DNA of 64,000 nucleotides, taken from NCBI RefSeq assembly GCF_900176375.1, contig NZ_FWYF01000001.1:1808449-1872448 (forward strand), in the 5' to 3' direction. Source of the DNA: Reichenbachiella faecimaris. Lineage in GTDB: Bacteria > Bacteroidota > Bacteroidia > Cytophagales > Cyclobacteriaceae. Position numbers and translations under genes: made by a program. Numbering within the stretch: position 1 is the stretch's first letter; every line of letters starts with the position of its first letter. The notes under the pieces are model-generated. The model had not been told where the DNA came from, searched no databases, and saw only the letters and a program-made list of their open reading frames with translations. Below are positions 1 through 64,000 of the stretch, in pieces.

Positions 1-299
1 AAGAGATTAAACAAACCATCAAATCTAATATCAGCAATGAGTCCTGGAATGCTTTCACCTATCATTTTGAACAGGTACATCCGGAGTTTTTCAACAAACT
101 CAAAGAGAGCTATGACGAACTCAATCAAAATGACCTTAGACTTTGTGCCTATATCAAAGTGGGACTCAATAATAAAGTCATAGCCCAGATGAATAACATC
201 ACACTTGCCGGAGTAAAAAAGAATATCAATCGTCTCAAAAAGAAACTGGAATTAGAAGCGGATGATAGTCTCAGAGATTTTATGATGAAGTTTATATAA
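1..299 (+). CDS. C-terminal end of a TPR/LuxR-type regulator (5' truncated)
   Basis: The window opens inside this gene, whose reading frame begins with the codon at position 3. The visible ~98 residues match, region by region, the C-terminal domain of the complete regulator at 1161-3050: a SWNAF..HF..VHPEFF segment, then a winged/LuxR-like helix-turn-helix (DLRLCAYIKVGLNNKVIAQ) and the closing NRLKKKLEL. In this Bacteroidota family the missing N-terminus normally carries a signal peptide, TPR repeats, one membrane helix and a coiled coil. It is therefore probably a membrane-anchored, DNA-binding regulator and a tandem paralogue of the next large gene. A terminator follows directly. Confidence 0.8.
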   Translation, partial: EIKQTIKSNISNESWNAFTYHFEQVHPEFFNKLKESYDELNQNDLRLCAYIKVGLNNKVIAQMNNITLAGVKKNINRLKKKLELEADDSLRDFMMKFI

Positions 300-300
300 A

Positions 301-328
301 AAAAAGACCCAGCGTCTCCAGGTCTTTT
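301..328 (+). terminator. Intrinsic terminator after the truncated regulator
   Basis: An 8-bp stem AAAAGACC/GGTCTTTT with an 11-nt loop starts 2 nt after the stop codon. The descending arm ends in four T residues. Confidence 0.7.
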
Positions 329-408
329 AATAGTCTACTTGAAAAGGTTCGTGAAGGGCTTGCACCTTCGCTGCACTAATTAATTATCGTTAGGTTTTTG
401 AAGTCTAT

Positions 409-627
409 TTAATTAGATGAAGAATAAAACATCCCTCTTCTTGAACGTCTCTTGGTGCCTCGAATCACAGCCATCGACCAGGCCGTAGCAGGCAACCATC
501 CGACAATCGTCATCTGTAATATCAAACAAATGATACCTTTCTTATACTTTCCTAAGTGCAGGAAAACATTCCAAGGACAAATCAGTGCGTCTATGTAAAT
601 CATCGCTGCTGCATTTTGTTTTACCAT
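409..627 (-). CDS. YqaE/Pmp3-like small membrane protein
   Basis: This 72-residue protein has a ~50-residue core resembling the Pmp3/YqaE family: a first hydrophobic segment around ALICPWNVFLHLG, a short basic turn (KYKKG) and a second hydrophobic segment ending GWLPATAWSMAVI. Family members are tiny two-helix inner-membrane proteins, often linked to salt or cold stress. The basic C-terminal tail (KRRSRRG) is longer than usual. The start at 627 lies only 6 nt from a strong hairpin (633-664), so translation may instead begin at the internal Met codon near 603, which would give a more family-like length. Family assignment is by motif resemblance only. Confidence 0.6.
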   Translation of the reverse strand: MVKQNAAAMIYIDALICPWNVFLHLGKYKKGIICLILQMTIVGWLPATAWSMAVIRGTKRRSRRGMFYSSSN

Positions 628-632
628 TTTTA

Positions 633-664
633 AAATAAGGCATGCCCTAACACATGCCTTATTT
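633..664. repeat. Perfect 12-bp inverted repeat ahead of the Pmp3-like gene
   Basis: AAATAAGGCATG (633-644) and its exact reverse complement CATGCCTTATTT (653-664) flank an 8-nt loop. It sits immediately upstream of the minus-strand start at 627, so it would fold in that mRNA's leader or act as an operator. Confidence 0.6.
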
Positions 665-1160
665 AATACTCGCTGCTGTGTCCATTATTCAGTGATCTGT
701 CTTTCAAAATGCTGGTTCTGACGCGACAATCAAATAAACAGACACCCTCTTTTCAACTTAGTAAACGGCTACCTTCTTTCTCATAATAGCTTTCTACTTC
801 CTGTCTACCCCTCTTCCTCCTCGCTAGAAATACCATATTTAGTATTCTATCGACTAAGTTGATCAAGAGTGATTGTCGGCCATCATTCGACCACCGACCT
901 GCCGCAATTACTTGCGGCAATCATATGCTGGTCCTAAAAAGATCTTATAGCCGAATAGCTATTAAATGCTTCTAATGCACGCCTCAAATAAAGACACTAA
1001 AGGCGCTTATCAAAAGATTTGATGGGTAACAAATGGATATCAACAGTTCAAAGCTTTGAAAAACTCTAAAATTTATACAAGCTAAGTTTTAACTACCGCT
1101 GGGAATGAGATTCCATAAATTGACTTTCTTTGTGTATCTGATTTTTGACAATCAAGACGC
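665..1160. other. Gene-free spacer with one hairpin
   Basis: No convincing ORF or tRNA is seen. It contains a perfect 8-bp stem-loop TGCCGCAA-TTAC-TTGCGGCA at 900-919. The rest should hold the promoters of the divergent Pmp3-like gene and the regulator at 1161, but no clear TAnnTTTG box was found. Confidence 0.5.
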
Positions 1161-3050
1161 ATGAGAAGATTAATTACACTAGTACTGACTTGCATATTCT
1201 GTCAGCACCTGGCACATCCACAGTCGGAGGTGCCTCTACCGGACACAATTAAACTTTCCAAGCATGAATTGATCTCATGGCTGGATTCGTCTTCTCATAC
1301 ATTGAGCGAAACTAGTCTACCAGACTATATTGAAACTATAGAAAACCATCTGGACAGTTTAAGCAGAGATCAAACTATTCGATACTTGCAGACGGCGTTG
1401 ACCTATTCAGTAGAACAAAAACTTTCCAACCCAAAAATTCATTACCTCATATCTGAGGAATATTACAGTAAACTTTCCTATGACACGGCCTCCTATCATG
1501 TAGACCAGTTGCTGGAGTTATATGATCAGGCAAACCCCAGACATTTGGCGCTAGCCCTGGAAATTAAGGCAAGCGGTCTGCTGCGAACAGAAAAATTTGA
1601 GAACCTTAAAAAACTCCTTGATGAACATCGGGAATTTTTGATCAGCCAATTTCCTCACAATTATTTGTACATCTTCAATTTGCTGCTTTACAGCTATATG
1701 GTTACTTCCAGGTATGATGATGTAATAATGGAAAGTCAAGACGCGCTACAATTAGCTCAAGAAACAGAAGACCACGTCAACGTTATTCTATTGCAAAATA
1801 AAATGGCAGCTGCTCATAAGAATAATAAAAACTATGATATTGCTAGAAGCTACTTATTAAAAAGTTTACAAATAGTCAAAGAGCATCCCAATCCACATTC
1901 TGAGTCTTATATTCAATATGACTTGGGGTTGTTGTATCGTGATATGGGTGATTTAGACTCTGCCATAGTTCATGTCAAAAAAGCATTATCGCTTATGGCT
2001 CCACAAGCCAGAAACAATTATTCCGTGCAGCTTGCCACTTATTATGCTGATAATGGTCAATTCAGTGAAGCCAAACAGATCCTGGATTCCATAGACATGA
2101 CTATACTCATTGATGAAACCGCGCGAGGTGAAATATTATATGCGAGAGGCATCTCTAAAGCAGGTTTTGGCAACTATCAATCAGCTATTGCTGACTTGGA
2201 TAGCGCACTCATCATTAGGTCTGAATCCCCTAGAGAAGTCGTTAGGATCAAGCTAGCCTTATCCAGACTCAAACAATTGACAGGTGAGTCTGAAGAAGCA
2301 TTGATTTTATACAAGCAAGCTGACACGATAGAAGACAGCCTTTTCAGTCTGGAAAAACAAGAAGTCATTGCTAGACTTGAGTCTCAATTTCAGCTTTCTG
2401 AAAAAGAAAAGGAAATACTCAGACTAGAAGCCGAAGCTGTCCAGGGTCGCAATCTATTGCTAAGCTCGATTGGATTGGGATTCCTACTCGCAATTATCGC
2501 CTTCCTAGCCATTCGCTCCTACCAACTCAAACGAGAAGCCAATGAAGAATTATCAAAAAAAAACCAACACCTAAAAGCACTCAGAGAAAAAGAAAAACAA
2601 TTGGCAGAAGCCACGATACATGCCAAGGAAAGGGAATTGGCAACCATGGCAATGGCAGCGCATGAAAAAAATTCACTGTTGCAAGACTTGGAACAAAAAG
2701 TGAATTTCTTGGAGAAAAAGTTAAGTGACGAATTAACACCTGACTTTAGAGATCTAAAAAAGACCATCGCGAATGGTTATTCTATTGACAACAGTTGGGA
2801 AAATTTTCACAACCACTTTCAGGATGTACATCCCCTATTTTTTGAAAACCTCAAACAAATCAACCCTGGCCTTACCAATGACGATTTAAAATTGAGCGCC
2901 TATCTCAAGATAGGAATGTCGAATAAAGAAATAGCTGGTGTCATTCATCTTACAGTAGGTTCTGTAAAAACAAAAGTCAACAGACTAAAGAAAAAACTAG
3001 AAATGGGTCCGCACGACAACCTACGTAACTTCATGTTCAACAATAATTAA
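1161..3050 (+). CDS. Signal-peptide TPR protein with coiled coil and LuxR-type HTH
   Basis: The 629-residue protein reads in order: signal peptide (about 1-20, hydrophobic then HPQS), a long helical region with TPR-like repeats (about 60-400), one transmembrane helix (about 430-455, LLLSSIGLGFLLAIIAFLAI), a charged coiled coil (about 455-520), and a C-terminal helix-turn-helix (KLSAYLKIGMSNKEIAGVIH, then VKTKVNRLKKKLEM). This architecture is common in Bacteroidota. The TPRs would lie in the periplasm and the DNA-binding domain in the cytoplasm, giving one-component transmembrane signalling without kinase or receiver domains. It follows a paralogue (1-299) in the same direction, so the locus is a tandem duplication. 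Ligand and target genes cannot be read from the sequence. Confidence 0.85.
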   Translation: MRRLITLVLTCIFCQHLAHPQSEVPLPDTIKLSKHELISWLDSSSHTLSETSLPDYIETIENHLDSLSRDQTIRYLQTALTYSVEQKLSNPKIHYLISEEYYSKLSYDTASYHVDQLLELYDQANPRHLALALEIKASGLLRTEKFENLKKLLDEHREFLISQFPHNYLYIFNLLLYSYMVTSRYDDVIMESQDALQLAQETEDHVNVILLQNKMAAAHKNNKNYDIARSYLLKSLQIVKEHPNPHSESYIQYDLGLLYRDMGDLDSAIVHVKKALSLMAPQARNNYSVQLATYYADNGQFSEAKQILDSIDMTILIDETARGEILYARGISKAGFGNYQSAIADLDSALIIRSESPREVVRIKLALSRLKQLTGESEEALILYKQADTIEDSLFSLEKQEVIARLESQFQLSEKEKEILRLEAEAVQGRNLLLSSIGLGFLLAIIAFLAIRSYQLKREANEELSKKNQHLKALREKEKQLAEATIHAKERELATMAMAAHEKNSLLQDLEQKVNFLEKKLSDELTPDFRDLKKTIANGYSIDNSWENFHNHFQDVHPLFFENLKQINPGLTNDDLKLSAYLKIGMSNKEIAGVIHLTVGSVKTKVNRLKKKLEMGPHDNLRNFMFNNN

Positions 3051-3182
3051 AAATATAAAGGAATCCTGTGAACATTGTTATTATAAAATGAACCCTAACG
3101 GAATAAATTTAAAGCAATAAAAAAAGCCAAGTGTCTCAGGGTCTAGATGCTATCTAATATTTTATCCTAAAATCTGTAACGC

Positions 3183-3814
3183 TTATTTAGGACTAGTCAG
3201 AATGTTTACGCTCGTCACCATCATTTCTGCCACCACCAAATTAGGTACCCAACAAAGCCAAGAAACTATCAGGTAAGCCGCGATAAAATCTAAACCTATC
3301 ACACCTTGCAAAACAGGCAGCCAAAGCCTTAAAGTCACTGCTGCCCAACACAAAGCATAACTTCGAATCATCCAATTTTGATGAGCGACTATCTCACCCT
3401 TTTTCACTGCCAAAAAGGCCATAGCCGTAGTGGCCAACCAGAGCAGTGCCATAGTACCAAATCCAAAACCAGCTATGATACATAAAACGAAAGGTACAGT
3501 CCCGCGCTTCCACTTAATAGCACGGCTGAAACATATACTTTACCCAAAAGGCGATGAATAGCAATTCGTTTATCCCTAAGCTTTTTACTAAACTGGATCC
3601 AGCCAGCCAACATACTCACAGCACCCATACTGATGTGCTGATAAAACGCCCAGTTCCAAACAGCACTGCTTAAAATCTCCACGGACTTTCCACCAAGAAA
3701 GCCCTGAGTCATATCAACTAAACCATACAATATCGGATACAGTCCAATCGAAACAGAAAAGAAACCAAATATAAACCAGCGTATGTTTTTCATTAAAATA
3801 GGTTTAATTGTCAC
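3183..3814 (-). pseudogene. DUF2306 membrane protein, frameshifted
   Basis: Two minus-strand ORFs, 3473-3814 (N-terminal part) and 3183-3452 (C-terminal part), together make one DUF2306-type multi-pass membrane protein of about 210 residues. The first ends just after HRLLGKVYVSAVLLSGSAGLYLSF; the second, read upstream of its apparent start, gives CIIAGFGFGTMALLWL and continues into the family-typical HQNWMIRSYALCWAAVTLR. The break falls in the A4 run (plus strand) at 3484-3487. Adding one base there joins the frames as LSFLCIIAGFG. It is either a recent inactivating single-base deletion or a homopolymer sequencing error. DUF2306 function is unknown. Confidence 0.75.
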
Positions 3815-4144
3815 AGAGCTACTATTTTACCCTGTAAGTTGAATCAATAAAATATTTATTACAATAAGAGAAAAAAATGGATTGTTGATTGGGTGACATG
3901 CACCATTTGCTTGTCGTAATATAAATGTAGGTGGCGGTTTTTAAGATCGCTCTCTGAATATTTCAACAAAACATTCGGAGAGTCCAATAACCACAACATT
4001 ACGCATTACCACTTGGGTAATTGTTTTAAATGTTTTGGGCACTAGAAAAGCCTACAATATTTAAAATTAAATATGAATAGAAAACCAATAGATATATCTT
4101 TGCGCATTATTTTTTGATGGTGTGCAGCAACCATAATAGATTGA
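3815..4144. other. Intergenic leader region with hairpin and promoter
   Basis: The stretch separates the minus-strand DUF2306 gene from the plus-strand sphingolipid cluster. It contains an imperfect 10-bp stem-loop (3950-3959 with 3973-3982, one G-T pair) and, near the end, the promoter listed separately. No ORF is convincing. Confidence 0.5.
4095..4102 (+). promoter_or_regulatory. -7 promoter element of the sphingolipid cluster
   Basis: TATCTTTG matches the Bacteroidota -7 consensus TAnnTTTG and lies 43 bp before the ATG at 4145. No good -33 TTG is evident. Confidence 0.5.
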
Positions 4145-5266
4145 ATGATTGAAGTAAGAAAGGTTCAGGATAAAAAGGATTTAAAAAAATTTATTGATTT
4201 TCCTCATGAGCTATATGCAAATGACGAGAATTATGTACCTGAATTATTTTTGGCCCAAAAAGATCTTTTGGATAAAAAAAGCCATCCCTTCTTCCAACAT
4301 TCAGAAGCGGATTTCTTTCTTGCCTATGACAATGCTCAAATAGTAGGAAGAGTTGCAGCAGTCAAAAACAATAACTATCTCGAATACACTGGTGATCAAT
4401 CAGGGAAATTCGGTTTTTTTGATGTCATCGAAAAGTATGAGGTAGCGGAAGCACTTTTAGATACTGTTGCGGAATGGCAAAAGGAAAGAGGCCTGACCAA
4501 ACTTGCTGGGCCAGAGAATTATTCAACCAACGAAACTTGCGGTACTTTGATCGAAGGATTTGATTCACCACCTACGATCATGATGCCTTACAATATGCCA
4601 TACTATAAAGAGTTTCTCGAAGAGTATGGATTTGAGAAAGACATGGATCTGTTATCTTATAAAATCCTGACAAAGGATGTGCCAGACAAACTGATTCGCA
4701 TGTCTGACAAAATTCTCGAACGCTTAAATGGCAAGGGAATTACTATTAGAAAAATCAATCTGAAGAAGTTTTCAGAAGAGATCGACAAGATCATTCAGAT
4801 ATACAACTCAGCCTGGGAGAAAAACTGGGGTTTTGTGCCTATGACGGATGCAGAATTTAAGCATGCAGCCAAAGACATGAAGCAAATTGTAGATCCTGAC
4901 TTTGTCTTAATTGCGGAACACAATGGAAATCCAATAGGGTTTACCTTAAGTATCCCGGACATGAACATACCACTGAAGAAACTGAAAAGGGGAAGATTGC
5001 TGCCTTTTGGTATTTTCAAGTTGCTTTATCACAAAAAAGATATTGACAGGGTACGTATAGTAACACTTGGAATCGTCGAAGGGTATAGGAAGCTGGGTAT
5101 AGATGCCTATTTCTATATGAAAGCCTTTGAGGAAGCAAAACGAAAAGGGATGAACTTTGGAGAGGCTTCCTGGATCTTAGAAAATAATGAAATGATGAAC
5201 AAGGCCATTGAGAATATCAATGGTAAAGTTTACAAAAAGCACAGATTGTTTAAAAAAGCAATCTAA
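4145..5266 (+). CDS. GNAT-fold N-acyltransferase, probable bacterial ceramide synthase
   Basis: The 373-residue protein begins with a motif typical of a distinct GNAT-like family (FIDFPHELYANDENYVPEL, about 16-34), followed by HPFFQHSEADFFLA and IVGRVAAVKNNN, a GPENYSTNETCGTLIEGFD block and a C-terminal acyltransferase-like half. Members of this family lie beside serine palmitoyltransferase genes, and in Caulobacter a protein of this type acts as ceramide synthase (bCerS), acylating the long-chain amine. Here it is directly upstream of a serine palmitoyltransferase and a ceramide-reductase-like enzyme, which supports the same role: dihydroceramide formation at the inner membrane. Assignment to bCerS rests on family resemblance and context. 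A generic acetyltransferase is the alternative. Confidence 0.7.
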   Translation: MIEVRKVQDKKDLKKFIDFPHELYANDENYVPELFLAQKDLLDKKSHPFFQHSEADFFLAYDNAQIVGRVAAVKNNNYLEYTGDQSGKFGFFDVIEKYEVAEALLDTVAEWQKERGLTKLAGPENYSTNETCGTLIEGFDSPPTIMMPYNMPYYKEFLEEYGFEKDMDLLSYKILTKDVPDKLIRMSDKILERLNGKGITIRKINLKKFSEEIDKIIQIYNSAWEKNWGFVPMTDAEFKHAAKDMKQIVDPDFVLIAEHNGNPIGFTLSIPDMNIPLKKLKRGRLLPFGIFKLLYHKKDIDRVRIVTLGIVEGYRKLGIDAYFYMKAFEEAKRKGMNFGEASWILENNEMMNKAIENINGKVYKKHRLFKKAI

Positions 5267-5399
5267 CGAAATAAAAAAAGGACTAATTGAATTCTAAAGA
5301 ATATAAATTGGTAATTTGCTTGTTTGAGGAATATAATTCTAAAAACATCAGCTAAACGGACGGTATCAAGCACCAATAGATTCTTTATAAAACCGATAA

Positions 5400-6638
<1,239 letters not shown>

Positions 6639-6700
6639 TTGGCCATAGGTTTATTGAAATCAATGAAAGGTTATTTTTCCGCCCGTTACAAAACTTATCC

Positions 6701-7699
6701 ATGAACATCATCATCACAGGCGCGACTGGATTTATAGGTAAGTTTTTGGTGGATTATGCCCTAGCGGAAAATCTGAACGTATTTGCGGCAGTCAGAAAAT
6801 CAAGCAATCGAACGAGTTTGGCTGGCAAAAATATAGGGTTCGTAGAACTAGATCTCACCTCTGAAGAAAGTCTGACCTCCTCACTAAATCAATTCGTTGA
6901 GGATCAAGGCACCATTGATTATGTGATCCACAACGCCGGAATCACAAAAACCACTTCCAATTCGGAATATGAATTGGTCAACTGCACCTATACCATTAAC
7001 TTGATCAAGGCGCTAGAAAACACAGGACAACAGGTTAAAAAATTTACTCTCGTAAGCAGTTTGGCGGCTTCTTCCCCTGGTACTGGTGACCAGATGATCA
7101 AAATTGATCAAGTGGGAGAACCTGTTTCTGCCTATGGATGGAGCAAGAAAAAAGCAGAAGAGTATATAGAGCAAAATTGTTCTTTACCTTATGTAATTTT
7201 GCGCCCACCTCCAGTCTTTGGGCCTGGTGATAAGGATATGTTTCCAGTTTTTGATTTGGTTAATAAAAACCTGGAATTGTATGTGGGGGGAAAGCTACAA
7301 TTGTTGTCCTTTATATACGTAAAAGACTTAGCAAGAGGAATAGTTGCAGCGACAACTTCGGTTATTAAAAACAAGAAGTATTTTCTGTCGGATAATGGAG
7401 AATATGATAATGAAAAGTTCAATTTACTCATCAAAAAGTATTTGGCAAAAAAGACTTTAAAAATAAAATTACCACTATTTGTGGTATACGTCGTGGCATT
7501 TTTTTCAGAAATATATACCAGACTTTCTGGAAACCTGTCGCAGTTAAATATTGAAAAAATAAAGGAACTCAAATGTTCGAACTGGATGTGCGATTCTCGT
7601 GATTTCTATAAGGATTTGGCCATTGAGCCAAAGTATACCCTTTATGAAGGAATCCAGGAGACCATTGACTGGTACAGAAACGAGCATTGGTTAAAATAG
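6701..7699 (+). CDS. NAD(P)-dependent epimerase/dehydratase, probable 3-ketosphinganine/ceramide reductase
   Basis: The 332-residue extended short-chain dehydrogenase has the Rossmann motif GATGFIG at residues 7-13, a VSSLAASSP serine segment, the catalytic YGWSK tetrad (about Y145 and K149) and the substrate-domain LRPPPVFGPGD. Members of this superfamily next to SPT (CerR in Caulobacter and Bacteroides) reduce the 3-keto group of the sphingoid base or ceramide. The position, 62 bp after spt and 18 bp before inositol-3-phosphate synthase on the same strand, supports that role. Without context it could equally be a nucleotide-sugar enzyme. Confidence 0.72.
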   Translation: MNIIITGATGFIGKFLVDYALAENLNVFAAVRKSSNRTSLAGKNIGFVELDLTSEESLTSSLNQFVEDQGTIDYVIHNAGITKTTSNSEYELVNCTYTINLIKALENTGQQVKKFTLVSSLAASSPGTGDQMIKIDQVGEPVSAYGWSKKKAEEYIEQNCSLPYVILRPPPVFGPGDKDMFPVFDLVNKNLELYVGGKLQLLSFIYVKDLARGIVAATTSVIKNKKYFLSDNGEYDNEKFNLLIKKYLAKKTLKIKLPLFVVYVVAFFSEIYTRLSGNLSQLNIEKIKELKCSNWMCDSRDFYKDLAIEPKYTLYEGIQETIDWYRNEHWLK

Positions 7700-7717
7700 C
7701 GTTAAAATAGATTATAG

Positions 7718-9037
7718 ATGTCAGACAAAATTACAATTCAAGAGCCTAAAGGAAAGCTAGGCATTCTAACCCCAGGCATGGGTGCGGTATCTACTACCTT
7801 CATGGCTGGTGTATTGAGTATCAGAAAAGGATTATCTGATCCAATAGGTTCATTGACTCAGATGGGAACCATCAGATTAGGTAAAAGAACAGAAAATAGA
7901 AATCCTTTAATTAAAGATTTCATTCCATTGGCTCCATTAGAAAATGTAGTGCTGGGTGGATGGGACGTATTTGAAGATAATGCTTATGAAGCAGCCATGC
8001 ATGCCAAGGTTCTTGACAAAGATCTGCTCAATGAGTTGAAAAGCGAATTGGAACAAATCAAGCCAATGAAAGCTGTCTTCGACAAAAACTATGTAAAAAG
8101 ACTTGAAGGAACTCACATCAAGACTGGATACGCCAACAAAATGGAATTGGCGGAAGCTTTGATGGACGACATGAAAAAGTTCAAAGAGGAGAACGGATGC
8201 GATAGACTCGTCATGGTGTGGTGTGGATCTACAGAAATCTACATTGAAGAAGGAGAAGTTCACTCTACTCTTGAAAAATTAGAAGAAGGGATGAAAAACA
8301 ATCATCCTGACATTGCGCCAAGTATGATTTATGCATACGCAGCAGCCAAAATGGGCATTCCTTATGCCAATGGCGCTCCTAACCTTTCGTGTGATGTAGA
8401 CGCCATCGTAGAGCTAGCTAAGCAAACAGGCGCACCTATCGCAGGTAAAGATTTCAAAACAGGACAGACTTTGATGAAAACCATCCTGGCTCCTGGCTTG
8501 AAAGCAAGATCATTGGGTATTGATGGTTGGTTCTCTACAAACATCCTGGGCAACAGAGATGGTGAAGTACTGGACGATCCAGACAACTTCAAAACGAAAG
8601 AAGTTTCAAAACTTGGTGTTTTGGAGCAAGTATTAGAGCCAGAATTGCATCCAAAGCTTTATGGTAATCTTTACCACAAAGTAAGAATCAACTACTACCC
8701 TCCAAGAGGCGACGACAAAGAAGGCTGGGATAATATAGACATCAAAGGATGGTTGGGCTACAAGATGCAAATCAAAGTGGATTTCTTATGCAAGGATTCT
8801 ATCTTGGCAGCACCACTGGTACTTGACTTGGCTTTGTTCCTCGATTTGGCATCTAGAGCAGGCATGAAAGGTGGGATCCAGGAGTGGTTGTCATTCTACT
8901 TGAAATCGCCACAGGCTGCCAAAGGTTTGAAACCTCAACACGACATTTTTGTTCAGTTGATGAAGTTGAAAAACACCTTGAGATACTTAGCTGGTGAAGA
9001 TTTGATTACAAACCTTGGACTAGATTACTACGATTGA
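7718..9037 (+). CDS. ino1: Inositol-3-phosphate synthase
   Basis: The 439-residue enzyme converts D-glucose 6-phosphate to 1L-myo-inositol 1-phosphate using NAD. The N-terminal GMGAVSTTFMAGV is the family's nucleotide-binding loop; the central stretch with MVWCGSTEIYIEE and the C-terminal region GKDFKTGQTLMKT...ARSLGIDGWFSTNILGNRDG contain the conserved catalytic-domain motif with the lysines. It is the last gene of the sphingolipid cluster, 18 bp after the reductase, and is followed by a terminator. In gut Bacteroides this enzyme feeds inositol into inositol phospholipids and inositol phosphoceramides, so here it probably supplies the head group for the ceramide made by its neighbours. Confidence 0.9.
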   Translation: MSDKITIQEPKGKLGILTPGMGAVSTTFMAGVLSIRKGLSDPIGSLTQMGTIRLGKRTENRNPLIKDFIPLAPLENVVLGGWDVFEDNAYEAAMHAKVLDKDLLNELKSELEQIKPMKAVFDKNYVKRLEGTHIKTGYANKMELAEALMDDMKKFKEENGCDRLVMVWCGSTEIYIEEGEVHSTLEKLEEGMKNNHPDIAPSMIYAYAAAKMGIPYANGAPNLSCDVDAIVELAKQTGAPIAGKDFKTGQTLMKTILAPGLKARSLGIDGWFSTNILGNRDGEVLDDPDNFKTKEVSKLGVLEQVLEPELHPKLYGNLYHKVRINYYPPRGDDKEGWDNIDIKGWLGYKMQIKVDFLCKDSILAAPLVLDLALFLDLASRAGMKGGIQEWLSFYLKSPQAAKGLKPQHDIFVQLMKLKNTLRYLAGEDLITNLGLDYYD

Positions 9038-9061
9038 TCAATCAATCCAATAAATAGATAC

Positions 9062-9097
9062 AATCCCTACTATTGTAAAATGGTAGGGATTTTTTTA
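9062..9097. terminator. Bidirectional terminator between ino1 and the K+ channel gene
   Basis: A 9-bp stem AATCCCTAC/GTAGGGATT is followed by a T7 tract on the plus strand. It sits between convergent genes. Confidence 0.8.
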
Positions 9098-10117
9098 TTT
9101 CAAATACTCAGACTTAAAATCCTGAACCTTGGGGTAAGTCCCTACAATTACTAAAACTACTCCTGGCTCCATAATCACTTTTGAAGAAGGGTTGAATACA
9201 AACTTTCCATGTTTGTCATTGAGCCCTACCACGGTCACATCTGTTCTATTTCTAATGTCCATGGATTCAATAGTTTGTCCTTGAAAATCTGACCTTAGAT
9301 CTTCATAGCGAACTTCCTCAAGTGTAAGTCCATCCTCCTGATGGCCAGACAACTGATCCAAGTATTCAATTACAAATGGTTTAGTAATGTGCTGTGCCAT
9401 GTGTAAGCCTCCAATGGCATCAGGCATGATCACGTGCTGAGCACCTGCCTGCTTCAGCTTTTTGATGGTATTCTCCTCAGAGGCACGAGAAATAATTCTA
9501 ACCTCAGGGTTTAATTCTTTGGCCGTAAGCGTCAGAAAAACATTTTCTGCGTCACTGGGAAGGGTAGTAATCAATGCTTTGGCTTTTCCTATACCCGCTT
9601 CTTCCAATACTTCTTCTTGGGTGGGGTCTCCCAGGATAAACTTATATTTCTTTACATTCTGGATTATATCAATCAATTGTTCGTCCCGATCAACAACTAC
9701 AAATTCCACCTTTTGACTCCTCAACTCTTCGCATGCCCGGCTGCCATTTCGTCCAAATCCACAAACAATGATATGATCTTTCATTTTCTTAACTTCTTTT
9801 CCAAAAACATACTTTCGGTAGAGTCTATTCAATTCACCTTCAAAAAGGTAAGTAGAAAAAACAGACACTACATAAGCAAATATCATCAAGTTGAAGATGA
9901 TGTAAATGCTTGTAAACAGTCTCCCGTTCTCAGATAATGGATAAATTTCATTGAAACCTACTGTGGAGAAAGTGATAACTGCCATGTAAAAGGACTCTAC
10001 CCAACTGAATCCTTCTATCATCACAAAGCCCAACATACCTGTACATAATGAGGCAATCAACAGGAAGGCACTAATGAATAGCTTTCTAAAGTCTCGGTAA
10101 CGTTCTAAAAACAACAT
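9095..10117 (-). CDS. Two-TM potassium channel with RCK (TrkA-N) domain
   Basis: About 340 residues. Two transmembrane helices (about 10-32 and 70-92) flank a re-entrant pore with selectivity-filter sequence TFSTVGFNE. Then comes an RCK NAD-binding domain (IIVCGFGRNGSRACEELR, about 117-135; DRDEQLI; GDPTQEEVLEEAGI) and a C-terminal TrkA-C-like domain ending at the stop. The product should be a ligand-gated K+ channel of the MthK/Kch type. The filter reads TVGF rather than TVGYGD, a common bacterial variant. I use the ATG at 10117; a GTG at 10126 would overlap the preceding gene. Confidence 0.85.
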   Translation of the reverse strand: MLFLERYRDFRKLFISAFLLIASLCTGMLGFVMIEGFSWVESFYMAVITFSTVGFNEIYPLSENGRLFTSIYIIFNLMIFAYVVSVFSTYLFEGELNRLYRKYVFGKEVKKMKDHIIVCGFGRNGSRACEELRSQKVEFVVVDRDEQLIDIIQNVKKYKFILGDPTQEEVLEEAGIGKAKALITTLPSDAENVFLTLTAKELNPEVRIISRASEENTIKKLKQAGAQHVIMPDAIGGLHMAQHITKPFVIEYLDQLSGHQEDGLTLEEVRYEDLRSDFQGQTIESMDIRNRTDVTVVGLNDKHGKFVFNPSSKVIMEPGVVLVIVGTYPKVQDFKSEYLK

Positions 10118-10118
10118 A

Positions 10119-10850
10119 TCAACCACCAGGAGGTACTTGCTTTTCAGTTTTTTCAGGAATCTTCACAGGTCTCTTTGGAATGGGCTTATCTCTGAATCTC
10201 AATTTGTAAATCACATAGTAGTTGAAACCAAACTGACTACCTTTATCAGCCTGACCAAATCCTGGGATTTCAAAAGGAAAAAGCTTGCCATTGTCTGAAA
10301 GTTTTTTGGAGAACTTAAATCGAACAGTATACCCCATATATAATGGGCCAGCTATATTCACATTGATTCCCATATTAGCCTCAAACCAACGCGCCTCTAG
10401 ATTTTCATTCGAATAAATCAATTGATCTTCTCCCCATCCTGTATCTGATTGAGCGTAAGTGATATGATCACTGAAACTACTTCTAGCATACATGATTCCA
10501 AAAAAAATGCTGCTTCTGTGCTTATTGTAAGGCATCATATTCACATGTGGGCCAAGACGAAAAAACGTGCCATCAGAGCTATAATCAAAGCCTTCTCCAG
10601 TTAAGTTTATTTTATCTATCCCCAACTCTCCGGCGAGATAATAATGATGAAAATCAATTTTGGAATGAAACTCAAGTTTGGTTTCGTCTGAAAACAAAGT
10701 CTTCCCCAAACCAATAACATCTGTTGCAAAAATGACTTCTGAGGGCATAAAGTCCTTTTTTACCTTTTGTTCTTTTTTTATTTCCTGAGCGGACACCCCG
10801 AAATTCACAATCAGAACAAAAAGACTAATTATATATTTTAATGTTCTCAT
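10119..10850 (-). CDS. DUF6048-type outer-membrane beta-barrel protein
   Basis: A 243-residue exported protein with a clear signal peptide (about 1-22, ending VSAQ). Alternating hydrophobic/aromatic strands suggest a small beta-barrel (FHHYYLAGELG, FFRLGPHVNMMPYN, SSIFFGIMYARSSF). The C-terminal tail is rich in Pro and Lys. It resembles the Bacteroidota family DUF6048, usually paired with a DUF6452 lipoprotein, as here: the two ORFs overlap by 26 bp. The biochemical role is unknown. Confidence 0.65.
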   Translation of the reverse strand: MRTLKYIISLFVLIVNFGVSAQEIKKEQKVKKDFMPSEVIFATDVIGLGKTLFSDETKLEFHSKIDFHHYYLAGELGIDKINLTGEGFDYSSDGTFFRLGPHVNMMPYNKHRSSIFFGIMYARSSFSDHITYAQSDTGWGEDQLIYSNENLEARWFEANMGINVNIAGPLYMGYTVRFKFSKKLSDNGKLFPFEIPGFGQADKGSQFGFNYYVIYKLRFRDKPIPKRPVKIPEKTEKQVPPGG

Positions 10851-11268
10851 CTATGGTCACATCGATAAAAGTAGAAACTAAGTCGTAAGTAAAAGAAGAA
10901 CCAACCACATCCAATTTGCTGTAGAAAAAATAAGGCCCACATTCCTCGGATAACCATTCAAGCTGGGTGGTATAACTCACCGTCAATGTATCTACTGAAG
11001 TGCTGGATACAAACACATAAGTGACCTCATCGACCGTGGGATTCAGATTCAATTCAAAGCTCGTCAAAGAATCCATAGAGTTATAAAACACGTGATCAGT
11101 GCTTCTTTCTGTTACACTAATAAACTCCATGAACTGCTGGGTAGAATCTTCACGATTAAAAAAATTTACAGTAATATTATTCTCTGGTACTTCCAAATCA
11201 CAATCTGGCTCTTCCCCACAAGCCCACAGCACTAAAATTCCGAGGCAAATAATAACAACTTCACGCAT
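10825..11268 (-). CDS. DUF6452-type lipoprotein
   Basis: A lipoprotein of about 147 residues starting MREVVIICLGILVLWACGEE; the Cys of LWAC is the likely lipidation site. The rest is beta-rich and small. I prefer the ATG at 11268 to an upstream TTG at 11283 because it gives a compact lipoprotein signal. It overlaps the DUF6048 gene by 26 bp and the two are probably co-translated. No function is known. Confidence 0.65.
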   Translation of the reverse strand: MREVVIICLGILVLWACGEEPDCDLEVPENNITVNFFNREDSTQQFMEFISVTERSTDHVFYNSMDSLTSFELNLNPTVDEVTYVFVSSTSVDTLTVSYTTQLEWLSEECGPYFFYSKLDVVGSSFTYDLVSTFIDVTIDENIKIYN

Positions 11269-11303
11269 ATTTAATTGGTGCAATTTCTTTGAATATCGCT
11301 GAC

Positions 11304-12107
11304 TTACTGCTGGCTAAGATACTTATATATATTGAATCCATGAGGCGTAATGGCTATCAGTCGATCATTAGAGTAGACCATTTTTGAAAATTTAATATCG
11401 CCTAAATTCCGCTTGACATTTTCGCCTTCATACAAATGTATAAGATTCAAAAAACCATCCTTTTCATAGTACATGTAGTCCTTATCAAACCCTACAGATA
11501 AGGGTGCTTCGGACAGTAGCTTGAAGAGATAATTTCCAATATTATCAAAGACCAGCACGCCAGAAGACTTGTCAATGATGTACATTCTATTTTGGTGTGC
11601 ATGAAAGGATAAAATTTCGGTCTGATGCTGATCAAGCACCTGAGCCAGCGATTTTCTTTCGAGCAAACGATTTGTACCAGGGTCGATCAGCTTAATTGAA
11701 AAATCTGAAATGTCTAACACCCAAAGTGTCTGTTGAAAGTTGGGCGCTACGTCTTCTACATAGCCAAGGTTAAAATCCGACAACCTGTAGGTAATAGGAG
11801 ATGACAGATATCTACTAAGTATGACCAATTCCTGAAGGTCTTTATAAAACAATGTCACTTTCAGCTGTGAACTAGTAGTTATCTCATGAATACTTGCCAC
11901 TTGCAAAGGAGAATATTCAAGTATCAGGTTTCCCTCATTTGAGTATTTGGAAACCGTCCCTTGAAAGTTTGTTGCATAGATATTTCCTGCCTGATCGAGC
12001 GTACACAGATCAATATTATGATGTGACACTTTTTTCACCAGTTCCCAAGGTTGAGCTACCAGGGAAAGAGGAACCCAAAGCAAGAAATATGTAATGACGG
12101 TTTTCAT
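11304..12107 (-). CDS. Exported hypothetical protein, propeller-like
   Basis: The 267-residue protein has a signal peptide (MKTVITYFLLWVPLSLVAQP). Its body has repeated short strands with patterns like DQAGNIYATNFQGTVSKYSNEGNLILEY and YIIDKSSGVLVFDNIGNYL, suggestive of an NHL- or WD-like beta-propeller. It overlaps lpxH by 4 bp (ATGA) and is probably translated with it. I do not recognise a named family. A periplasmic or outer-membrane location is likely. Confidence 0.6.
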   Translation of the reverse strand: MKTVITYFLLWVPLSLVAQPWELVKKVSHHNIDLCTLDQAGNIYATNFQGTVSKYSNEGNLILEYSPLQVASIHEITTSSQLKVTLFYKDLQELVILSRYLSSPITYRLSDFNLGYVEDVAPNFQQTLWVLDISDFSIKLIDPGTNRLLERKSLAQVLDQHQTEILSFHAHQNRMYIIDKSSGVLVFDNIGNYLFKLLSEAPLSVGFDKDYMYYEKDGFLNLIHLYEGENVKRNLGDIKFSKMVYSNDRLIAITPHGFNIYKYLSQQ

Positions 12108-12874
12108 TTGGAAAATGACTTGAGCCTGAAATCTTCCCCATCATAAACTCCATAGGAACTGCCAAATACCCACTCCCCAAGATTTACATAGGTGGAGTCA
12201 TTGTTCAAGGCGTGCATTCCAGAGATATGTCTATGACCATAGATGTAATAATCATGGTGTTGCTCCTTCTCTAATTGATTACTATGAATAATCAACCATT
12301 CTTTATCTCCATAAAATTCTAATGATTCCCTCTCCTGAGCCAATCTACTTCCTGAAGACCACTGTTTCGCTAAGGCAACCCCTATATCTGGGTGGAGCCA
12401 CTTAAACAACCATTGACAAACTGGGTTGCTAAATATTCTTTTGAAAAATTTGAATTTTTTATCACCTGGCCCTAACCCATCACCATGTGCTAGATAGAAC
12501 GAATGAGACCTAATTTGATAAGTTTGTGGTTCATGAAAGATTTTTATTCCTATTTCATCAATCAGATAGGTTTTCAACCAGAGATCATGATTGCCTGAAA
12601 AGAGTATGATTTCTATTCCCAGATCCACAAGCTCAGCCAACTTACCTAACAATCGCACATATCCCTTGGGTACCACATGCTTATATTCAAACCAGAAATC
12701 GAATACGTCTCCTAACAGGAAGACAGCCTTGGCATCTTTGGAAATGGAATCCAACCACTGCACGATGATCTTCTCTCTCTGCCTGGATTGCTGATGATTG
12801 GGTACACCCAAATGAAAGTCACTGGCAAAATAGACTTTCTTATTTTTTTCTAATTCAGATAGTGAATTATTCAT
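12104..12874 (-). CDS. lpxH: UDP-2,3-diacylglucosamine diphosphatase family phosphoesterase
   Basis: The 256-residue calcineurin-like metallophosphoesterase carries all metal motifs: ASDFHLG (D-x-H), LGDVFDFWFE (GD), SGNHD, a conserved HGD, and the C-terminal YGHRHIS (GH-x-H). LpxH cleaves UDP-2,3-diacylglucosamine to lipid X and UMP in lipid A synthesis, on the cytoplasmic face of the inner membrane. The FxF motif after GD and overall length fit LpxH-type enzymes common in Bacteroidota. A terminator upstream separates it from ftsH, and the next gene overlaps by 4 bp. Confidence 0.85.
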   Translation of the reverse strand: MNNSLSELEKNKKVYFASDFHLGVPNHQQSRQREKIIVQWLDSISKDAKAVFLLGDVFDFWFEYKHVVPKGYVRLLGKLAELVDLGIEIILFSGNHDLWLKTYLIDEIGIKIFHEPQTYQIRSHSFYLAHGDGLGPGDKKFKFFKRIFSNPVCQWLFKWLHPDIGVALAKQWSSGSRLAQERESLEFYGDKEWLIIHSNQLEKEQHHDYYIYGHRHISGMHALNNDSTYVNLGEWVFGSSYGVYDGEDFRLKSFSK

Positions 12875-12882
12875 CTGAAAAA

Positions 12883-12910
12883 AATTTGGGGCTATGAATC
12901 ATAGCCCCAA
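12883..12910 (-). terminator. Intrinsic terminator of ftsH
   Basis: The near-perfect palindrome TTGGGGCTAT...ATAGCCCCAA is followed, on the minus strand, by a run of T residues. It lies just after the ftsH stop codon. Confidence 0.85.
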
Positions 12911-12919
12911 TTTATTGTT

Positions 12920-15016
12920 TTATTTAGAATCTTCTGTTGTTTCCTCCAGATTCTCAGGAGTGGATGTAGTGTCCTCTTCTTCACTCTCCACCTCAGATTT
13001 TATCTCTGATTTTAGCTCTTCAATGGCCTTTTCGTTTTTAACTTCTTCACTTCCCTTCGGGCCCAAGGCACCATTCGTGAATGCGGCATAATTAGTGTCC
13101 TTTTCAAAAGGTCTTTTGCCAATCAACTCCTCTAAATCTGCCTGAAAAATAATTTCTTTTTCAAGAAGCTCAGTAGCAATTTTCTCTAATTGGTCTCGCT
13201 TATCACTGAGAAGATTTTTAGTTCTGACATAGGCCTCATCTACAATCTTCTTAACCTCTTTATCAATCAATTCGGCAGTTGCCTCAGAATATGGCTTATT
13301 AAAGTTGTATTCAGATTGCTTGCTGTCATAAAATGAAATGTTACCTATGGCCTCATTCATACCATAAACAGTCACGATGCTGTAGGCCATTTTAGTGATT
13401 CTCTCCAAATCACTTAACGCACCAGTGGATATCTTACCAAAGACAATTTCCTCGGCAGCTCGACCACCAAGAGCCATGCACATTTCATCCATCAACTGCT
13501 CGGTCTGGTGCAGATGCTGTTCTCTTGGCAAGTACTGCGCATACCCAAGTGCCGCATAACCTCTTGGTACGATACTAACTTTAACCAAAGGATCTGCATG
13601 CTCTAGATACCAGCCCGCCACTGCATGACCAGCCTCATGATAGGCCACAATTTTCTTTTCCTCAGGGGATATGATTTTGCTTTTCTTCTCCAATCCACCT
13701 ATCACACGATCAATGGCATCTTGAAAATCCTTAAGGTCAACCGCCTTCTTATCTTTTCTGGCAGCTATCAGTGCCGCTTCGTTACAGACGTTTGCGATTT
13801 CAGCTCCAGCAAAACCTGGAGTCTGAGCTGCCAATTTTCTTGAATCAACATCTTTATCTGACTTGATAGGTCCCAAATGCACTTTGAAAATCGCGTCTCT
13901 ACCTACAATATCTGGCTTGTCAATACTAATTTGTCTATCGAATCGCCCTGGTCTCAACAATGCAGAGTCCAATACGTCAGGACGGTTTGTTGCCGCCAAA
14001 ATGATTACACCAGAATCAGTAGAGAATCCGTCCATCTCTACGAGCAAGGAGTTCAATGTATTTTCTCTTTCGTCATTAGATCCTGGCATTTGACCCTTAC
14101 CCCTTGATCGGCCAATGGCATCAATTTCATCAATAAATACAATACAAGGTGCTTTTTCCTTGGCTTGTTTAAAGAGATCCCGCACTCTCGCAGCTCCCAC
14201 TCCCACAAACATCTCCACAAAATCAGAGCCCGATAGGGTGAAAAAAGGCACAGCAGCCTCACCAGCTACAGCTTTCGCCAACAAGGTTTTTCCAGTACCA
14301 GGAGGGCCAACAAGTAGAGCTCCTTTTGGAATCTTACCCCCAAGCTTGGTGAATTTAGCAGGGTGCTTCAAGAAATCTACAATTTCTTTTACTTCTTCTT
14401 TGGCTTCATCCAGCCCAGCCACATTGTCAAAGGTGATTTTGACTTTGTTTTCAGCATCAAAAAGAGCAGCTCTGGATTTCCCTATATTAAATATTTGACC
14501 ACCAGGGCCTCCACCACCAGTCATTCTTCTCATCAAGAGCCAGAAGCCCAATATAATGATGATAAAGAATCCCGAATTCAAGAATATATGCGTATAGTCT
14601 GATCGATCGTCTACCAAATATTCATAATCATTCCCAGGCTTGAGTTGCGCATCAAGTTCCTTTTTCTTACTGGCAAAGATGTCAATGCTTTCAATCTTGA
14701 AAAAGTACTGGGGACCAGTAGACTCAACACCAAAACGATTTTGCTGCTCAAGCTGGATTTTGTATTTGCTATTTTGTAACGCCTCAGGTTTGAGGGTAAC
14801 TTCTACTATTTTTTGATTACCTATCAGTGTTACTTTTTCAACATCATTGCTGAGCACCATTTGCTCAAACCTTTTGAAAGAAATTTCAACTGCAGAAGTA
14901 TTGTTCGAAAAGTACGAAATGCCAAAAATAAAGGCCATAAGGCCTAGTATAACCCAAATTTGATAATTGGGCTTGTTGGGCTGATTTGTACTATTCTTTC
15001 TCGGTTTATCCGCCAT
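12920..15016 (-). CDS. ftsH: ATP-dependent zinc metalloprotease FtsH
   Basis: The 698-residue membrane AAA+ protease has an N-terminal TM (about 18-36), a periplasmic domain, a second TM (about 148-163), the glycine-rich linker, AAA domain with Walker A GPPGTGKT (about 236-243), Walker [13 protein letters not shown], the second region of homology with [16 protein letters not shown], and the zinc-protease motif HEAGH (about 460-464). It degrades misfolded membrane proteins and short-lived regulators. The C-terminal tail is acidic (many Glu/Ser/Thr). It is encoded downstream of rsfS with a 49-bp gap, a conserved Bacteroidota order, and ends at a strong terminator. Confidence 0.97.
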
Positions 15017-15065
15017 TATTAATTATTTATAAAATTGTTTCTAACGCCTTACTGCTGATTTAGTT

Positions 15066-15437
15066 TTATTCTTCGATAGAAGTGATGATCGCGTCTCCCC
15101 ACAGCTTTTCAAGGGAATAAAATTCTCTACGGTCTTTCCTAAAGATGTGCACCACTACGTTGGCATAATCCATCAATATCCACTCTCTATTTTCCTTCCC
15201 TTCCTTTCTCCACGGGTTATCTGAAGTGGTTTTGTAGACTTCTTCTTCTACAGAGTCAGAAATGGCGTCAATTTGTGTGTCCGAATTACCAGAGCAAATT
15301 ACAAAAAAATCAGCAACAGCATTACCTATGTTTCGCAAATCAATCAGTACTATATCAGAAGCCTTCAATTCCTTCATTCCCTGTATCACTGCATCACTCA
15401 AGATTTTAGAATTTTGAGCTTCCTTAATTACTGTCAT
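15066..15437 (-). CDS. rsfS: Ribosomal silencing factor RsfS
   Basis: The 123-residue DUF143/Iojap protein contains LKASDIVLIDLRNIGNAVADFFVICSG and the C-terminal WILMDYANVVVHIF, both diagnostic. RsfS binds ribosomal protein L14 and blocks subunit joining when nutrients are limiting. It precedes ftsH and is divergent from birA, with its own promoter at 15459-15466. Confidence 0.95.
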   Translation of the reverse strand: MTVIKEAQNSKILSDAVIQGMKELKASDIVLIDLRNIGNAVADFFVICSGNSDTQIDAISDSVEEEVYKTTSDNPWRKEGKENREWILMDYANVVVHIFRKDRREFYSLEKLWGDAIITSIEE

Positions 15438-15458
15438 GCTTTGTCTCTAAATTTACCA

Positions 15459-15466
15459 CAAAATTA
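15459..15466 (-). promoter_or_regulatory. -7 promoter element of rsfS-ftsH
   Basis: CAAAATTA on the plus strand reads TAATTTTG on the minus strand, matching TAnnTTTG. It lies 22 bp upstream of the rsfS ATG. Confidence 0.55.
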
Positions 15467-15477
15467 ACCAATATAAG

Positions 15478-16233
15478 TTGCATAAATTCTTTGCCAAAAC
15501 TCAATTCCTTGGAAAAAAGGTACTTTTTCTGTCACATTGTCATTCGACCAATGACATGGCTGCTGATCTATTGAAAGAAAAGTTGCAAATCGAAGGCACT
15601 ACAATTATTACCCAAGACCAAAGCAATGGCAGAGGCCAAAGGGGTAATAGCTGGGAAAGTGAACCTGGAAAAAACGCCACATTTTCGGTAATATTAAAAC
15701 CAACCGCCATATCAGCTCAGAATCAGTTTCAACTACACCTCATTACTACTTTGGCTATTCATGGTGCTTTGTTTCCAATATTGGGGAAAGAATTAAAAAT
15801 CAAGTGGCCAAACGATATTTACTATAGAAATAGAAAGCTCGGAGGCATTCTTATAGAAAACACACTAAAAGGTTCAAGGATTGAAAATTCTATTGTAGGC
15901 ATTGGGATCAATTTGAATCAAACTCACTTTTCTAATCTTCACGCCACTTCTATGATTGACATAACAGGTGAAGAATTAGAAATCAATGACATTATTGAGC
16001 AAATACTGATTCAATTAGAAAAGAAGTATCTCGAACTAAAAGGCGGCCAGCTGAAAACACTCAAAACGCAATATTTGAGGCGCCTATATTTGTTCGACCA
16101 AGTAGGCAAGTATGAAACTGGGGGCAGGATGTTTGAAGGGAAAATTGTTGGGATTTCACCAAGTGGTTTGCTACAAATTCAAGAAAACGAAATGATCCAT
16201 GAGTTCGCTTTTAAGGAAGTAGCCTACAAATGA
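15478..16233 (+). CDS. birA: Biotin-[acetyl-CoA-carboxylase] ligase
   Basis: The 251-residue monofunctional biotin protein ligase lacks the N-terminal DNA-binding domain of E. coli BirA. It shows SCHSTNDM-type start (HCHSTNDMAADLL), the catalytic GRGQRGNSWES loop (about 50-60), IKWPNDIYY and KLGGILIE, all core BPL motifs. It attaches biotin to carrier proteins such as the one at 21213-21707. No ATG is available; the frame opens with TTG at 15478. A terminator follows. Confidence 0.92.
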   Translation: MHKFFAKTQFLGKKVLFLSHCHSTNDMAADLLKEKLQIEGTTIITQDQSNGRGQRGNSWESEPGKNATFSVILKPTAISAQNQFQLHLITTLAIHGALFPILGKELKIKWPNDIYYRNRKLGGILIENTLKGSRIENSIVGIGINLNQTHFSNLHATSMIDITGEELEINDIIEQILIQLEKKYLELKGGQLKTLKTQYLRRLYLFDQVGKYETGGRMFEGKIVGISPSGLLQIQENEMIHEFAFKEVAYK

Positions 16234-16255
16234 ACCAACACGTTGGTTTTTTCGT
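16233..16255 (+). terminator. Intrinsic terminator of birA
   Basis: The palindrome AACCAACACGTTGGTT is followed by T4, directly after the birA stop. Confidence 0.75.
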
Positions 16256-16270
16256 CATCAATTAAACACT

Positions 16271-16278
16271 TAACTTTG
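16271..16278 (+). promoter_or_regulatory. -7 promoter element of ahcY
   Basis: TAACTTTG matches TAnnTTTG, 26 bp before the ATG at 16305. A TTG occurs at 16243-16245, slightly too far for an ideal -33. Confidence 0.55.
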
Positions 16279-16304
16279 CAGTCGCAAATTGAAAATATAA
16301 AGCA

Positions 16305-17606
16305 ATGATAGATACAGCATCAAAATTCAAGGTAAAAGATATTAACCTGGCCGATTGGGGTCGAAAAGAAATCAAATTGGCAGAAGCAGAAATGCCAGGA
16401 TTGATGTCGCTTAGAGAAGAGTATAGACAAAGCAAGCCATTAGCAGGTGCCAGAATAGCAGGATGTCTTCACATGACGATTCAAACTGCCGTTTTGATCG
16501 AAACTTTGATTGAACTAGGTGCTGAGGTAACCTGGTCTTCGTGCAACATCTTTTCCACTCAGGATCATGCTGCTGCTGCCATAGCCGCTGCAAATATTCC
16601 AGTTTATGCCTGGAAAGGAATGAACGAGACAGAATTCGATTGGTGTATCGAACAAACTTTGACTGCATTTGAAGGTGGCAAGCCATTGAATATGATTCTT
16701 GATGATGGTGGCGACTTGACCAATATGGTTTTGGACAGATACCCTGAACTGGTTAAAGACATTAAAGGCTTGTCGGAAGAAACTACTACTGGTGTACACA
16801 GACTTCAGGAAAGAGAAGAGAACGGCACGTTGCCAATGCCAGCAATCAATGTCAATGATTCAGTTACTAAATCTAAGTTCGACAACAAATACGGATGTAA
16901 GGAATCATTGGTAGATGCAATCAGAAGGGCTACGGATGTAATGATGGCTGGGAAAGTAGCCCTCGTAGCCGGATATGGTGATGTCGGAAAAGGATCTGCC
17001 GCTTCATTGAGAGGTGCAGGTGCAAGAGTAATTGTAACAGAAATAGATCCAATCTGCGCGTTGCAAGCCGCCATGGACGGTTTTGAAGTGAAGAAGATGG
17101 ATAATGCAGTAGAAGAAGCTGATATTATTGTAACCACAACTGGAAACAAAGACATCGTGGTTGGTCGTCATTTCGAAAAAATGAAAGACAAAACTATCGT
17201 TTGTAACATTGGTCATTTTGACAATGAGATCGACGTGTCTTGGTTGAATGCAAATGCTACAAAAACGGAAATCAAACCACAAGTAGACTTGTATGATTTA
17301 AAAGGAAAAGAAATTATTCTGTTGGCGGAAGGTAGATTGGTGAACTTAGGTTGTGCCACTGGCCACCCTTCTTTTGTAATGTCCAATTCATTTACCAACC
17401 AAACTTTGGCTCAATTGGAACTTTGGAACAACACAGATGCCTATGAAAACAAGGTATATATGTTGCCAAAACATCTAGATGAGAAGGTTGCAAGATTGCA
17501 CCTATCCAAAATTGGTGTGGAACTGGATGTATTAAGTAAAGATCAAGCAGAATATATTGGTGTAACTCCAGAAGGCCCATACAAGCCTGAGTATTATAGA
17601 TACTAA
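16305..17606 (+). CDS. ahcY: Adenosylhomocysteinase
   Basis: The 433-residue enzyme hydrolyses S-adenosyl-homocysteine to adenosine and homocysteine, relieving product inhibition of methyltransferases. Diagnostic stretches are [21 protein letters not shown] near the N-terminus, [10 protein letters not shown], the NAD-binding [17 protein letters not shown] (about 224-240), [11 protein letters not shown] and the C-terminal KPEYYRY. Length and ends match the family. It is monocistronic between its own promoter and a strong terminator. Confidence 0.97.
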
Positions 17607-17627
17607 TTTTTGCTGAAAAGCAAATCC

Positions 17628-17676
17628 AAAAGGCCACTTGTCTTCGTAATTACTAAGACAATGTGGCCTTTTTTTA
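17628..17676 (+). terminator. Intrinsic terminator of ahcY
   Basis: Long imperfect stem AAAGGCCACTTGTCTT / AAGACAATGTGGCCTTT followed by T7. Confidence 0.85.
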
Positions 17677-17788
17677 TAAGCAAACTGAGTTAAGTCATTG
17701 AATAAATTTATTAACTCAACAAAACCGTATAAATTTAAGAACGTAGGATTGTGTGTTCATACATGTATTTGAACGTCAATCAAAAAAA

Positions 17789-18367
17789 ATGGAAGAGTCA
17801 CCGACCAAAAATAACTATTCCACAAGGGTAAAGGACAAAATCTTCAATGAAGAATTTATGCCTCATATCCGTGCCATGTACAATTTTGCGCACCGCCTCA
17901 CTTATGACGAGGATGATGCCAAGGATCTTGTGCAAGATACCTTCATGAAATCTTACCGATTTATTAATTCCTTTCATCAGGGAACTAATGCAAAAGCATG
18001 GCTGTTCAGGATCATGAAAAACAGTTTTATCAACGATTTTCGTAAAAAAAGCAAGCAACCTACGAAAGTAGATTATCAGGAAGTTGAAGGCTATTACAAT
18101 TCTGAGGGCACACAAAAATCTGCAACTACAGACTTGAGAATAGATACAGTAAAAAATCTTATTGGAGATGAAATCACAAATGCCCTAGCTTCTCTGGACG
18201 TTGATTTTCGCACTGTAATCATTCTATGCGATCTGGAAGGGTTTACCTATGAAGAAATGGCCAAAATCTTGGATATACCCATTGGTACAGTCAGATCAAG
18301 ATTGCATAGAGCAAGGAATTTGCTAAAAGAAAAATTGCAGTCCTATGCACAGAGCATGGGATATTAA
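17789..18367 (+). CDS. ECF-type RNA polymerase sigma factor
   Basis: About 192 residues from the ATG at 17789; a GTG at 17753 is possible but the ATG follows an A8 run typical of starts here. Region 2 is YNFAHRLTYDEDDAKDLVQDTFMKSYRF, with AKAWLFRIMKNSFINDFRKK completing 2.3-2.4. Region 4 is FRTVIILCDLEGFTYEEMAKILDIPIGTVRSRLHRAR. A short zinc-finger protein follows 36 bp later, likely its partner or anti-sigma factor, then gmk and nadD on the same strand. Confidence 0.9.
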   Translation: MEESPTKNNYSTRVKDKIFNEEFMPHIRAMYNFAHRLTYDEDDAKDLVQDTFMKSYRFINSFHQGTNAKAWLFRIMKNSFINDFRKKSKQPTKVDYQEVEGYYNSEGTQKSATTDLRIDTVKNLIGDEITNALASLDVDFRTVIILCDLEGFTYEEMAKILDIPIGTVRSRLHRARNLLKEKLQSYAQSMGY

Positions 18368-18403
18368 TTAATTAGATTTGCGGCGATTGTGAGTTTAAAA
18401 AAA

Positions 18404-18664
18404 ATGGTACGTGAGATAAAATTCCGAACAGGAATGGCCAAATGCACTGAGTATCTGGACTTAGTCCAAATGGTACTTGACGGACAAGCCAGTCGATCTC
18501 AAGAGGTATATTTAAAAAGACATCTCAACATGTGTCTGAAATGTTTGGAACACTACAATTTAGATCAAGAAATAAAAAAACTCGTGCAATTGAAACTGGC
18601 AAGCAAAGAGGTACCTGAAGGTCTTGCCGATGCAATAAAAACCAAAATCGCAAAATCTGCTTAA
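18404..18664 (+). CDS. Small zinc-finger protein, putative cytosolic anti-sigma factor
   Basis: About 86 residues from ATG 18404 (a GTG at 18389 would add five). It carries Cys near the N-terminus (MAKCTEYLD) and an H-x3-C-x2-C cluster (RHLNMCLKC), the pattern of zf-HC2/ZAS anti-sigma domains. No membrane helix is present, so it would act in the cytoplasm. Position immediately after the sigma gene supports sigma binding. Direct evidence for inhibition is absent. Confidence 0.65.
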   Translation: MVREIKFRTGMAKCTEYLDLVQMVLDGQASRSQEVYLKRHLNMCLKCLEHYNLDQEIKKLVQLKLASKEVPEGLADAIKTKIAKSA

Positions 18665-18667
18665 TAC

Positions 18668-19237
18668 ATGCAAAAAGGCAAAGCCATTATATTTTCAGCG
18701 CCTTCAGGGTCTGGAAAAACAACCATAGTTAAACACATCCTTTCTCAATTTCCAAACATTGAATTTTCGATTTCTGCTTCTACTAGAGATAGAAGAGGAA
18801 GGTCGGAAACTAATGGCAAAGACTATCACTTTTTAACTCCTGAAGAGTTTAAGAATAAAATTGATAACAATGAATTTATTGAGTGGGAAGAGGTCTATGA
18901 AGGCAATTTCTATGGTACACTTAAATCAGAAATAGAACGAATTTGGGAAAAAGGTCATCACGTGATTTTTGATGTAGATGTAAAAGGTGGCATCAGTTTG
19001 AAAGAGTACTTTGGTAATGATGCAATTTCAATTTTTGTGAAAGTTGTGGATGAAAGTGTATTGGCTGAGCGCCTCAAGGATAGAGGGACAGAAGATGAAG
19101 CCAGTTTATCAAGAAGACTCTACAAGGCTAAATTTGAAATGTCATTCGAGAATAAATTTGACGTGACGCTTGTCAATGATAAGCTAGAAGATTCGTTTGA
19201 GAATGCCAAAAAGTTGATTAGTGACTTTTTGAAATAA
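18668..19237 (+). CDS. gmk: Guanylate kinase
   Basis: The 189-residue enzyme phosphorylates GMP to GDP with ATP. It has the P-loop [11 protein letters not shown] (about 10-20), the GMP-binding [20 protein letters not shown] and [13 protein letters not shown] motifs. It starts 3 bp after the zinc-finger gene and is followed 10 bp later by nadD, so the sigma/zinc-finger/gmk/nadD set is probably one operon. Confidence 0.95.
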
Positions 19238-19247
19238 CTTTAGACTT

Positions 19248-19820
19248 ATGAAAGTCGGACTTTTTTTTGGTTCATTTAATCCCATTCATATTGGACACAT
19301 GATTATTGCCCAAACTATGTTGGACAGTATTCATATAGATGAGCTTTGGTTTGTCATCAGCCCACAGAATCCATTTAAAAAGAACAACAATTTACTCCAC
19401 GAATTTGACAGGCTAGATATGGTAGATGCTGCCATAGCCAGCAATTCTAAATTTCGAACTTCTGATATAGAGTTTAACCTACCCAAGCCTAGCTATACCG
19501 CACACACCCTGGCGGTCCTTTCTGAAAAACATCCAGACAAGGAGTTTTCACTAATCATTGGTGGAGACAATCTAGCTTCCTTTCACAAATGGAAGAACTA
19601 TCAAACCATTTTAGAACATCACGAATTATTGGTATACCCTAGGCCAGGAGCTCAGAAGCCTCAAATTGAGATAACTGATCGTATCCATTTCGTAGAGGCA
19701 CCCTTGTTGGATATATCAGCTACTTTTATTCGTTCTAACATAAAAAATGGGCACTCGATCAAATATCTAGTGCCCACTGAAGTCGAAGAATTTATCGTTA
19801 GAAAAAAATTCTATCGATAA
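19248..19820 (+). CDS. nadD: Nicotinate-nucleotide adenylyltransferase
   Basis: The 190-residue nucleotidyltransferase adenylates nicotinate mononucleotide in NAD synthesis. The N-terminal GLFFGSFNPIHIGHMIIA contains the GSFNPxHxGH signature, with FVISPQNPFKK and the C-terminal ISATFIRSNIKNG (ISxTxxR). It ends next to the convergent frr gene, with no spacer. Confidence 0.95.
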   Translation: MKVGLFFGSFNPIHIGHMIIAQTMLDSIHIDELWFVISPQNPFKKNNNLLHEFDRLDMVDAAIASNSKFRTSDIEFNLPKPSYTAHTLAVLSEKHPDKEFSLIIGGDNLASFHKWKNYQTILEHHELLVYPRPGAQKPQIEITDRIHFVEAPLLDISATFIRSNIKNGHSIKYLVPTEVEEFIVRKKFYR

Positions 19821-20381
19821 TTAAATCGTCATAATATCTTTTTCCTTGGCTACTACCAAGTCATCAATTTGAGCCACGTGCTTATCAGTCAATTTTTGCA
19901 CATCACCCTCGGCACCCTTCACTGCATCTTCTGATGTACCTTCTTTCACCAGTGCCTTCAATGAGTCATTGGTATCCTTTCTTACATTTCTTATACTAAT
20001 TTTTCCATTTTCGGCTTCTGCCTTCACCTGCTTCATCAGGTTTATTCTACGTTCCTCAGTCAAAGGAGGAATATTAATTCTGATTTGCTCTCCATCGTTC
20101 TGAGGGTTAAGGCCTAAATCACTATTGATTATGGCTTTTTCAATATCAGTGATAATACTTTTTTCGAAGGGTTTAACAGACAAGGTACGCGCATCTGGTG
20201 TGCTTACCACTGCCACTTGATTGATGGGAGTCATTGCGCCATAATATTCCACCATCAAACCATCCAACATATTTGGCATGGCCTTGCCTGCTCGAATTTT
20301 ACTGAGCTCCTGATGGCAGTGCTTTACAGACTTATCCATTAGTTCTCTGGCTTCTTCCAAATACATTTCAATTTCTTCCAT
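19821..20381 (-). CDS. frr: Ribosome recycling factor
   Basis: The 186-residue protein releases ribosomes from mRNA after termination, together with EF-G. Visible family motifs: LSKIRAGKAMPNMLDGLMVEYYG, TPINQVAVVSTPDARTLSVKPF, NPQNDGEQIRINIPPLTEERR and NVRKDTNDSLK. It follows pyrH on the minus strand, the conserved pyrH-frr order, but also has its own -7 element. Confidence 0.97.
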   Translation of the reverse strand: MEEIEMYLEEARELMDKSVKHCHQELSKIRAGKAMPNMLDGLMVEYYGAMTPINQVAVVSTPDARTLSVKPFEKSIITDIEKAIINSDLGLNPQNDGEQIRINIPPLTEERRINLMKQVKAEAENGKISIRNVRKDTNDSLKALVKEGTSEDAVKGAEGDVQKLTDKHVAQIDDLVVAKEKDIMTI

Positions 20382-20411
20382 GACTATATATTATATTTTC
20401 CGTGATTCTTT

Positions 20412-20419
20412 CAAAGATA
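20412..20419 (-). promoter_or_regulatory. -7 promoter element of frr
   Basis: CAAAGATA on the plus strand reads TATCTTTG on the minus strand, 31 bp upstream of the frr ATG and inside the pyrH-frr gap. Confidence 0.5.
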
Positions 20420-20439
20420 ATAATTTCAACAAATTCTTT

Positions 20440-21144
20440 TTAGGAGATCAAAGTTCCTACTTCCTCGCCCGCAACAATCGCTTTTAAATTTCCTTTTTTA
20501 TTCATGTCAAACACAATGATTGGCAGGTTGTTTTCTTGACAAAGTGTAAACGCCGTCATATCCATCACATTCAAGCCTTTTTCATAGACATCCTGAAAGC
20601 TTATGCTCGGGAATTTGGTAGCAGCGGGGTCTTTTTCGGGATCAGCTGTATATACGCCATCCACTCTGGTTCCTTTGAGCACAACATCCGCTTCCATCTC
20701 AATGGCTCTCAAACTAGCTGTAGAGTCAGTAGTGAAATATGGATTCCCAATACCTGCTCCAAAAATCACTATTCTTCCTTTTTCCAAATGCCGTACCGCC
20801 CTTCTTTTAATAAAGGGCTCACAAACCTCCTCTATCTTAATACCAGACATCAATCTGGTATACAATCCTGTTTTTTCAAGTGCTGACTGTAAGGCCATGG
20901 CATTAATAACCGTGGCCAACATGCCCATGTAATCACCTTGTACTCTATCAATGCCTGAATCTTCTGCTTGTACCCCTCTGAAGATATTTCCTCCACCAAT
21001 GACAATAGCTATTTCAACACCCAGATCTTTGACCTCTTTAATTTCCTTTACATATTGTTCAAGTCTGGCAGCATCTATACCATACTGGTTATCTCCCATA
21101 AGTGCTTCTCCACTTAGCTTGAGCAATATTCTCTTGTACTTCAT
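20440..21144 (-). CDS. pyrH: UMP kinase
   Basis: The 234-residue amino-acid-kinase-family enzyme makes UDP from UMP. It shows [42 protein letters not shown] and [20 protein letters not shown], all typical of PyrH. It lies 59 bp upstream of frr with a -7 element at 21182-21189. Confidence 0.96.
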
Positions 21145-21181
21145 CAGTGATTTGTGATTATCATGTTAAACAAAAATTTCA

Positions 21182-21189
21182 CAAAGATA
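21182..21189 (-). promoter_or_regulatory. -7 promoter element of pyrH
   Basis: CAAAGATA (minus strand TATCTTTG) lies 38 bp upstream of the pyrH ATG. Confidence 0.55.
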
Positions 21190-21212
21190 GGAGGGAAATT
21201 GACACATGGTAT

Positions 21213-21707
21213 TTATAAGGAAAGTAAAATTTTACCTTTTTCTACGCTTTCTCCTTTTGTAGCATGAAGACCATTTATCACCCCGTCTGCTGGACTTTTA
21301 ATCACGTTTTCCATTTTCATGGCTTCAAGAATCAGGAGATGGTCTCCTTTTTTCACTTCTTGCCCCTCTGATACCAATACTTCCAAAATCAGCCCTGGCA
21401 TTGGAGCTTTCACATCACTGGCTCCAGCCTGACCCACTGATTCCATGCCAAGCTTGGCTAGCAAAAGATCCAAATTATCCTTGACACTAACTGTGTAAGG
21501 CGTGTTATTCACTTTGACATCAACTGTTTTTTCTTCTTTATTAACAGAAATGATCTTGGTCTGAAATGACTTGTTATCTACAAGGAAATGGAGATCTCCA
21601 TTTCCAGATTTGGCAAGATCAAATGTGAAAGGCTGGCCATTGAGTATGTATTCATCCTGCTCTTGCTCTATCTCAAATGTTTTTTCTCCTATTTGGGCTT
21701 TTTTCAT
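21213..21707 (-). CDS. Biotin carboxyl carrier protein of an acyl-CoA carboxylase
   Basis: The 164-residue protein ends in a biotinyl domain (about 95-164) with the biotinylation motif EAMKMENVI (Lys about 131) and preceding VKAPMPGLILEVLVSEGQEVKKGD. The N-terminal half resembles the carrier subunit of propionyl/methylmalonyl-type carboxylases rather than AccB. It should be biotinylated by the BirA in this window. The matching carboxylase and transferase subunits are not nearby. Confidence 0.85.
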   Translation of the reverse strand: MKKAQIGEKTFEIEQEQDEYILNGQPFTFDLAKSGNGDLHFLVDNKSFQTKIISVNKEEKTVDVKVNNTPYTVSVKDNLDLLLAKLGMESVGQAGASDVKAPMPGLILEVLVSEGQEVKKGDHLLILEAMKMENVIKSPADGVINGLHATKGESVEKGKILLSL

Positions 21708-21769
21708 TATTGTGCTGTTTGAGCCAAAAATAACTGCCTTGACTCAAACCACAATAATTAAGGAGAAAT

Positions 21770-22234
21770 TTATCCCAATTGGATAGGACGGCTCATGCTT
21801 TCATCCAGAGAAATAAATGTCTCTGTACGATCAATTCCCTCTACTTTTTGAATCTTATCGTGTAGGACTTCTCTCAGATGATTGGTGTCTCTGCAATGAA
21901 TCTTGATGAAGATATTATAGTTACCTGTGGTATAGTGGATTTTTACTATTTCAGGAATTCCTTTGAGTTCCTCTACCACTGTATCGTACAAAGAACTTTT
22001 TTGAAGATATATTCCTAAAAAGCACGTCACATCAAAACCGAGTTTCGAATAGTCCAACTGAAGAGTTGTGCCTTTCACTACTCCCAATTCTTCCATTTTT
22101 TTCATCCTCACATGTACCGTTCCACCAGAAACATATACTTTCTTGGCTATTTCAGTATAAGGCGTCTTTGCGTCCAGCATGAGATGGGAAAGGATCTTCA
22201 AATCCACATCATCAATTTCATAATTTTTTGGCAT
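21770..22234 (-). CDS. Lrp/AsnC family transcriptional regulator
   Basis: The 154-residue protein has an N-terminal HTH (DVDLKILSHLMLDAKTPYTEIAKKVYVSGGTVHVRMKKM) and a C-terminal RAM/AsnC ligand domain (CFLGIYLQ, IHYTTGNYNIFIKIHCRDTNHL). Such proteins bind DNA as oligomers and respond to amino acids. It is transcribed away from the 870-bp gene-free region carrying the tRNA-like RNAs, so its promoter lies there. Confidence 0.9.
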   Translation of the reverse strand: MPKNYEIDDVDLKILSHLMLDAKTPYTEIAKKVYVSGGTVHVRMKKMEELGVVKGTTLQLDYSKLGFDVTCFLGIYLQKSSLYDTVVEELKGIPEIVKIHYTTGNYNIFIKIHCRDTNHLREVLHDKIQKVEGIDRTETFISLDESMSRPIQLG

Positions 22235-22343
22235 GATTCAATACTGATTTTAGTAATTATTCAACAATATTAATAATATATTAAATGATATGTAAATATT
22301 TGAGCTATTTTATGTGATATTTTTAATATATCAGCCCTTTTCT

Positions 22344-22351
22344 TAATTTTA
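22344..22351 (+). promoter_or_regulatory. Possible -7 element of RNA copy 1
   Basis: TAATTTTA occupies the position homologous to the clear TACCTTTG of copy 2 (offset 408 bp). It matches the consensus except for the last base. Confidence 0.35.
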
Positions 22352-22352
22352 C

Positions 22353-22566
22353 ATTATCAAAACAAACGAAAAGACGTTCTTTTGTTTAATACTGTAGGGT
22401 GATGAAACAGGCAGCCATGCCCTCCTATCTCGGGGGTGGAGATTTTGGATAAATCGCTCCTTGCGACTAACTACTCCGTGGAGGTTCGAATCCTTCTCCT
22501 ACAGCTATCATTTTTGGGTTAATGTTGTTTAATGAAAGAGTCTGGTTTTCCAGACTTTTTTCATTT
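22353..22566 (+). ncRNA. tRNA-like small RNA unit, copy 1 (leader hairpin, class II tRNA fold, terminator)
   Basis: The unit starts at ATTATCAAAAC and has a leader stem-loop (AAAC-G-AAAAGA / TTCTTTTGTTT). The tRNA-like domain is 22393-22504 (112 nt). Acceptor TGTAGGG pairs with TCCTACA, extendable by C22392-G504. D-stem is ATG/CAT with an 11-nt D-loop containing GG. Anticodon stem CCCTC/GGGGG encloses loop CTATCTC, giving anticodon AUC at 22427-22429. The variable region is 43 nt (22437-22479), with outer stem GGAG/CTCC and inner hairpin TCGC-TCCTT-GCGA. T-arm is GGAGG-TTCGAAT-CCTTC. Position 73 is G and no CCA is encoded. Tertiary-contact bases U8, G18G19, T54T55C56 and A58 are kept. Position 37 is U, which is abnormal for a decoding tRNA. 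Expression is inferred. Confidence 0.7.
22535..22562 (+). terminator. Intrinsic terminator of RNA copy 1
   Basis: AGTCTGG-TTTT-CCAGACT followed by a T tract; identical to the terminator of copy 2. Confidence 0.85.
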
Positions 22567-22751
22567 GGCTCTTTTCACCCCATAAAAGGCGTTTTGACAA
22601 ATCTTTATCGTTAACGATGTATAATTCGCAATTTCAGCACCTTAAATCAATGCCAATTTACGATATTATCAACAATAACGTCAATAAAGTAAAAATAATA
22701 TATTTATTCATTCATTTTAATGAAATATTTTCAATATTCAGACCGAATTGC

Positions 22752-22759
22752 TACCTTTG
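22752..22759 (+). promoter_or_regulatory. -7 promoter element of RNA copy 2
   Basis: TACCTTTG is an exact TAnnTTTG match directly ahead of the conserved unit, placing the transcript start near 22765. Confidence 0.5.
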
Positions 22760-22760
22760 A

Positions 22761-22974
22761 ATTATCAAAACAAACAAAAAGACGTTCTTTTGTTTAATAC
22801 TGTAGGGTGATGAAACAGGCAGCCATGCCCTCCTCTCTCGGGGGTGGGGAACTGGGACAAATCTCAACTTGAGACTAACCTCTCCGTGAAGGTTCGAATC
22901 CTTCTCCTACAGCTATCATTTTTGGGTTAATGTTGTTTAATGAAAGAGTCTGGTTTTCCAGACTTTTTTCATTT
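22761..22974 (+). ncRNA. tRNA-like small RNA unit, copy 2
   Basis: This is the second copy, exactly 408 bp from the first, with 200 of 214 positions identical and no indels. The tRNA-like domain is 22801-22912. It folds as copy 1 but with anticodon loop CTCTCTC (anticodon CUC at 22835-22837). Of 14 differences, one is in the leader bulge, one in the first anticodon base, one in the T-stem (GGAGG to GAAGG, turning a G-U pair into A-U) and 11 in the variable arm. There the inner hairpin changes from TCGC/GCGA to TCTC/GAGA, a compensatory change of both strands. The 3' trailer and terminator are identical. Selection on RNA structure is the natural reading. Confidence 0.7.
22944..22970 (+). terminator. 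Intrinsic terminator of RNA copy 2
   Basis: AGTCTGG-TTTT-CCAGACT followed by T6; same sequence as copy 1. Confidence 0.85.
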
Positions 22975-23104
22975 ATAGCCTCTGGAGCTTTAAAAGTATC
23001 ATTCACTTTTTGATAATTCCACTCTCATTAAGCATCTTTAGAAGATTTTTATATTTTCATCAGGCAAATTGGTGAAATTGATCTTCAAGCATTAACAAAA
23101 CAAA

Positions 23105-24790
23105 ATGGCTACGCACACTTGGTTTCAACACTACCCTAAAGGAATTCCTCATACGATCAACCCAGACGAATACACATCACTTCCGCACCTCTTTGAAGTT
23201 GGTTTTGAAAAATATGGTGACAGGCCAGCCATGGAAAACATGGGCAAATGTCTTACTTATCATGAATTCAACCAGAAGGTTGATCAGTTTGCCAGCTTTT
23301 TACAAAACCACACCAATCTGAAAAAAGGAGATCGTCTGGCCATACAAATGCCTAATCTCTTGCAATATCCTATTGCCATGTTTGCTGCATTAAAGTGTGG
23401 ACTGGTAGTAGTAAATACCAACCCACTTTATACTCCAGATGAAATGAAGCACCAGTTCAATGACTCTGGAGCCAAGGCCATTGTGATCCTGGAAAATTTT
23501 GCATGCAATCTGGAAGAGATCATTTCTTACACTTCTATAGAAACAGTTATTACCACAGAAATTGGTGACTTACTGGGAGGACTTAAAAGACCCATTATCA
23601 ATTTTGTAGTAAAAAGAATTAAAAAAATGGTTCCGCCATTTTCATTGCCTATGGCAATCAACTTTAACAGTGCCCTTAAAACGGGACAATCAAGCCAATT
23701 CAACAAAGTGGATTTAAAGGGCGAGGACATTGCGTTTTTACAATATACTGGTGGAACCACGGGTGTCTCCAAGGGCGCCATGCTCACACATAGAAACTTA
23801 GTGGCCAATTTAGAACAGGTGTGTGCCTGGATGAGTATCATGCTAGAAGAAGGCAAAGAAACTGTCATTACTGCTCTGCCGCTTTATCATGTATTTGCAT
23901 TGACTTGCAACTGCTTGGTGATGTTTAAACTTGGCGCAAAAAACATACTGATCACCAACCCTAGAGATATGCCTGGTTTTGTAAAAGAATTGGGCAAGCA
24001 CCAATTCTCTGTAATCACTGGCGTAAACACGTTATTCAATGGATTACTTAATCAGCCAAAATTTGCCGAGTTAGATTTTTCTAAACTTAAGGTTGCTTTT
24101 GGTGGTGGCATGGCTGTTCAGAAAATAGTCGCAGAAAAATGGCTAAAAACAACTGGCGCGTCACTAGCAGAAGGGTATGGTCTGACTGAAACGTCTCCCG
24201 TCCTTACTATCAATCCACTCGATGGCACTGATAGAGTGGGAACCATAGGCCTTCCTATCCCAAGTACTGAAATCAAAATGCTTGATGATGATGGCAACGA
24301 AGTGGCGCAAGGTGAGCCTGGTGAGCTTTGCGCCAAAGGGCCTCAGGTAATGAAGGGATATTGGGAACGCCCAGCTGATACAGATCAGGTGATGAACGGA
24401 GAATGGTTCAAAACAGGTGATGTCGCCACTATTGACAAGGATGGATTTATCAGAATAGTAGATAGAAAGAAGGAAATGATCTTGGTATCAGGGTTCAATG
24501 TTTATCCCAATGAGGTGGAAGACGCAATTGCAAGACATGAAAAAGTACTAGAAGTGGGAGCCATAGGCGTTCCAGATAAAAAATCCACTGAAGCAGTAAA
24601 GGTTTTCATTGTCAAAAAAGATCAATCATTGACAGTAGAAGAAATAAAGGAACACGCTCATGAAATTCTTACTGGATACAAATGTCCGAAACATGTAGCA
24701 TTCACTTCCGAATTACCTAAATCCAATGTTGGTAAAATCCTAAGGAGAGTACTAAAAGAAGAAGACGCCAAAGTGAATTCCTATGATTAA
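23105..24790 (+). CDS. fadD: Long-chain fatty-acid-CoA ligase
   Basis: The 561-residue adenylate-forming enzyme activates fatty acids with ATP and CoA. The AMP-binding P-loop is YTGGTTGVSKGAMLTH (about 213-228), with the adenylation motif GYGLTETSPV (about 358-367) and hinge GDVATIDKDGFIRIVDRKKEMILVSGFNVYPNEVE, ending in the catalytic-lysine region SNVGKILRR. Length and motifs fit FadD. It starts 130 bp after the second tRNA-like RNA. A relation to those RNAs is not evident because the RNA unit ends in its own terminator. Confidence 0.9.
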   Translation: MATHTWFQHYPKGIPHTINPDEYTSLPHLFEVGFEKYGDRPAMENMGKCLTYHEFNQKVDQFASFLQNHTNLKKGDRLAIQMPNLLQYPIAMFAALKCGLVVVNTNPLYTPDEMKHQFNDSGAKAIVILENFACNLEEIISYTSIETVITTEIGDLLGGLKRPIINFVVKRIKKMVPPFSLPMAINFNSALKTGQSSQFNKVDLKGEDIAFLQYTGGTTGVSKGAMLTHRNLVANLEQVCAWMSIMLEEGKETVITALPLYHVFALTCNCLVMFKLGAKNILITNPRDMPGFVKELGKHQFSVITGVNTLFNGLLNQPKFAELDFSKLKVAFGGGMAVQKIVAEKWLKTTGASLAEGYGLTETSPVLTINPLDGTDRVGTIGLPIPSTEIKMLDDDGNEVAQGEPGELCAKGPQVMKGYWERPADTDQVMNGEWFKTGDVATIDKDGFIRIVDRKKEMILVSGFNVYPNEVEDAIARHEKVLEVGAIGVPDKKSTEAVKVFIVKKDQSLTVEEIKEHAHEILTGYKCPKHVAFTSELPKSNVGKILRRVLKEEDAKVNSYD

Positions 24791-24864
24791 TATATCAGTA
24801 AGTCCAGAGTTTCTGTTTTTTTCTAATTTCGCTCTTATTGAAACAATTAATTAAATCTATACTT

Positions 24865-25791
24865 ATGAAGCCGTTTATTCTTGCAATTATTCTTTCATTG
24901 CCAGCCACATTATATGCCCAAACAGATACTACCTACTGGAACAAAGGTGGGAAGTTCGGAGCTAACGTTAGTCAGGCTACTCTTACGAATTGGTCTGCAG
25001 GAGGTAGCAATACCATAGCTGGAGCAGTCTATTTCAACTATATATTTGACTACAAAAAGAGAGATATATTATGGCAAAATACAATTGATATGGGTATTGG
25101 ATGGATCAAAGAGGCACGATCTGCACAAAAAAAAGCAGATGATAGAATGGTATTGACCTCAAGTTTTGGAAAAAAATTGACTAGCAGCAATGATCATTGG
25201 TACTACAATGCCACAGCCGATTTCAGAACACAATTTGCGAAAGGTTACAATGTGGAGGATGACCCTAATCAAAATCGTCCCATATCTAAATTTATTTCGC
25301 CTGGATATTTGATGACCTCCATAGGTATCGATTATAGACCCAACGACTATTTTAATGTTGCTATTAGCCCTATCACTGGCAAATTCACATTCGTGCAAGA
25401 TGACTCCCTTTCTACAGCGGGAGCCTTTGGAGTAGATCCTGGAGAGAAATTTCGAGCAGAATTAGGAATGAGTTTAAAGGCCAGTTTCAACAAAGAAATC
25501 GTTTCTAATGTCCTTTACACTACTAACCTACTTTTATTCTCTGATTACCTAGAACATCCAGACAAGATTGACGTGAATTGGGAAAACATACTCACATTAA
25601 AAGTAAATGGTTGGCTGTCAGCGAACATATACAATCAGATCATATATGATTACGACATCAAGTTTTACGAATTAGATCCATTGACAGGTGAGAATGACCT
25701 GACTACTGAGACTGACAAATGGCAATTCAAAAATATTATCGGTTTAGGATTGGCTGTACAGTTCGGTGGAAAGAGAGGCGAAAAGAAATAA
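24865..25791 (+). CDS. DUF3078 outer-membrane protein
   Basis: About 308 residues from the ATG at 24865; an in-frame TTG at 24838 is less likely because the signal peptide (KPFILAIILSLPATLYAQ) starts at the ATG. The mature protein begins DTTYWNKGGKFGANVSQATLTNWSAGG, the DUF3078 hallmark, followed by repeated beta-strands with aromatic ends. This is an uncharacterised beta-barrel family of Bacteroidota. A strong terminator follows. Confidence 0.85.
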   Translation: MKPFILAIILSLPATLYAQTDTTYWNKGGKFGANVSQATLTNWSAGGSNTIAGAVYFNYIFDYKKRDILWQNTIDMGIGWIKEARSAQKKADDRMVLTSSFGKKLTSSNDHWYYNATADFRTQFAKGYNVEDDPNQNRPISKFISPGYLMTSIGIDYRPNDYFNVAISPITGKFTFVQDDSLSTAGAFGVDPGEKFRAELGMSLKASFNKEIVSNVLYTTNLLLFSDYLEHPDKIDVNWENILTLKVNGWLSANIYNQIIYDYDIKFYELDPLTGENDLTTETDKWQFKNIIGLGLAVQFGGKRGEKK

Positions 25792-25793
25792 CC

Positions 25794-25827
25794 AAAAAGG
25801 CTCTGAGGTAATATTCAGAGCCTTTTT
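25794..25827. terminator. Bidirectional terminator between DUF3078 and pirin genes
   Basis: AAAAAGGCTCTGA / TCAGAGCCTTTTT stem with an 8-nt loop serves both convergent genes. Confidence 0.85.
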
Positions 25828-25833
25828 ATCTAC

Positions 25834-26586
25834 CTATAAAGTCTGCCCTTCTGCATAAGTTCTATAAGAAACTTCCGTTGGGGATTGAATCATGAAAAGT
25901 TTGGCTTCCGTTGCAAATTCAATCTTTAACTGAGATTCGCCCTTCACAATTAAAAAATCATTGGGAGACAACGCTCCTTGTTCTGCTTCCCCCTCCCCTT
26001 TCAATACATATATTGTATATAGTGAGTCCTTATCAAGAGACATTTCCCAGTTTCCAGAAATATTAGAAATTTCCGTTATCACAATTTTCTCCGAATCAAT
26101 CTGCATAGGAGATCCTTCTCCAATTATTGTTTTTGCAGTTCCATTCGTCGTTTCTTTTATCGGGAAATCCGAAGCCTTAATGTCTGAATAGGAGGCCTCC
26201 TTTTTCATTGTTTTAGTCAAATCTGGATCAAACCATATTTGAAAGAATTCCCCACCCGGCAATATCTTTTCCGCATGAGAAATACCATTTCCAGCTCGGA
26301 TTACCTGGGCATCACCTACGTCCAGATCCAACCAGCGATCATATTTGGTATCGTAATGGGAAATCTTTCCATTTAATACATAAGACATAATCTCAAATCC
26401 CTGATGAGGGTGTGTATCTATCAATCCACCAGTATCTGACCAAGCGTGCGCCCAATAAAACAAATTAGAAATAGATCTGATACCTCCTTGTTCATGAGGA
26501 AATCCTATGGGTTTGTTTTCTCTTATCCTGCCAAAATCAAATGCTCCTTGAGCTTGATGATGTTTGCTTACTATCTCTACACTCAT
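25834..26586 (-). CDS. Pirin family protein
   Basis: The 250-residue bicupin has the pirin N-terminal domain with metal ligands in THPHQGFEIMSYVLNG and later GNGISHAEK, and the pirin C-terminal cupin. YhhW-type pirins can show quercetin dioxygenase activity, but physiological roles vary. It appears monocistronic and convergent with the DUF3078 gene. Confidence 0.85.
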   Translation of the reverse strand: MSVEIVSKHHQAQGAFDFGRIRENKPIGFPHEQGGIRSISNLFYWAHAWSDTGGLIDTHPHQGFEIMSYVLNGKISHYDTKYDRWLDLDVGDAQVIRAGNGISHAEKILPGGEFFQIWFDPDLTKTMKKEASYSDIKASDFPIKETTNGTAKTIIGEGSPMQIDSEKIVITEISNISGNWEMSLDKDSLYTIYVLKGEGEAEQGALSPNDFLIVKGESQLKIEFATEAKLFMIQSPTEVSYRTYAEGQTL

Positions 26587-26714
26587 GATTTTTTCAACGT
26601 GAAAATATATATGTTGTTACATATATCGTAATTACAAATTAATTCTTCTTATAATTTCCCTATTTTCATCCCCTATATCTATTATTGCCACTCGATTTTG
26701 GTTTGACCAAATTT

Positions 26715-27602
26715 ATGCCCATGTACATCATGCCCAAACAGCAGATTCTTTTTGTAATCAACCCAGTTTCTGGCAGTGGAAAATCGTTTGATTGGAAATC
26801 GTTGATTTCGGACAACCTGGACTCTACCAGATTCAATTACAACATCCGTTTCACTCAAGCACAAGGAGACGCTATTATTTTCACAAGAGAGGCTGTAGGC
26901 CGAGGAATTGACATCATCTGTGCCGTGGGTGGTGATGGAACTATTAACGAAGTAGCTCAAGGACTAATAAATACATCTTCCGCTCTGGCCATCATCCCTA
27001 GAGGCTCTGGCAACGGTCTTGCGAGACACTTCAAGATACCTACAGACCCAGCTAAGGCAATAAAGAAATTAAGTGCGAGCCAATTACATTCAATTGACAC
27101 TGGCCTGCTAAATGAAAAACTTTTCTTGTGTGTGGCTGGATTAGGATTTGATGCTACTGTGGCCAAAGCATTTGACCAGTTCGGAAAAAGAGGACTTCTC
27201 ACTTATGCCTGGCTATCCATTCGAAATTTCTTCACATATCGAGCTGAGAACTACACAATTACTTTGGATCAAAAGAAAATTATAACCCAAGCATTTTTAA
27301 TCGCCTTTGCGAATGCCTCTCAATTTGGAAATAACGCCTACATTGCTCCAACTGCCAGTACAGATGACGGGTTGCTCAATCTGGTCATCATAAAACCATT
27401 TCCTATTTGGTCAATCTTTGGCCTGATCAGTAAAGTATTCAATAAAAAAATTCACCTTTCTAAGTATTGCGATTCATACTTATTCCAGTCACTTAAGATC
27501 GAATCACCCAATTCCATTGCCCACATTGATGGTGAACCTGTCGACTCTGGCCAACAGGTGCAAGTATCTGTCAGACCCAACTCACTCAACATCTTATATT
27601 AG
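26715..27602 (+). CDS. Diacylglycerol/lipid kinase family protein
   Basis: About 295 residues. It opens with ILFVINPVSGSGKS (phosphate-binding), then ICAVGGDGTINEVAQGL (GGDGTxNEV) and IIPRGSGNGLARHF, the signature set of the DAGK catalytic domain in YegS/BmrU-like lipid kinases. The C-terminal half is the family's beta-rich domain. The ATG at 26715 has an AT-rich upstream; ATGs at 26721 and 26730 and a TTG at 26685 are alternatives. Substrate (diacylglycerol, sphingoid base or other lipid) cannot be decided; this genome makes sphingolipids, so a sphingoid substrate is possible. Confidence 0.85.
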   Translation: MPMYIMPKQQILFVINPVSGSGKSFDWKSLISDNLDSTRFNYNIRFTQAQGDAIIFTREAVGRGIDIICAVGGDGTINEVAQGLINTSSALAIIPRGSGNGLARHFKIPTDPAKAIKKLSASQLHSIDTGLLNEKLFLCVAGLGFDATVAKAFDQFGKRGLLTYAWLSIRNFFTYRAENYTITLDQKKIITQAFLIAFANASQFGNNAYIAPTASTDDGLLNLVIIKPFPIWSIFGLISKVFNKKIHLSKYCDSYLFQSLKIESPNSIAHIDGEPVDSGQQVQVSVRPNSLNILY

Positions 27603-27662
27603 GTAATTTAGACTCCTTTAAGATATATTTGTTTTAGAGGCTCTTAGTCGAAAATTGAATTT

Positions 27663-28454
27663 ATGAAAATTGATCTTAACGAGATTTGGGAATTTATGGA
27701 ATTGGCTCCCAAGCCAAAAACCGCCAATGAGGGGGATCAATGGATCTATGAATTGGTGGCTGGAGATATTACCATATTGCAACTCAAATCGGAAGATATT
27801 TTGAATTTGAAAAAGGAAGAAAATTACGACACAGAACTACTGCCTTCAATTTTCACCTTCCGCGAAATACTCTGGCAACCTAATGTTTACACCCAACCTG
27901 CCCTTTGCATTCCTCAATTAAATATTCTTAAAGTCTTTTGTGAAGATTATGTGGAAGAACGAAAAAAGGAACAAAATGGGGATATTTGGCCTTATTTCGA
28001 TTTACTCAACGGTTTAGCTCGTTTTTGCAAGGAAGCACTCGACCGAATACAAGCAGAAAATGATGCTGGCGAAATTAGAATTGCTTCCATTTTAGGAGAC
28101 TTACGCAAGAGTGCATTTCCAATCATCAAATTCTTCATTTTCCATCCAATGAATAGAAAGGACTATCAAATAGATGCGTTGAATAGATTGAACTATGCAG
28201 TAAAAATCATGCTGACTCAATACAACAACAAATACTATGACCTTAGAGATCCATTTTGGGATGTAAGCGTGGGCAATCCCGAAGAACTCGCCAAAAAGAA
28301 AGCCTCTCAAAAAGACCTTCCCGAAACAGCTGAATCGGAAGGAAAAAAGTCATCTGAAGTTCAAGAGAATATGTCAAATTCTCCCTTTCCTAAAAACAAA
28401 ATCATCACTCCCATTATGGTAGATGATACAGATAGTGAACTTGAAGAGCTTTAG
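27663..28454 (+). CDS. Hypothetical soluble protein with acidic C-terminus
   Basis: I do not recognise this 263-residue protein. It has no signal peptide or membrane helix. Residues 1-200 look globular and mostly helical with several Trp (WEFMELAP, EILWQPNVY, DIWPYFDLLNGLARF). The last ~60 residues are low-complexity and charged, ending in MVDDTDSELEEL. A TATATTTG -7 element lies at 27624-27631, so it probably has its own promoter between the lipid kinase and typA. Confidence 0.6.
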   Translation: MKIDLNEIWEFMELAPKPKTANEGDQWIYELVAGDITILQLKSEDILNLKKEENYDTELLPSIFTFREILWQPNVYTQPALCIPQLNILKVFCEDYVEERKKEQNGDIWPYFDLLNGLARFCKEALDRIQAENDAGEIRIASILGDLRKSAFPIIKFFIFHPMNRKDYQIDALNRLNYAVKIMLTQYNNKYYDLRDPFWDVSVGNPEELAKKKASQKDLPETAESEGKKSSEVQENMSNSPFPKNKIITPIMVDDTDSELEEL

Positions 28455-28512
28455 CCTATCATTTTAATCATGAATTAATCTCTCAAGTCCTGTGCTTCTC
28501 ATTTATTAGACG

Positions 28513-28520
28513 TAATTTTG
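28513..28520 (+). promoter_or_regulatory. -7 promoter element of typA
   Basis: TAATTTTG matches TAnnTTTG, 19 bp before the ATG at 28540. Confidence 0.5.
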
Positions 28521-28539
28521 CGCTTTAATTTTTAGAAGG

Positions 28540-30318
28540 ATGACAGAAATCAGAAACGTTGCTATCATAGCACACGTTGACCACGGCAAGACGACCTTGG
28601 TTGACAAGATCATTTACGCTGCTCAGGCAAATGACGCAAAAAGAACGCAGGACAATAACGAATTGATCCTAGATTCAAATGATCTTGAGAGAGAACGTGG
28701 GATCACGATTCTTTCAAAAAATGTATCAGTAAACTACAAAGGCACTAAAATCAACATCATTGATACGCCAGGTCACGCCGATTTTGGTGGTGAAGTAGAA
28801 AGAGTATTGAGTATGGCTGATGGTGTAATTCTACTAGTAGATGCATTTGAAGGTGCTATGCCTCAAACCAGATTCGTGCTTGGAAAAGCACTTGGCCTTG
28901 GTTTGAAACCCATCGTGGTTGTCAACAAAGTAGACAAAGAAAATTGTCGTCCCGACGAAGTACATGAGGAAGTTTTCGACCTCATGTTCAACTTAGAAGC
29001 TACAGAAGACCAATTGGACTTCCCCACCCTGTATGGTTCTTCTAAGAACGGCTGGATGAGCCATGATTGGAAAAACGAAACAGGTTCTCTCGAGCCATTG
29101 CTGGACACGATCCTAGAATCTATTCCTGCTCCTGAGCAAAAAGAAGGTGTTCTTAGGATGAAAATTACTTCTTTGGACTTTTCTTCATTCACTGGAAGAA
29201 TCGCCATTGGCAGAATACATCAAGGTTCTATAGCAGTTGGACAAAGCCTGGGCTTAACCAAAAAGGATGATACTGTAAAACGTGTTAGAATAAAAGAATT
29301 GCACATTTTCGAAGGCCTGGGTAAGAGAAGTGTGGATAAAGTAGATTGTGGAGATATCTGTGCTGTAACCGGAATCGATGATTTTGAAATTGGAGATACC
29401 ATTACTGATTTCGACAATCCAGAGCCATTAGAAAGAGTAGGTGTAGATGAGCCTACTATGAATATGCTCTTTACCATCAATAATTCTCCATTCTTCGGTA
29501 AAGAAGGGAAATTTGTCACCTCAAGGCACTTGAGGGACAGATTAATGAAAGAGATAGAAAAGAACCTTGCGCTTCGAGTAGAACCTACTGACAGTGAAGA
29601 TAAATTCTTGGTTTATGGACGTGGTGTACTTCACTTGTCTGTATTGATCGAAACCATGAGAAGAGAGGGCTATGAGCTTCAAGTGGGTCAACCTCAGGTA
29701 ATTTACAAAGACGTGGACGGTCAAAAGCACGAACCTATCGAGCATTTGGTTATCGACGTACCAGAAGACGTATCTGGAAAGGCTATCGAGTTGGTAACCA
29801 AAAGAAAAGGTGAATTGACCATCATGGAGCCTAAAGGCGACGTACAGCATTTAGAGTTCAACATTCCTGCCAGAGGCTTGATAGGTTTAAGAAATCAAGT
29901 ATTGACTGCAACTGCAGGTGAGGCGGTAATGACTCACAGGTTCAACGGATACGAGCCTTACAAAGGTGATATTCCAGAAAGATTGAACGGATCATTGGTT
30001 TCAATGGAAACTGGGCCTGGCACATCTTATTCTATAGACAAACTCCAGGACAGAGGAATATTCTTCGTTTCTCCAGGTGATGACTTGTATGTAGGTCAGG
30101 TAATTGGTGAGCACTCTCGTGCAAACGATCTAGCCGTAAACATCCAAAAAGGCAAGCAGTTGACCAACATGAGAAAATCGGGGACTGATGCAAGCATGAA
30201 AATTGCTCCTCCTAAGAAATTCTCATTGGAAGAAGCATTGGAATACATCAATAAAGATGAATATGTGGAAGTAACTCCACTGTCCATCAGAATGAGAAAG
30301 ATAGATTTCAAGGCCTAA
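28540..30318 (+). CDS. typA: Translational GTPase TypA/BipA
   Basis: The 592-residue ribosome-binding GTPase has G1 AHVDHGKTTL, the switch I ERERGITILSKN, G3 DTPGHADFGGEVERVL and G4 NKVDK, then EF-G-like domains and the BipA-specific C-terminus (NMRKSGTDASMKIAPPKKFSLEEALEYI). It assists ribosome assembly and stress or cold adaptation. Length is close to the family's usual ~600. It is followed by a terminator. Confidence 0.96.
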   Translation: MTEIRNVAIIAHVDHGKTTLVDKIIYAAQANDAKRTQDNNELILDSNDLERERGITILSKNVSVNYKGTKINIIDTPGHADFGGEVERVLSMADGVILLVDAFEGAMPQTRFVLGKALGLGLKPIVVVNKVDKENCRPDEVHEEVFDLMFNLEATEDQLDFPTLYGSSKNGWMSHDWKNETGSLEPLLDTILESIPAPEQKEGVLRMKITSLDFSSFTGRIAIGRIHQGSIAVGQSLGLTKKDDTVKRVRIKELHIFEGLGKRSVDKVDCGDICAVTGIDDFEIGDTITDFDNPEPLERVGVDEPTMNMLFTINNSPFFGKEGKFVTSRHLRDRLMKEIEKNLALRVEPTDSEDKFLVYGRGVLHLSVLIETMRREGYELQVGQPQVIYKDVDGQKHEPIEHLVIDVPEDVSGKAIELVTKRKGELTIMEPKGDVQHLEFNIPARGLIGLRNQVLTATAGEAVMTHRFNGYEPYKGDIPERLNGSLVSMETGPGTSYSIDKLQDRGIFFVSPGDDLYVGQVIGEHSRANDLAVNIQKGKQLTNMRKSGTDASMKIAPPKKFSLEEALEYINKDEYVEVTPLSIRMRKIDFKA

Positions 30319-30343
30319 GCGCTTTTTCAAGCAGAAAAATTTT

Positions 30344-30374
30344 AAAAGGCAGCTCAAATGAGTTGTCTTTTTTT
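30344..30374. terminator. Terminator between typA and bshC
   Basis: AAGGCAGCTC-AAAT-GAGTTGTCTT (two to three G-T pairs) followed by a T run, between convergent genes. Confidence 0.7.
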
Positions 30375-31932
30375 ATGCCTGTTTGATTACATGCATTCTC
30401 AAGTCAAAGGCATCCAAAGATTCCAATATTTCTTTTACGAAATTTGGATTATTCAAATAGAAATTCAGGAAGTTGTCGTGGCGTTCTTGTAATCCTCCAC
30501 CTGGAAACAGCTTATCTTTCAAAGCAGTGATTTGATTTAATGCAGTTTCGTGTTTTTGTTCCTCAGATTTTTTAAGTCTCTTGGCAATATTATCTAGTCC
30601 TTTAGCAGCCTTAGCATGCTCAGCCGCTATAAACCCTTTCAATGAAGCGTCTACCGTTTCTGCCTTTTCAATGAGTAGATCATAGACCTCTTTCAAGTCA
30701 TCTACTTCTCCGTTAAGGTTCATCTCATTTTCACCATGTTCAGCCAGATAGTCAGCTTTCAATGCTTCTACCTCTCTAAACATGTCAATAGAAGTCAATT
30801 CAAACTTCCTCATTTTTTTGATGAAACCTGAATTAATATACAAAGCAAAATTCCTGGGCAGTAGAATAGGAAACGGCGTTTTGTAATGTTCGAAAACTCT
30901 TGGTAGCTGTAGCCAATAAATCATTTCTGCTGGCCCTCCCACATAAGCGAGGTTTGGCAAAATCACCTCTTGATATAATGGACGCATCACCACGTTGGGG
31001 CTGAATCTTTCAGGATGATTTTCTAGTTCCGAAAGCATCTCAGTTTCCGAGAATTGCAGTGACGTGTTCTTTATGGCGTACAACTTCCCATCCTTGATGA
31101 TGCGTTCACGACTGCCATCTTGAAGATAAAAGAAATTGATCTCTCTGGCATAAATCTGTGGTTTGTAGCCAGCAGACTCTAAGTCCGAATTAGTTGATTC
31201 CACTAGCTCGTTAGAGGTGCTAGTGAGTAATTCGTCTTTGATCACAGGGGCAAACAAAGCTTTCAGCTGAGCATCATCTCCGTCCATCACCACCACTCCT
31301 TCATCCGAGAAAAGCTCATTGACATAATACCTAACAGCATTAGCCAAATTATCATTCTCCAAATAAGCCCTCTCAAAAAGTTCAGCCTTTTCTGGTAGTG
31401 ATTCCAGCATATCTTTTAATCCATCTGTTTTGAATCGCCCAACGGCACCTTTTTGATCAGTTTTCCATTCATACTTTTTTCCAAAAAGATTGAAATAGGA
31501 TATTTCGTCGAAGTCGTGATCTTCTGAGGCCATCCAATAGACGGGCACAAAATTATAGGCAGGGTATTTTTTCTTGAGGGCTTTGCAGGCATTTACGACT
31601 GTAGCGATTTTGTAGATGAAATAAAGTGGCCCTGTAAATATATTGAGTTGGTGACCTGTAGTGATCGTGTAGGCGTTCGATTGTTTTAGGCTGGCAAGAT
31701 TTGAGCTTACGACTGAAGATTTATTGATTTTTGAATATTGTTTTTCAAGTACCTGACAAAGCACTTTTCTGTTTTCATCAACAAATTGTTTTTTGCTGAT
31801 TTGCTCCTCAAAACACTCCATCTTGGGACGGAGCCCGTGGAATTTTTTGAGCTCCTCTTTGTTGTCCAAATAGTCTAAAAAGAAGGTTGAGAATGATTGC
31901 GTATCGCGTAGATCAATTTTTTCTACCTGCAT
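30373..31932 (-). CDS. bshC: Bacillithiol biosynthesis cysteine-adding enzyme
   Basis: The 519-residue protein matches BshC: TTGHQLNIFTGPLYFIYKI, PVYWMASEDHDFDEI, the GRFKTDG region, and the C-terminal RHDNFLNFYLNN. It adds cysteine to glucosamine-malate to complete bacillithiol, a low-molecular-weight thiol used for redox balance in several Bacteroidota and Firmicutes. bshA and bshB are not in this window. Upstream is the toxin-antitoxin insertion, which separates it from rimO. Confidence 0.92.
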   Translation of the reverse strand: MQVEKIDLRDTQSFSTFFLDYLDNKEELKKFHGLRPKMECFEEQISKKQFVDENRKVLCQVLEKQYSKINKSSVVSSNLASLKQSNAYTITTGHQLNIFTGPLYFIYKIATVVNACKALKKKYPAYNFVPVYWMASEDHDFDEISYFNLFGKKYEWKTDQKGAVGRFKTDGLKDMLESLPEKAELFERAYLENDNLANAVRYYVNELFSDEGVVVMDGDDAQLKALFAPVIKDELLTSTSNELVESTNSDLESAGYKPQIYAREINFFYLQDGSRERIIKDGKLYAIKNTSLQFSETEMLSELENHPERFSPNVVMRPLYQEVILPNLAYVGGPAEMIYWLQLPRVFEHYKTPFPILLPRNFALYINSGFIKKMRKFELTSIDMFREVEALKADYLAEHGENEMNLNGEVDDLKEVYDLLIEKAETVDASLKGFIAAEHAKAAKGLDNIAKRLKKSEEQKHETALNQITALKDKLFPGGGLQERHDNFLNFYLNNPNFVKEILESLDAFDLRMHVIKQA

Positions 31933-32031
31933 GCTTTGTCAAGATTTTTCTAAATATAAAAAAGATGCATGGGTTTACGCAAGGTCTAGAAATAAGATGC
32001 TGAATTGGTTTAAAACCGTTCAATTATTCAA

Positions 32032-32062
32032 TGACTGGTTCGCCATACAGGTCGAACGGCTC
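32032..32062. repeat. 31-bp direct repeat, left copy (duplicate rimO 3' end)
   Basis: This copy matches 32748-32778 at 30 of 31 positions. Read on the minus strand it encodes EPFDLYGEPV followed by IE and a stop, a second 3' terminus for rimO stranded 716 bp from the gene. Confidence 0.85.
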
Positions 32063-32127
32063 CATTTTTCGACTTCGCAAAATCCATATTACAAGATTAA
32101 TCGTTAATTTGTATAAAATTCTAAGTT

Positions 32128-32352
32128 ATGAGTATTGCAACAAGAAAGCTTCGGATTATTGAAAAGTTTACCTCTTTAGAGGACAAAGACAAACTATCTA
32201 AAATTGAGTCCATTCTAAAAGAAGACGTTTCTCAAAAAGAAAAGTCAAATATTCTTTCTGAACTGTCTGGTTCGTGGGGTAATAAAGAAGCAGATGAAAT
32301 AAAATTCATCATTGAAGAAAGCTGCGAGAAAATAGACAAATATGACTGGTGA
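32128..32352 (+). CDS. Putative antitoxin of a PIN-domain toxin pair
   Basis: The 74-residue, charged, helical protein lacks a recognisable DNA-binding fold. Its stop overlaps the PIN-domain gene by 11 bp, the usual antitoxin-toxin coupling. The C-terminal WGNKEADEIKFIIEESCEKIDKYDW would be the toxin-binding segment, as in other small VapB-like antitoxins. It lies within the 31-bp direct repeats. Confidence 0.65.
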   Translation: MSIATRKLRIIEKFTSLEDKDKLSKIESILKEDVSQKEKSNILSELSGSWGNKEADEIKFIIEESCEKIDKYDW

Positions 32353-32740
32353 AGCTTTCCTAATTGATACGAACGTAATTAATGATTTTTTCAGGGGTGA
32401 CAAAGGGATAAAAGAGAACCTTTCAAATAATAATATTTTAATTCCATCCATTGTAGCAGGTGAAATATACTTTGGCGCCTATGCCAGTGGATCGCTAAAA
32501 AGCATTGATAATAAACTTCTTCAAATAGAATCCTTTCTAGAGCAATTTCAGCTCGTTAAGGTTGACAAAGAAACCTCTCAAGCGTACGGAGTAATAAAAT
32601 CTACTTTGAAAAAAAATGGCACTCCAATACCGGAAAATGATATCTGGATTGCTGCGTTTGCATTTCAATATGAACTCACTCTTATTACAAAAGACAGGCA
32701 CTTTGACCTGATCAAAGAACTTAAAAAGCAGATCTGGTAA
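32342..32740 (+). CDS. VapC-like PIN domain ribonuclease toxin
   Basis: The 132-residue PIN domain protein shows the acidic catalytic set: FLIDTNVINDFF (D at the start), SIVAGEIYFGA (E), IPENDIWIAAFA (D) and TKDRHFDLI (D). VapC toxins cleave tRNA or rRNA and are held off by their antitoxin. The gene is on the plus strand, opposite to its neighbours rimO and bshC, and ends 2 bp before the rimO stop, fitting an inserted cassette. Confidence 0.85.
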   Translation: MTGEAFLIDTNVINDFFRGDKGIKENLSNNNILIPSIVAGEIYFGAYASGSLKSIDNKLLQIESFLEQFQLVKVDKETSQAYGVIKSTLKKNGTPIPENDIWIAAFAFQYELTLITKDRHFDLIKELKKQIW

Positions 32741-32742
32741 AT

Positions 32743-34056
32743 CTAATTGACAGGTTCGCCATACAGGTCGAACGGCTCAGCTGCAGTAATCCTTATATTC
32801 GAAAAATCCCCTACACGCAAGTAGTGATCCTTGGCGTTGATTAGTACTTCATTGTCCACCTCAGGAGAATCGAACTCTGTACGGCCCACAAAATACTCTC
32901 CATCTTTACGATCAATAAGTGTCTTGTAAGTATTGCCGATTTTACCTTCGTTGATTTCCAATGAAATACCCTCTTGTAATTCCATAAGGGCATCTACTCG
33001 CTCGTTTTTTACCTCCTCTGGGACATCGTCATTCATGGTGCCTGCATGTGTATCTTCTTCATGGGAGTACGCAAACACGCCCAATCGATCAAATCTACTC
33101 TCCTCTACAAAGTCCATCAACTCCTGAAAATCCTCTTCAGTCTCGCCTGGATGGCCAACAATCATGGTGGTACGAATGGCAATGCCTGGTACCTGCGCTC
33201 TAATCTTCTCAAGGAGTTTGGTTGTCTTCTGACGATCAGTACCTCTACGCATCAACTTCAGCACTTTGGAAGAGCCGTGCTGCAAAGGGATATCCAGATA
33301 GCTGCAGATGTTTTTCTTCTCGGCCATTACTTTCAATATGTCTTCTGGAAAGCCAGTTGGGAATGCATAGTGCAGCCGAATCCAATCCAGTCCTTCTACT
33401 TCGGAAAGCTTTTCCAGCAACTCGGCTAAGTTTCTTTTTTTATAAATGTCAAGACCATAGTAAGTAGAATCCTGAGCAATCAATAGAATTTCTTTCACCC
33501 CATTTTTCACCAAGTTCTTGGCTTCCATTACCAATTCTTCAATTGGACGAGATACATGCTTACCACGCATCAAAGGAATCGCGCAGAAAGAACAGGGACG
33601 ATCACAGCCTTCAGATATTTTTAAATAAGCATAATGCGAATCTGTTGAGGTTTCTCTTTCGCCTATCAACTCATGCTTATAATCAGCTTTAAATTTAGCC
33701 AGAATGGACTTGAGGTCTGTTGTACCAAAGTATTCATCTACATCTGGGATTTCCTTGGCCAGATCATCCTTGTATCTGTGAGAGAGGCATCCTGTCACAT
33801 ATAATTTTTCAATGTGGCCTTCCTCTTTGGCATCTACAAACTTGAGTATCGTGTCGATAGATTCTTGCTTGGCATTTTCGATAAATCCGCAAGTGTTTAC
33901 GATCACGGTGGTTGCGTCGTTTTTCTTAGACTCATGCACAGCGTCAATATCATTTCCCTTCAGTTGTGTCAGGATCACTTCTGAGTCCACCAGGTTTTTG
34001 GCGCAACCTAATGTCACGATATTCACCTTCTCCTTTTTTCTGCCTTTCGTCTTCAA
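32743..34056 (-). CDS. rimO: Ribosomal protein S12 methylthiotransferase RimO
   Basis: The 437-residue radical-SAM enzyme thiomethylates Asp in ribosomal protein S12. It has the N-terminal UPF0004 domain (IVTLGCAKNLVDSE), the radical-SAM cluster motif CDRPCSFC (C-x3-C-x2-C) and a C-terminal TRAM domain ending AAEPFDLYGEPVN. The start is TTG at 34056 with no nearby ATG. A -7 element sits at 34080-34087. Its last ten codons are duplicated at 32032-32062, where the ending reads GEPVIE instead of GEPVN. Confidence 0.95.
   Translation of the reverse strand: MKTKGRKKEKVNIVTLGCAKNLVDSEVILTQLKGNDIDAVHESKKNDATTVIVNTCGFIENAKQESIDTILKFVDAKEEGHIEKLYVTGCLSHRYKDDLAKEIPDVDEYFGTTDLKSILAKFKADYKHELIGERETSTDSHYAYLKISEGCDRPCSFCAIPLMRGKHVSRPIEELVMEAKNLVKNGVKEILLIAQDSTYYGLDIYKKRNLAELLEKLSEVEGLDWIRLHYAFPTGFPEDILKVMAEKKNICSYLDIPLQHGSSKVLKLMRRGTDRQKTTKLLEKIRAQVPGIAIRTTMIVGHPGETEEDFQELMDFVEESRFDRLGVFAYSHEEDTHAGTMNDDVPEEVKNERVDALMELQEGISLEINEGKIGNTYKTLIDRKDGEYFVGRTEFDSPEVDNEVLINAKDHYLRVGDFSNIRITAAEPFDLYGEPVN
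32748..32778. repeat. 31-bp direct repeat, right copy (inside rimO 3' end)
   Basis: Partner of 32032-32062, and it forms the current C-terminal codons of rimO. The two copies bracket the toxin-antitoxin pair. Confidence 0.85.
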
Positions 34057-34079
34057 TGCCTTTGGATTTTATTGAATCG

Positions 34080-34087
34080 CAAAATTA
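34080..34087 (-). promoter_or_regulatory. -7 promoter element of rimO
   Basis: CAAAATTA (minus strand TAATTTTG), 24 bp upstream of the TTG start. Confidence 0.5.
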
Positions 34088-34103
34088 CGGGAAGTGTATC
34101 AGA

Positions 34104-34136
34104 AACCCTAACAGGGTTTGGAACCCTGTTAGGGTT
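34104..34136. repeat. Nested palindrome, REP-like
   Basis: AACCCTAACAGGGTT, a TGG spacer, then AACCCTGTTAGGGTT, the exact reverse complement of the first arm. Each arm is itself an imperfect palindrome (AACCCT/AGGGTT), so the unit can form one long hairpin or two small ones. It lies between rimO and the tolC terminator. Confidence 0.75.
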
Positions 34137-34156
34137 AAGAATTTAAAAAGAACACA

Positions 34157-34189
34157 AAAAAACCGTCCTGATTTTATCGGGACGGTTTT
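34157..34189 (-). terminator. Terminator downstream of the tolC-type gene
   Basis: AAAACCGTCC / GGACGGTTTT stem with flanking A and T runs on both sides. It lies just beyond the minus-strand stop at 34215. Confidence 0.75.
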
Positions 34190-34214
34190 GAATTTGGAGT
34201 TTTGAGTTTTAAAC

Positions 34215-35600
34215 TTATAATAAACCTCTATAAACGTCGAGGATTTTCTTTCTAAAAACGATACTGTATTTCGCATTTACCAATTCAATTTCTGCTCGGT
34301 TCTTATTATTTAGACTTTCCAGGTAAGTGAAAAAATCCGTATTCCCGTTTTCGTATCTTGTTTTGGCGAATTCAAAAGATTGGTTAAGCGCTACTAGGTT
34401 GTCTTCTGCAGCCTTGTAGGTTTCTTGTGCCGCAACTAAGTCCAGATATACTTGTTGCACATTATTTGTCAAACTGAGTTCGGCGGACTCTAGATTCAAT
34501 TTTGCATTTTCCCTATTCAGCCTGGCGACTTGGGCATTGGTTCTGATTGTATATCTATTGAAGATCGGCACTGTCATTCTCAGCTCAAGACTCTTGTTGG
34601 TCAGATTGCTGTATTGATCTGCTATGGTCAAATCAACTGGCGTACCTGAGGAATTATCTTTATTCAAGGACGAGTATTGCGTAGAGTAGCTACCTAATAT
34701 TCTTAGTGTTGGCAAATATGCCCCCTGTGCAGCTCTGTGGTTGAAGCTTGCCGCCTCCACATTAGCTTTGGCACTTTTCAGGCTTGGAGAGTACAGTACG
34801 CTTTGAGTCAGCACATCCGTAAACTTATCACTTTCAAGTACTGAGGCTTCATCCTCCACACTCACTGGCGCAATGTCATACTCTTCAGAAACATCTAGCT
34901 GCAAAGCCTGCAGCAAGGTCAATCTATCCCTTCTGCTTTGATTTTGAAGATTTACTTTGTTAAGATTTTCATTTGCCAACTGAGATTGGAAATTATAGAC
35001 TTGTGCCAAATCGCCTACTCCCACTTCGTTTCTTTTCTTTTCTCTTTCAAGCTGTGCTTGCAATAGCTCAATCCTATCCTCAGAAATCTCCAATCTCTTT
35101 TCGTCCAATATCACATTCAGGTAGGCGCCCAGTACAGTGGCGTTTACTGTTTGCTCTGTAGCTTTGATCTGGTGGATGTTAGATTCCAGCGTTTTAGCCG
35201 TTGCCTTTTTATTATAGTGATTAGACAATCCGTTAAAAAGCGTCAAATCTGCATTTAGACTTGAAAAACTACTTTCCCTACCTCCTGTAAAAAACCTTCC
35301 CGAACTGTTATCAAAACCAGTTCCATTATTCCAGGTATAATTTGCAAATCCACTCAGCGCTGGCAGGTAGTTCATTATTGCCTGAAAATCATTGGCCTTA
35401 GCAATACGCGTATTATTCCTGATTTGCTTTAACTGAATGTTATTGTCCATAGCAATTCGGAGACACTCATCTAAAGTCAAAATTTTCTTGCCATTGGATG
35501 ACTGAACATTGGTAGAGTCCTGATTTTGCCCGATTGCAGGTAAACCAAGGGCTGTCAACACCAATAAAAAAAACATCCTTTTCACTATTCCTATCTTCAT
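34215..35600 (-). CDS. TolC family outer-membrane efflux protein
   Basis: The 461-residue protein has a signal peptide (about 1-24, ending AIG) and two OEP repeats of long coiled helices and short strands: LTLDECLRIAMDNNIQLKQIRNN at the N-terminal domain, and the VEAASFNHRAAQGAYLPTLRI start of the second. It forms the trimeric exit duct of a tripartite exporter. The adaptor (36498-37748) and the ABC ATPase (35744-36457) lie upstream on the same strand. A MacB-like permease expected between ATPase and TolC is not present. Confidence 0.9.
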   Translation of the reverse strand: MKIGIVKRMFFLLVLTALGLPAIGQNQDSTNVQSSNGKKILTLDECLRIAMDNNIQLKQIRNNTRIAKANDFQAIMNYLPALSGFANYTWNNGTGFDNSSGRFFTGGRESSFSSLNADLTLFNGLSNHYNKKATAKTLESNIHQIKATEQTVNATVLGAYLNVILDEKRLEISEDRIELLQAQLEREKKRNEVGVGDLAQVYNFQSQLANENLNKVNLQNQSRRDRLTLLQALQLDVSEEYDIAPVSVEDEASVLESDKFTDVLTQSVLYSPSLKSAKANVEAASFNHRAAQGAYLPTLRILGSYSTQYSSLNKDNSSGTPVDLTIADQYSNLTNKSLELRMTVPIFNRYTIRTNAQVARLNRENAKLNLESAELSLTNNVQQVYLDLVAAQETYKAAEDNLVALNQSFEFAKTRYENGNTDFFTYLESLNNKNRAEIELVNAKYSIVFRKKILDVYRGLL

Positions 35601-35685
35601 TTCTTCAAGTTTTCAAGTCTTTGAGTATTCCTTGGGGTAGTTGAGTTTGAGTTTTGTCCCTGAGGTTTGGCCGCAGTAAGCCAGC

Positions 35686-35708
35686 CGATGTACGAAGACC
35701 GTACATCG
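35686..35708. repeat. Intercistronic stem-loop between ATPase and TolC genes
   Basis: A perfect 9-bp inverted repeat CGATGTACG-AAGAC-CGTACATCG without an adjacent T run, so more likely a processing or mRNA-stability element than a terminator. Confidence 0.5.
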
Positions 35709-35743
35709 ACTACCTTATAGAGCAGTTGTAATTGGTAATTATT

Positions 35744-36457
35744 TTATACTAGTGCCTTATCCTTGGCATTTACATTTTCTGAAACGATCTGACCATCAAA
35801 TAAGTGAATCACTCTATCTGCATACTCAGCATCTACTGGTGAGTGAGTTACCATAACTACGGTAGTACCCTGCTCATTCAAGTCGCTCAAAAGTGTCATT
35901 ACTTCTTGACCATTGGCTGAATCCAAGTTACCTGTAGGCTCATCGGCAAGGATCAATTTAGGCTTGGCTACTACAGCTCTGGAGATAGCCACTCTTTGCT
36001 GCTGTCCACCTGATAACTGCTGAGGGAAGTGATTTCTTCTGTGCATGATTTTCATGTGCTCCATCACTTCTTCTACTCTTTTCTTACGTTCAGAAGCAGA
36101 ATACTTCAAGTAAATCAATGGCAATTCAATGTTTTCGAATACTGTTAATTCGTCGATCAGGTTAAAGCTCTGGAATACAAATCCAATGTTAGCTTTTCTC
36201 AAATCAGCTCTTTGTCTTTCGCTATATTCTGAAATCTCCTCGTCTCTGAAATAAAATTCTCATTCAGAAGGATTGTCTAATAGGCCGACTATGTTTAGCA
36301 AGGTAGATTTACCACAACCTGATGGCCCCATGATGGCAACGAATTCTCCTTCATTTACATTGAGGTTCACACCTGCCAAAGCAGTAGTTTCAATTTCGTC
36401 AGTGTAATAGAATTTCTTTAATCCGTCGGTTTTGAGTAGCGTATTCGCGTTTTCCAT
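35744..36457 (-). pseudogene. MacB/LolD-type ABC ATPase interrupted by an in-frame UGA
   Basis: The gene reads as one frame of 238 codons broken by a single TGA at 36260-36262. The first part (36457 downwards) carries Walker [13 protein letters not shown] and ends VGLLDNPSE; directly after the stop the same frame continues EFYFRDEEISEYSERQRADLRKANIGFVFQSFNL (given here in pieces: Q-loop FVFQSFN), then signature [14 protein letters not shown], Walker [14 protein letters not shown] and H-loop VTHS. The family has Gly (GGA) at the stop position, so one base change (G to T) explains the lesion. It is either a fresh nonsense mutation or a sequence error. Recoding is unlikely, since other genes here use TGA as a normal stop. 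Confidence 0.8.
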
Positions 36458-36497
36458 TTGAATATTGTTTAGTATGTTTTAGTTCTTAATTGATTAC

Positions 36498-37748
36498 TTA
36501 TTTGAAGACCAGTCTGTCTTTGTCTTCATAACCATCGTATGAAGAGACAACCACTTTTTCTCCAGGTTGCAAACCTTCGATTACTTCGTAGAATCTAGGG
36601 TTTTGACGTCCCAATCTTATGTTTCTTCTCGTAGCAAAGTCACCAGACTCGTCCACTACAAAGATCCAGTTACCGCCTGTGGTCTGATAGAAACTTCCTC
36701 TTGGGATTTGTACGGCCTCAATGTTTTCACTCAACTGCAATTTGATCTGCAATGTTTGGCCTCTTCTGATATCAGCTGGCAATTCATTCTCAAATTTTAA
36801 ATCCACAGAAAACAAACCATTGATGACCTCAGGGTATATTTTATAAATTTTGAGTTGATGTGTTTCTCCTGCGAAATCGAATGTACCTTCCAGTCCCTCG
36901 TATATTCTTGCTATATAGTGCTCATCGATAGTTGCTCTTACTTTGAATGCATCCAAATCATCTATCTGACCAATGTTTTGACCTGGCATGATGGACTCTC
37001 CTATTTCTACATTGACAGAAGACAAACTACCAGAGATTGGCGCCTTAATAAACAGGTTATCCAAGTTACCTTTGATCATTTCAAGGTTTCTTCGGGTTCT
37101 TTCAAGGGTTTCCGTGGTTTGTCTAATTTGATGCTCTGTAGATTTAGTATCAAACTTCTGAGATTCAATTTCAATCACTCGATTCGACACCAATCGGTCA
37201 TAGGCCCTTTTAAGATTTAAGTACTCTTGTTCTGAGATTACTTTTTCATCACGAAGTTTGGCTCCTCTTTCATAGGCATCCTTTGCTGCATCTATATCAT
37301 AATCGAGAGCAGTCAGTCTTCTTTTGAGTTCGAATTTGTTTCGCTCTAGCGACAATTTAGTATTGGCCAACTCATTGACCAATCTAAAAGTCTGAGTTTC
37401 TTCTCGTACAAAGTTTTGTACCAAGTTGTTGTTAGCCAGTTTCAAAATGGTATCTCCTTTGGTCACCATTTCACCACCCTCTAAGTATTTTCTCTCCACA
37501 TTTCCTCCTTCTATGGCATCCAGTCTAATGGTTTTGATAGGCATCACATTTCCATCTACGGGGATGAATTCCCTAAACTGCCCTTTCCTTACATCTGAAA
37601 TATTAATTTTCTCAGCGGACACATTGAGTTTTGAGCCCTTATCAGCAAAGATGAAGTTGTATAGTATAAAAGAGACAAACAGCGCACCGAATGAAATGGA
37701 TGAAATCTTCCCTACTGTCCATTTTTTCTTTTTAATCTTTTTATCCAT
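36498..37748 (-). CDS. HlyD/MacA-type periplasmic adaptor subunit
   Basis: The 416-residue membrane fusion protein has an N-terminal TM (about 15-32), a lipoyl half-motif, a long coiled coil with alternating charges (about 120-220), the second lipoyl half (IKAPISGSLSSVNVEIGESI) and C-terminal beta-barrel (RGQTLQIKLQL) plus membrane-proximal domain. It links the inner-membrane ABC transporter to TolC. First gene of the export operon, followed after 40 bp by the interrupted ATPase. Confidence 0.9.
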   Translation of the reverse strand: MDKKIKKKKWTVGKISSISFGALFVSFILYNFIFADKGSKLNVSAEKINISDVRKGQFREFIPVDGNVMPIKTIRLDAIEGGNVERKYLEGGEMVTKGDTILKLANNNLVQNFVREETQTFRLVNELANTKLSLERNKFELKRRLTALDYDIDAAKDAYERGAKLRDEKVISEQEYLNLKRAYDRLVSNRVIEIESQKFDTKSTEHQIRQTTETLERTRRNLEMIKGNLDNLFIKAPISGSLSSVNVEIGESIMPGQNIGQIDDLDAFKVRATIDEHYIARIYEGLEGTFDFAGETHQLKIYKIYPEVINGLFSVDLKFENELPADIRRGQTLQIKLQLSENIEAVQIPRGSFYQTTGGNWIFVVDESGDFATRRNIRLGRQNPRFYEVIEGLQPGEKVVVSSYDGYEDKDRLVFK

Positions 37749-37919
37749 TAGTTCATTATAATTTCAAGTTCGGTCAGGGTATGCCAAGAAGAGTGCCATA
37801 ATATTAGACGTTTGAATATCAGTAACTTACAAATATATGCTTGTCGTCTAGTTGACCAAACTTGTTCAGGTATGAAACAACAGGTGTTCGATTTTGACCA
37901 CTTTTTACTCTGGCAATAG

Positions 37920-38465
37920 TTAGAATGGCATGATGCCTAGGGAGAAGCCATAACTAGAGACTTCATACTTGTCGAGAGATAAAGAAGCGTTGAGATGGGT
38001 CATGGAAATGGTTTGGTATTGCAGGAAGGCGTCCACTATGAAACATTTCTTAGCTATGAAAAACTTATAGCCAATCCCATATCTATAGCCAGTAGCCAAT
38101 CTGAGTACATTTTTGATGAGTATAGAACCGTGCCCACGCCCCATGAGAAAAAGACTATTGTCCACTTTATTGAGATAGACACGCAAGGTCAAATCTACTG
38201 GCATCACTGACACATCTGGATTATTGTAGCGGGCAAACCCAATCCCTAATCCCGCTGTTGCATGTTTTTTGACAAAGAACACACCCAGTTCTGTATGTAC
38301 TTCTGAAAATGAAGAGCCTGATTGCCACTGGCTGTGCGTGCTAAAATTCACTACCCTATGGACATCCTTATTAATGCCTTGAGAAAATTGCGTGATATTG
38401 TACCAGCCTTTGTTTCTATATGGATCTTGGGCTTGGACTAAGCCTGTGCATAGTGGCAGTAGCAA
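37920..38465 (-). CDS. Outer-membrane beta-barrel protein
   Basis: The 181-residue exported protein has a cleavage site around VQAQ and the mature start DPYRNKGWYNITQFSQGIN, followed by amphipathic strands (GVFFVKKHATAGLGIGFARYNN, YGFSLGIMPF at the C-terminus). I do not recognise a family name. The available start is a TTG at 38465, leaving a short signal without basic n-region. Reading upstream to a CTG at 38499-38501 gives a far better signal (RTEIKTKIFILLLLPL), suggesting a CTG start or a mutated ATG. A broken paralogue lies directly upstream (38506-39038). Confidence 0.6.
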   Translation of the reverse strand: MLLPLCTGLVQAQDPYRNKGWYNITQFSQGINKDVHRVVNFSTHSQWQSGSSFSEVHTELGVFFVKKHATAGLGIGFARYNNPDVSVMPVDLTLRVYLNKVDNSLFLMGRGHGSILIKNVLRLATGYRYGIGYKFFIAKKCFIVDAFLQYQTISMTHLNASLSLDKYEVSSYGFSLGIMPF

Positions 38466-38505
38466 AAGAATAAAAATTTTAGTTTTGATTTCAGTACGCA
38501 GTTAA

Positions 38506-39038
38506 TTAAAAAATAATTCCAAGAGTGAAGCCTACACCCCGTAGCAAATAATTATCTTCTTCTAAGGACTTTCCTACCATACTGATATCAGCACTCATCA
38601 TAAGATTCTTTCGAGCTAAAAATTTATGCCCAACACCCACGCGCCCGCCATGACCGCTTGCTTAAGATGGCCCGATTTGAACCATAGGCCCCCAATCAAA
38701 CAAAAAGTAAGGTGACTGAGGACCCTTTACCAAATAATACCTCAAATCAGCATATAGTGGTGCAGTATTAAAACTCGGATTGCTATATCCATCCAATCCA
38801 AATCCAATCCAAATCCAATCCCAATAGATAATTTTTCAGGAACAATGAAATATCCGAATATTGTATTCAGACTAACTGCCCTGGGATTTTCCAAGTTTGA
38901 TTGGGCTACCCCTGTCACGTCATTCACTATTACATAAGTTAGCTGGGTAATGTTGAATAAAGCCTTATTATGCGCAATATCCTGGGCGCATAGGCATTGC
39001 ATTAAAAACAGCAAAATCGCTGTAAGGCTGATTCTCAT
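38506..39038 (-). pseudogene. Outer-membrane barrel paralogue inactivated by an 11-bp tandem duplication and a stop
   Basis: The N-terminus (signal ending LCAQ, then DIAHNKALFNITQLTYVIN) parallels the intact gene downstream. The frame breaks inside the 11-bp repeat AATCCAAATCC (plus strand, about 38791-38820). Removing one unit restores GIGFGLDGYSNPSFNTAPLYADLRYYL (read in pieces) in the correct frame. A second lesion, TAA at 38662-38664, lies downstream, after which the frame runs to a normal end (VGFTLGIIF, stop at 38506). Two lesions make this a true pseudogene rather than a sequencing slip. Confidence 0.75.
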
Positions 39039-39493
39039 AGCTTTGAAATTTAGATAAATGTATTGGAAGGGATAATAGGTTATTGTTGGGTTAGTTGGTT
39101 CTTGATAGAGTTAAATGACCAATTCTGGCAATTCGACACAATTATAATAATATTATCAAAAATAAAGAAAAGGGCACAAAAAAGGGTTCAAGACTCCTCC
39201 TGAACCCCAAGGTCAAAAACTCAAAATAAAAAGGACTAATCAAATCTTAATCCACAACAACAACACGAATATAAATACTCTATTCTTCAAATAAAAGAAC
39301 TGAGTTAAGTAATTCGATTATTTACCGTTATACACGAATAATTAGTCTCTCGCCTTCAAAAACATACTTTTCAATGAGCCGAAAATTTATATGGAATGAA
39401 CTTTGGTTCGATAATATCGTGTACCTGCCAGGATTGACATTTGTAAAAAAATTATTCCTATAGCCAACAAATTTTAATATAGATTTGTCTCTA
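39039..39493. other. AT-rich gene-free region
   Basis: No supported ORF. It has an AT-rich stretch near 39140-39165 and one hairpin GGGTTCA-N10-TGAACCC at 39184-39207. It should contain the promoter of the BatA-type gene, but no clean TAnnTTTG was found. Confidence 0.4.
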
Positions 39494-41476
39494 ATGAGCT
39501 TTACTTATCCGATTTTTTTGTGGGGACTCTCCGCACTAGCTATTCCGATCATCGTTCACCTATTCAATTTCAGAAAAGCCAAAAGGGTAAGTTTTTCTAA
39601 TGTCCGATTTTTAGAAAGCATCAAAAAGCAAAGCTCATCCAATCTCAGACTAAAACACTTGTTGATTTTACTTTGTCGACTAATTTTCGTCTTCTTTCTA
39701 ATACTCACTTTTGCACAACCTTTCATTCCTGGTGAGGAAGAAGGACTCAATAGTAGATCTGTGATGATATATCTGGACAACTCCAACAGTCTATCCAATG
39801 TCACAGAAAATGACATCACTGGCTTCAATGAGCTCCTGGATGTCACACAAAAGGTTGTTGGCTTGTATCCTCAAGAAACCAAATTCAACCTGATTACCAA
39901 TGACTTTCTTCCTGGTAGTAGCATCAGTCGCTCCCAAACAAAGACATTGGAGCTACTAACTGAAATTGAATATTCAAATCTTGCAAGAACTGGAAAAGAA
40001 GTGTTTGGCAAGCTTTTGTCTGATCCATCTGATGATTCTAAAGATATCTTTTTACTGACAGATTTCCAGCAATCGACCTTTGGGGCTTTTGAATCCATTG
40101 CTGATTCTGTGAATCAGTATCATTTGGTCACTACAAATTCATCCGAACATAGAAACATTTCTATTGATACACTTTTTCTTACCAACCCATTTTTGGTGCC
40201 AGATCAAAAGAACAGCGTCCAGGTGAGAGTAAGGAATCAGGGCGGGCTGGTTAACGACTTACAAGTCAAATTTTTTATCAATGAAAGGCAAAGTGGCACC
40301 ACCAGCATTGATATTGAACCAAATTCCAGCCAAACTGTGACTTTTGAGTTGACTGGTAGTTTGCAAAAAACCAATAAATGCATGATCAGTTTTGAGGATT
40401 TTCCGATCACTTTCGACAACGACTATTTCTTTACCCTAAATCAGGCCTCTAAAATAAATATTGTAGAAGTGACGGATCTATCTAATAGCCCAGTGAGTAA
40501 AGTGTATCAAAACAATGACCTGTTCAGTTTTACTTCTTTCCAATCCGAAAACATTTCTTACCCCACACTAGAAAAAGCAGATCTGATCATCATCAATGCC
40601 CTCAGGGTAATGGAGAATGGACTCAAGGCGCAGGTAGAAAAACAGCTCAGAGAAGGCAAATCTGTCATTTTCATCCCAAAAGGAGAAGAAGCCAGCGCCT
40701 ATCAGTTTGCCGGAATATTGGTAAAAAGAGATTCCTCTGCCATCAAAACCCCAATGGCTATTCCTGATTTAAAAAATCCATTTTTCGCGAATATTTTTGA
40801 ATCTATCAGCAGTGATACGCAAATGCCAGAGGTATCTGCCCTATACAACTGGAGTAGCAGTGAAGTCCCATTATTAAAAACCAAAACCAACCAGTCCTAT
40901 CTCAGTCACTTGTTCCAAAAAGGCAACTTGTACATGTTTTCAAGCCCATTCGCTTCAGCTTATACCAATTTACATCATCACGCGTTGTTTGTTCCTGTGA
41001 TGCACAGAATTGCCGAACTGAGCAGTACCAACAATCAGGCGCTGGCCTTTAGTGTAGACCATACCAACCTCACATTAGCTGTAGATAGTGTACCCAATGG
41101 TCAGCTATACAAACTAAAAAGAGAAGGTGTCGAGTTGATTCCCTCACAGCGAGTTTCTGCTAATGAATTAGTACTGGATATGCCAAAATATCTGTTGACA
41201 CCTGGCTACTACGACGTGATGCTGGGTGAAGAGTTGATGACAAGCATTGCCTTCAATCATTCCAAAAAAGAATCGAACCTGACTACCCTACCTATTGAAG
41301 AAATCCAATCCCGACTATCTGAAATCAGGCATTTGAATGTCTATCAGCCACAGGATGCAACCTCCTTTTCTGAAATAATGAAAGAAAAATATCACCAGCG
41401 AGATTTATGGAAATATACCTTAATTTTGTCCCTGATATTTCTTTTTGCTGAAAGTGTGCTACTAAGATTTTTATAA
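39494..41476 (+). CDS. BatA-type membrane protein with vWA-like domain
   Basis: About 660 residues from ATG 39494 (an in-frame TTG at 39485 is less likely). The N-terminus is the TIGR02226 double-TM domain: FLWGLSALAIPIIVHLFNFRKAKRVSFSNVRFL, then a second TM in LLCRLIFVFFLILTFAQPF. A von Willebrand-like domain (SVMIYLDNSNSL) and a long periplasmic part follow, ending in a C-terminal TM (TLILSLIFLFAESVLL). This family accompanies Bat/MoxR systems or stands alone in Bacteroidota; function is not defined. Its stop overlaps the next start by one base. Confidence 0.85.
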   Translation: MSFTYPIFLWGLSALAIPIIVHLFNFRKAKRVSFSNVRFLESIKKQSSSNLRLKHLLILLCRLIFVFFLILTFAQPFIPGEEEGLNSRSVMIYLDNSNSLSNVTENDITGFNELLDVTQKVVGLYPQETKFNLITNDFLPGSSISRSQTKTLELLTEIEYSNLARTGKEVFGKLLSDPSDDSKDIFLLTDFQQSTFGAFESIADSVNQYHLVTTNSSEHRNISIDTLFLTNPFLVPDQKNSVQVRVRNQGGLVNDLQVKFFINERQSGTTSIDIEPNSSQTVTFELTGSLQKTNKCMISFEDFPITFDNDYFFTLNQASKINIVEVTDLSNSPVSKVYQNNDLFSFTSFQSENISYPTLEKADLIIINALRVMENGLKAQVEKQLREGKSVIFIPKGEEASAYQFAGILVKRDSSAIKTPMAIPDLKNPFFANIFESISSDTQMPEVSALYNWSSSEVPLLKTKTNQSYLSHLFQKGNLYMFSSPFASAYTNLHHHALFVPVMHRIAELSSTNNQALAFSVDHTNLTLAVDSVPNGQLYKLKREGVELIPSQRVSANELVLDMPKYLLTPGYYDVMLGEELMTSIAFNHSKKESNLTTLPIEEIQSRLSEIRHLNVYQPQDATSFSEIMKEKYHQRDLWKYTLILSLIFLFAESVLLRFL

Positions 41477-42738
41477 TGAATATACTCCTCAGAGAAGCTA
41501 AAATCCTCGACCCTCAATCTCCGCATCACAACAAAGTAGTCAATATTCATATCAAGGATGGGCAAATCGCTGCCATCGACAAAAAAGAACATAAAGCCGA
41601 CACCATCATTGAGGCCAAAGGCCTGCTGCTTTCTGCAGGATGGTTCGACATGAAATCTCATTTTAATGATCCAGGCAACGAGCACAAAGAAGATCTGGCC
41701 AGTGGAGCAGCTGCAGCAGCAAAAGGTGGATTTACAGGAGTAGCCACACTACCCAACACTTCGCCTGTAGTACAAACCAAAGGAAACGTTGAATATGTCT
41801 TATCAAAATCAAAATCATATTTGATAGACATATACCCCATGGCCGCAGTCACGCTAGATACCAATGGCGAAGACTTGACGGAAATGTTAGACCTTCATGC
41901 GGCTGGAGCTGTTGCTTTTACGGACGGAGAAAAACCAATCTGGCATACGGACATGATGCTCAAATCATTGATTTATTTGCAAAAAATTGGCGGTCTGCTC
42001 ATCAACCAGGCTGAAGATCAGCTACTCACCAGGTTTGGTTCCATGAATGAAGGTACAGTCAGCACCATACTCGGGCTCAAAGGTATGCCTACTCTGGCAG
42101 AGCACTTGATGATCAAAAGAGATTTGGATCTCTTGAAATATGCAGGTGGTAAAATTCACTTCTCCAATATTTCTTCAAAAGAGAGTGTCAACTTGATTAA
42201 AAAAGCGAAGAAGAAAGGTTTGCAAGTAACGTGCGACGTGAGCATCCATCATCTGATCCACACTGACGAGGATTTAATGGGCTATGACTCCCACTACAAA
42301 ATCAACCCACCACTCAGAACTGAGAAGGATAGAAAGGCATTGATCAAAGGCCTTCAAGAAGGCGTAATCGATGTGATTGTGACTGCCCATACGCCTCAGG
42401 ATGAAGAAAACAAGAAACTGGAATTTGACTTGGCTGGATTTGGCATATCAGGTTTGCAAACCATGTTGCCTTCACTTTTAAAATTAGGAAAAGAGCTAGA
42501 ACCCTCCCTTTGGATAGAGAAGGTGACTACTAATCCAAGGTCAATCTTGAAGCTGGATCTCCCAACAATAAAAGAAAATCAAATTGCAAACCTCACACTA
42601 TTTGACCCTAAAGCCAAGTGGACACTCAATGATCAATCCAATAAATCCAAATCCAGAAACTCGCCTTTTTTCAATCAAGAACTGACAGGGAAAGTAAAGG
42701 CTGTATGTAACGGCGCTCAATTTCAAACCTTCGAATAA
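41476..42738 (+). CDS. Dihydroorotase-like amidohydrolase, catalytically degenerate
   Basis: The 420-residue protein aligns through its length with class I dihydroorotases, but the key residues are altered. The metal motif D-x-H-x-H reads DMKSH (first His replaced), the following R-E-P-G reads NDPG, the HCED-type ligand site reads NQAED, and the catalytic DHAP segment reads TAHTPQ. The IHFSNISS region keeps its His. It is thus probably not an active dihydroorotase; related inactive chains (PyrC') serve as structural partners of aspartate carbamoyltransferase. Most databases would label it pyrC. It overlaps the BatA-type gene by one base. Confidence 0.8.
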   Translation: MNILLREAKILDPQSPHHNKVVNIHIKDGQIAAIDKKEHKADTIIEAKGLLLSAGWFDMKSHFNDPGNEHKEDLASGAAAAAKGGFTGVATLPNTSPVVQTKGNVEYVLSKSKSYLIDIYPMAAVTLDTNGEDLTEMLDLHAAGAVAFTDGEKPIWHTDMMLKSLIYLQKIGGLLINQAEDQLLTRFGSMNEGTVSTILGLKGMPTLAEHLMIKRDLDLLKYAGGKIHFSNISSKESVNLIKKAKKKGLQVTCDVSIHHLIHTDEDLMGYDSHYKINPPLRTEKDRKALIKGLQEGVIDVIVTAHTPQDEENKKLEFDLAGFGISGLQTMLPSLLKLGKELEPSLWIEKVTTNPRSILKLDLPTIKENQIANLTLFDPKAKWTLNDQSNKSKSRNSPFFNQELTGKVKAVCNGAQFQTFE

Positions 42739-42743
42739 TTCAA

Positions 42744-43262
42744 ATGAAACCTCTATTCAAAGTCCCGTTTAAATTCGGACTGATTGGTGCAGCCATCAAT
42801 ATTGCCATGTTTTTTGTCTTGCACTGGACGGGTTCTAATCCGCTCATGGAAATGCGAGTCTTCGATTTCTTTATTATTCCCGTTTTTATCTTTTTTGGCA
42901 TCAAAGAATTCCGCGACACTTTCAATCAGGGATTGATGGAGTTTTGGCAAGGCATGACCGTAGGCTTCTTTATTTATGGAAGTATTGCCCTTTTGTATGC
43001 CGTCTTTTTATGGATGGCCTTGCAACTGGCAGACGTGGAGATGCTACAATCTTACATTACTGAAAGTCTGAATGTAATAAAAGAAAACAAAGACATACTA
43101 ACGGAGGAAATGGGTGCTGACAATTACCAATCATCATATAATGAGGTGAGTAAAACAACGGCCTTGGATATAGCTACTGACAGCTTAGTCAAAAAAGCAG
43201 GTATTGGATTTTTACTCACCAGCTTACTTTCGACGATCCTTAAAAAGCAACCAAAAAAATAA
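42744..43262 (+). CDS. DUF4199 membrane protein
   Basis: The 172-residue protein has three to four hydrophobic segments (FGLIGAAINIAMFFVLHW, FDFFIIPVFIFFGI, MTVGFFIYGSIALLYAVFLWM) and the family's KEFRDTFNQGLMEFWQG motif. DUF4199 proteins are Bacteroidota inner-membrane proteins of unknown role. A second member follows after 61 bp. Confidence 0.8.
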   Translation: MKPLFKVPFKFGLIGAAINIAMFFVLHWTGSNPLMEMRVFDFFIIPVFIFFGIKEFRDTFNQGLMEFWQGMTVGFFIYGSIALLYAVFLWMALQLADVEMLQSYITESLNVIKENKDILTEEMGADNYQSSYNEVSKTTALDIATDSLVKKAGIGFLLTSLLSTILKKQPKK

Positions 43263-43323
43263 TTAAACCAAGTCGCCATAATTTAGTTCGACTTTATTTT
43301 ATTTAACCATAAACTATAACCAA

Positions 43324-43863
43324 ATGGAATCTAAATCAAGCACTGAAGCCATCAAAGGCGGACTTATTGTTGGATTGGTCAGCATCATTTTGACCATGAT
43401 CGTCTATACCATAGACATTGGTCTCATGGTAGATTGGAAGTTTTCTCTGGGGTCTTTTGCACTTTCAATCTTCCTTTACTCATACATAGGAAAAAAATAT
43501 CGAGACGATCACACAGAAGGGTTTATCTCTTTCGGAGATGCATTCAAGTTTTTATTTATAGCAGGTATTATTGGCGCCATTATCAATGGTGTGTTTTCCA
43601 TTGTACTCTTCAACTTTATTGATCCCGAGCTACCAGAAATACTTACTGAGCAGGTGTTGAAAAACACGGAATCCATGATGGAAACTTTTGGTGCGCCTGC
43701 TGAGCAAATGGACGAAGCACTAGAGCAAATTGAAAAAGATATGGCAGGTAAATTTTCTGTAGGTGGTATATTGCAAGGCAGTTGGGCCTGGCTATTAGGT
43801 GCAGGTCTGATTGGATTAATTTGTGGAGCAATCATCAAAAAGAAAAGACCTGAATTCGAATAA
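43324..43863 (+). CDS. DUF4199 membrane protein, second copy
   Basis: The 179-residue protein parallels the previous gene: TM segments GGLIVGLVSIILTMIVYTI, FSLGSFALSIFLYSYIG and FLFIAGIIGAIINGVFSIVLF, with KKYRDDHTEGFISFGDAF as the family motif. A C-terminal TM ends AIIKKKRPEFE. Its stop overlaps the start of the glycosyltransferase, suggesting co-translation. Confidence 0.8.
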   Translation: MESKSSTEAIKGGLIVGLVSIILTMIVYTIDIGLMVDWKFSLGSFALSIFLYSYIGKKYRDDHTEGFISFGDAFKFLFIAGIIGAIINGVFSIVLFNFIDPELPEILTEQVLKNTESMMETFGAPAEQMDEALEQIEKDMAGKFSVGGILQGSWAWLLGAGLIGLICGAIIKKKRPEFE

Positions 43864-44834
43864 TGGCAGAATCTCTGGATATATCTGTAGTCATACCCCT
43901 TCTCAATGAAGAAGAGTCATTACCAGAACTCCATAACTGGATCGGCAAAGTGATGGAACAAAAAGGATTTCAATACGAAGTCCTTTTTGTGGATGACGGC
44001 AGCACGGATAAATCCTGGAATATCATTAGCGAACTGGCAGAAAGAGACAGCCACGTCAAAGGCATCAAATTCAATAGAAACTATGGTAAGTCAGCCGCAC
44101 TGAATACTGGTTTTAAAAATGTGAGTGGCCGCGTTGTCATTACCATGGATGCGGACTTGCAGGATAGTCCTGATGAAATTCCGGGCTTGTATGATCAGAT
44201 CATGAATGAAGGGTATGACTTGGTTTCTGGCTGGAAAAAGAAACGCTACGACCCGATCATGAAAACGATCCCGTCAAAATTTTTCAACTTTGTAGCAAGG
44301 AAATTTTCTGGCATCAAACTGCACGATTTCAACTGTGGGCTAAAAGCCTATAAAAAGGAGGTGGTCAAATCCATAGACGTTTATGGCGAGATGCACCGTT
44401 ATATTCCATTCTTAGCCAAAGGTCAAGGATTTGCAAAAATTGGAGAGCGTGTGGTTCAGCACCAGGCAAGAAAATATGGGGAGACCAAATTTGGCTTAGA
44501 ACGATTTATTTTTGGTTTCTTGGATTTACTTTCCATTTCCTTTGTGTCCAAATTCAAAAAACGACCCATGCACTTCTTTGGATCATTTGGGACACTGTCT
44601 TTCTTTTTTGGGACAATAATCACTTTTTGGGTGATAGGCAGAAAAATATATGAGGTACAGATGGGTCTTCCTGCTAGAGACGTAGTGGATCAGCCGCTGT
44701 TCTTCTTGGCTCTGGTGGCCGTCATTATAGGTGTGCAGCTTTTCTTGGCAGGATTCATTGGCGAGATGATGACGCAGTCTTCCACTCGAAAAAATGATTA
44801 CCTGGTAAGCAAGAAGATTGGGTTGAGGGATTAA
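43863..44834 (+). CDS. Family 2 glycosyltransferase (DPM1/GtrB-like)
   Basis: The 323-residue protein has an N-terminal GT-A domain: VVIPLLNEEESLPEL, the DDGSTD motif, GKSAALNTGFKN and DADLQDSPDEIP. Two C-terminal TM helices (about 235-258 and 275-305) fit polyprenyl-phosphate sugar transferases of the GtrB/DPM1 type, which make lipid-linked sugars at the inner membrane. The sugar is not known. It is the last gene of the BatA/DHOase-like/DUF4199 operon and overlaps the convergent methyltransferase by 4 bp. Confidence 0.88.
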   Translation: MAESLDISVVIPLLNEEESLPELHNWIGKVMEQKGFQYEVLFVDDGSTDKSWNIISELAERDSHVKGIKFNRNYGKSAALNTGFKNVSGRVVITMDADLQDSPDEIPGLYDQIMNEGYDLVSGWKKKRYDPIMKTIPSKFFNFVARKFSGIKLHDFNCGLKAYKKEVVKSIDVYGEMHRYIPFLAKGQGFAKIGERVVQHQARKYGETKFGLERFIFGFLDLLSISFVSKFKKRPMHFFGSFGTLSFFFGTIITFWVIGRKIYEVQMGLPARDVVDQPLFFLALVAVIIGVQLFLAGFIGEMMTQSSTRKNDYLVSKKIGLRD

Positions 44835-45598
44835 TTCTTCCTACACAAGTGAATAATCTCATCCTTGGGTAAAGCAAATCGAACTTGTTCGTCTAAGGAA
44901 AGTGAATTCACATAATCATCCTCCACTACGGTAAACCCAGCCTTTCGCAAACGTTCTGGGTAGTCTTTGCCATAGAGTCTCACATGATCATCTTGACCAA
45001 ATAGCTTTTCGCGCTCCTTAGGATCTGTGACGGTATCATCTTCAAATGTCACGTCTGGCACTGGATGAAAAATTGGAATTTGAATAATCGCCCAGCCTCC
45101 TGGCTTCAGGACGCGATAGATTTCTTTCATGGATTGAATGTCATCCACTACATGCTCCATCACGTGGTTGCAAAAAGCGACATCAAATCTATTGTCGTCA
45201 AATGGCATGTCGTGAATGTCCATTTTCACTTTAGCCAGTGGCGACTCCAAATCGGCCGTGATGTATTGATCGCCGTGAATTATTTCAAATCGTTTGATAA
45301 AGCAAATTTCAGGCGCGATGTGCAGTACCTCTTGACCAGGTTTGAAAAAGCTAGTTTTCTGTTTGAGATACAACCACATCAGTCTGTGACGTTCTAAAGC
45401 CAAACAATTTGGGCAAAGGGCATTGGCTCTGGCTACTCTTCCATAAGGAACGAATTTGGAAAAATGACTTTCACATACTGGGCACTCTACTTGATTGCCT
45501 TTATAAAATAAAGCCACCACCTTAAGTGCAACATGACTAAAAAGCTGTAGGTGTTTTCGCGGGATATGGCGGACAACAAAACTGATGATTCTCTTCAA
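44831..45598 (-). CDS. Class I SAM-dependent methyltransferase with zinc-ribbon N-terminus
   Basis: The 255-residue protein has a C-P-V-C ... C-P-N-C zinc-ribbon-like region (about 39-62) and a methyltransferase domain with VLHIAPEICF, DIHDMPFDDNRFDVAFCNHVMEHV and ILKPGGWAIIQIP-type motif (VLKPGGWAIIQIP). This layout resembles methyltransferases linked to surface polysaccharides. The start is TTG at 45598. A -7 element lies at 45618-45625. Substrate unknown. Confidence 0.75.
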   Translation of the reverse strand: MKRIISFVVRHIPRKHLQLFSHVALKVVALFYKGNQVECPVCESHFSKFVPYGRVARANALCPNCLALERHRLMWLYLKQKTSFFKPGQEVLHIAPEICFIKRFEIIHGDQYITADLESPLAKVKMDIHDMPFDDNRFDVAFCNHVMEHVVDDIQSMKEIYRVLKPGGWAIIQIPIFHPVPDVTFEDDTVTDPKEREKLFGQDDHVRLYGKDYPERLRKAGFTVVEDDYVNSLSLDEQVRFALPKDEIIHLCRKN

Positions 45599-45617
45599 AG
45601 CATTTGAAATTAAGGCG

Positions 45618-45625
45618 CAAATATA
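45618..45625 (-). promoter_or_regulatory. -7 promoter element of the methyltransferase gene
   Basis: CAAATATA (minus strand TATATTTG), 20 bp upstream of the TTG start. Confidence 0.5.
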
Positions 45626-45655
45626 ACGCTAGGCTCTAAGAAGGGAAGAAATCAC

Positions 45656-46276
45656 TTACTTTTCTATCAACTCTTCCAATTCATGATTGACCATGTCGTA
45701 GTCGAATTTGAAAGTATATTTAGTGGATTCCATTTTGTCAATGATCTCACGCACATGTGCGATTACTTTTTCCTCTTTATGTTTCAAATGCTCATCTTCT
45801 ACAAACTTCAACGAGGCAATCATCTCAGCGAAAGTTGCATTCATAAATTGCATGGCTCTGTACTTTTCACCTTTGTCCAGGTTGTTTTCTGAAATTGTCA
45901 TACAGGCATAAGCTATAGAATTGAGTGCATTAAAAAAGGCCCTGTTCAGGTCATCTTCTTCCAGATTGTCCATTCGCATCTCCTTTTCCACTAACTCTAA
46001 ATCTTCCACTGCTTGTTCCATAAAAGCAATGGATGAACTATCTGTATACTGTTCGATCACCCTCATTTTCATCATTGCGTCATCCAGCTCCTGAATGGCA
46101 TGTTTATAATCTCCATTGACGATCAGATGACGGGCATCTGAAAGATGCTTCACTGGCTCCATAGCCAAATCAATGGTCAACTCATTGTGAATCAAATTCA
46201 CCAAATGCAAAACAGCAATAGAAGTTAGGATAACAAGGATGCTGGAGATGGCTGTAGTTTTCTTTTCGGCTGACAT
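45656..46276 (-). CDS. Membrane-anchored helical hypothetical protein
   Basis: The 206-residue protein starts with a cytoplasmic stub and one TM helix (about 10-28, AISSILVILTSIAVLHLVNL). The rest is a strongly charged all-helical domain with many Glu, Lys and Met, likely periplasmic and coiled. I recognise no family. It is a single gene divergent from hppA. Confidence 0.6.
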   Translation of the reverse strand: MSAEKKTTAISSILVILTSIAVLHLVNLIHNELTIDLAMEPVKHLSDARHLIVNGDYKHAIQELDDAMMKMRVIEQYTDSSSIAFMEQAVEDLELVEKEMRMDNLEEDDLNRAFFNALNSIAYACMTISENNLDKGEKYRAMQFMNATFAEMIASLKFVEDEHLKHKEEKVIAHVREIIDKMESTKYTFKFDYDMVNHELEELIEK

Positions 46277-46473
46277 CTTAGGAAATGGGTCTTAATTAAA
46301 TAATTTTCGGTCAGTAAAGTACGAAATAATAGTGAAACTGCTTTCTGTTCCTTCTGATTTCAAACCAATTACATAGGGAGTATTGAAATAGTCCACTAAA
46401 ATGTGAAATAGAGCCAACCACAGACGCTCCTCTTACCCTCAGCTACATTATTTTTTATTCTTGACTGATCTCT

Positions 46474-46481
46474 TATATTTG
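46474..46481 (+). promoter_or_regulatory. -7 promoter element of hppA
   Basis: TATATTTG matches TAnnTTTG and places the transcript start near 46488, about 70 nt before the ATG. Confidence 0.55.
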
Positions 46482-46492
46482 CGCTGGTTTAA

Positions 46493-46519
46493 ATGAGAGG
46501 GCATTATGCCCTTTTTTGA
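46493..46519 (+). promoter_or_regulatory. Leader hairpin with T tract and 8-codon ORF ahead of hppA
   Basis: AGGGCA-TTA-TGCCCT followed by T5 is a textbook intrinsic terminator (46498-46517) between the promoter and hppA. It coincides with a tiny ORF, ATG at 46493 to TGA at 46519, encoding MRGHYALF. Since the upstream gene points the other way, the hairpin is not needed to end it and looks like an attenuator. Function is inferred only. Confidence 0.5.
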
Positions 46520-46557
46520 TTTTTAAATTTGAGTTTAAAAAATTCTAGGAAAAAGAT

Positions 46558-49008
46558 ATGAGTAATTTGATTTACGTGCCAATCGTATTGGCCTGTCTAG
46601 GACTTGTTTTCATGCTGATCAAAATGGCATGGGTAAAGAAACAAAGCCCTGGAAATGAGAAGATGCAAGAAATCTCTAAAAACATTAAAGAAGGAGCATT
46701 AGCCTTTTTGAGTGCTGAGTATAGACTGTTAGCCATCTTTGTAGTTGCTGCTTCTGCTGCGCTATTCGGAATTTCAACCCTGGTTGAAACTACTAGCTGG
46801 ATGATCGTACCAGCGTTTGTTGTTGGAGCTATTTTTTCTGCTGCTGCAGGAAACATTGGTATGCGAATCGCTACTGAAGCTAACGCGAGAACAACTGAAG
46901 CCGCCAGAACCAGTTTGCCAAATGCCTTGAAAGTCTCTTTTGGCGGTGGTACTGTGATGGGACTAGGAGTGGCAGGTTTGGCTGTATTGGGACTTAGCCT
47001 ATTTTTCTTGGTTTTCACCAAAATGTTCATGGGCAGTGGCTCTTTCTACAATGACATGACTATGGTATTGGAAGCCTTAGCAGGTTTTTCACTAGGTGCT
47101 GAATCAATCGCACTTTTCGCCAGAGTAGGTGGTGGTATCTATACCAAGGCAGCTGATGTAGGTGCTGACCTTGTAGGTAAAGTAGAAGCTGGAATTCCAG
47201 AAGATGATCCAAGGAACCCCGCCACTATTGCTGACAACGTAGGTGACAATGTGGGTGATGTAGCAGGTATGGGAGCTGACCTATTTGGTTCTTATGTAGC
47301 TACTGTACTGGCCTCAATGGTGCTAGGTAACTATATCATCAAAGACATGGCTGATGCTGGTATTGTATTAGATACGTTTGGCGGCATGGGGCCAATTTTG
47401 TTGCCTATTATGATAGCTGGCGTAGGTATTATAGCTTCAATCCTAGGTACGTTCTTAATTAGCATCAAAGACAATTCTGCTAAAGAGGATCAAGTACAAA
47501 AAGCATTAAACACTGGAAACATCGTTTCTATCCTATTGACTGCAGTGGCTGGGTGGTTCTTGATCGACTACATGCTGCCAGAAACCATCGTAGGTATGAA
47601 ATTTTTTGGTGAAGGCACTATGGATATCCCAAGCCGCCACGTATTCTATGCCACCTTGGTAGGATTAGGCGTGGGTTATTTAATCTCCATGTTTACTGAG
47701 TACTATACTGCATTGGGCAAGAAGCCAGTCATGGATATTGTAACCAACTCATCTACTGGAGCTGCTACCAACATCATTGCTGGTTTGGCTACAGGTATGA
47801 TTTCTACTTTCTCATCTGTGATTCTTTTCGCCATTGCGATCTGGGGATCTTACGAACTGGCTGGATTCTATGGGGTAGCCATTGCAGCTTCTGCCATGAT
47901 GGCCACTACTGCTATGCAGTTGGCGATTGATGCTTTCGGCCCTATCGCGGACAATGCAGGTGGTGTAGCTGAAATGAGCGAATGCCCTGCAGAAGTAAGG
48001 GAAAGAACGGATATTTTAGATTCTGTTGGTAACACCACTGCTGCCGTAGGGAAAGGATTTGCCATTGCTTCTGCGGCTTTGACTGCTCTAGCACTTTTTG
48101 CTGCTTATGTGACCTTCACAGGTATTGATGGCATCAACATTTTCAAAGCTGACGTATTAGCTGCTTTGTTCATTGGAGGCATGATTCCTGTAGTTTTCTC
48201 TGCCTTGGCTATGAAGTCAGTAGGTAAAGCAGCCATGGAAATGGTAATGGAAGTAAGACGTCAGTTCAAAGAAATTCCGGGCATTCTGGAAGGAACTGGG
48301 AAACCTGATTATGCGAGATGTGTAGAAATCTCTACAAAAGCTGCATTGAAAGAAATGATGCTGCCAGGTGCCTTGACTATCATCACGCCAATCACCATTG
48401 GATTTGCCATGGGGCCTGAAGCATTAGGTGCTTATATGGCTGGTGTAGCGGTATCTGGTGTGATGTGGGCGATTTTCCAAAACAATGCTGGTGGTGCATG
48501 GGACAACGCAAAGAAATCTTTCGAAGCTGGTGTCATGATCAACGGCGAGATGACTTACAAAGGATCAGAAGCGCACAAAGCGGCAGTAACAGGTGATACT
48601 GTTGGTGATCCATTCAAAGACACTTCCGGGCCTTCTATGAACATTTTAATCAAATTGACTTGCCTGGTAGGTCTAGTGATCGCTCCTATCTTGGGCGAGG
48701 TCTATGGAACTGGTGGACACGGAAACGAAACCAAAATGGAAATGATGGGTTGCAAGCACGAGGGTGCATGTACTGCTGCTTGTCATGCCAAAATGGACAA
48801 GAAAGAATGTAAGCCAGGATGCACAAAAGCATGTTGTGCGGCTAAAGAAGCTAAGAAAGAAGTGAAGATAATGATGTCTGGCGAAGAAGCTAGTACTACG
48901 GCTATTGTTGAACGGAAGTCAATTGTTGACGGAAAAGAAACGATAAAACTAGATACTTTGACGGGCACTAAAACCGAGGTAGAAGCTCAGTTGGAAGAGT
49001 TGAAGTAA
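46558..49008 (+). CDS. hppA: Ion-translocating membrane pyrophosphatase
   Basis: The 816-residue integral membrane pump couples pyrophosphate hydrolysis to H+ or Na+ export. Hallmarks are the [44 protein letters not shown] segment (seen as [14 protein letters not shown] and [19 protein letters not shown]), later [13 protein letters not shown] and [12 protein letters not shown], with ~16 TM helices. [21 protein letters not shown] carries a Lys (after VG) typical of K+-independence only if placed at the right site, which I did not verify. After residue ~720 there is an unusual soluble tail with seven or so cysteines ([28 protein letters not shown]), then a charged segment. Confidence 0.93.
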
Positions 49009-49029
49009 GAAAGGCTTCTTAAAGAATAG

Positions 49030-49062
49030 AAAAGCGAGGGATGAGAATCTCTCGCTTTTTTT
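49030..49062 (+). terminator. Intrinsic terminator of hppA
   Basis: AAAAGCGAG / CTCGCTTTT stem followed by a T7 tract. Confidence 0.85.
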
Positions 49063-49113
49063 GTACCTACTCTTTGTTTGATTATACTTGAATAACTATC
49101 TCTGCCAAGTCCA

Positions 49114-49896
49114 ATGAAAACATGCATTCAATGTGGTGAACCCTCCAACAGCAATTATTGCTCGAACTGTGGTCAGAAACAAAACATCAGAAGGCTGACG
49201 CTGGCATCTTTTTTCAGTGATTTCTTCAGTCGTATTTATGGATTAGATGGAGCCTTCCCTAATACGATTATTGGCCTTACCAAAAACCCAGCCAAGGTTG
49301 CGCAAGACTATATCAGAGGTATTCGAGGTAAGTATGTAGGCCCTGTTGGTTATTACTTTCTCATCTTTACTATATTTTTTCTTCTGGTCCAACTCTCAGA
49401 CTACACACTAAACGACTACCTACCTAAAACAGAAAATTTTGCCGAATCGATTGTTGACAACAACAACCTAAAAGAAGGTCAAAATGCCAGAGAAATTGCG
49501 CTTGCAGTCAAACAAAGAATATTTAATAACCTTCAATATGTTCATGTTTTTCTTGTGCCAATTCTTGCATTTTGGTGTGGCGTTTGGTTCAAAAAATCGA
49601 ACTATAATTTTATAGAAAATACTGTTCTTTCATTTTTCATACACGCCCAAGGAACCGTTGTCAATCTTAATGGTTTTGTAATTTTCATTTTCACAGGGCT
49701 TAAGAATAATACTATAATCAATTTGATCATCATATTGTATTATGCATGGAGCATGAGCCTGTTTTATACAGGAAAGGCCAAATTATCATCCCTATGCAAA
49801 GGACTGATCGCTTATCTTTTCACATATATTTCGTTTTTGCTTTTTGTGGCTGTAATCGTGCTGATAAGTCTAATTGTAAGAGGACGAGTCAGTTAA
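49114..49896 (+). CDS. DUF3667 membrane protein with zinc ribbon
   Basis: The 260-residue protein has an N-terminal zinc ribbon C-x2-C ... C-x2-C (CIQCGEPSNSNYCSNCGQ), then the family's FFSDFFSRIYGLDGAFPNTI and LTKNPAKVAQDYIRGIRGKYVGPVGYYF motif, and about five TM segments. DUF3667 is widespread in Bacteroidota and uncharacterised. Confidence 0.85.
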   Translation: MKTCIQCGEPSNSNYCSNCGQKQNIRRLTLASFFSDFFSRIYGLDGAFPNTIIGLTKNPAKVAQDYIRGIRGKYVGPVGYYFLIFTIFFLLVQLSDYTLNDYLPKTENFAESIVDNNNLKEGQNAREIALAVKQRIFNNLQYVHVFLVPILAFWCGVWFKKSNYNFIENTVLSFFIHAQGTVVNLNGFVIFIFTGLKNNTIINLIIILYYAWSMSLFYTGKAKLSSLCKGLIAYLFTYISFLLFVAVIVLISLIVRGRVS

Positions 49897-49901
49897 AATT
49901 A

Positions 49902-50612
49902 TTAGAGCTTCAAATAATAACCTTTTAGAAGCCGATTGAATTTTTTCGAATGCAGTTGCCCTTCTCTAATGTTCAACTCTTCTGATGAAATAGAGTGCTC
50001 AGCCTTAGAAACTTTGGAGATGATTCTAAAAATTGGCCCATAGGGTTGATTGCGAATGACCAAGGCTTGAGCATAGCGTAAACCATTGCGCTCAACCTCT
50101 ACTCTAAATTGCTCAGATTCTAACTCTGGATAAAGAATATACGCCCTTCCCTTTTCAGTAAGCAAGGATTTCAAAACCAGCGCAAGATTAGCCTTGTCAA
50201 AATCCATGGTATCGTGCTTGGCTAGGTTATTCTTACTCTGATCTGATTTTAAACTATTCGTGAAAAATGGGGGATTGGACACTATCAAGTCATAGGTTAG
50301 ATCAGTCGATTTTGCCCATTCAAAAATATTTTGATTAATGACTTGAATCCTGTCTGCCCACTTAGATTCAAGTATATTTTGCCTGGCTTGCTCTGCTGCT
50401 TTGGCATCCAATTCGACAGCTTCGATTGGCACCTCAATCCGCTGTGCCAACATCATAGCCAGCAGCCCAGTTCCAGTACCAATATCCAAAATTCTTTTCG
50501 CCTGCGTATCTGGCACCCAAGCACCCAAAATACAAGCTTCTGTGCTCACTTTCATGGCGCATTGTCCCTGATGCACGGTGAATTTTTTGAATTGGAAGTA
50601 AGAATTGGGCAT
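49902..50612 (-). CDS. trmN6: tRNA1(Val) (adenine(37)-N6)-methyltransferase
   Basis: The 236-residue SAM methyltransferase starts FQFKKFTVHQGQCAMKVSTEACILGAW, a TrmN6/YfiC hallmark, with motif I LDIGTGTGLLAMMLAQR and catalytic SNPPFF (N-P-P-F). It methylates A37 of tRNA-Val. It is convergent with the DUF3667 gene. Confidence 0.9.
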   Translation of the reverse strand: MPNSYFQFKKFTVHQGQCAMKVSTEACILGAWVPDTQAKRILDIGTGTGLLAMMLAQRIEVPIEAVELDAKAAEQARQNILESKWADRIQVINQNIFEWAKSTDLTYDLIVSNPPFFTNSLKSDQSKNNLAKHDTMDFDKANLALVLKSLLTEKGRAYILYPELESEQFRVEVERNGLRYAQALVIRNQPYGPIFRIISKVSKAEHSISSEELNIREGQLHSKKFNRLLKGYYLKL

Positions 50613-50637
50613 ACGTTCTTATGAAAAGCGTAAACTA

Positions 50638-52569
50638 CTAGAGACTTCTTATACCTTCCTCCTGTGCGCTCACATTCATGCGCATCCGCGTGATTTTTTG
50701 GTCCAGCTCATCCATCATGGCCTTGAACTCCGACTCCTGTTGGATGCTTTTGATTAATCGAGTCGTCATGAGACTGGAGCGATCCAGGTACCCAAGGTCA
50801 ATGGCCTTGCTCAACCAGCGCAGCGCTTCGGTCTTTTCTCTGATACTGGCATAACACATAGAAATATTAGCAGCCAAATAAGAGTCATCACTATCTTCCG
50901 CCTGTTTTAGCAGGGATTGTAGTGTGGGTTCTATCAAGGCCCTGGCTGAGTCCTGCTGACCTGTCTCCCAGAGTAAGCACCCTAAACCCACGGATACAGC
51001 ATAATACACGACAGGATCAAAGTCGGGACTGGACATGGCTTGCCGGGCATAGTGGTAGAAAAGTGCCGTATCTACATCAATTGCTACATCTGCCGCCAGT
51101 TCATTGAGGAAAGCATCGGTGGGATCCACGGCCACCAGATTTTCCAGATGCTGTTTGGCTTTATCGGTTTGTCCCTGCTTGTCATACAGATAGGCAAGAC
51201 CGTAATGTGAATAATAACCCCTTGGATTGAGGGCAAGTGCTTGCTGATAGGCCTGCTCTGCTTCCTCGAACATTTCCAATAGTAAATATTTCTCCCCCAA
51301 TGAAGTATAATTTGCGAAATCCAATGGATTGATTTGGATGCTTTTTATGTGCAACGGGATCGCTTCGTCCAGCCTGCCAATTAGCGCAAAAATATTAGCA
51401 AGATTACCTATGGCAGGATTATAATTGGGATTGAGGCTGATGGCCCGTTGGTATTTTTCTATGGCCTGGGCAAAGTCACCCTTAACTTGATAGGCGAATG
51501 CCCACGCCTTCCAGGCCTCTGAAGCATTGGGACTGATGTTCACTGCCCTTTCCCCTAGGGCAAGGGCAGTGTCTATATAATCTAATGGTAAAAAACGCAT
51601 TGCTGATGGATTTCCCTGACAATACGCATCTGCCAGTCCTGCATAGGCCAGCCCAAAACCGGGATCAAGTGCGATGGCTTCTTTAAAGTAGCCAATGGCA
51701 CGCTTCATGGCCTCTGGCTCGTAGGTGTTGTATTCTTCTCTTCCCTTCAGGTAAATGTTGTAAGCGGCTATGTTTTCAGTAGGTTTCTGGTTGAGCTTCT
51801 CTTTTTCTTGTGGGGAAAGACGGGCTTGCAGTTTGCTTGCTACCTCTTCGGCCACTTGCGTCTGGATCGCAAAGATGTCGTCCATGCGTTTGTCGTAGTT
51901 TTCTGCCCACTCTTGCTCTTCTGGGTTTACCTGTACCAGCTGACAGCTGATTCGTATCTGCTCGCCTGCCTTGCGGATACTGCCCGTGAGCAGATAGCCT
52001 ACACCAAGCTCTTCGCCTATCTCATTGATGGTTTTGCCTTTGCTGTCATAGTCGCGCAGGGTGAAATTACTCAGTACCCTGAGATCACCTATTTTCGAAA
52101 TGTGGGTGAGGATATCCTCGGTCACACCTTTGGCAAAGTAAGCATCTTCTTCCGAACTCATATTTTCAAAAGGCAGTACGGCAATTGATTTTTGAGGTGC
52201 GGTGGGATCGGAAACTCCTGTGAAATTGAATACCCGATCGGTAATCAGAAGAACAACGGCAAGTGCTAAACCTCCAATAATGAATGCATTCAGGCGCTTG
52301 CCAGTTTCTTGGTAGACGGAGGTTTCTACGGCTACTTCAGTGGTTTTTCGAAAGCCCGTAGGTGTCCATTCATACACATAGGCGAAGACCACCCAGATCG
52401 GGAAGCCTCCAATCAGTGCATACAGGATGTATTTGATCGCCGTATCCGGTATTTCAAAAGCAGGAAAAAGTATATCAGCAGCTTGCAGAACCGCCCAAGA
52501 GATCACCGCGTAGGAGATCGAAGCTTTGATGACATTGCGGCGCTGGAGTTCTTGAAGAAATTTATTCAC
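50638..52569 (-). CDS. TolB/FlgO-like domain protein with TPR repeats
   Basis: The 643-residue protein has a cytoplasmic N-terminus with ELQRRNVIKASISYAVISWAVLQAADI, two or three TM helices in the first 125 residues, then a CadC/adenylate-cyclase-associated TolB-like domain (KSIAVLPFENMSSEEDAYFAKGVTEDILTHIS, LLTGSIRKAGEQIRIS) and at least six TPR repeats (about 265-560). Such proteins are often labelled adenylate-cyclase-like although they lack a cyclase domain. Start is GTG at 52569; the role is unknown. Confidence 0.8.
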   Translation of the reverse strand: MNKFLQELQRRNVIKASISYAVISWAVLQAADILFPAFEIPDTAIKYILYALIGGFPIWVVFAYVYEWTPTGFRKTTEVAVETSVYQETGKRLNAFIIGGLALAVVLLITDRVFNFTGVSDPTAPQKSIAVLPFENMSSEEDAYFAKGVTEDILTHISKIGDLRVLSNFTLRDYDSKGKTINEIGEELGVGYLLTGSIRKAGEQIRISCQLVQVNPEEQEWAENYDKRMDDIFAIQTQVAEEVASKLQARLSPQEKEKLNQKPTENIAAYNIYLKGREEYNTYEPEAMKRAIGYFKEAIALDPGFGLAYAGLADAYCQGNPSAMRFLPLDYIDTALALGERAVNISPNASEAWKAWAFAYQVKGDFAQAIEKYQRAISLNPNYNPAIGNLANIFALIGRLDEAIPLHIKSIQINPLDFANYTSLGEKYLLLEMFEEAEQAYQQALALNPRGYYSHYGLAYLYDKQGQTDKAKQHLENLVAVDPTDAFLNELAADVAIDVDTALFYHYARQAMSSPDFDPVVYYAVSVGLGCLLWETGQQDSARALIEPTLQSLLKQAEDSDDSYLAANISMCYASIREKTEALRWLSKAIDLGYLDRSSLMTTRLIKSIQQESEFKAMMDELDQKITRMRMNVSAQEEGIRSL

Positions 52570-52879
52570 GAGTGGTTAACTAGTTTTTTTTCTAAATATA
52601 GGCAAAAGAGGCTCTTTTTGTGCTGAGTTGGGAGTGATCTTAAACCACTTTATGATAGAAACTATGTCCCATGCTATTTTCTAGTACCAATCTCATGATT
52701 TTTAATGGTTTGGAAAAGAGGTGAGTGGCTGCAAGGATTCGTTTCATCGGATGTCTATCATTCAGCTACACCCGACCAAAATTCTTCTTATAACTAGCAA
52801 GGTTCCTAAGGGATGACTGACGTAGTTGAGCCTAAAACACAAGCCAAAACACTGCCCTATGAGGTGAACTTGAATAAAA
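52570..52879. other. Gene-free spacer
   Basis: I see no ORF, RNA or repeat here. It probably holds the promoter of the TolB/TPR gene. Confidence 0.4.
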
Positions 52880-55561
52880 CTATATCTCAAATTTCACGGC
52901 AAAAGTAAAATACCTTGGTTGGACGAAATAGGCATAAGTACCCACCAAGTTGTCAGAAAAGCTATCGCGACGAATAGCTTCCGTTTCCAATAAGTTCATC
53001 CCTTCTACGCTAAACTGCCAAGGACTCTTTTCTTTTTGTACAATGACAGAAGCATTGAGAAATTTATAGATGGACTGGCTGCTTCCATTCTCCGCTCGAT
53101 AATTGTTGTATTCATAGTCAGCCAACAAACTCAGCCAGGGTCTGACCTTAATTTCCAATTCGAAAAAGGGTCTATCATTGATGTAGTCATTTGATGTGGT
53201 AGCGCTCGTATATTGATTATAAGTCCTTTCATAGCCCAACTCAAACGTAAATATCTCCATCAATTTTGTCTCTAGAGATGTGTTGTATAGCTGTGTGAAT
53301 GATGTATTCTGATTCGGAGTCTGATTGATCAAATTAGCAGTAGTGGCATAATAGAGGTTAGCGCCAGCACTCACTTTCCAACGCTTGAAAGTCTTCTCAA
53401 AGTCACCATAAAAGCTCATTAACTCATTGGCGACCATCACATTGATTGGCGTACTCAATCTTTCCAACCCTAGGTAATTCACAGACTCACTTATGTTGTC
53501 CTTGATCTTCTGATAGTTCAATCCTCCAAAAAGGCTGAAGTGACTAAATAAGCTGTAGTTCGTATAATTTAGATTAATATTATGCACAGTGCTATTGGAC
53601 AGCCCCTGATTGCCTAAGTAGAGGCTATTATAATTCTGAACAACTAATCCTTGTGCCACCTTCTGAATATCCATAAATCTAGCTTCCAGATTGTATCTAA
53701 ACCTAATGGTCTGCGAACTCGTCACATCATAGTTGATGGTAAATTCTGGCAACCAAATCACCTGTTCATTGACCAGTTCTTGATCGCCTTGCAGGTCAGT
53801 TGTTTTATAATGATGCGCATAGATTCCTGGATTAATTACCACCTTACCCATTTTTGATCGCCAGTTGATTCCTGCATAAACGTCAAGAAAACGGTAGTCA
53901 AAATGATTCTTATACTCTGAATCATCCAATGACGAATTGCCTTCTTGCTCAATGGTAGAAGTCATTTGCTGGCTGACGTGGCTATTGCCGAATCTGGCAT
54001 TTATATGATTGGTTTTATTCAAAATATAATACCAATTGGCTACGAGCTCTTGCTGATTGGAAATGATGTTTTTTGATTGCTGGAAATTATATCCATTCAC
54101 ATTGTTTATGGGGAGTACGTTTGAAAATAAAGGAAGATCAGAAGTAAATGATAGGGCTGGGTTTTGTTTGCTATACTCATAGCTAGCCTCTAGAGAAAAA
54201 ATGTTCCTGCTGTCCAATGCATGATAGATGTCAAGCCTCTGATGGATATTAAAAGGCCGTTGATCCGCTTCACTATCTATTTGATTCAATGCACTGAGAT
54301 TGTCCGACACTCGCTCGATATCATCACTCAATTTGCTTCCTTTGGTGAATAGCTCATACGCTATCTGAGTATCAGCATTGGGCGTGTATTGCGCTTTAAA
54401 TTTGGTCAATCCTGACAGGTTTTCTTGATTTTCATCAGTAGCAAGAGATTCTTTGTTTTCTACCGTCTCCGCATTGATATATGTTCTTTCAGAAAGAGAT
54501 AAAAGATTAGTCTTAGCTGCTGAGACGATCGCAAATCCCGAAAGATTCCACTTTTTGTTTGGCGTATAGTTGAAGTTGCTTGCTCCCAGTTTGGTATCAA
54601 TAGACAAAGCTCTATCGCTTTGTGCATTCATAAATCCCATATTTTCATCTGTCCTCCTAAAATTAGAACCAGATTGTGACATCATATTGCGCATACCTCC
54701 CATAAATCTGAAATAATCTCTAGGGGTGAAAGCCTGCCGACCTATGTTATTGGCATCTCCTATGAAATTGATGGTGGTTTCTGGGGTATACCTAAAGAGA
54801 TTTGCATGAGTCAAGTATCTTTCGTCGAGTCCAACGCCTCCCTCTACATCTCCAAAAGTCATATTCTTTTTATCCTCCGTGAGTTGAATGTTGATCGCCA
54901 GGCGGTCGTCATTGTTACCCAAAGCTCCCATGGGGGAGATGTCAGAGAAATTTCGGAGTACCTGTACTCGGTCTACTGCATGAGCTGGGATATTCTGCAC
55001 AGCCAGTTTAGTGTCTCCTTCAAAAAATTCTTTGCCTTCTACCAACACCTTTTCTACCTGCTTGCCTTGGACTCGCACCTCTCCATTTTCATCTACTGAA
55101 AACCCTGGGATACTTTCTAGTACATCTTCCAACTTGCGCTCGTTCCCCTTTTTGAAAGCATCCGCCTTGTACGAAATGGTATCTCCAGAAATCACCACGG
55201 GAAACTCCTCTTCTATCGTGATGTTCTCCAGTTTTTTGACGTTTGATTTCAAAGTGATCACAAAAGGATTTGAATCATTTGCTCGGGCAACAATGGTATC
55301 CTGACTGGTTCTATAGCCAATAAATGTAGCACGTAGGATGTAAGAAGTTTCTTCTTCCAATTTCAAATAAAACCTACCTTCTGAATTTGTCACCCCATAA
55401 GAGGTTAATCTATCCGTTTCTATATGATAAGCCACCACATTCGACAATTCCATGGAATTCCCAACCGAATCCTGAACCACTCCCGTAAACGTCACTGAGC
55501 TTTGTGCCAGGGCGAGCGAACTCCACCCCAGCCCTATTATGACCATTAATAAATTTCTCAT
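52880..55561 (-). CDS. TonB-receptor-like outer-membrane beta-barrel protein
   Basis: The 893-residue protein has a signal peptide (about 1-19, ending ALAQ), a carboxypeptidase-regulatory-like domain (about 22-110, SVTFTGVVQDSVGNSMELSNV), a plug-like domain (DVLESIPGFSVDENGEVRVQGKQVEKVLVEG, followed by NIPAHAVDRVQVL) and a long OMP_b-brl_3 barrel ending FTFAVKFEI with the C-terminal aromatic signature. These proteins lack a clear TonB box. It is encoded with a GLPGLI protein and divergent from a two-component system, a recurrent Bacteroidota arrangement. Confidence 0.85.
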   Translation of the reverse strand: MRNLLMVIIGLGWSSLALAQSSVTFTGVVQDSVGNSMELSNVVAYHIETDRLTSYGVTNSEGRFYLKLEEETSYILRATFIGYRTSQDTIVARANDSNPFVITLKSNVKKLENITIEEEFPVVISGDTISYKADAFKKGNERKLEDVLESIPGFSVDENGEVRVQGKQVEKVLVEGKEFFEGDTKLAVQNIPAHAVDRVQVLRNFSDISPMGALGNNDDRLAINIQLTEDKKNMTFGDVEGGVGLDERYLTHANLFRYTPETTINFIGDANNIGRQAFTPRDYFRFMGGMRNMMSQSGSNFRRTDENMGFMNAQSDRALSIDTKLGASNFNYTPNKKWNLSGFAIVSAAKTNLLSLSERTYINAETVENKESLATDENQENLSGLTKFKAQYTPNADTQIAYELFTKGSKLSDDIERVSDNLSALNQIDSEADQRPFNIHQRLDIYHALDSRNIFSLEASYEYSKQNPALSFTSDLPLFSNVLPINNVNGYNFQQSKNIISNQQELVANWYYILNKTNHINARFGNSHVSQQMTSTIEQEGNSSLDDSEYKNHFDYRFLDVYAGINWRSKMGKVVINPGIYAHHYKTTDLQGDQELVNEQVIWLPEFTINYDVTSSQTIRFRYNLEARFMDIQKVAQGLVVQNYNSLYLGNQGLSNSTVHNINLNYTNYSLFSHFSLFGGLNYQKIKDNISESVNYLGLERLSTPINVMVANELMSFYGDFEKTFKRWKVSAGANLYYATTANLINQTPNQNTSFTQLYNTSLETKLMEIFTFELGYERTYNQYTSATTSNDYINDRPFFELEIKVRPWLSLLADYEYNNYRAENGSSQSIYKFLNASVIVQKEKSPWQFSVEGMNLLETEAIRRDSFSDNLVGTYAYFVQPRYFTFAVKFEI

Positions 55562-55571
55562 TTAATCAACC

Positions 55572-56375
55572 TTAGCCTCCTATTCTGATGACTCTTCTTT
55601 CTTCGCCATTGCCGTTATATTGCTGCATCATCTCTTGCAACTTTTCCTCTTGAAGCTCATTGAATTTTTCGGTTGTGATTGATTTACCTCCTTTTGGTTT
55701 TTCGATCACCACTTTTTCTTGTGGATTTAGCAGGATTTTGCTACAAATAATTGTGGAATTTCCATTGTTGACTTCAAGGATGAGGCCTGGCAATCCCCAA
55801 AAGTCGTCTGGCCCATGATTCACAGGAATATCCATCGTAAACCAGGCGGTAACTTCTACCTGCGTCACCACTTCCTTGGGCTGCCCATTTTCTGTGTCTA
55901 CTTGCATCATTCTGGCCTCTCTGGTGTATCTGGCCTGTTGGCACTCATATTTGCCAATCTGTTTTTTCTCTCCAGTGATTTCCCAATCTAAAGCCTCCAG
56001 TTCATCATCAATCAAAAAGGGTTTTCCAAACAAATCAGCATTTTGAAGGTATCGTTTCTTTTTGGTGTCTTTATAGGTCAGTGAAGAACCACCAGCTACT
56101 CGCACCATCACATCACTTGCTTGAGCAACTTCCTTCTTGTCTAAAGATTGAATTTGCTTGTAGCTAGATTCCGAACCATTGAATTTGAGTTCATATTCTC
56201 GTTGGAGTGCCTGCCTCAATTGCATTTGCATAGCAGCCTGCTGCCCATGACTCAAAGTGCTGTCTCCGCTGAAATTGACTGAAGCGGCTGTTTTGTAAGT
56301 GGCTATTCCCGACTGTGCCAAGCCCTGAAAACTAAGGGCGCACAGCATAATTGATAGTTTAATAATTGTGTTCAT
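55572..56375 (-). CDS. GLPGLI family protein
   Basis: The 267-residue exported protein (signal peptide about 1-20, ending GLAQ) carries the name-giving motif in DDFWGLPGLILEVN (about 190-203) and the family's CQQARYTREAR segment. These proteins occur beside outer-membrane TonB-type receptors, as here (11 bp upstream of the barrel gene). Their biochemical role is unknown; a metal- or peptide-related function has been suggested from neighbours. The C-terminus is rich in Gln and Glu. Confidence 0.92.
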   Translation of the reverse strand: MNTIIKLSIMLCALSFQGLAQSGIATYKTAASVNFSGDSTLSHGQQAAMQMQLRQALQREYELKFNGSESSYKQIQSLDKKEVAQASDVMVRVAGGSSLTYKDTKKKRYLQNADLFGKPFLIDDELEALDWEITGEKKQIGKYECQQARYTREARMMQVDTENGQPKEVVTQVEVTAWFTMDIPVNHGPDDFWGLPGLILEVNNGNSTIICSKILLNPQEKVVIEKPKGGKSITTEKFNELQEEKLQEMMQQYNGNGEERRVIRIGG

Positions 56376-56480
56376 CTTTCTGTGTTTTGATTATGATTCA
56401 AAACAAGTGGGAATCAAATCAGAAATATGTTATCGAGTGTTAACGAGTGTTAACCCTCCTGAAAAGCACCTCAATACTTC

Positions 56481-56488
56481 TATCTTTG
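56481..56488 (+). promoter_or_regulatory. Possible -7 element close to the histidine kinase start
   Basis: TATCTTTG matches TAnnTTTG and ends 3 bp before the ATG at 56492, so if used the mRNA would be nearly leaderless. No good -33 was seen. Confidence 0.35.
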
Positions 56489-56491
56489 GGT

Positions 56492-57916
56492 ATGGACAAT
56501 AGGAAATTTAGGGTGTTATCATGGGTGATTGTAGTGGCCATCCTTATGACTGTATTGGCCCAAGGCTATTGGAACTGGAGAAATTATCAGGAAAACAAAA
56601 GGTTTCTACTGTCTGAAATTCAAATGGCATTGGACAATGCAGTAGAACAATATTACGCTCAGCTGGCAAAAATTCATTTTATCCAAATGGGTGAAAATCA
56701 GCTCTTACCAGCTCAACTGAACCCATCAAGCCCTATCTCTATCACTACTGATAGCACGATCACAAAAGCTTTTAAATATACTACCACTGATAAGGAAATT
56801 CAAAAAATCCAATGGAACGTAGATTCACTGGTAAAAGAGCCGCACACCAATATGGTCATCGTAAGCAAAGTAAACCGTATGGATACTGTGGTGGGAACTG
56901 AAAAAAGATTCGTAAAACTTGCTTCACGATTGGCTATGTCGTTGGAAGCTGATAGCTTAAACCAAAATGCCATAGATAGTTTGATGGCGCTGGAATTAGC
57001 TAGAAAAGGGATCCATGCAGATTTCAAAATTGTACAAGAGCCTCCAGTAGCCTTTTCAAATCGCGAGGTTATTGTTCAGGCCAATTCCACCTATCTGGCT
57101 ACTGGCAACGAACTTTATCTAAGTATTCAACCAAGTTTTGCTGCCGTTCTAAAAAAGGGGATTGGCGGGGTTATTGTTTCCCTGTTGACTGCCCTGATAG
57201 TCATCATGGTATTACTTTATTTGTATCGTTTCATTCAGCATCAAAAGAGCCTGGATCTGATGAAAAACGACCTCATTAGCAATATCACACATGAATTCAA
57301 AACACCTATTGCTACTGTAAGCACTGCACTAGAAGCTATAGAAAAATTCAATACTGCAAAGGACACGGCCAAGACCGCCAAATATCTTAAACTCTCCAAT
57401 GAGCAACTCACCAAGCTGAATGGTATGGTAGAGAAACTATTGGACACGGCTACGCTAGAAGAGGGTGAGTTGATCCTCAATATTGAAAAGAACAATCTAA
57501 ATGAATTGGTTCAGAGCGTATTAGAAAAGTATGAAGACATTCCAAATAAAACCATCACTTGGCTGGCTAAGGGTGAAATATGGGTAGAGCTGGATGCTTT
57601 TCATTTTGAACATGCCATTTCTAACCTGATTGACAATGCCATGAAATATGGAGGTGATCAAATTCAGGTCTCAGCAGAACAAAACGAAAATGAATTGATG
57701 CTTTCTGTAGTCGATAATGGAATAGGGATAAGCAAAAAGGAGCAGGCCAGAATTTTCGACAAATTCTATCGTATTTCTTCAGGCAACGTCCATGATGTGA
57801 AAGGGTATGGCATTGGTTTGTACTATGCAAAGACTATTGTAGAAAAACATGGCGGACATCTTGTTCTAATTGCAAATCCTGAAGGGACTACTTTCAAAAT
57901 CACCCTACCCTTATGA
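56492..57916 (+). CDS. Sensor histidine kinase
   Basis: About 474 residues from ATG 56492 (a GTG at 56447 is possible). It has two TM helices (about 9-28 and 228-250) enclosing a periplasmic sensor of ~200 residues, H-box ISNITHEFKTPIATV (about H267), N-box ISNLIDNAMKYGGD, G1 VVDNGIGISKK and G2 GYGIGLYYAKTIVEKHGG. Its stop overlaps the response regulator start (ATGA). It is divergent from the GLPGLI/barrel genes, which it probably controls. Confidence 0.92.
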   Translation: MDNRKFRVLSWVIVVAILMTVLAQGYWNWRNYQENKRFLLSEIQMALDNAVEQYYAQLAKIHFIQMGENQLLPAQLNPSSPISITTDSTITKAFKYTTTDKEIQKIQWNVDSLVKEPHTNMVIVSKVNRMDTVVGTEKRFVKLASRLAMSLEADSLNQNAIDSLMALELARKGIHADFKIVQEPPVAFSNREVIVQANSTYLATGNELYLSIQPSFAAVLKKGIGGVIVSLLTALIVIMVLLYLYRFIQHQKSLDLMKNDLISNITHEFKTPIATVSTALEAIEKFNTAKDTAKTAKYLKLSNEQLTKLNGMVEKLLDTATLEEGELILNIEKNNLNELVQSVLEKYEDIPNKTITWLAKGEIWVELDAFHFEHAISNLIDNAMKYGGDQIQVSAEQNENELMLSVVDNGIGISKKEQARIFDKFYRISSGNVHDVKGYGIGLYYAKTIVEKHGGHLVLIANPEGTTFKITLPL

Positions 57917-58593
57917 GTAAGCCAATGAAAATATTGCTGGCTGAAGACGAACCCTCACTGGGACTTATCGTGAAGGAAAGTTTGGAATCCAGAGACTTCC
58001 AGGTGGAATGGTCTGAAAACGGAGAAGAGGCACTTGTAAAATACAAGAATTTCAAACCAGATATTTTGGTATTGGACGTGATGATGCCAAAAAAGGACGG
58101 TTTTTCGCTGGCCAGGCAAATTCGAAAATTGGATCAGCGTACGCCCATCATTTTCCTAACAGCTAAATCGCAAACCAAAGATGTCGTAGAAGGCTTTGAA
58201 CTGGGCGGCAACGACTACCTCAAAAAACCTTTCAGCATGGAAGAGCTGATCGTAAGAATCCAGGAGTTGATTCTTAGAAGAGAAAGGAAGTCTGCTGAAG
58301 AGCAAATAGAAATTGGCGCTTATTTGTTCAATTATCCCAAACAAAGATTGCAATACAAAAATGAGGAACAAATGCTCACACACCGTGAAGCAGAAGTACT
58401 CATGAGTCTTGCCATTTCCCCTAATGAAGTGGTAGATCGCTCCACCATGCTTAGTGAAATCTGGGGCAATGATGACTTTTTTAATGCACGGAGCATGGAT
58501 GTTTTTATCACCAAACTCAGAAAGAAATTAGCCAAGGATTCAAATATTGAAATCCTGAACGTACGAGGGTTTGGCTATAAATTGGTTTGCTAA
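57913..58593 (+). CDS. OmpR-family response regulator
   Basis: The 226-residue protein has a receiver domain with the acidic pocket (AEDEP), phospho-acceptor Asp in LVLDVMMPKKDG (about 55), FLTAKS and K in NDYLKKPF, followed by a winged-helix DNA-binding domain (LTHREAEVLMSLAISPN, VDVFITKLRKKL type: MDVFITKLRKKLAK). It is translationally coupled to the kinase. The likely target is the divergent GLPGLI/outer-membrane operon. Confidence 0.95.
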   Translation: MSKPMKILLAEDEPSLGLIVKESLESRDFQVEWSENGEEALVKYKNFKPDILVLDVMMPKKDGFSLARQIRKLDQRTPIIFLTAKSQTKDVVEGFELGGNDYLKKPFSMEELIVRIQELILRRERKSAEEQIEIGAYLFNYPKQRLQYKNEEQMLTHREAEVLMSLAISPNEVVDRSTMLSEIWGNDDFFNARSMDVFITKLRKKLAKDSNIEILNVRGFGYKLVC

Positions 58594-58771
58594 ATATAAT
58601 TCTGTCCTCGAATTAGTTAACTTCTACAATCGTACAAACCTGACAGAAGGAAGGTGAAGGGAGAAATCTTGTAAGTAATGACAGCCAAAGTTGCCACTAT
58701 TTGACTGCAAGAAGCTGACAGCATCTCTTCGTAAACTACGAGACGACTTATGACTGATCACTTTCTAAATC

Positions 58772-59338
58772 TTATTTCAGAAATATTGAAACCTGAATAA
58801 AATCACAACCATTCGAGCAATTAATAATTACTTGCTCGAATGATTGCTGCTCTATCATCAAAAAATCTCCTGCTGTCAGCCTTTTATCTTCACAAGTTGC
58901 ATTTCCTGTATGGAGATAAATAAGCTCAACGTCCGCTACCAAATGGCAAACTACCTGCTCACTGTGGGATACTCCTATATGCTTTAAAGTACCTTGAGCA
59001 CCCTCACGACACATCAAATTAAAATTCGTGGCTTTGCCCCTACTGCAGGTTTGCCAATCTCCCTGAAAAATATCCTGATCAAACGGTAATAATTTCTTGG
59101 TATGATGACCTTCATGAGTCAAGGTGTGCTTTCCTTCTAACAGCATCAAAGTTCTCTGAATACCAGGCAGGGGTGTAAACATGCTTTGTTCTGCTTCTAC
59201 CGTAGCCAAGCTGATTCGGAATAGAAAGTCTCTTTTTTGGAAGTCGGAAGCTGGCGGATAGATAAACAACTCCTGGCTGGTACCTTTGGCCCAAGTAATT
59301 GTTTTTGATGGGTTTGGTTTCAGGTGCTGAATGATCAT
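58772..59338 (-). CDS. HutD/Ves family protein
   Basis: The 188-residue cupin-like protein contains TITWAKGTSQELFIYP, DFLFRISLATVEAEQSMFTPLPGIQRTLMLLEG and the long acidic loop typical of HutD. HutD is linked to histidine utilisation in pseudomonads; the function here is uncertain since no hut genes are near. Its start overlaps the preceding GNAT gene's stop (ATGA). Confidence 0.8.
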   Translation of the reverse strand: MIIQHLKPNPSKTITWAKGTSQELFIYPPASDFQKRDFLFRISLATVEAEQSMFTPLPGIQRTLMLLEGKHTLTHEGHHTKKLLPFDQDIFQGDWQTCSRGKATNFNLMCREGAQGTLKHIGVSHSEQVVCHLVADVELIYLHTGNATCEDKRLTAGDFLMIEQQSFEQVIINCSNGCDFIQVSIFLK

Positions 59339-59883
59339 TTGGTTTGAAAATGATCTAAATTCAAAAACCTTGTTTTACTCATTTCAAATCTTCTGACCTC
59401 TTGTGGGAAACAAATGATGCTAGGTGTAGTTTCATAAATCTCCACAAACTCAAAACCTGCCTGCTCCAATAAATGTACAGGTGCAGTATTTCCAGCGAAT
59501 GGCTCACATCTTAGTTTTTGTAATTGAAAATGCTCAAAATACTTTGGGATGGATTGTTTGACTAACTCCAGCCCATGACCAAATCTACGGTTTTCCTTTT
59601 CCCAAATGTGCAAATGCATATAGGCCTCTTGACCTAAAGTGATGTGATTGATATTGGAGTGGCCGATAGCCTTTCCATCCACCTCCCAAATCACATAGTA
59701 CAGCTGCTTCTCTTCAAATGGTTTGTTTAGCTCAGCTTGAATAGCCGCTATCCACTCCTCACGAGCTGGCAACTTGCTCTTGTCCGCACCCATACCCTTG
59801 AGATAGGCCACATCTGCATTCGAGAAGTAGTCTACTACTCGCTCTGCATCTGCTGGAATCATTTCTCGGGTGGTGGTTTTCAT
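59335..59883 (-). CDS. GNAT family N-acetyltransferase
   Basis: About 182 residues from ATG 59883; the frame extends upstream to 59955 but the preceding stretch looks non-coding. The core shows VIWEVDGKAIGHSNINHI, HLHIWEKENRRFGHGLELV (acetyl-CoA-binding RxxGxG/A region) and LEQAGFEFVEIYE. Substrate unknown. Coupled to hutD. Confidence 0.82.
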   Translation of the reverse strand: MKTTTREMIPADAERVVDYFSNADVAYLKGMGADKSKLPAREEWIAAIQAELNKPFEEKQLYYVIWEVDGKAIGHSNINHITLGQEAYMHLHIWEKENRRFGHGLELVKQSIPKYFEHFQLQKLRCEPFAGNTAPVHLLEQAGFEFVEIYETTPSIICFPQEVRRFEMSKTRFLNLDHFQTK

Positions 59884-60093
59884 GGAACTATGGTTAAAAA
59901 TATCAACACGAATTAAGATAAAAAATGCTACTGTTTGCCTTGTTTCTACGAGCACTCGACTGTGTGGAACAAAAGAGACACAATTAATGATTAATCAATC
60001 TTTGACAATCTTCAATCTCCCCAGCCCTCTTCGCCAAGAGGGAGTTCTTTTTCCCCTTAGAAAAAGGGGGTAAGGGGGATTTGATCTTCGTAT

Positions 60094-60567
60094 CTAAAAA
60101 TCATTAATCCCATTTTCAAAAGCCTGATCGGCGGGGAGATTGGATCCAGAGGCGGCTTCTACGGCCAGTTCGTCGCAGCGCTCGTTTTCGGGAATGCCAG
60201 CATGGCCTTTCACCCATTTGAAGGTGACTTTATTGCGCTTGTAGGGTGGAATAAAACGCTCCCAGAGATCTTTGTTTTTCTTGTCTTTAAATCCTTTTTT
60301 CACCCAGCCCCAAAGCCAGCCTTTTTCTACCGCGTCTACCACATATTTGGAATCCGAGTAGATCAGCACTTCTGCATTTACCACTTTCAGTGCTTCCAGC
60401 CCTTTGATCACTGCCAGCAGTTCCATGCGGTTGTTGGTAGTTTTGCGGAAACCTTCGGACAGCTCCTTTCTGTGGCCTTTGGCCAGGAGTACAGTGCCAT
60501 AGCCCCCTGGTCCTGGATTGCCTCTGGATGATCCGTCTGTATATATGATAATGCTAGGTTGAGCCAT
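60094..60567 (-). CDS. rnhA: Ribonuclease HI
   Basis: The 157-residue enzyme cleaves RNA in RNA-DNA hybrids. The DEDD residues are all visible: IYTDGSSRGNPGPGGYG (D), NNRMELLAVIKGLEAL (E), YSDSKYVVDAVEKGW (D) and NERCDELAVEAA (D). Eight tandem GTTAATG heptamers lie directly upstream of its start. Confidence 0.96.
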   Translation of the reverse strand: MAQPSIIIYTDGSSRGNPGPGGYGTVLLAKGHRKELSEGFRKTTNNRMELLAVIKGLEALKVVNAEVLIYSDSKYVVDAVEKGWLWGWVKKGFKDKKNKDLWERFIPPYKRNKVTFKWVKGHAGIPENERCDELAVEAASGSNLPADQAFENGINDF

Positions 60568-60578
60568 TATGAAAACAA

Positions 60579-60634
60579 GTTAATGGTTAATGGTTAATGG
60601 TTAATGGTTAATGGTTAATGGTTAATGGTTAATG
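60579..60634. repeat. Heptanucleotide tandem repeat (GTTAATG)8
   Basis: Eight perfect copies of GTTAATG fill the space between marC's stop (60641) and the rnhA start (60567), 12 bp upstream of the rnhA ATG. Confidence 0.9.
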
Positions 60635-60640
60635 GTATAA

Positions 60641-61213
60641 CTAAAAAGCTATCCCGTTTTTGAACAGTTTGATCGAAATCGCCAATAGAATGATCCCGAA
60701 TACTTTTCTGATCACATTGAATCCTGCATGTCCGATCTTCTTTTCCAGCCAACTGGAAGATTTGAGCACGGCATAAATCAAGAGCAAATTAATCAAAATA
60801 CCCACCAGAATATTAGTCAATTCATATTCGGCACGCAAGGAAATCAAAGAGGTCATGGTGCCTGGCCCAGCGATCAGAGGGAAGGCAATCGGCACTATGG
60901 ACGACGAGCTGGTTTCTTCCTCATCAGATCTAAACAGTTCTATACCCAAAACCATTTCCATCCCTATCATAAACATGATGAGCGCACCTGCAATGGCAAA
61001 AGAACCAACATCAATTCCCAATAGGCCTAAAATTTTATCCCCTAGAAATAGGAAGATAATCATGATAACTCCAGCTACTATGGTGGCTTTGCCACTATAG
61101 ATAGTTCCTGATTTTTTTCTCAAGTTGATAATGATGGGAATACTTCCCAGAATGTCGATCACTGAAAATAGGATCAGTGATACAGACAAAATTTGAGTGA
61201 ATTCGAGTTGCAT
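60641..61213 (-). CDS. MarC family integral membrane protein
   Basis: The 190-residue protein has about six TM segments (LSVSLILFSVIDILGSIPIIINL, AIAGALIMFMIGMEMVLG, SSSIVPIAFPLIAGPGTMTSLISLR). The GPG motif in PLIAGPGTMT is typical of the family. MarC proteins were once linked to antibiotic resistance, but their function remains unclear. It follows aroQ on the same strand with a 2-bp gap. Confidence 0.88.
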   Translation of the reverse strand: MQLEFTQILSVSLILFSVIDILGSIPIIINLRKKSGTIYSGKATIVAGVIMIIFLFLGDKILGLLGIDVGSFAIAGALIMFMIGMEMVLGIELFRSDEEETSSSSIVPIAFPLIAGPGTMTSLISLRAEYELTNILVGILINLLLIYAVLKSSSWLEKKIGHAGFNVIRKVFGIILLAISIKLFKNGIAF

Positions 61214-61215
61214 CT

Positions 61216-61635
61216 TTAGTTGTTTAAAATGTATTGTATACCTTCTTTATACCCATCTAGTCCCAGACCGATATAGTGAGCCACACAGACTGGTGTTAGA
61301 TAGCTATGATGTCTGAATTTCTCACGTTCCATCACATTGGAGATGTGTACTTCCACGACTGGCGTGGTCACGCCTTTGACCGCATCTGCCAGGGCGACGG
61401 AAGTATGGGTATAGCCCCCTGCATTCAATATGATGCCGTCATAGTCAAAACCTACCTCATGGATTTTGTCTATCATCACACCTTCGTGGTTGGTTTGTAA
61501 ATATTCCAAATCTACCTTTTCAAATTTTACTTTGAGGTGTTCGAAGTAGTCCTCGAATGTCTCGTGACCGTAAATTTCTGGCTCTCGTCTGCCTAGCAGA
61601 TTTAGATTGGGTCCGTTGAGAATGAGTATTTTCAT
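61216..61635 (-). CDS. aroQ: 3-dehydroquinate dehydratase, type II
   Basis: The 139-residue enzyme catalyses the third shikimate step. Motifs: LNGPNLNLLGRREPEIYG at the start, the active-site lid Tyr/Arg in the GRREPEIYG loop, TNHEGVMIDKIHE, LNAGGYTHTSVALADAV and VEVHISNVMEREKFRHHS. It begins the aroQ-marC pair, with a -7 element at 61655-61662. Confidence 0.96.
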   Translation of the reverse strand: MKILILNGPNLNLLGRREPEIYGHETFEDYFEHLKVKFEKVDLEYLQTNHEGVMIDKIHEVGFDYDGIILNAGGYTHTSVALADAVKGVTTPVVEVHISNVMEREKFRHHSYLTPVCVAHYIGLGLDGYKEGIQYILNN

Positions 61636-61654
61636 GATCTAAATATAAAGGGCG

Positions 61655-61662
61655 CAAAAGTA
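61655..61662 (-). promoter_or_regulatory. -7 promoter element of aroQ
   Basis: CAAAAGTA (minus strand TACTTTTG), 20 bp upstream of the aroQ ATG. Confidence 0.5.
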
Positions 61663-61860
61663 AGCTACAACTATCTATAGATGACAAACCCGTTGCACAG
61701 TTTTCTAAAATAGTTCATTTTTACTTCGGATATAATTTAACTGTCATATCGCAATGAAATGGAGATATCTCTTCAGCGACGGGCAGAAATTAACCAACTG
61801 TCAAAAAACTGGCAGGAGATCTCTACGGCTACGCCTACGAGATGACAAAAAATAAAAACT

Positions 61861-62760
61861 ATGTCCTGGAAGTTTTACATCAGTCAATTCAAATCCTATC
61901 TGCAGCTAGAGCGCTCGCTAGCACCTAATTCTGTAGAAGCCTATGTGCAGGATATTGTAAAGCTGGAGCAGTTTCTGACTTTGAAAAAAAATGACCATGG
62001 CCCACTGAAAGTCACAGATTCTGACATAAGAGATTTATTGGAATACATTCATGAGCTGGGTATGTCTGCCTACTCCCAAGCTAGAATAGTTTCAGGCATC
62101 AAATCTTTTTTTAAATATTTGGTCTTTGAAGGCGACTTGGACAAGGACCCTTCAGAGTTGATAGAAGCACCTAAGCTGGGACGCAAACTACCTGATACAC
62201 TCAATGTGCAAGAAATAGATGCATTGTTCGAAGCTATAGACCATAGTACGCCAGAAGGGCCTAGGAATCGTGCAATGCTCGAAACGCTTTATAGTTCGGG
62301 ACTTCGCGTCTCTGAGTTAGTCAACTTGCAACTCAACTGTGTGCTGGAAGATATCGGATTCCTAAGAGTGATCGGAAAAGGGAATAAAGAACGTCTGGTT
62401 CCCATTGGCCGTGAGGCGCTCAAACACATCAAAATCTATGTGGAGCATTTGCGTTGTCATCTGGAAATCAAAAAAGGACATGAGCATTTTGTATTTCTCA
62501 ATCGCCGGGGTGCTCAGCTGACGCGAGTGATGATTTTTACTATCATCAAAAATCTGGCTATCAAGATTGGTTTAAATAAAAGAATTGGCCCTCATACTTT
62601 TCGCCATTCCTTTGCTACACATTTGATTGAGGGAGGGGCTGATCTGCGCGCTGTGCAGGAAATGCTTGGTCATGAGTCTATCACTACCACTGAGATTTAC
62701 ACGCATTTGGATCGTGATTATCTAAAACAAATCATAAAAGATTTTCACCCGAGGAGCTAA
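61861..62760 (+). CDS. xerD: Tyrosine recombinase XerD
   Basis: The 299-residue recombinase resolves chromosome dimers at dif. The SAM-like N-terminal domain (YLQLERSLAPNSVEAYVQDI) precedes the catalytic domain with R (LYSSGLRVSELVNL, about 148), K in IGKGNKERLVPIG, H-x-x-R in HTFRHSFATHL (about 244-247), H in LGHESITTT and Tyr in EIYTHLD (about 280). No mobile-element context surrounds it. A weak inverted repeat (62760-62783) ends the transcript before the convergent OmpA gene. Confidence 0.93.
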   Translation: MSWKFYISQFKSYLQLERSLAPNSVEAYVQDIVKLEQFLTLKKNDHGPLKVTDSDIRDLLEYIHELGMSAYSQARIVSGIKSFFKYLVFEGDLDKDPSELIEAPKLGRKLPDTLNVQEIDALFEAIDHSTPEGPRNRAMLETLYSSGLRVSELVNLQLNCVLEDIGFLRVIGKGNKERLVPIGREALKHIKIYVEHLRCHLEIKKGHEHFVFLNRRGAQLTRVMIFTIIKNLAIKIGLNKRIGPHTFRHSFATHLIEGGADLRAVQEMLGHESITTTEIYTHLDRDYLKQIIKDFHPRS

Positions 62761-62769
62761 CAAGGAAGG

Positions 62770-64000
62770 TTACCCCTCCTTGTCTACATCCTCATCCCCA
62801 CTTCCAACCAGCTGAATTGATAGATCCATGATCGACTCATCTTCTATTTTCACTAAAATCCCTTCTTCTAAATAGTTATCCTGCTGTACGATCAATTGAT
62901 AAATGGCATGTGAATTCACATTTAATTCAAAATTTCCTTTTTCATCTGTGTAAACCTGTGTGGCTCTATGTGCGCCTTTCACAATCATGGTAATCACAGC
63001 ATCCTTCAGGGCATTTCCTGCAATATCTTTGACTTGTCCAGAAAGGATAGTTGGTCCTTGTATATTCTTTTCTACCAGCACAAATTCTTTCCTATCTCCA
63101 TCAGACAAATGCTCGGACACATAGTCAGAGTCTATCCACAGCAATTGTTTCTCTTCTTCTGTCAGCATATCTGGTAAAAATCCAGTGATCATGAACTCTG
63201 CTCTGCGATTTTTTTGATGCTCAGATTCTGGACATTTTATTCCATTGTGGCATTTGTTGACTAAGTGTGACTCTCCATAACCTTGACCCAAAATTCTAGT
63301 ATGATCCACGCCATGAGCGGCCACATAATCGGCAGATGATTTGGCACGTTTGTCAGAAAGATCAAAATTGTACTGGTCTCCACCTCTACTATCTGTATGC
63401 GTGCTCAGCTCTACTATTATGGAAGGGTTTTCCATGAGTGTTTCGGTAAATTTGTCCAACTCTACTGCCGCATCTGGTCGAATGTCCCATTTGGCCAAAT
63501 CGAAATGAATATCATTTAAACCAATAGGTTTTCCTATGATGATCTTTTCTAAGTCTCTATCAAAAATAATCTCTCCATTGTGCTCATCGCCAATGGCCAA
63601 CTGATCTACTTCTGAGAAGTACCTGTATTTTTTAAACATGAAAGAATAAGTAGTATTTGGATGCGCCAAAAAAGAATATGCTCCATCAGCTTCCGTTACG
63701 ATTCCGAACTTTTCGCCCGTGTTCTCATTTAAAACAATCACCTTGGCAGACTCCAACGTGTCACCTTTGACCTCATCAGTTATAGTGCCTCTGACTACCA
63801 AACGTTCTTTCATGATTCGCAATACCAACGTATCACCTTCGGGCCACTGCTGGGGACTAAATCTGCTCATGTCTTTTGAATAGTCAGATTTGCCAGCCAA
63901 CACTGTAAATTTGTGATCCATATCATATTCAAAATTGAATGTTCCGTTGTGCACGGTGAGTGCCTGCTCCACAGTATCCCCAGTTGCATTGACCACCTGA
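62770..64000 (-). CDS. OmpA-family protein with carboxypeptidase-regulatory-like domains (5' truncated by window end)
   Basis: The frame runs off the window end with no reliable start; the GTG near 63996 is internal. About 410 residues are visible: two Cna/carboxypeptidase-regulatory-like domains (VVRGTITDEVKGDTLESAKVIV), an OmpA-like peptidoglycan-binding domain (LNDIHFDLAKWDIRPDAAVELDKF, ELSTHTDSRGGDQYNFDLSDKRAKSSADY, GYGESHLVNKCHNG with two Cys, then CPESEHQKNRRAEF), and a further regulatory-like domain after it. Such proteins anchor outer-membrane structures to peptidoglycan. Gliding/type IX-linked roles are possible but unsupported. Confidence 0.85.
   Translation of the reverse strand, partial: QVVNATGDTVEQALTVHNGTFNFEYDMDHKFTVLAGKSDYSKDMSRFSPQQWPEGDTLVLRIMKERLVVRGTITDEVKGDTLESAKVIVLNENTGEKFGIVTEADGAYSFLAHPNTTYSFMFKKYRYFSEVDQLAIGDEHNGEIIFDRDLEKIIIGKPIGLNDIHFDLAKWDIRPDAAVELDKFTETLMENPSIIVELSTHTDSRGGDQYNFDLSDKRAKSSADYVAAHGVDHTRILGQGYGESHLVNKCHNGIKCPESEHQKNRRAEFMITGFLPDMLTEEEKQLLWIDSDYVSEHLSDGDRKEFVLVEKNIQGPTILSGQVKDIAGNALKDAVITMIVKGAHRATQVYTDEKGNFELNVNSHAIYQLIVQQDNYLEEGILVKIEDESIMDLSIQLVGSGDEDVDKEG

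Follow-up and report, generated by a model that had tools for sequence, protein, structure and literature searches.

In tRNA-dependent asparagine synthesis, as presented in PMC4206432 and PMC9976931, a non-discriminating AspRS acts together with GatCAB and a tRNA-Asn that carries a U1-A72 pair. According to PMC9976931, amidation of Asp-tRNA-Asn requires U1-A72, and G1-C72 plus U20a block it in tRNA-Asp. The same review names G73, G34, U35, C36 and C38 as bacterial Asp determinants and describes G1-C72 of bacterial tRNA-Asp as crucial. Bacterial Ser determinants are listed there as G73, C72, G2-C71, R4-Y69, C11-G24 and a large variable region, and in E. coli tRNA-Ser G73 is a LeuRS antideterminant (PMC9976931).

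Allo-tRNAs are encoded by tRNA-like genes whose anticodons are unusual and include GUC, as in the element described here. PMC7609411 describes their acceptor branches as 8/4 or 9/3 and their identity as Ser or Ala, and places them in Clostridia, Proteobacteria and Acidobacteria; the element, unlike these, has a 7/5 branch, whose seven acceptor and five T-stem pairs are formed in 99.6-100% of alignment cells. In the available excerpts of PMC3399842, tRNA-Other of Bacillus cereus is a tRNA-like, non-translational and poorly chargeable pseudo-tRNA, and these are its points of likeness to the element. It differs in its Trp anticodon, its poor charging with Lys in vitro and its link to cell wall, stress and resistance, and those excerpts contain no link to GatCAB or AsnC. 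Our literature search, with subscription journals largely outside its scope, found no description of the RNA itself.

In E. coli, asnC and asnA are divergent neighbours. Most of the RNA loci resemble this pair in having an AsnC-type regulator gene divergent from its partner at similar spacing, but the spot held in E. coli by an asparagine synthetase gene is occupied in Bacteroidota by the RNA gene.

Two tRNA-like units in Reichenbachiella faecimaris

The window, that is the whole analysed stretch of 64,000 nucleotides, contains two units of 214 nt on the plus strand (22353-22566 and 22761-22974), exactly 408 bp apart, as a sequence-only reading of this DNA had described. They are identical at 200 of 214 positions. 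Unit 1 is composed of a leader hairpin, a tRNA-like domain, a tail and a terminator; the leader hairpin and an identical intrinsic terminator are present in both units. The leader hairpin of unit 1 (22360-22387, plus strand) is a predicted fold, while that of unit 2 (22768-22795, plus strand) was placed by register with unit 1, and this stretch is predicted to pair somewhat differently when unit 2 is folded alone. The terminators, whose outer limits are approximate, lie at 22534-22563 (stem 22539-22545/22550-22556) and 22942-22971, both on the plus strand; a terminator scan lists the unit 1 stem too, but on the minus strand.

Both tRNA-like domains (22393-22504 and 22801-22912, plus strand; 22393-22505 and 22801-22913 with the encoded C74) have the full tRNA geometry claimed for them, with a 7-bp acceptor stem and 7/5 acceptor branch, U8, a 3-bp D-stem, G18G19, a 5-bp anticodon stem, a 7-nt anticodon loop, a 43-nt variable region, and a 5-bp T-stem with the loop TTCGAAT. 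Their first pair is U-A and both end in G73. The anticodon of copy 1 is AUC (loop CUAUCUC, 22425-22431, A34 at 22427) and that of copy 2 is CUC (loop CUCUCUC), with U37 in each. The variable region of copy 1 (22437-22479) has an outer stem (22438-22441/22474-22477) and a hairpin (22454-22457/22463-22466), and the AUAAA and CUAAC flanks characteristic of the family are present in it. Between the copies a G-C pair of the variable arm (22456/22464) becomes U-A and a T-stem G-U pair (22481) becomes A-U; in these details, too, the earlier reading was accurate. Six canonical host tRNA genes that were examined (L083-L088) also have an encoded N73-C74 and no full CCA.

The flanks of the units had been called unrelated, which proved incorrect for the upstream side: the 92 nt 5' of the units match at 54 positions, compared with a mean of 31 and a maximum of 44 in shuffles, which points to a promoter region common to both units. 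Directly 5' of unit 2 lies TACCTTTG (22752-22759, plus strand), an element of the form TAnnTTTG, which we take to be the Bacteroidota-type -7 promoter consensus; copy 1 has an imperfect counterpart, TAATTTTA (22344-22351). Across the family, 78 of 130 copies have a TAnnTTTG in the 150 nt that precede them (mean of composition shuffles, 13.5). An asnC-type regulator gene (21770-22234, minus strand) is divergent from the unit pair, with 159 nt between its start codon and U1 of copy 1, and a gene for a FadD-type acyl-CoA ligase (23105-24790, plus strand) forms the other flank.

Distribution and structural conservation of the family

A DNA search of the order gave matches at E <=0.001 in 45 of 59 genomes, the host's own included, a few of them short tail matches. 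From 36 aligned domains a covariance model, R1, was built, which scores the two window copies at 127.8 and 122.4 bits. R1 matches of at least 75 bits were found in 68 of 395 Bacteroidia genomes, in a scan run with stricter filters, at the cost of weak matches. Hits of canonical tRNA length reach at most 61.5 bits, and a compact form in genome G048, which has lost the variable arm but kept U1-A72, G73 and the loop CUAUCUC, scores 66 bits. A pattern scan of named genomes yielded at least 120 stretches, and the element was present in 80 of 80 loci among the matches listed, a few of which share genus or species. The carriers among those matches include Algoriphagus, Cyclobacterium, Hymenobacter, Pontibacter, Dyadobacter, Spirosoma, Fulvivirga, Ekhidna, Marinoscillum, Chitinophaga, Niabella and Terrimonas, as well as Saprospiraceae and Flavobacteriales MAGs. 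Far from being a local oddity, the pair belongs to this large family, whose units are single or in tandem. In genome G014 (L032:5800-11300), many decayed 3' parts of the element were seen as an array at about 300 bp spacing among and behind three intact copies.

Folding of single sequences is only moderately better than that of shuffles (z -2.67 and -1.97 for the two units); the comparative part of the evidence for an RNA structure, as judged from the alignments, is strong. In these, 97-98% of cells pair, and pairs changed on both sides number 9 of 28 in alignment A1, 17 of 28 in A4 and 20 of 28 in A3. None of 500 shuffles reached the observed changed-cell count or covariation score in A1, A3 or A4, and slid controls were far lower; the observed number of covarying pairs was reached by 8 of 500 shuffles in A1, and by none of 500 in A3 or A4. 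The alignment of A3 and A4 was guided by the model, a bias in the model's favour; A1 was aligned independently of it, although the first A1 sequence was the source of the structure. Of the acceptor pairs, 1-72 and 2-71 are invariant but for one A3 row, and pairs 3-7 covary. The covariance-model search proposed in the sequence-only reading thus found homologues with structure-preserving changes, and the suggested selection on a structured RNA is borne out. We regard the element as a structured, selected, stand-alone tRNA-like RNA that is probably non-decoding.

The variable region is 39-131 nt long and composed of an outer stem and a conserved AUAAA-hairpin-CUAAC arrangement, with an extra hairpin in some members; CUAAC was found in 159 and AUAAA-like sequences in 164 of 171 elements. 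Variable-arm hairpins carry GUUGACC (35/171) or the self-complementary GAGCUC (23/171), and kissing loops are possible. Palindromic apical loops were considered as a general dimerisation signal and rejected: GAGCUC, UGAUCA (5/171) and GUUGACC are confined to such minorities and are absent from the window copies. Anti-Shine-Dalgarno mimicry by CCUCCU was also dismissed, as inspection by eye places part of this stretch in a stem and shows its changes to be compensated.

Common tRNA tools do not recognize the long form in the loci tested. ARAGORN made no tRNA call anywhere in the window and none in 39 long-form loci; it calls only the compact G048 form, as tRNA-Asp. Rfam at gathering scores gave nothing in the window, including no family that would explain both units, and no match in 16 family loci; the Rfam tRNA family (RF00005) was absent from 22200-23105 even at E <=10. 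In the host genome, the best R1 match after the two copies is tRNA-Leu(GAG) at 57 bits, followed by tRNA-Leu(UAG), tRNA-Tyr and tRNA-Ser, which indicates that the body of the element is most like tRNA-Leu. The likeness to this closest canonical match resides in the 3-bp D-stem, the D-loop and the class II layout; the element is unlike tRNA-Leu in its G73, Asp-type loop, branched variable arm and U1-A72.

Identity elements and phage copies

Identity positions were examined in 84 distinct elements (A1, A2 and A4), for whose choice no exact loop was required, although both BLAST and the model are biased towards similar loops. The anticodon loop is CUGUCUC in 42 of them and a close variant in most others. 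U1-A72, G2-C71 and G73 are each present in 84/84, and U35, C36 and C38 in 83/84 each, the remaining element (L074) being misparsed and reading UUGUCUC by eye. U37 was found in 78/84 and G34 in 76/84, as well as by eye in L074; G34 is absent in 7/84 and, in a second sample, in 17/132. A GUC anticodon occurs in 76/84, so the AUC and CUC of the window, which the sequence-only reading had reported, are minority forms. A73 was absent and no Leu anticodon was found among the loops. Charging by LeuRS was rejected on account of G73, the antideterminant named in PMC9976931, and of the Asp-type loop; the earlier proposal of a stand-alone, probably non-decoding RNA, possibly an aminoacyl carrier, is supported, with its LeuRS part weakened by G73. 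Glu identity for the CUC copy was likewise rejected: bacterial GluRS, in the same source (PMC9976931), uses G1-C72 and U2-A71, and the element has neither.

The full tRNA-Asp set of G73, G34, U35, C36 and C38 is present in 76/84 elements; the window copies, with A34 and C34, do not have it. Other tRNA-Asp features are missing from the family: G1-C72 is replaced by U1-A72 throughout, G10 occurs in only 7/84, and position 37, a purine in tRNA-Asp, is one in only 3/84. The host tRNA-Asp has G1-C72 and the loop CTGTCAC, and the host tRNA-Asn has U1-A72. Of the rule for GatCAB substrates (U1-A72 and no U20a), the first part holds for 84/84 elements and the second for 171/171, all of the latter with A20a. 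As the window copies are without G34, either AspRS of this genus accepts A34 and C34 or the RNA has drifted in its role.

The lack of G34 in the window copies is also what a decoy or sponge would allow, that is an RNA which binds AspRS, GatCAB or tRNA-processing enzymes through its identity elements and stays uncharged. We give this reading little credence: the encoded G73-C74, as in the host canonical tRNAs examined, suggests a usable 3' end, and a substrate would be expected to keep pairs 1-72 and 2-71 constant, as this RNA does.

A similarly slight probability is assigned to a serine carrier, which SerRS would charge by way of its acceptor stem, G73 and long variable arm and which would serve outside translation. 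SerRS does not read the anticodon, and the element has G73, G2-C71, R4-Y69 and a large variable region, each a bacterial Ser determinant in PMC9976931; to this extent SerRS, already a candidate in the sequence-only reading, remains one. The determinants C72 and C11-G24 are absent, being replaced by A72 and mostly by U11-A24 (89 of 96 rows of A3), and serylation would leave the fixed UC-C anticodon loop, GatB, asnC and the armless compact form unexplained.

The element is also carried by phages. One strict viral pattern, together with searches of phage and plasmid DNA with window copy 1, gave nothing for a mobile-element reading, and the phage copies surfaced only with a broader viral pattern. 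This matched 117 stretches, and the element was present, at 66 bits or more, in 80 of 80 examined. On three viral contigs PHROGs identified phage-type genes, including those for holin, endolysin and DNA polymerase. In the viral stretches examined, AsnC, GatB, AspRS and AsnB had no match. Among 60 distinct viral copies, G2-C71, G73 and G34 are present in 60 each and U1-A72 in 57, and the acceptor stems are varied.

Several of 27 viral loci scanned for tRNAs have 5-15 tRNA genes, and in the viral contigs L304-L383 the element often lies near or within tRNA clusters (e.g. L322:3168-3319, L330:7301-7452 and L315:2952-3110). Extra hairpin-like inserts were seen in the D-loop of the viral copies L312, L341, L353 and L359. 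A second phage set has tRNA-Leu-like ends (AGTCAGG...GGTTCGAATCCTGTCCTGACTAC), heterogeneous middles and no clear anticodon arm (L322:5129-8251, L330:4332-5974, L328:4587-4706 and 9979-10112, L333:9734-9831).

The phage tRNA clusters could mean a decoding role, in which a tRNA of unusual shape brings Asp (or Asn) to Asp codons, and both the complete tRNA geometry and the prevalence of GUC agree with this. We consider it improbable, since the host genome already has a canonical tRNA-Asp, a purine at position 37 occurs in only 3/84 elements and U33, frequently lost, in only 65/84, and the variable region reaches 131 nt. Moreover, if such a tRNA were amidated to Asn, Asp codons would be mistranslated.

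The asnC neighbour and a proposed asparagine route

By sequence, the regulator gene beside the units is closest to AsnC, not Lrp: its product scores 171.9 bits with the AsnC model, below the AsnC cut-off of 227, versus 54.8 bits with Lrp, and among solved structures E. coli AsnC (PDB 2cg4) is its best match. Upstream sequence of at least 700 nt was available for 94 of 100 loci. In 62 of the 94, asnC is divergent from the RNA at a distance of 124-253 nt from U1, and 32 have no adjoining asnC. At asnA or asnB loci of Bacteroidia, an AsnC neighbour was found in 0 of 19.

GatB is encoded in 306 of the 395 Bacteroidia genomes, comprising 68/68 carriers of the RNA and 238/327 others. E. coli-type AsnB (E <=1e-150, with at most three candidates scored per genome) was found in 44 genomes, 0/68 carriers versus 44/327 others, and AsnA in 22, three of which are carriers (G365, G244 and G397); either synthetase is thus present in 3/68 carriers versus 52/327 others. 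Fisher tests gave p 4e-9 for GatB, 1e-4 for AsnB, 0.01 for either synthetase and 1 for AsnA alone, raw values that overstate the association because the genomes are related. Among the genomes listed, swaps occur within families. In f60, the RNA and GatB are present, and AsnA and E. coli-type AsnB absent, in 11 genomes; G098, G311 and G202, from which RNA and GatB are both missing, all carry AsnB, two of them AsnA as well. Seven f22 genomes have RNA and GatB, and G175, without both, has AsnA only. In f35, RNA and GatB are present in G245; G116 and G185 encode AsnB, and their GatB matches are only weak. Six f55 genomes have RNA and GatB; G133 and G309 are without RNA, GatB, AsnA and E. coli-type AsnB.

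Tests for a longer AsnB-like protein covered 44 carriers, namely 39 of the 68 together with G001, G002, G008, G014 and G035, known from the DNA search. In 38 of the 44 such a protein scores above the TIGR01536 cut-off, and it may make asparagine. The remaining six carriers (G046, G059, G355, G378, G418 and G216) are also without AsnA and E. coli-type AsnB. GlnRS is above the cut-off in 41/68 carriers, where GatCAB should therefore not be needed for Gln; in the other 27 it may be kept for that purpose. One genome, G442, has GatB and GlnRS without the RNA, AsnA or E. coli-type AsnB.

The host genome encodes one AspRS above the family cut-off, GlnRS, GatB and an ORF that, on our reading, is AsnRS-like. 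Discrimination by AspRS follows the H31/G83 rule. At the position of the P. aeruginosa tRNA(Asp/Asn) AspRS His, His was found by eye in 0 of 30 AspRS, that of the host included, and the residue looks alike in carriers and non-carriers; a non-discriminating AspRS was accordingly rejected as the asparagine route.

We hold it somewhat probable that the element is a tRNA-Leu-like RNA of switched identity, probably non-decoding, which serves as a substrate of AspRS and GatCAB and supplies asparagine under AsnC control. The biochemistry, comprising charging, amidation, release and regulation, we infer as follows. When asparagine is short, AsnC would switch the RNA gene on, and the transcript would be trimmed like a tRNA and receive CCA. 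AspRS would load it with aspartate, which GatCAB would amidate to asparagine on the RNA. Decoding by the charged RNA would be prevented by the pyrimidine at position 37, by the U33 that is often missing and by the size of the variable arm, so that asparagine would be released rather than used on the ribosome; freed by hydrolysis or a further enzyme, it would feed AsnRS. The RNA would thus be a cofactor used over and over, through which a cell whose AspRS is discriminating could make asparagine in a tRNA-dependent way. GatCAB, the U1-A72 rule and the conversion of Asp to Asn on RNA would be common to this route and the known one (PMC4206432 and PMC9976931). It would differ in using a separate RNA with an Asp anticodon loop, for which a discriminating AspRS would suffice, and in a product that is probably not for decoding.

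The main rival, which we think unlikely, is a regulatory sensor: what matters would be whether the RNA is charged with Asp or Asn, not how much asparagine it yields, and AspRS, GatCAB, AsnC or some other partner would sense this, perhaps via the variable-arm motif. It would account for the asnC neighbour, for the conserved AUAAA...CUAAC motif, which identity alone does not require, and for the RNA's own promoter elements and, in the window, its own terminators. The swap of RNA and GatB against AsnA or AsnB fits biosynthesis better, the compact G048 form is without the motif, and the viral stretches examined carry the RNA without asnC.

For the asparagine route speak the Asp and GatCAB determinants, the divergent asnC, GatB in all carriers, the absence of E. 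coli-type AsnB from them, the within-family swaps and the compact form. Against it stand A34 and C34 in the window, G34 being a strong Asp determinant, U1-A72 in place of G1-C72, the rarity of G10 and the partial Ser set, as well as the 238 genomes with GatB and no RNA (G442 among them), the 27 carriers in which GatCAB may serve Gln, G133 and G309 of f55, the 32 of 94 loci without asnC, the 19 asnA or asnB loci without an AsnC neighbour, the phage tRNA clusters and an uninformative AspRS residue. The longer AsnB-like proteins (38/44) and the AsnA of three carriers argue against a simple replacement of the synthetase.

The broadest form of the proposal, to which we would give an even chance, is that a non-decoding tRNA-derived RNA is an AsnC-regulated carrier that, together with AspRS and GatCAB, does the work of asparagine synthetase in much of Bacteroidota, and that phages carry it as a metabolic gene. 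The family is in any case widespread. If the proposal is true, the regulated gene of an amino-acid pathway would be an RNA and not an enzyme. It would reveal a way for bacteria whose AspRS is discriminating to make asparagine on RNA, and would explain why many Bacteroidota retain GatCAB despite having GlnRS. The element would then clearly exemplify a tRNA that was turned into a metabolic cofactor and is controlled by a transcription factor of its own.
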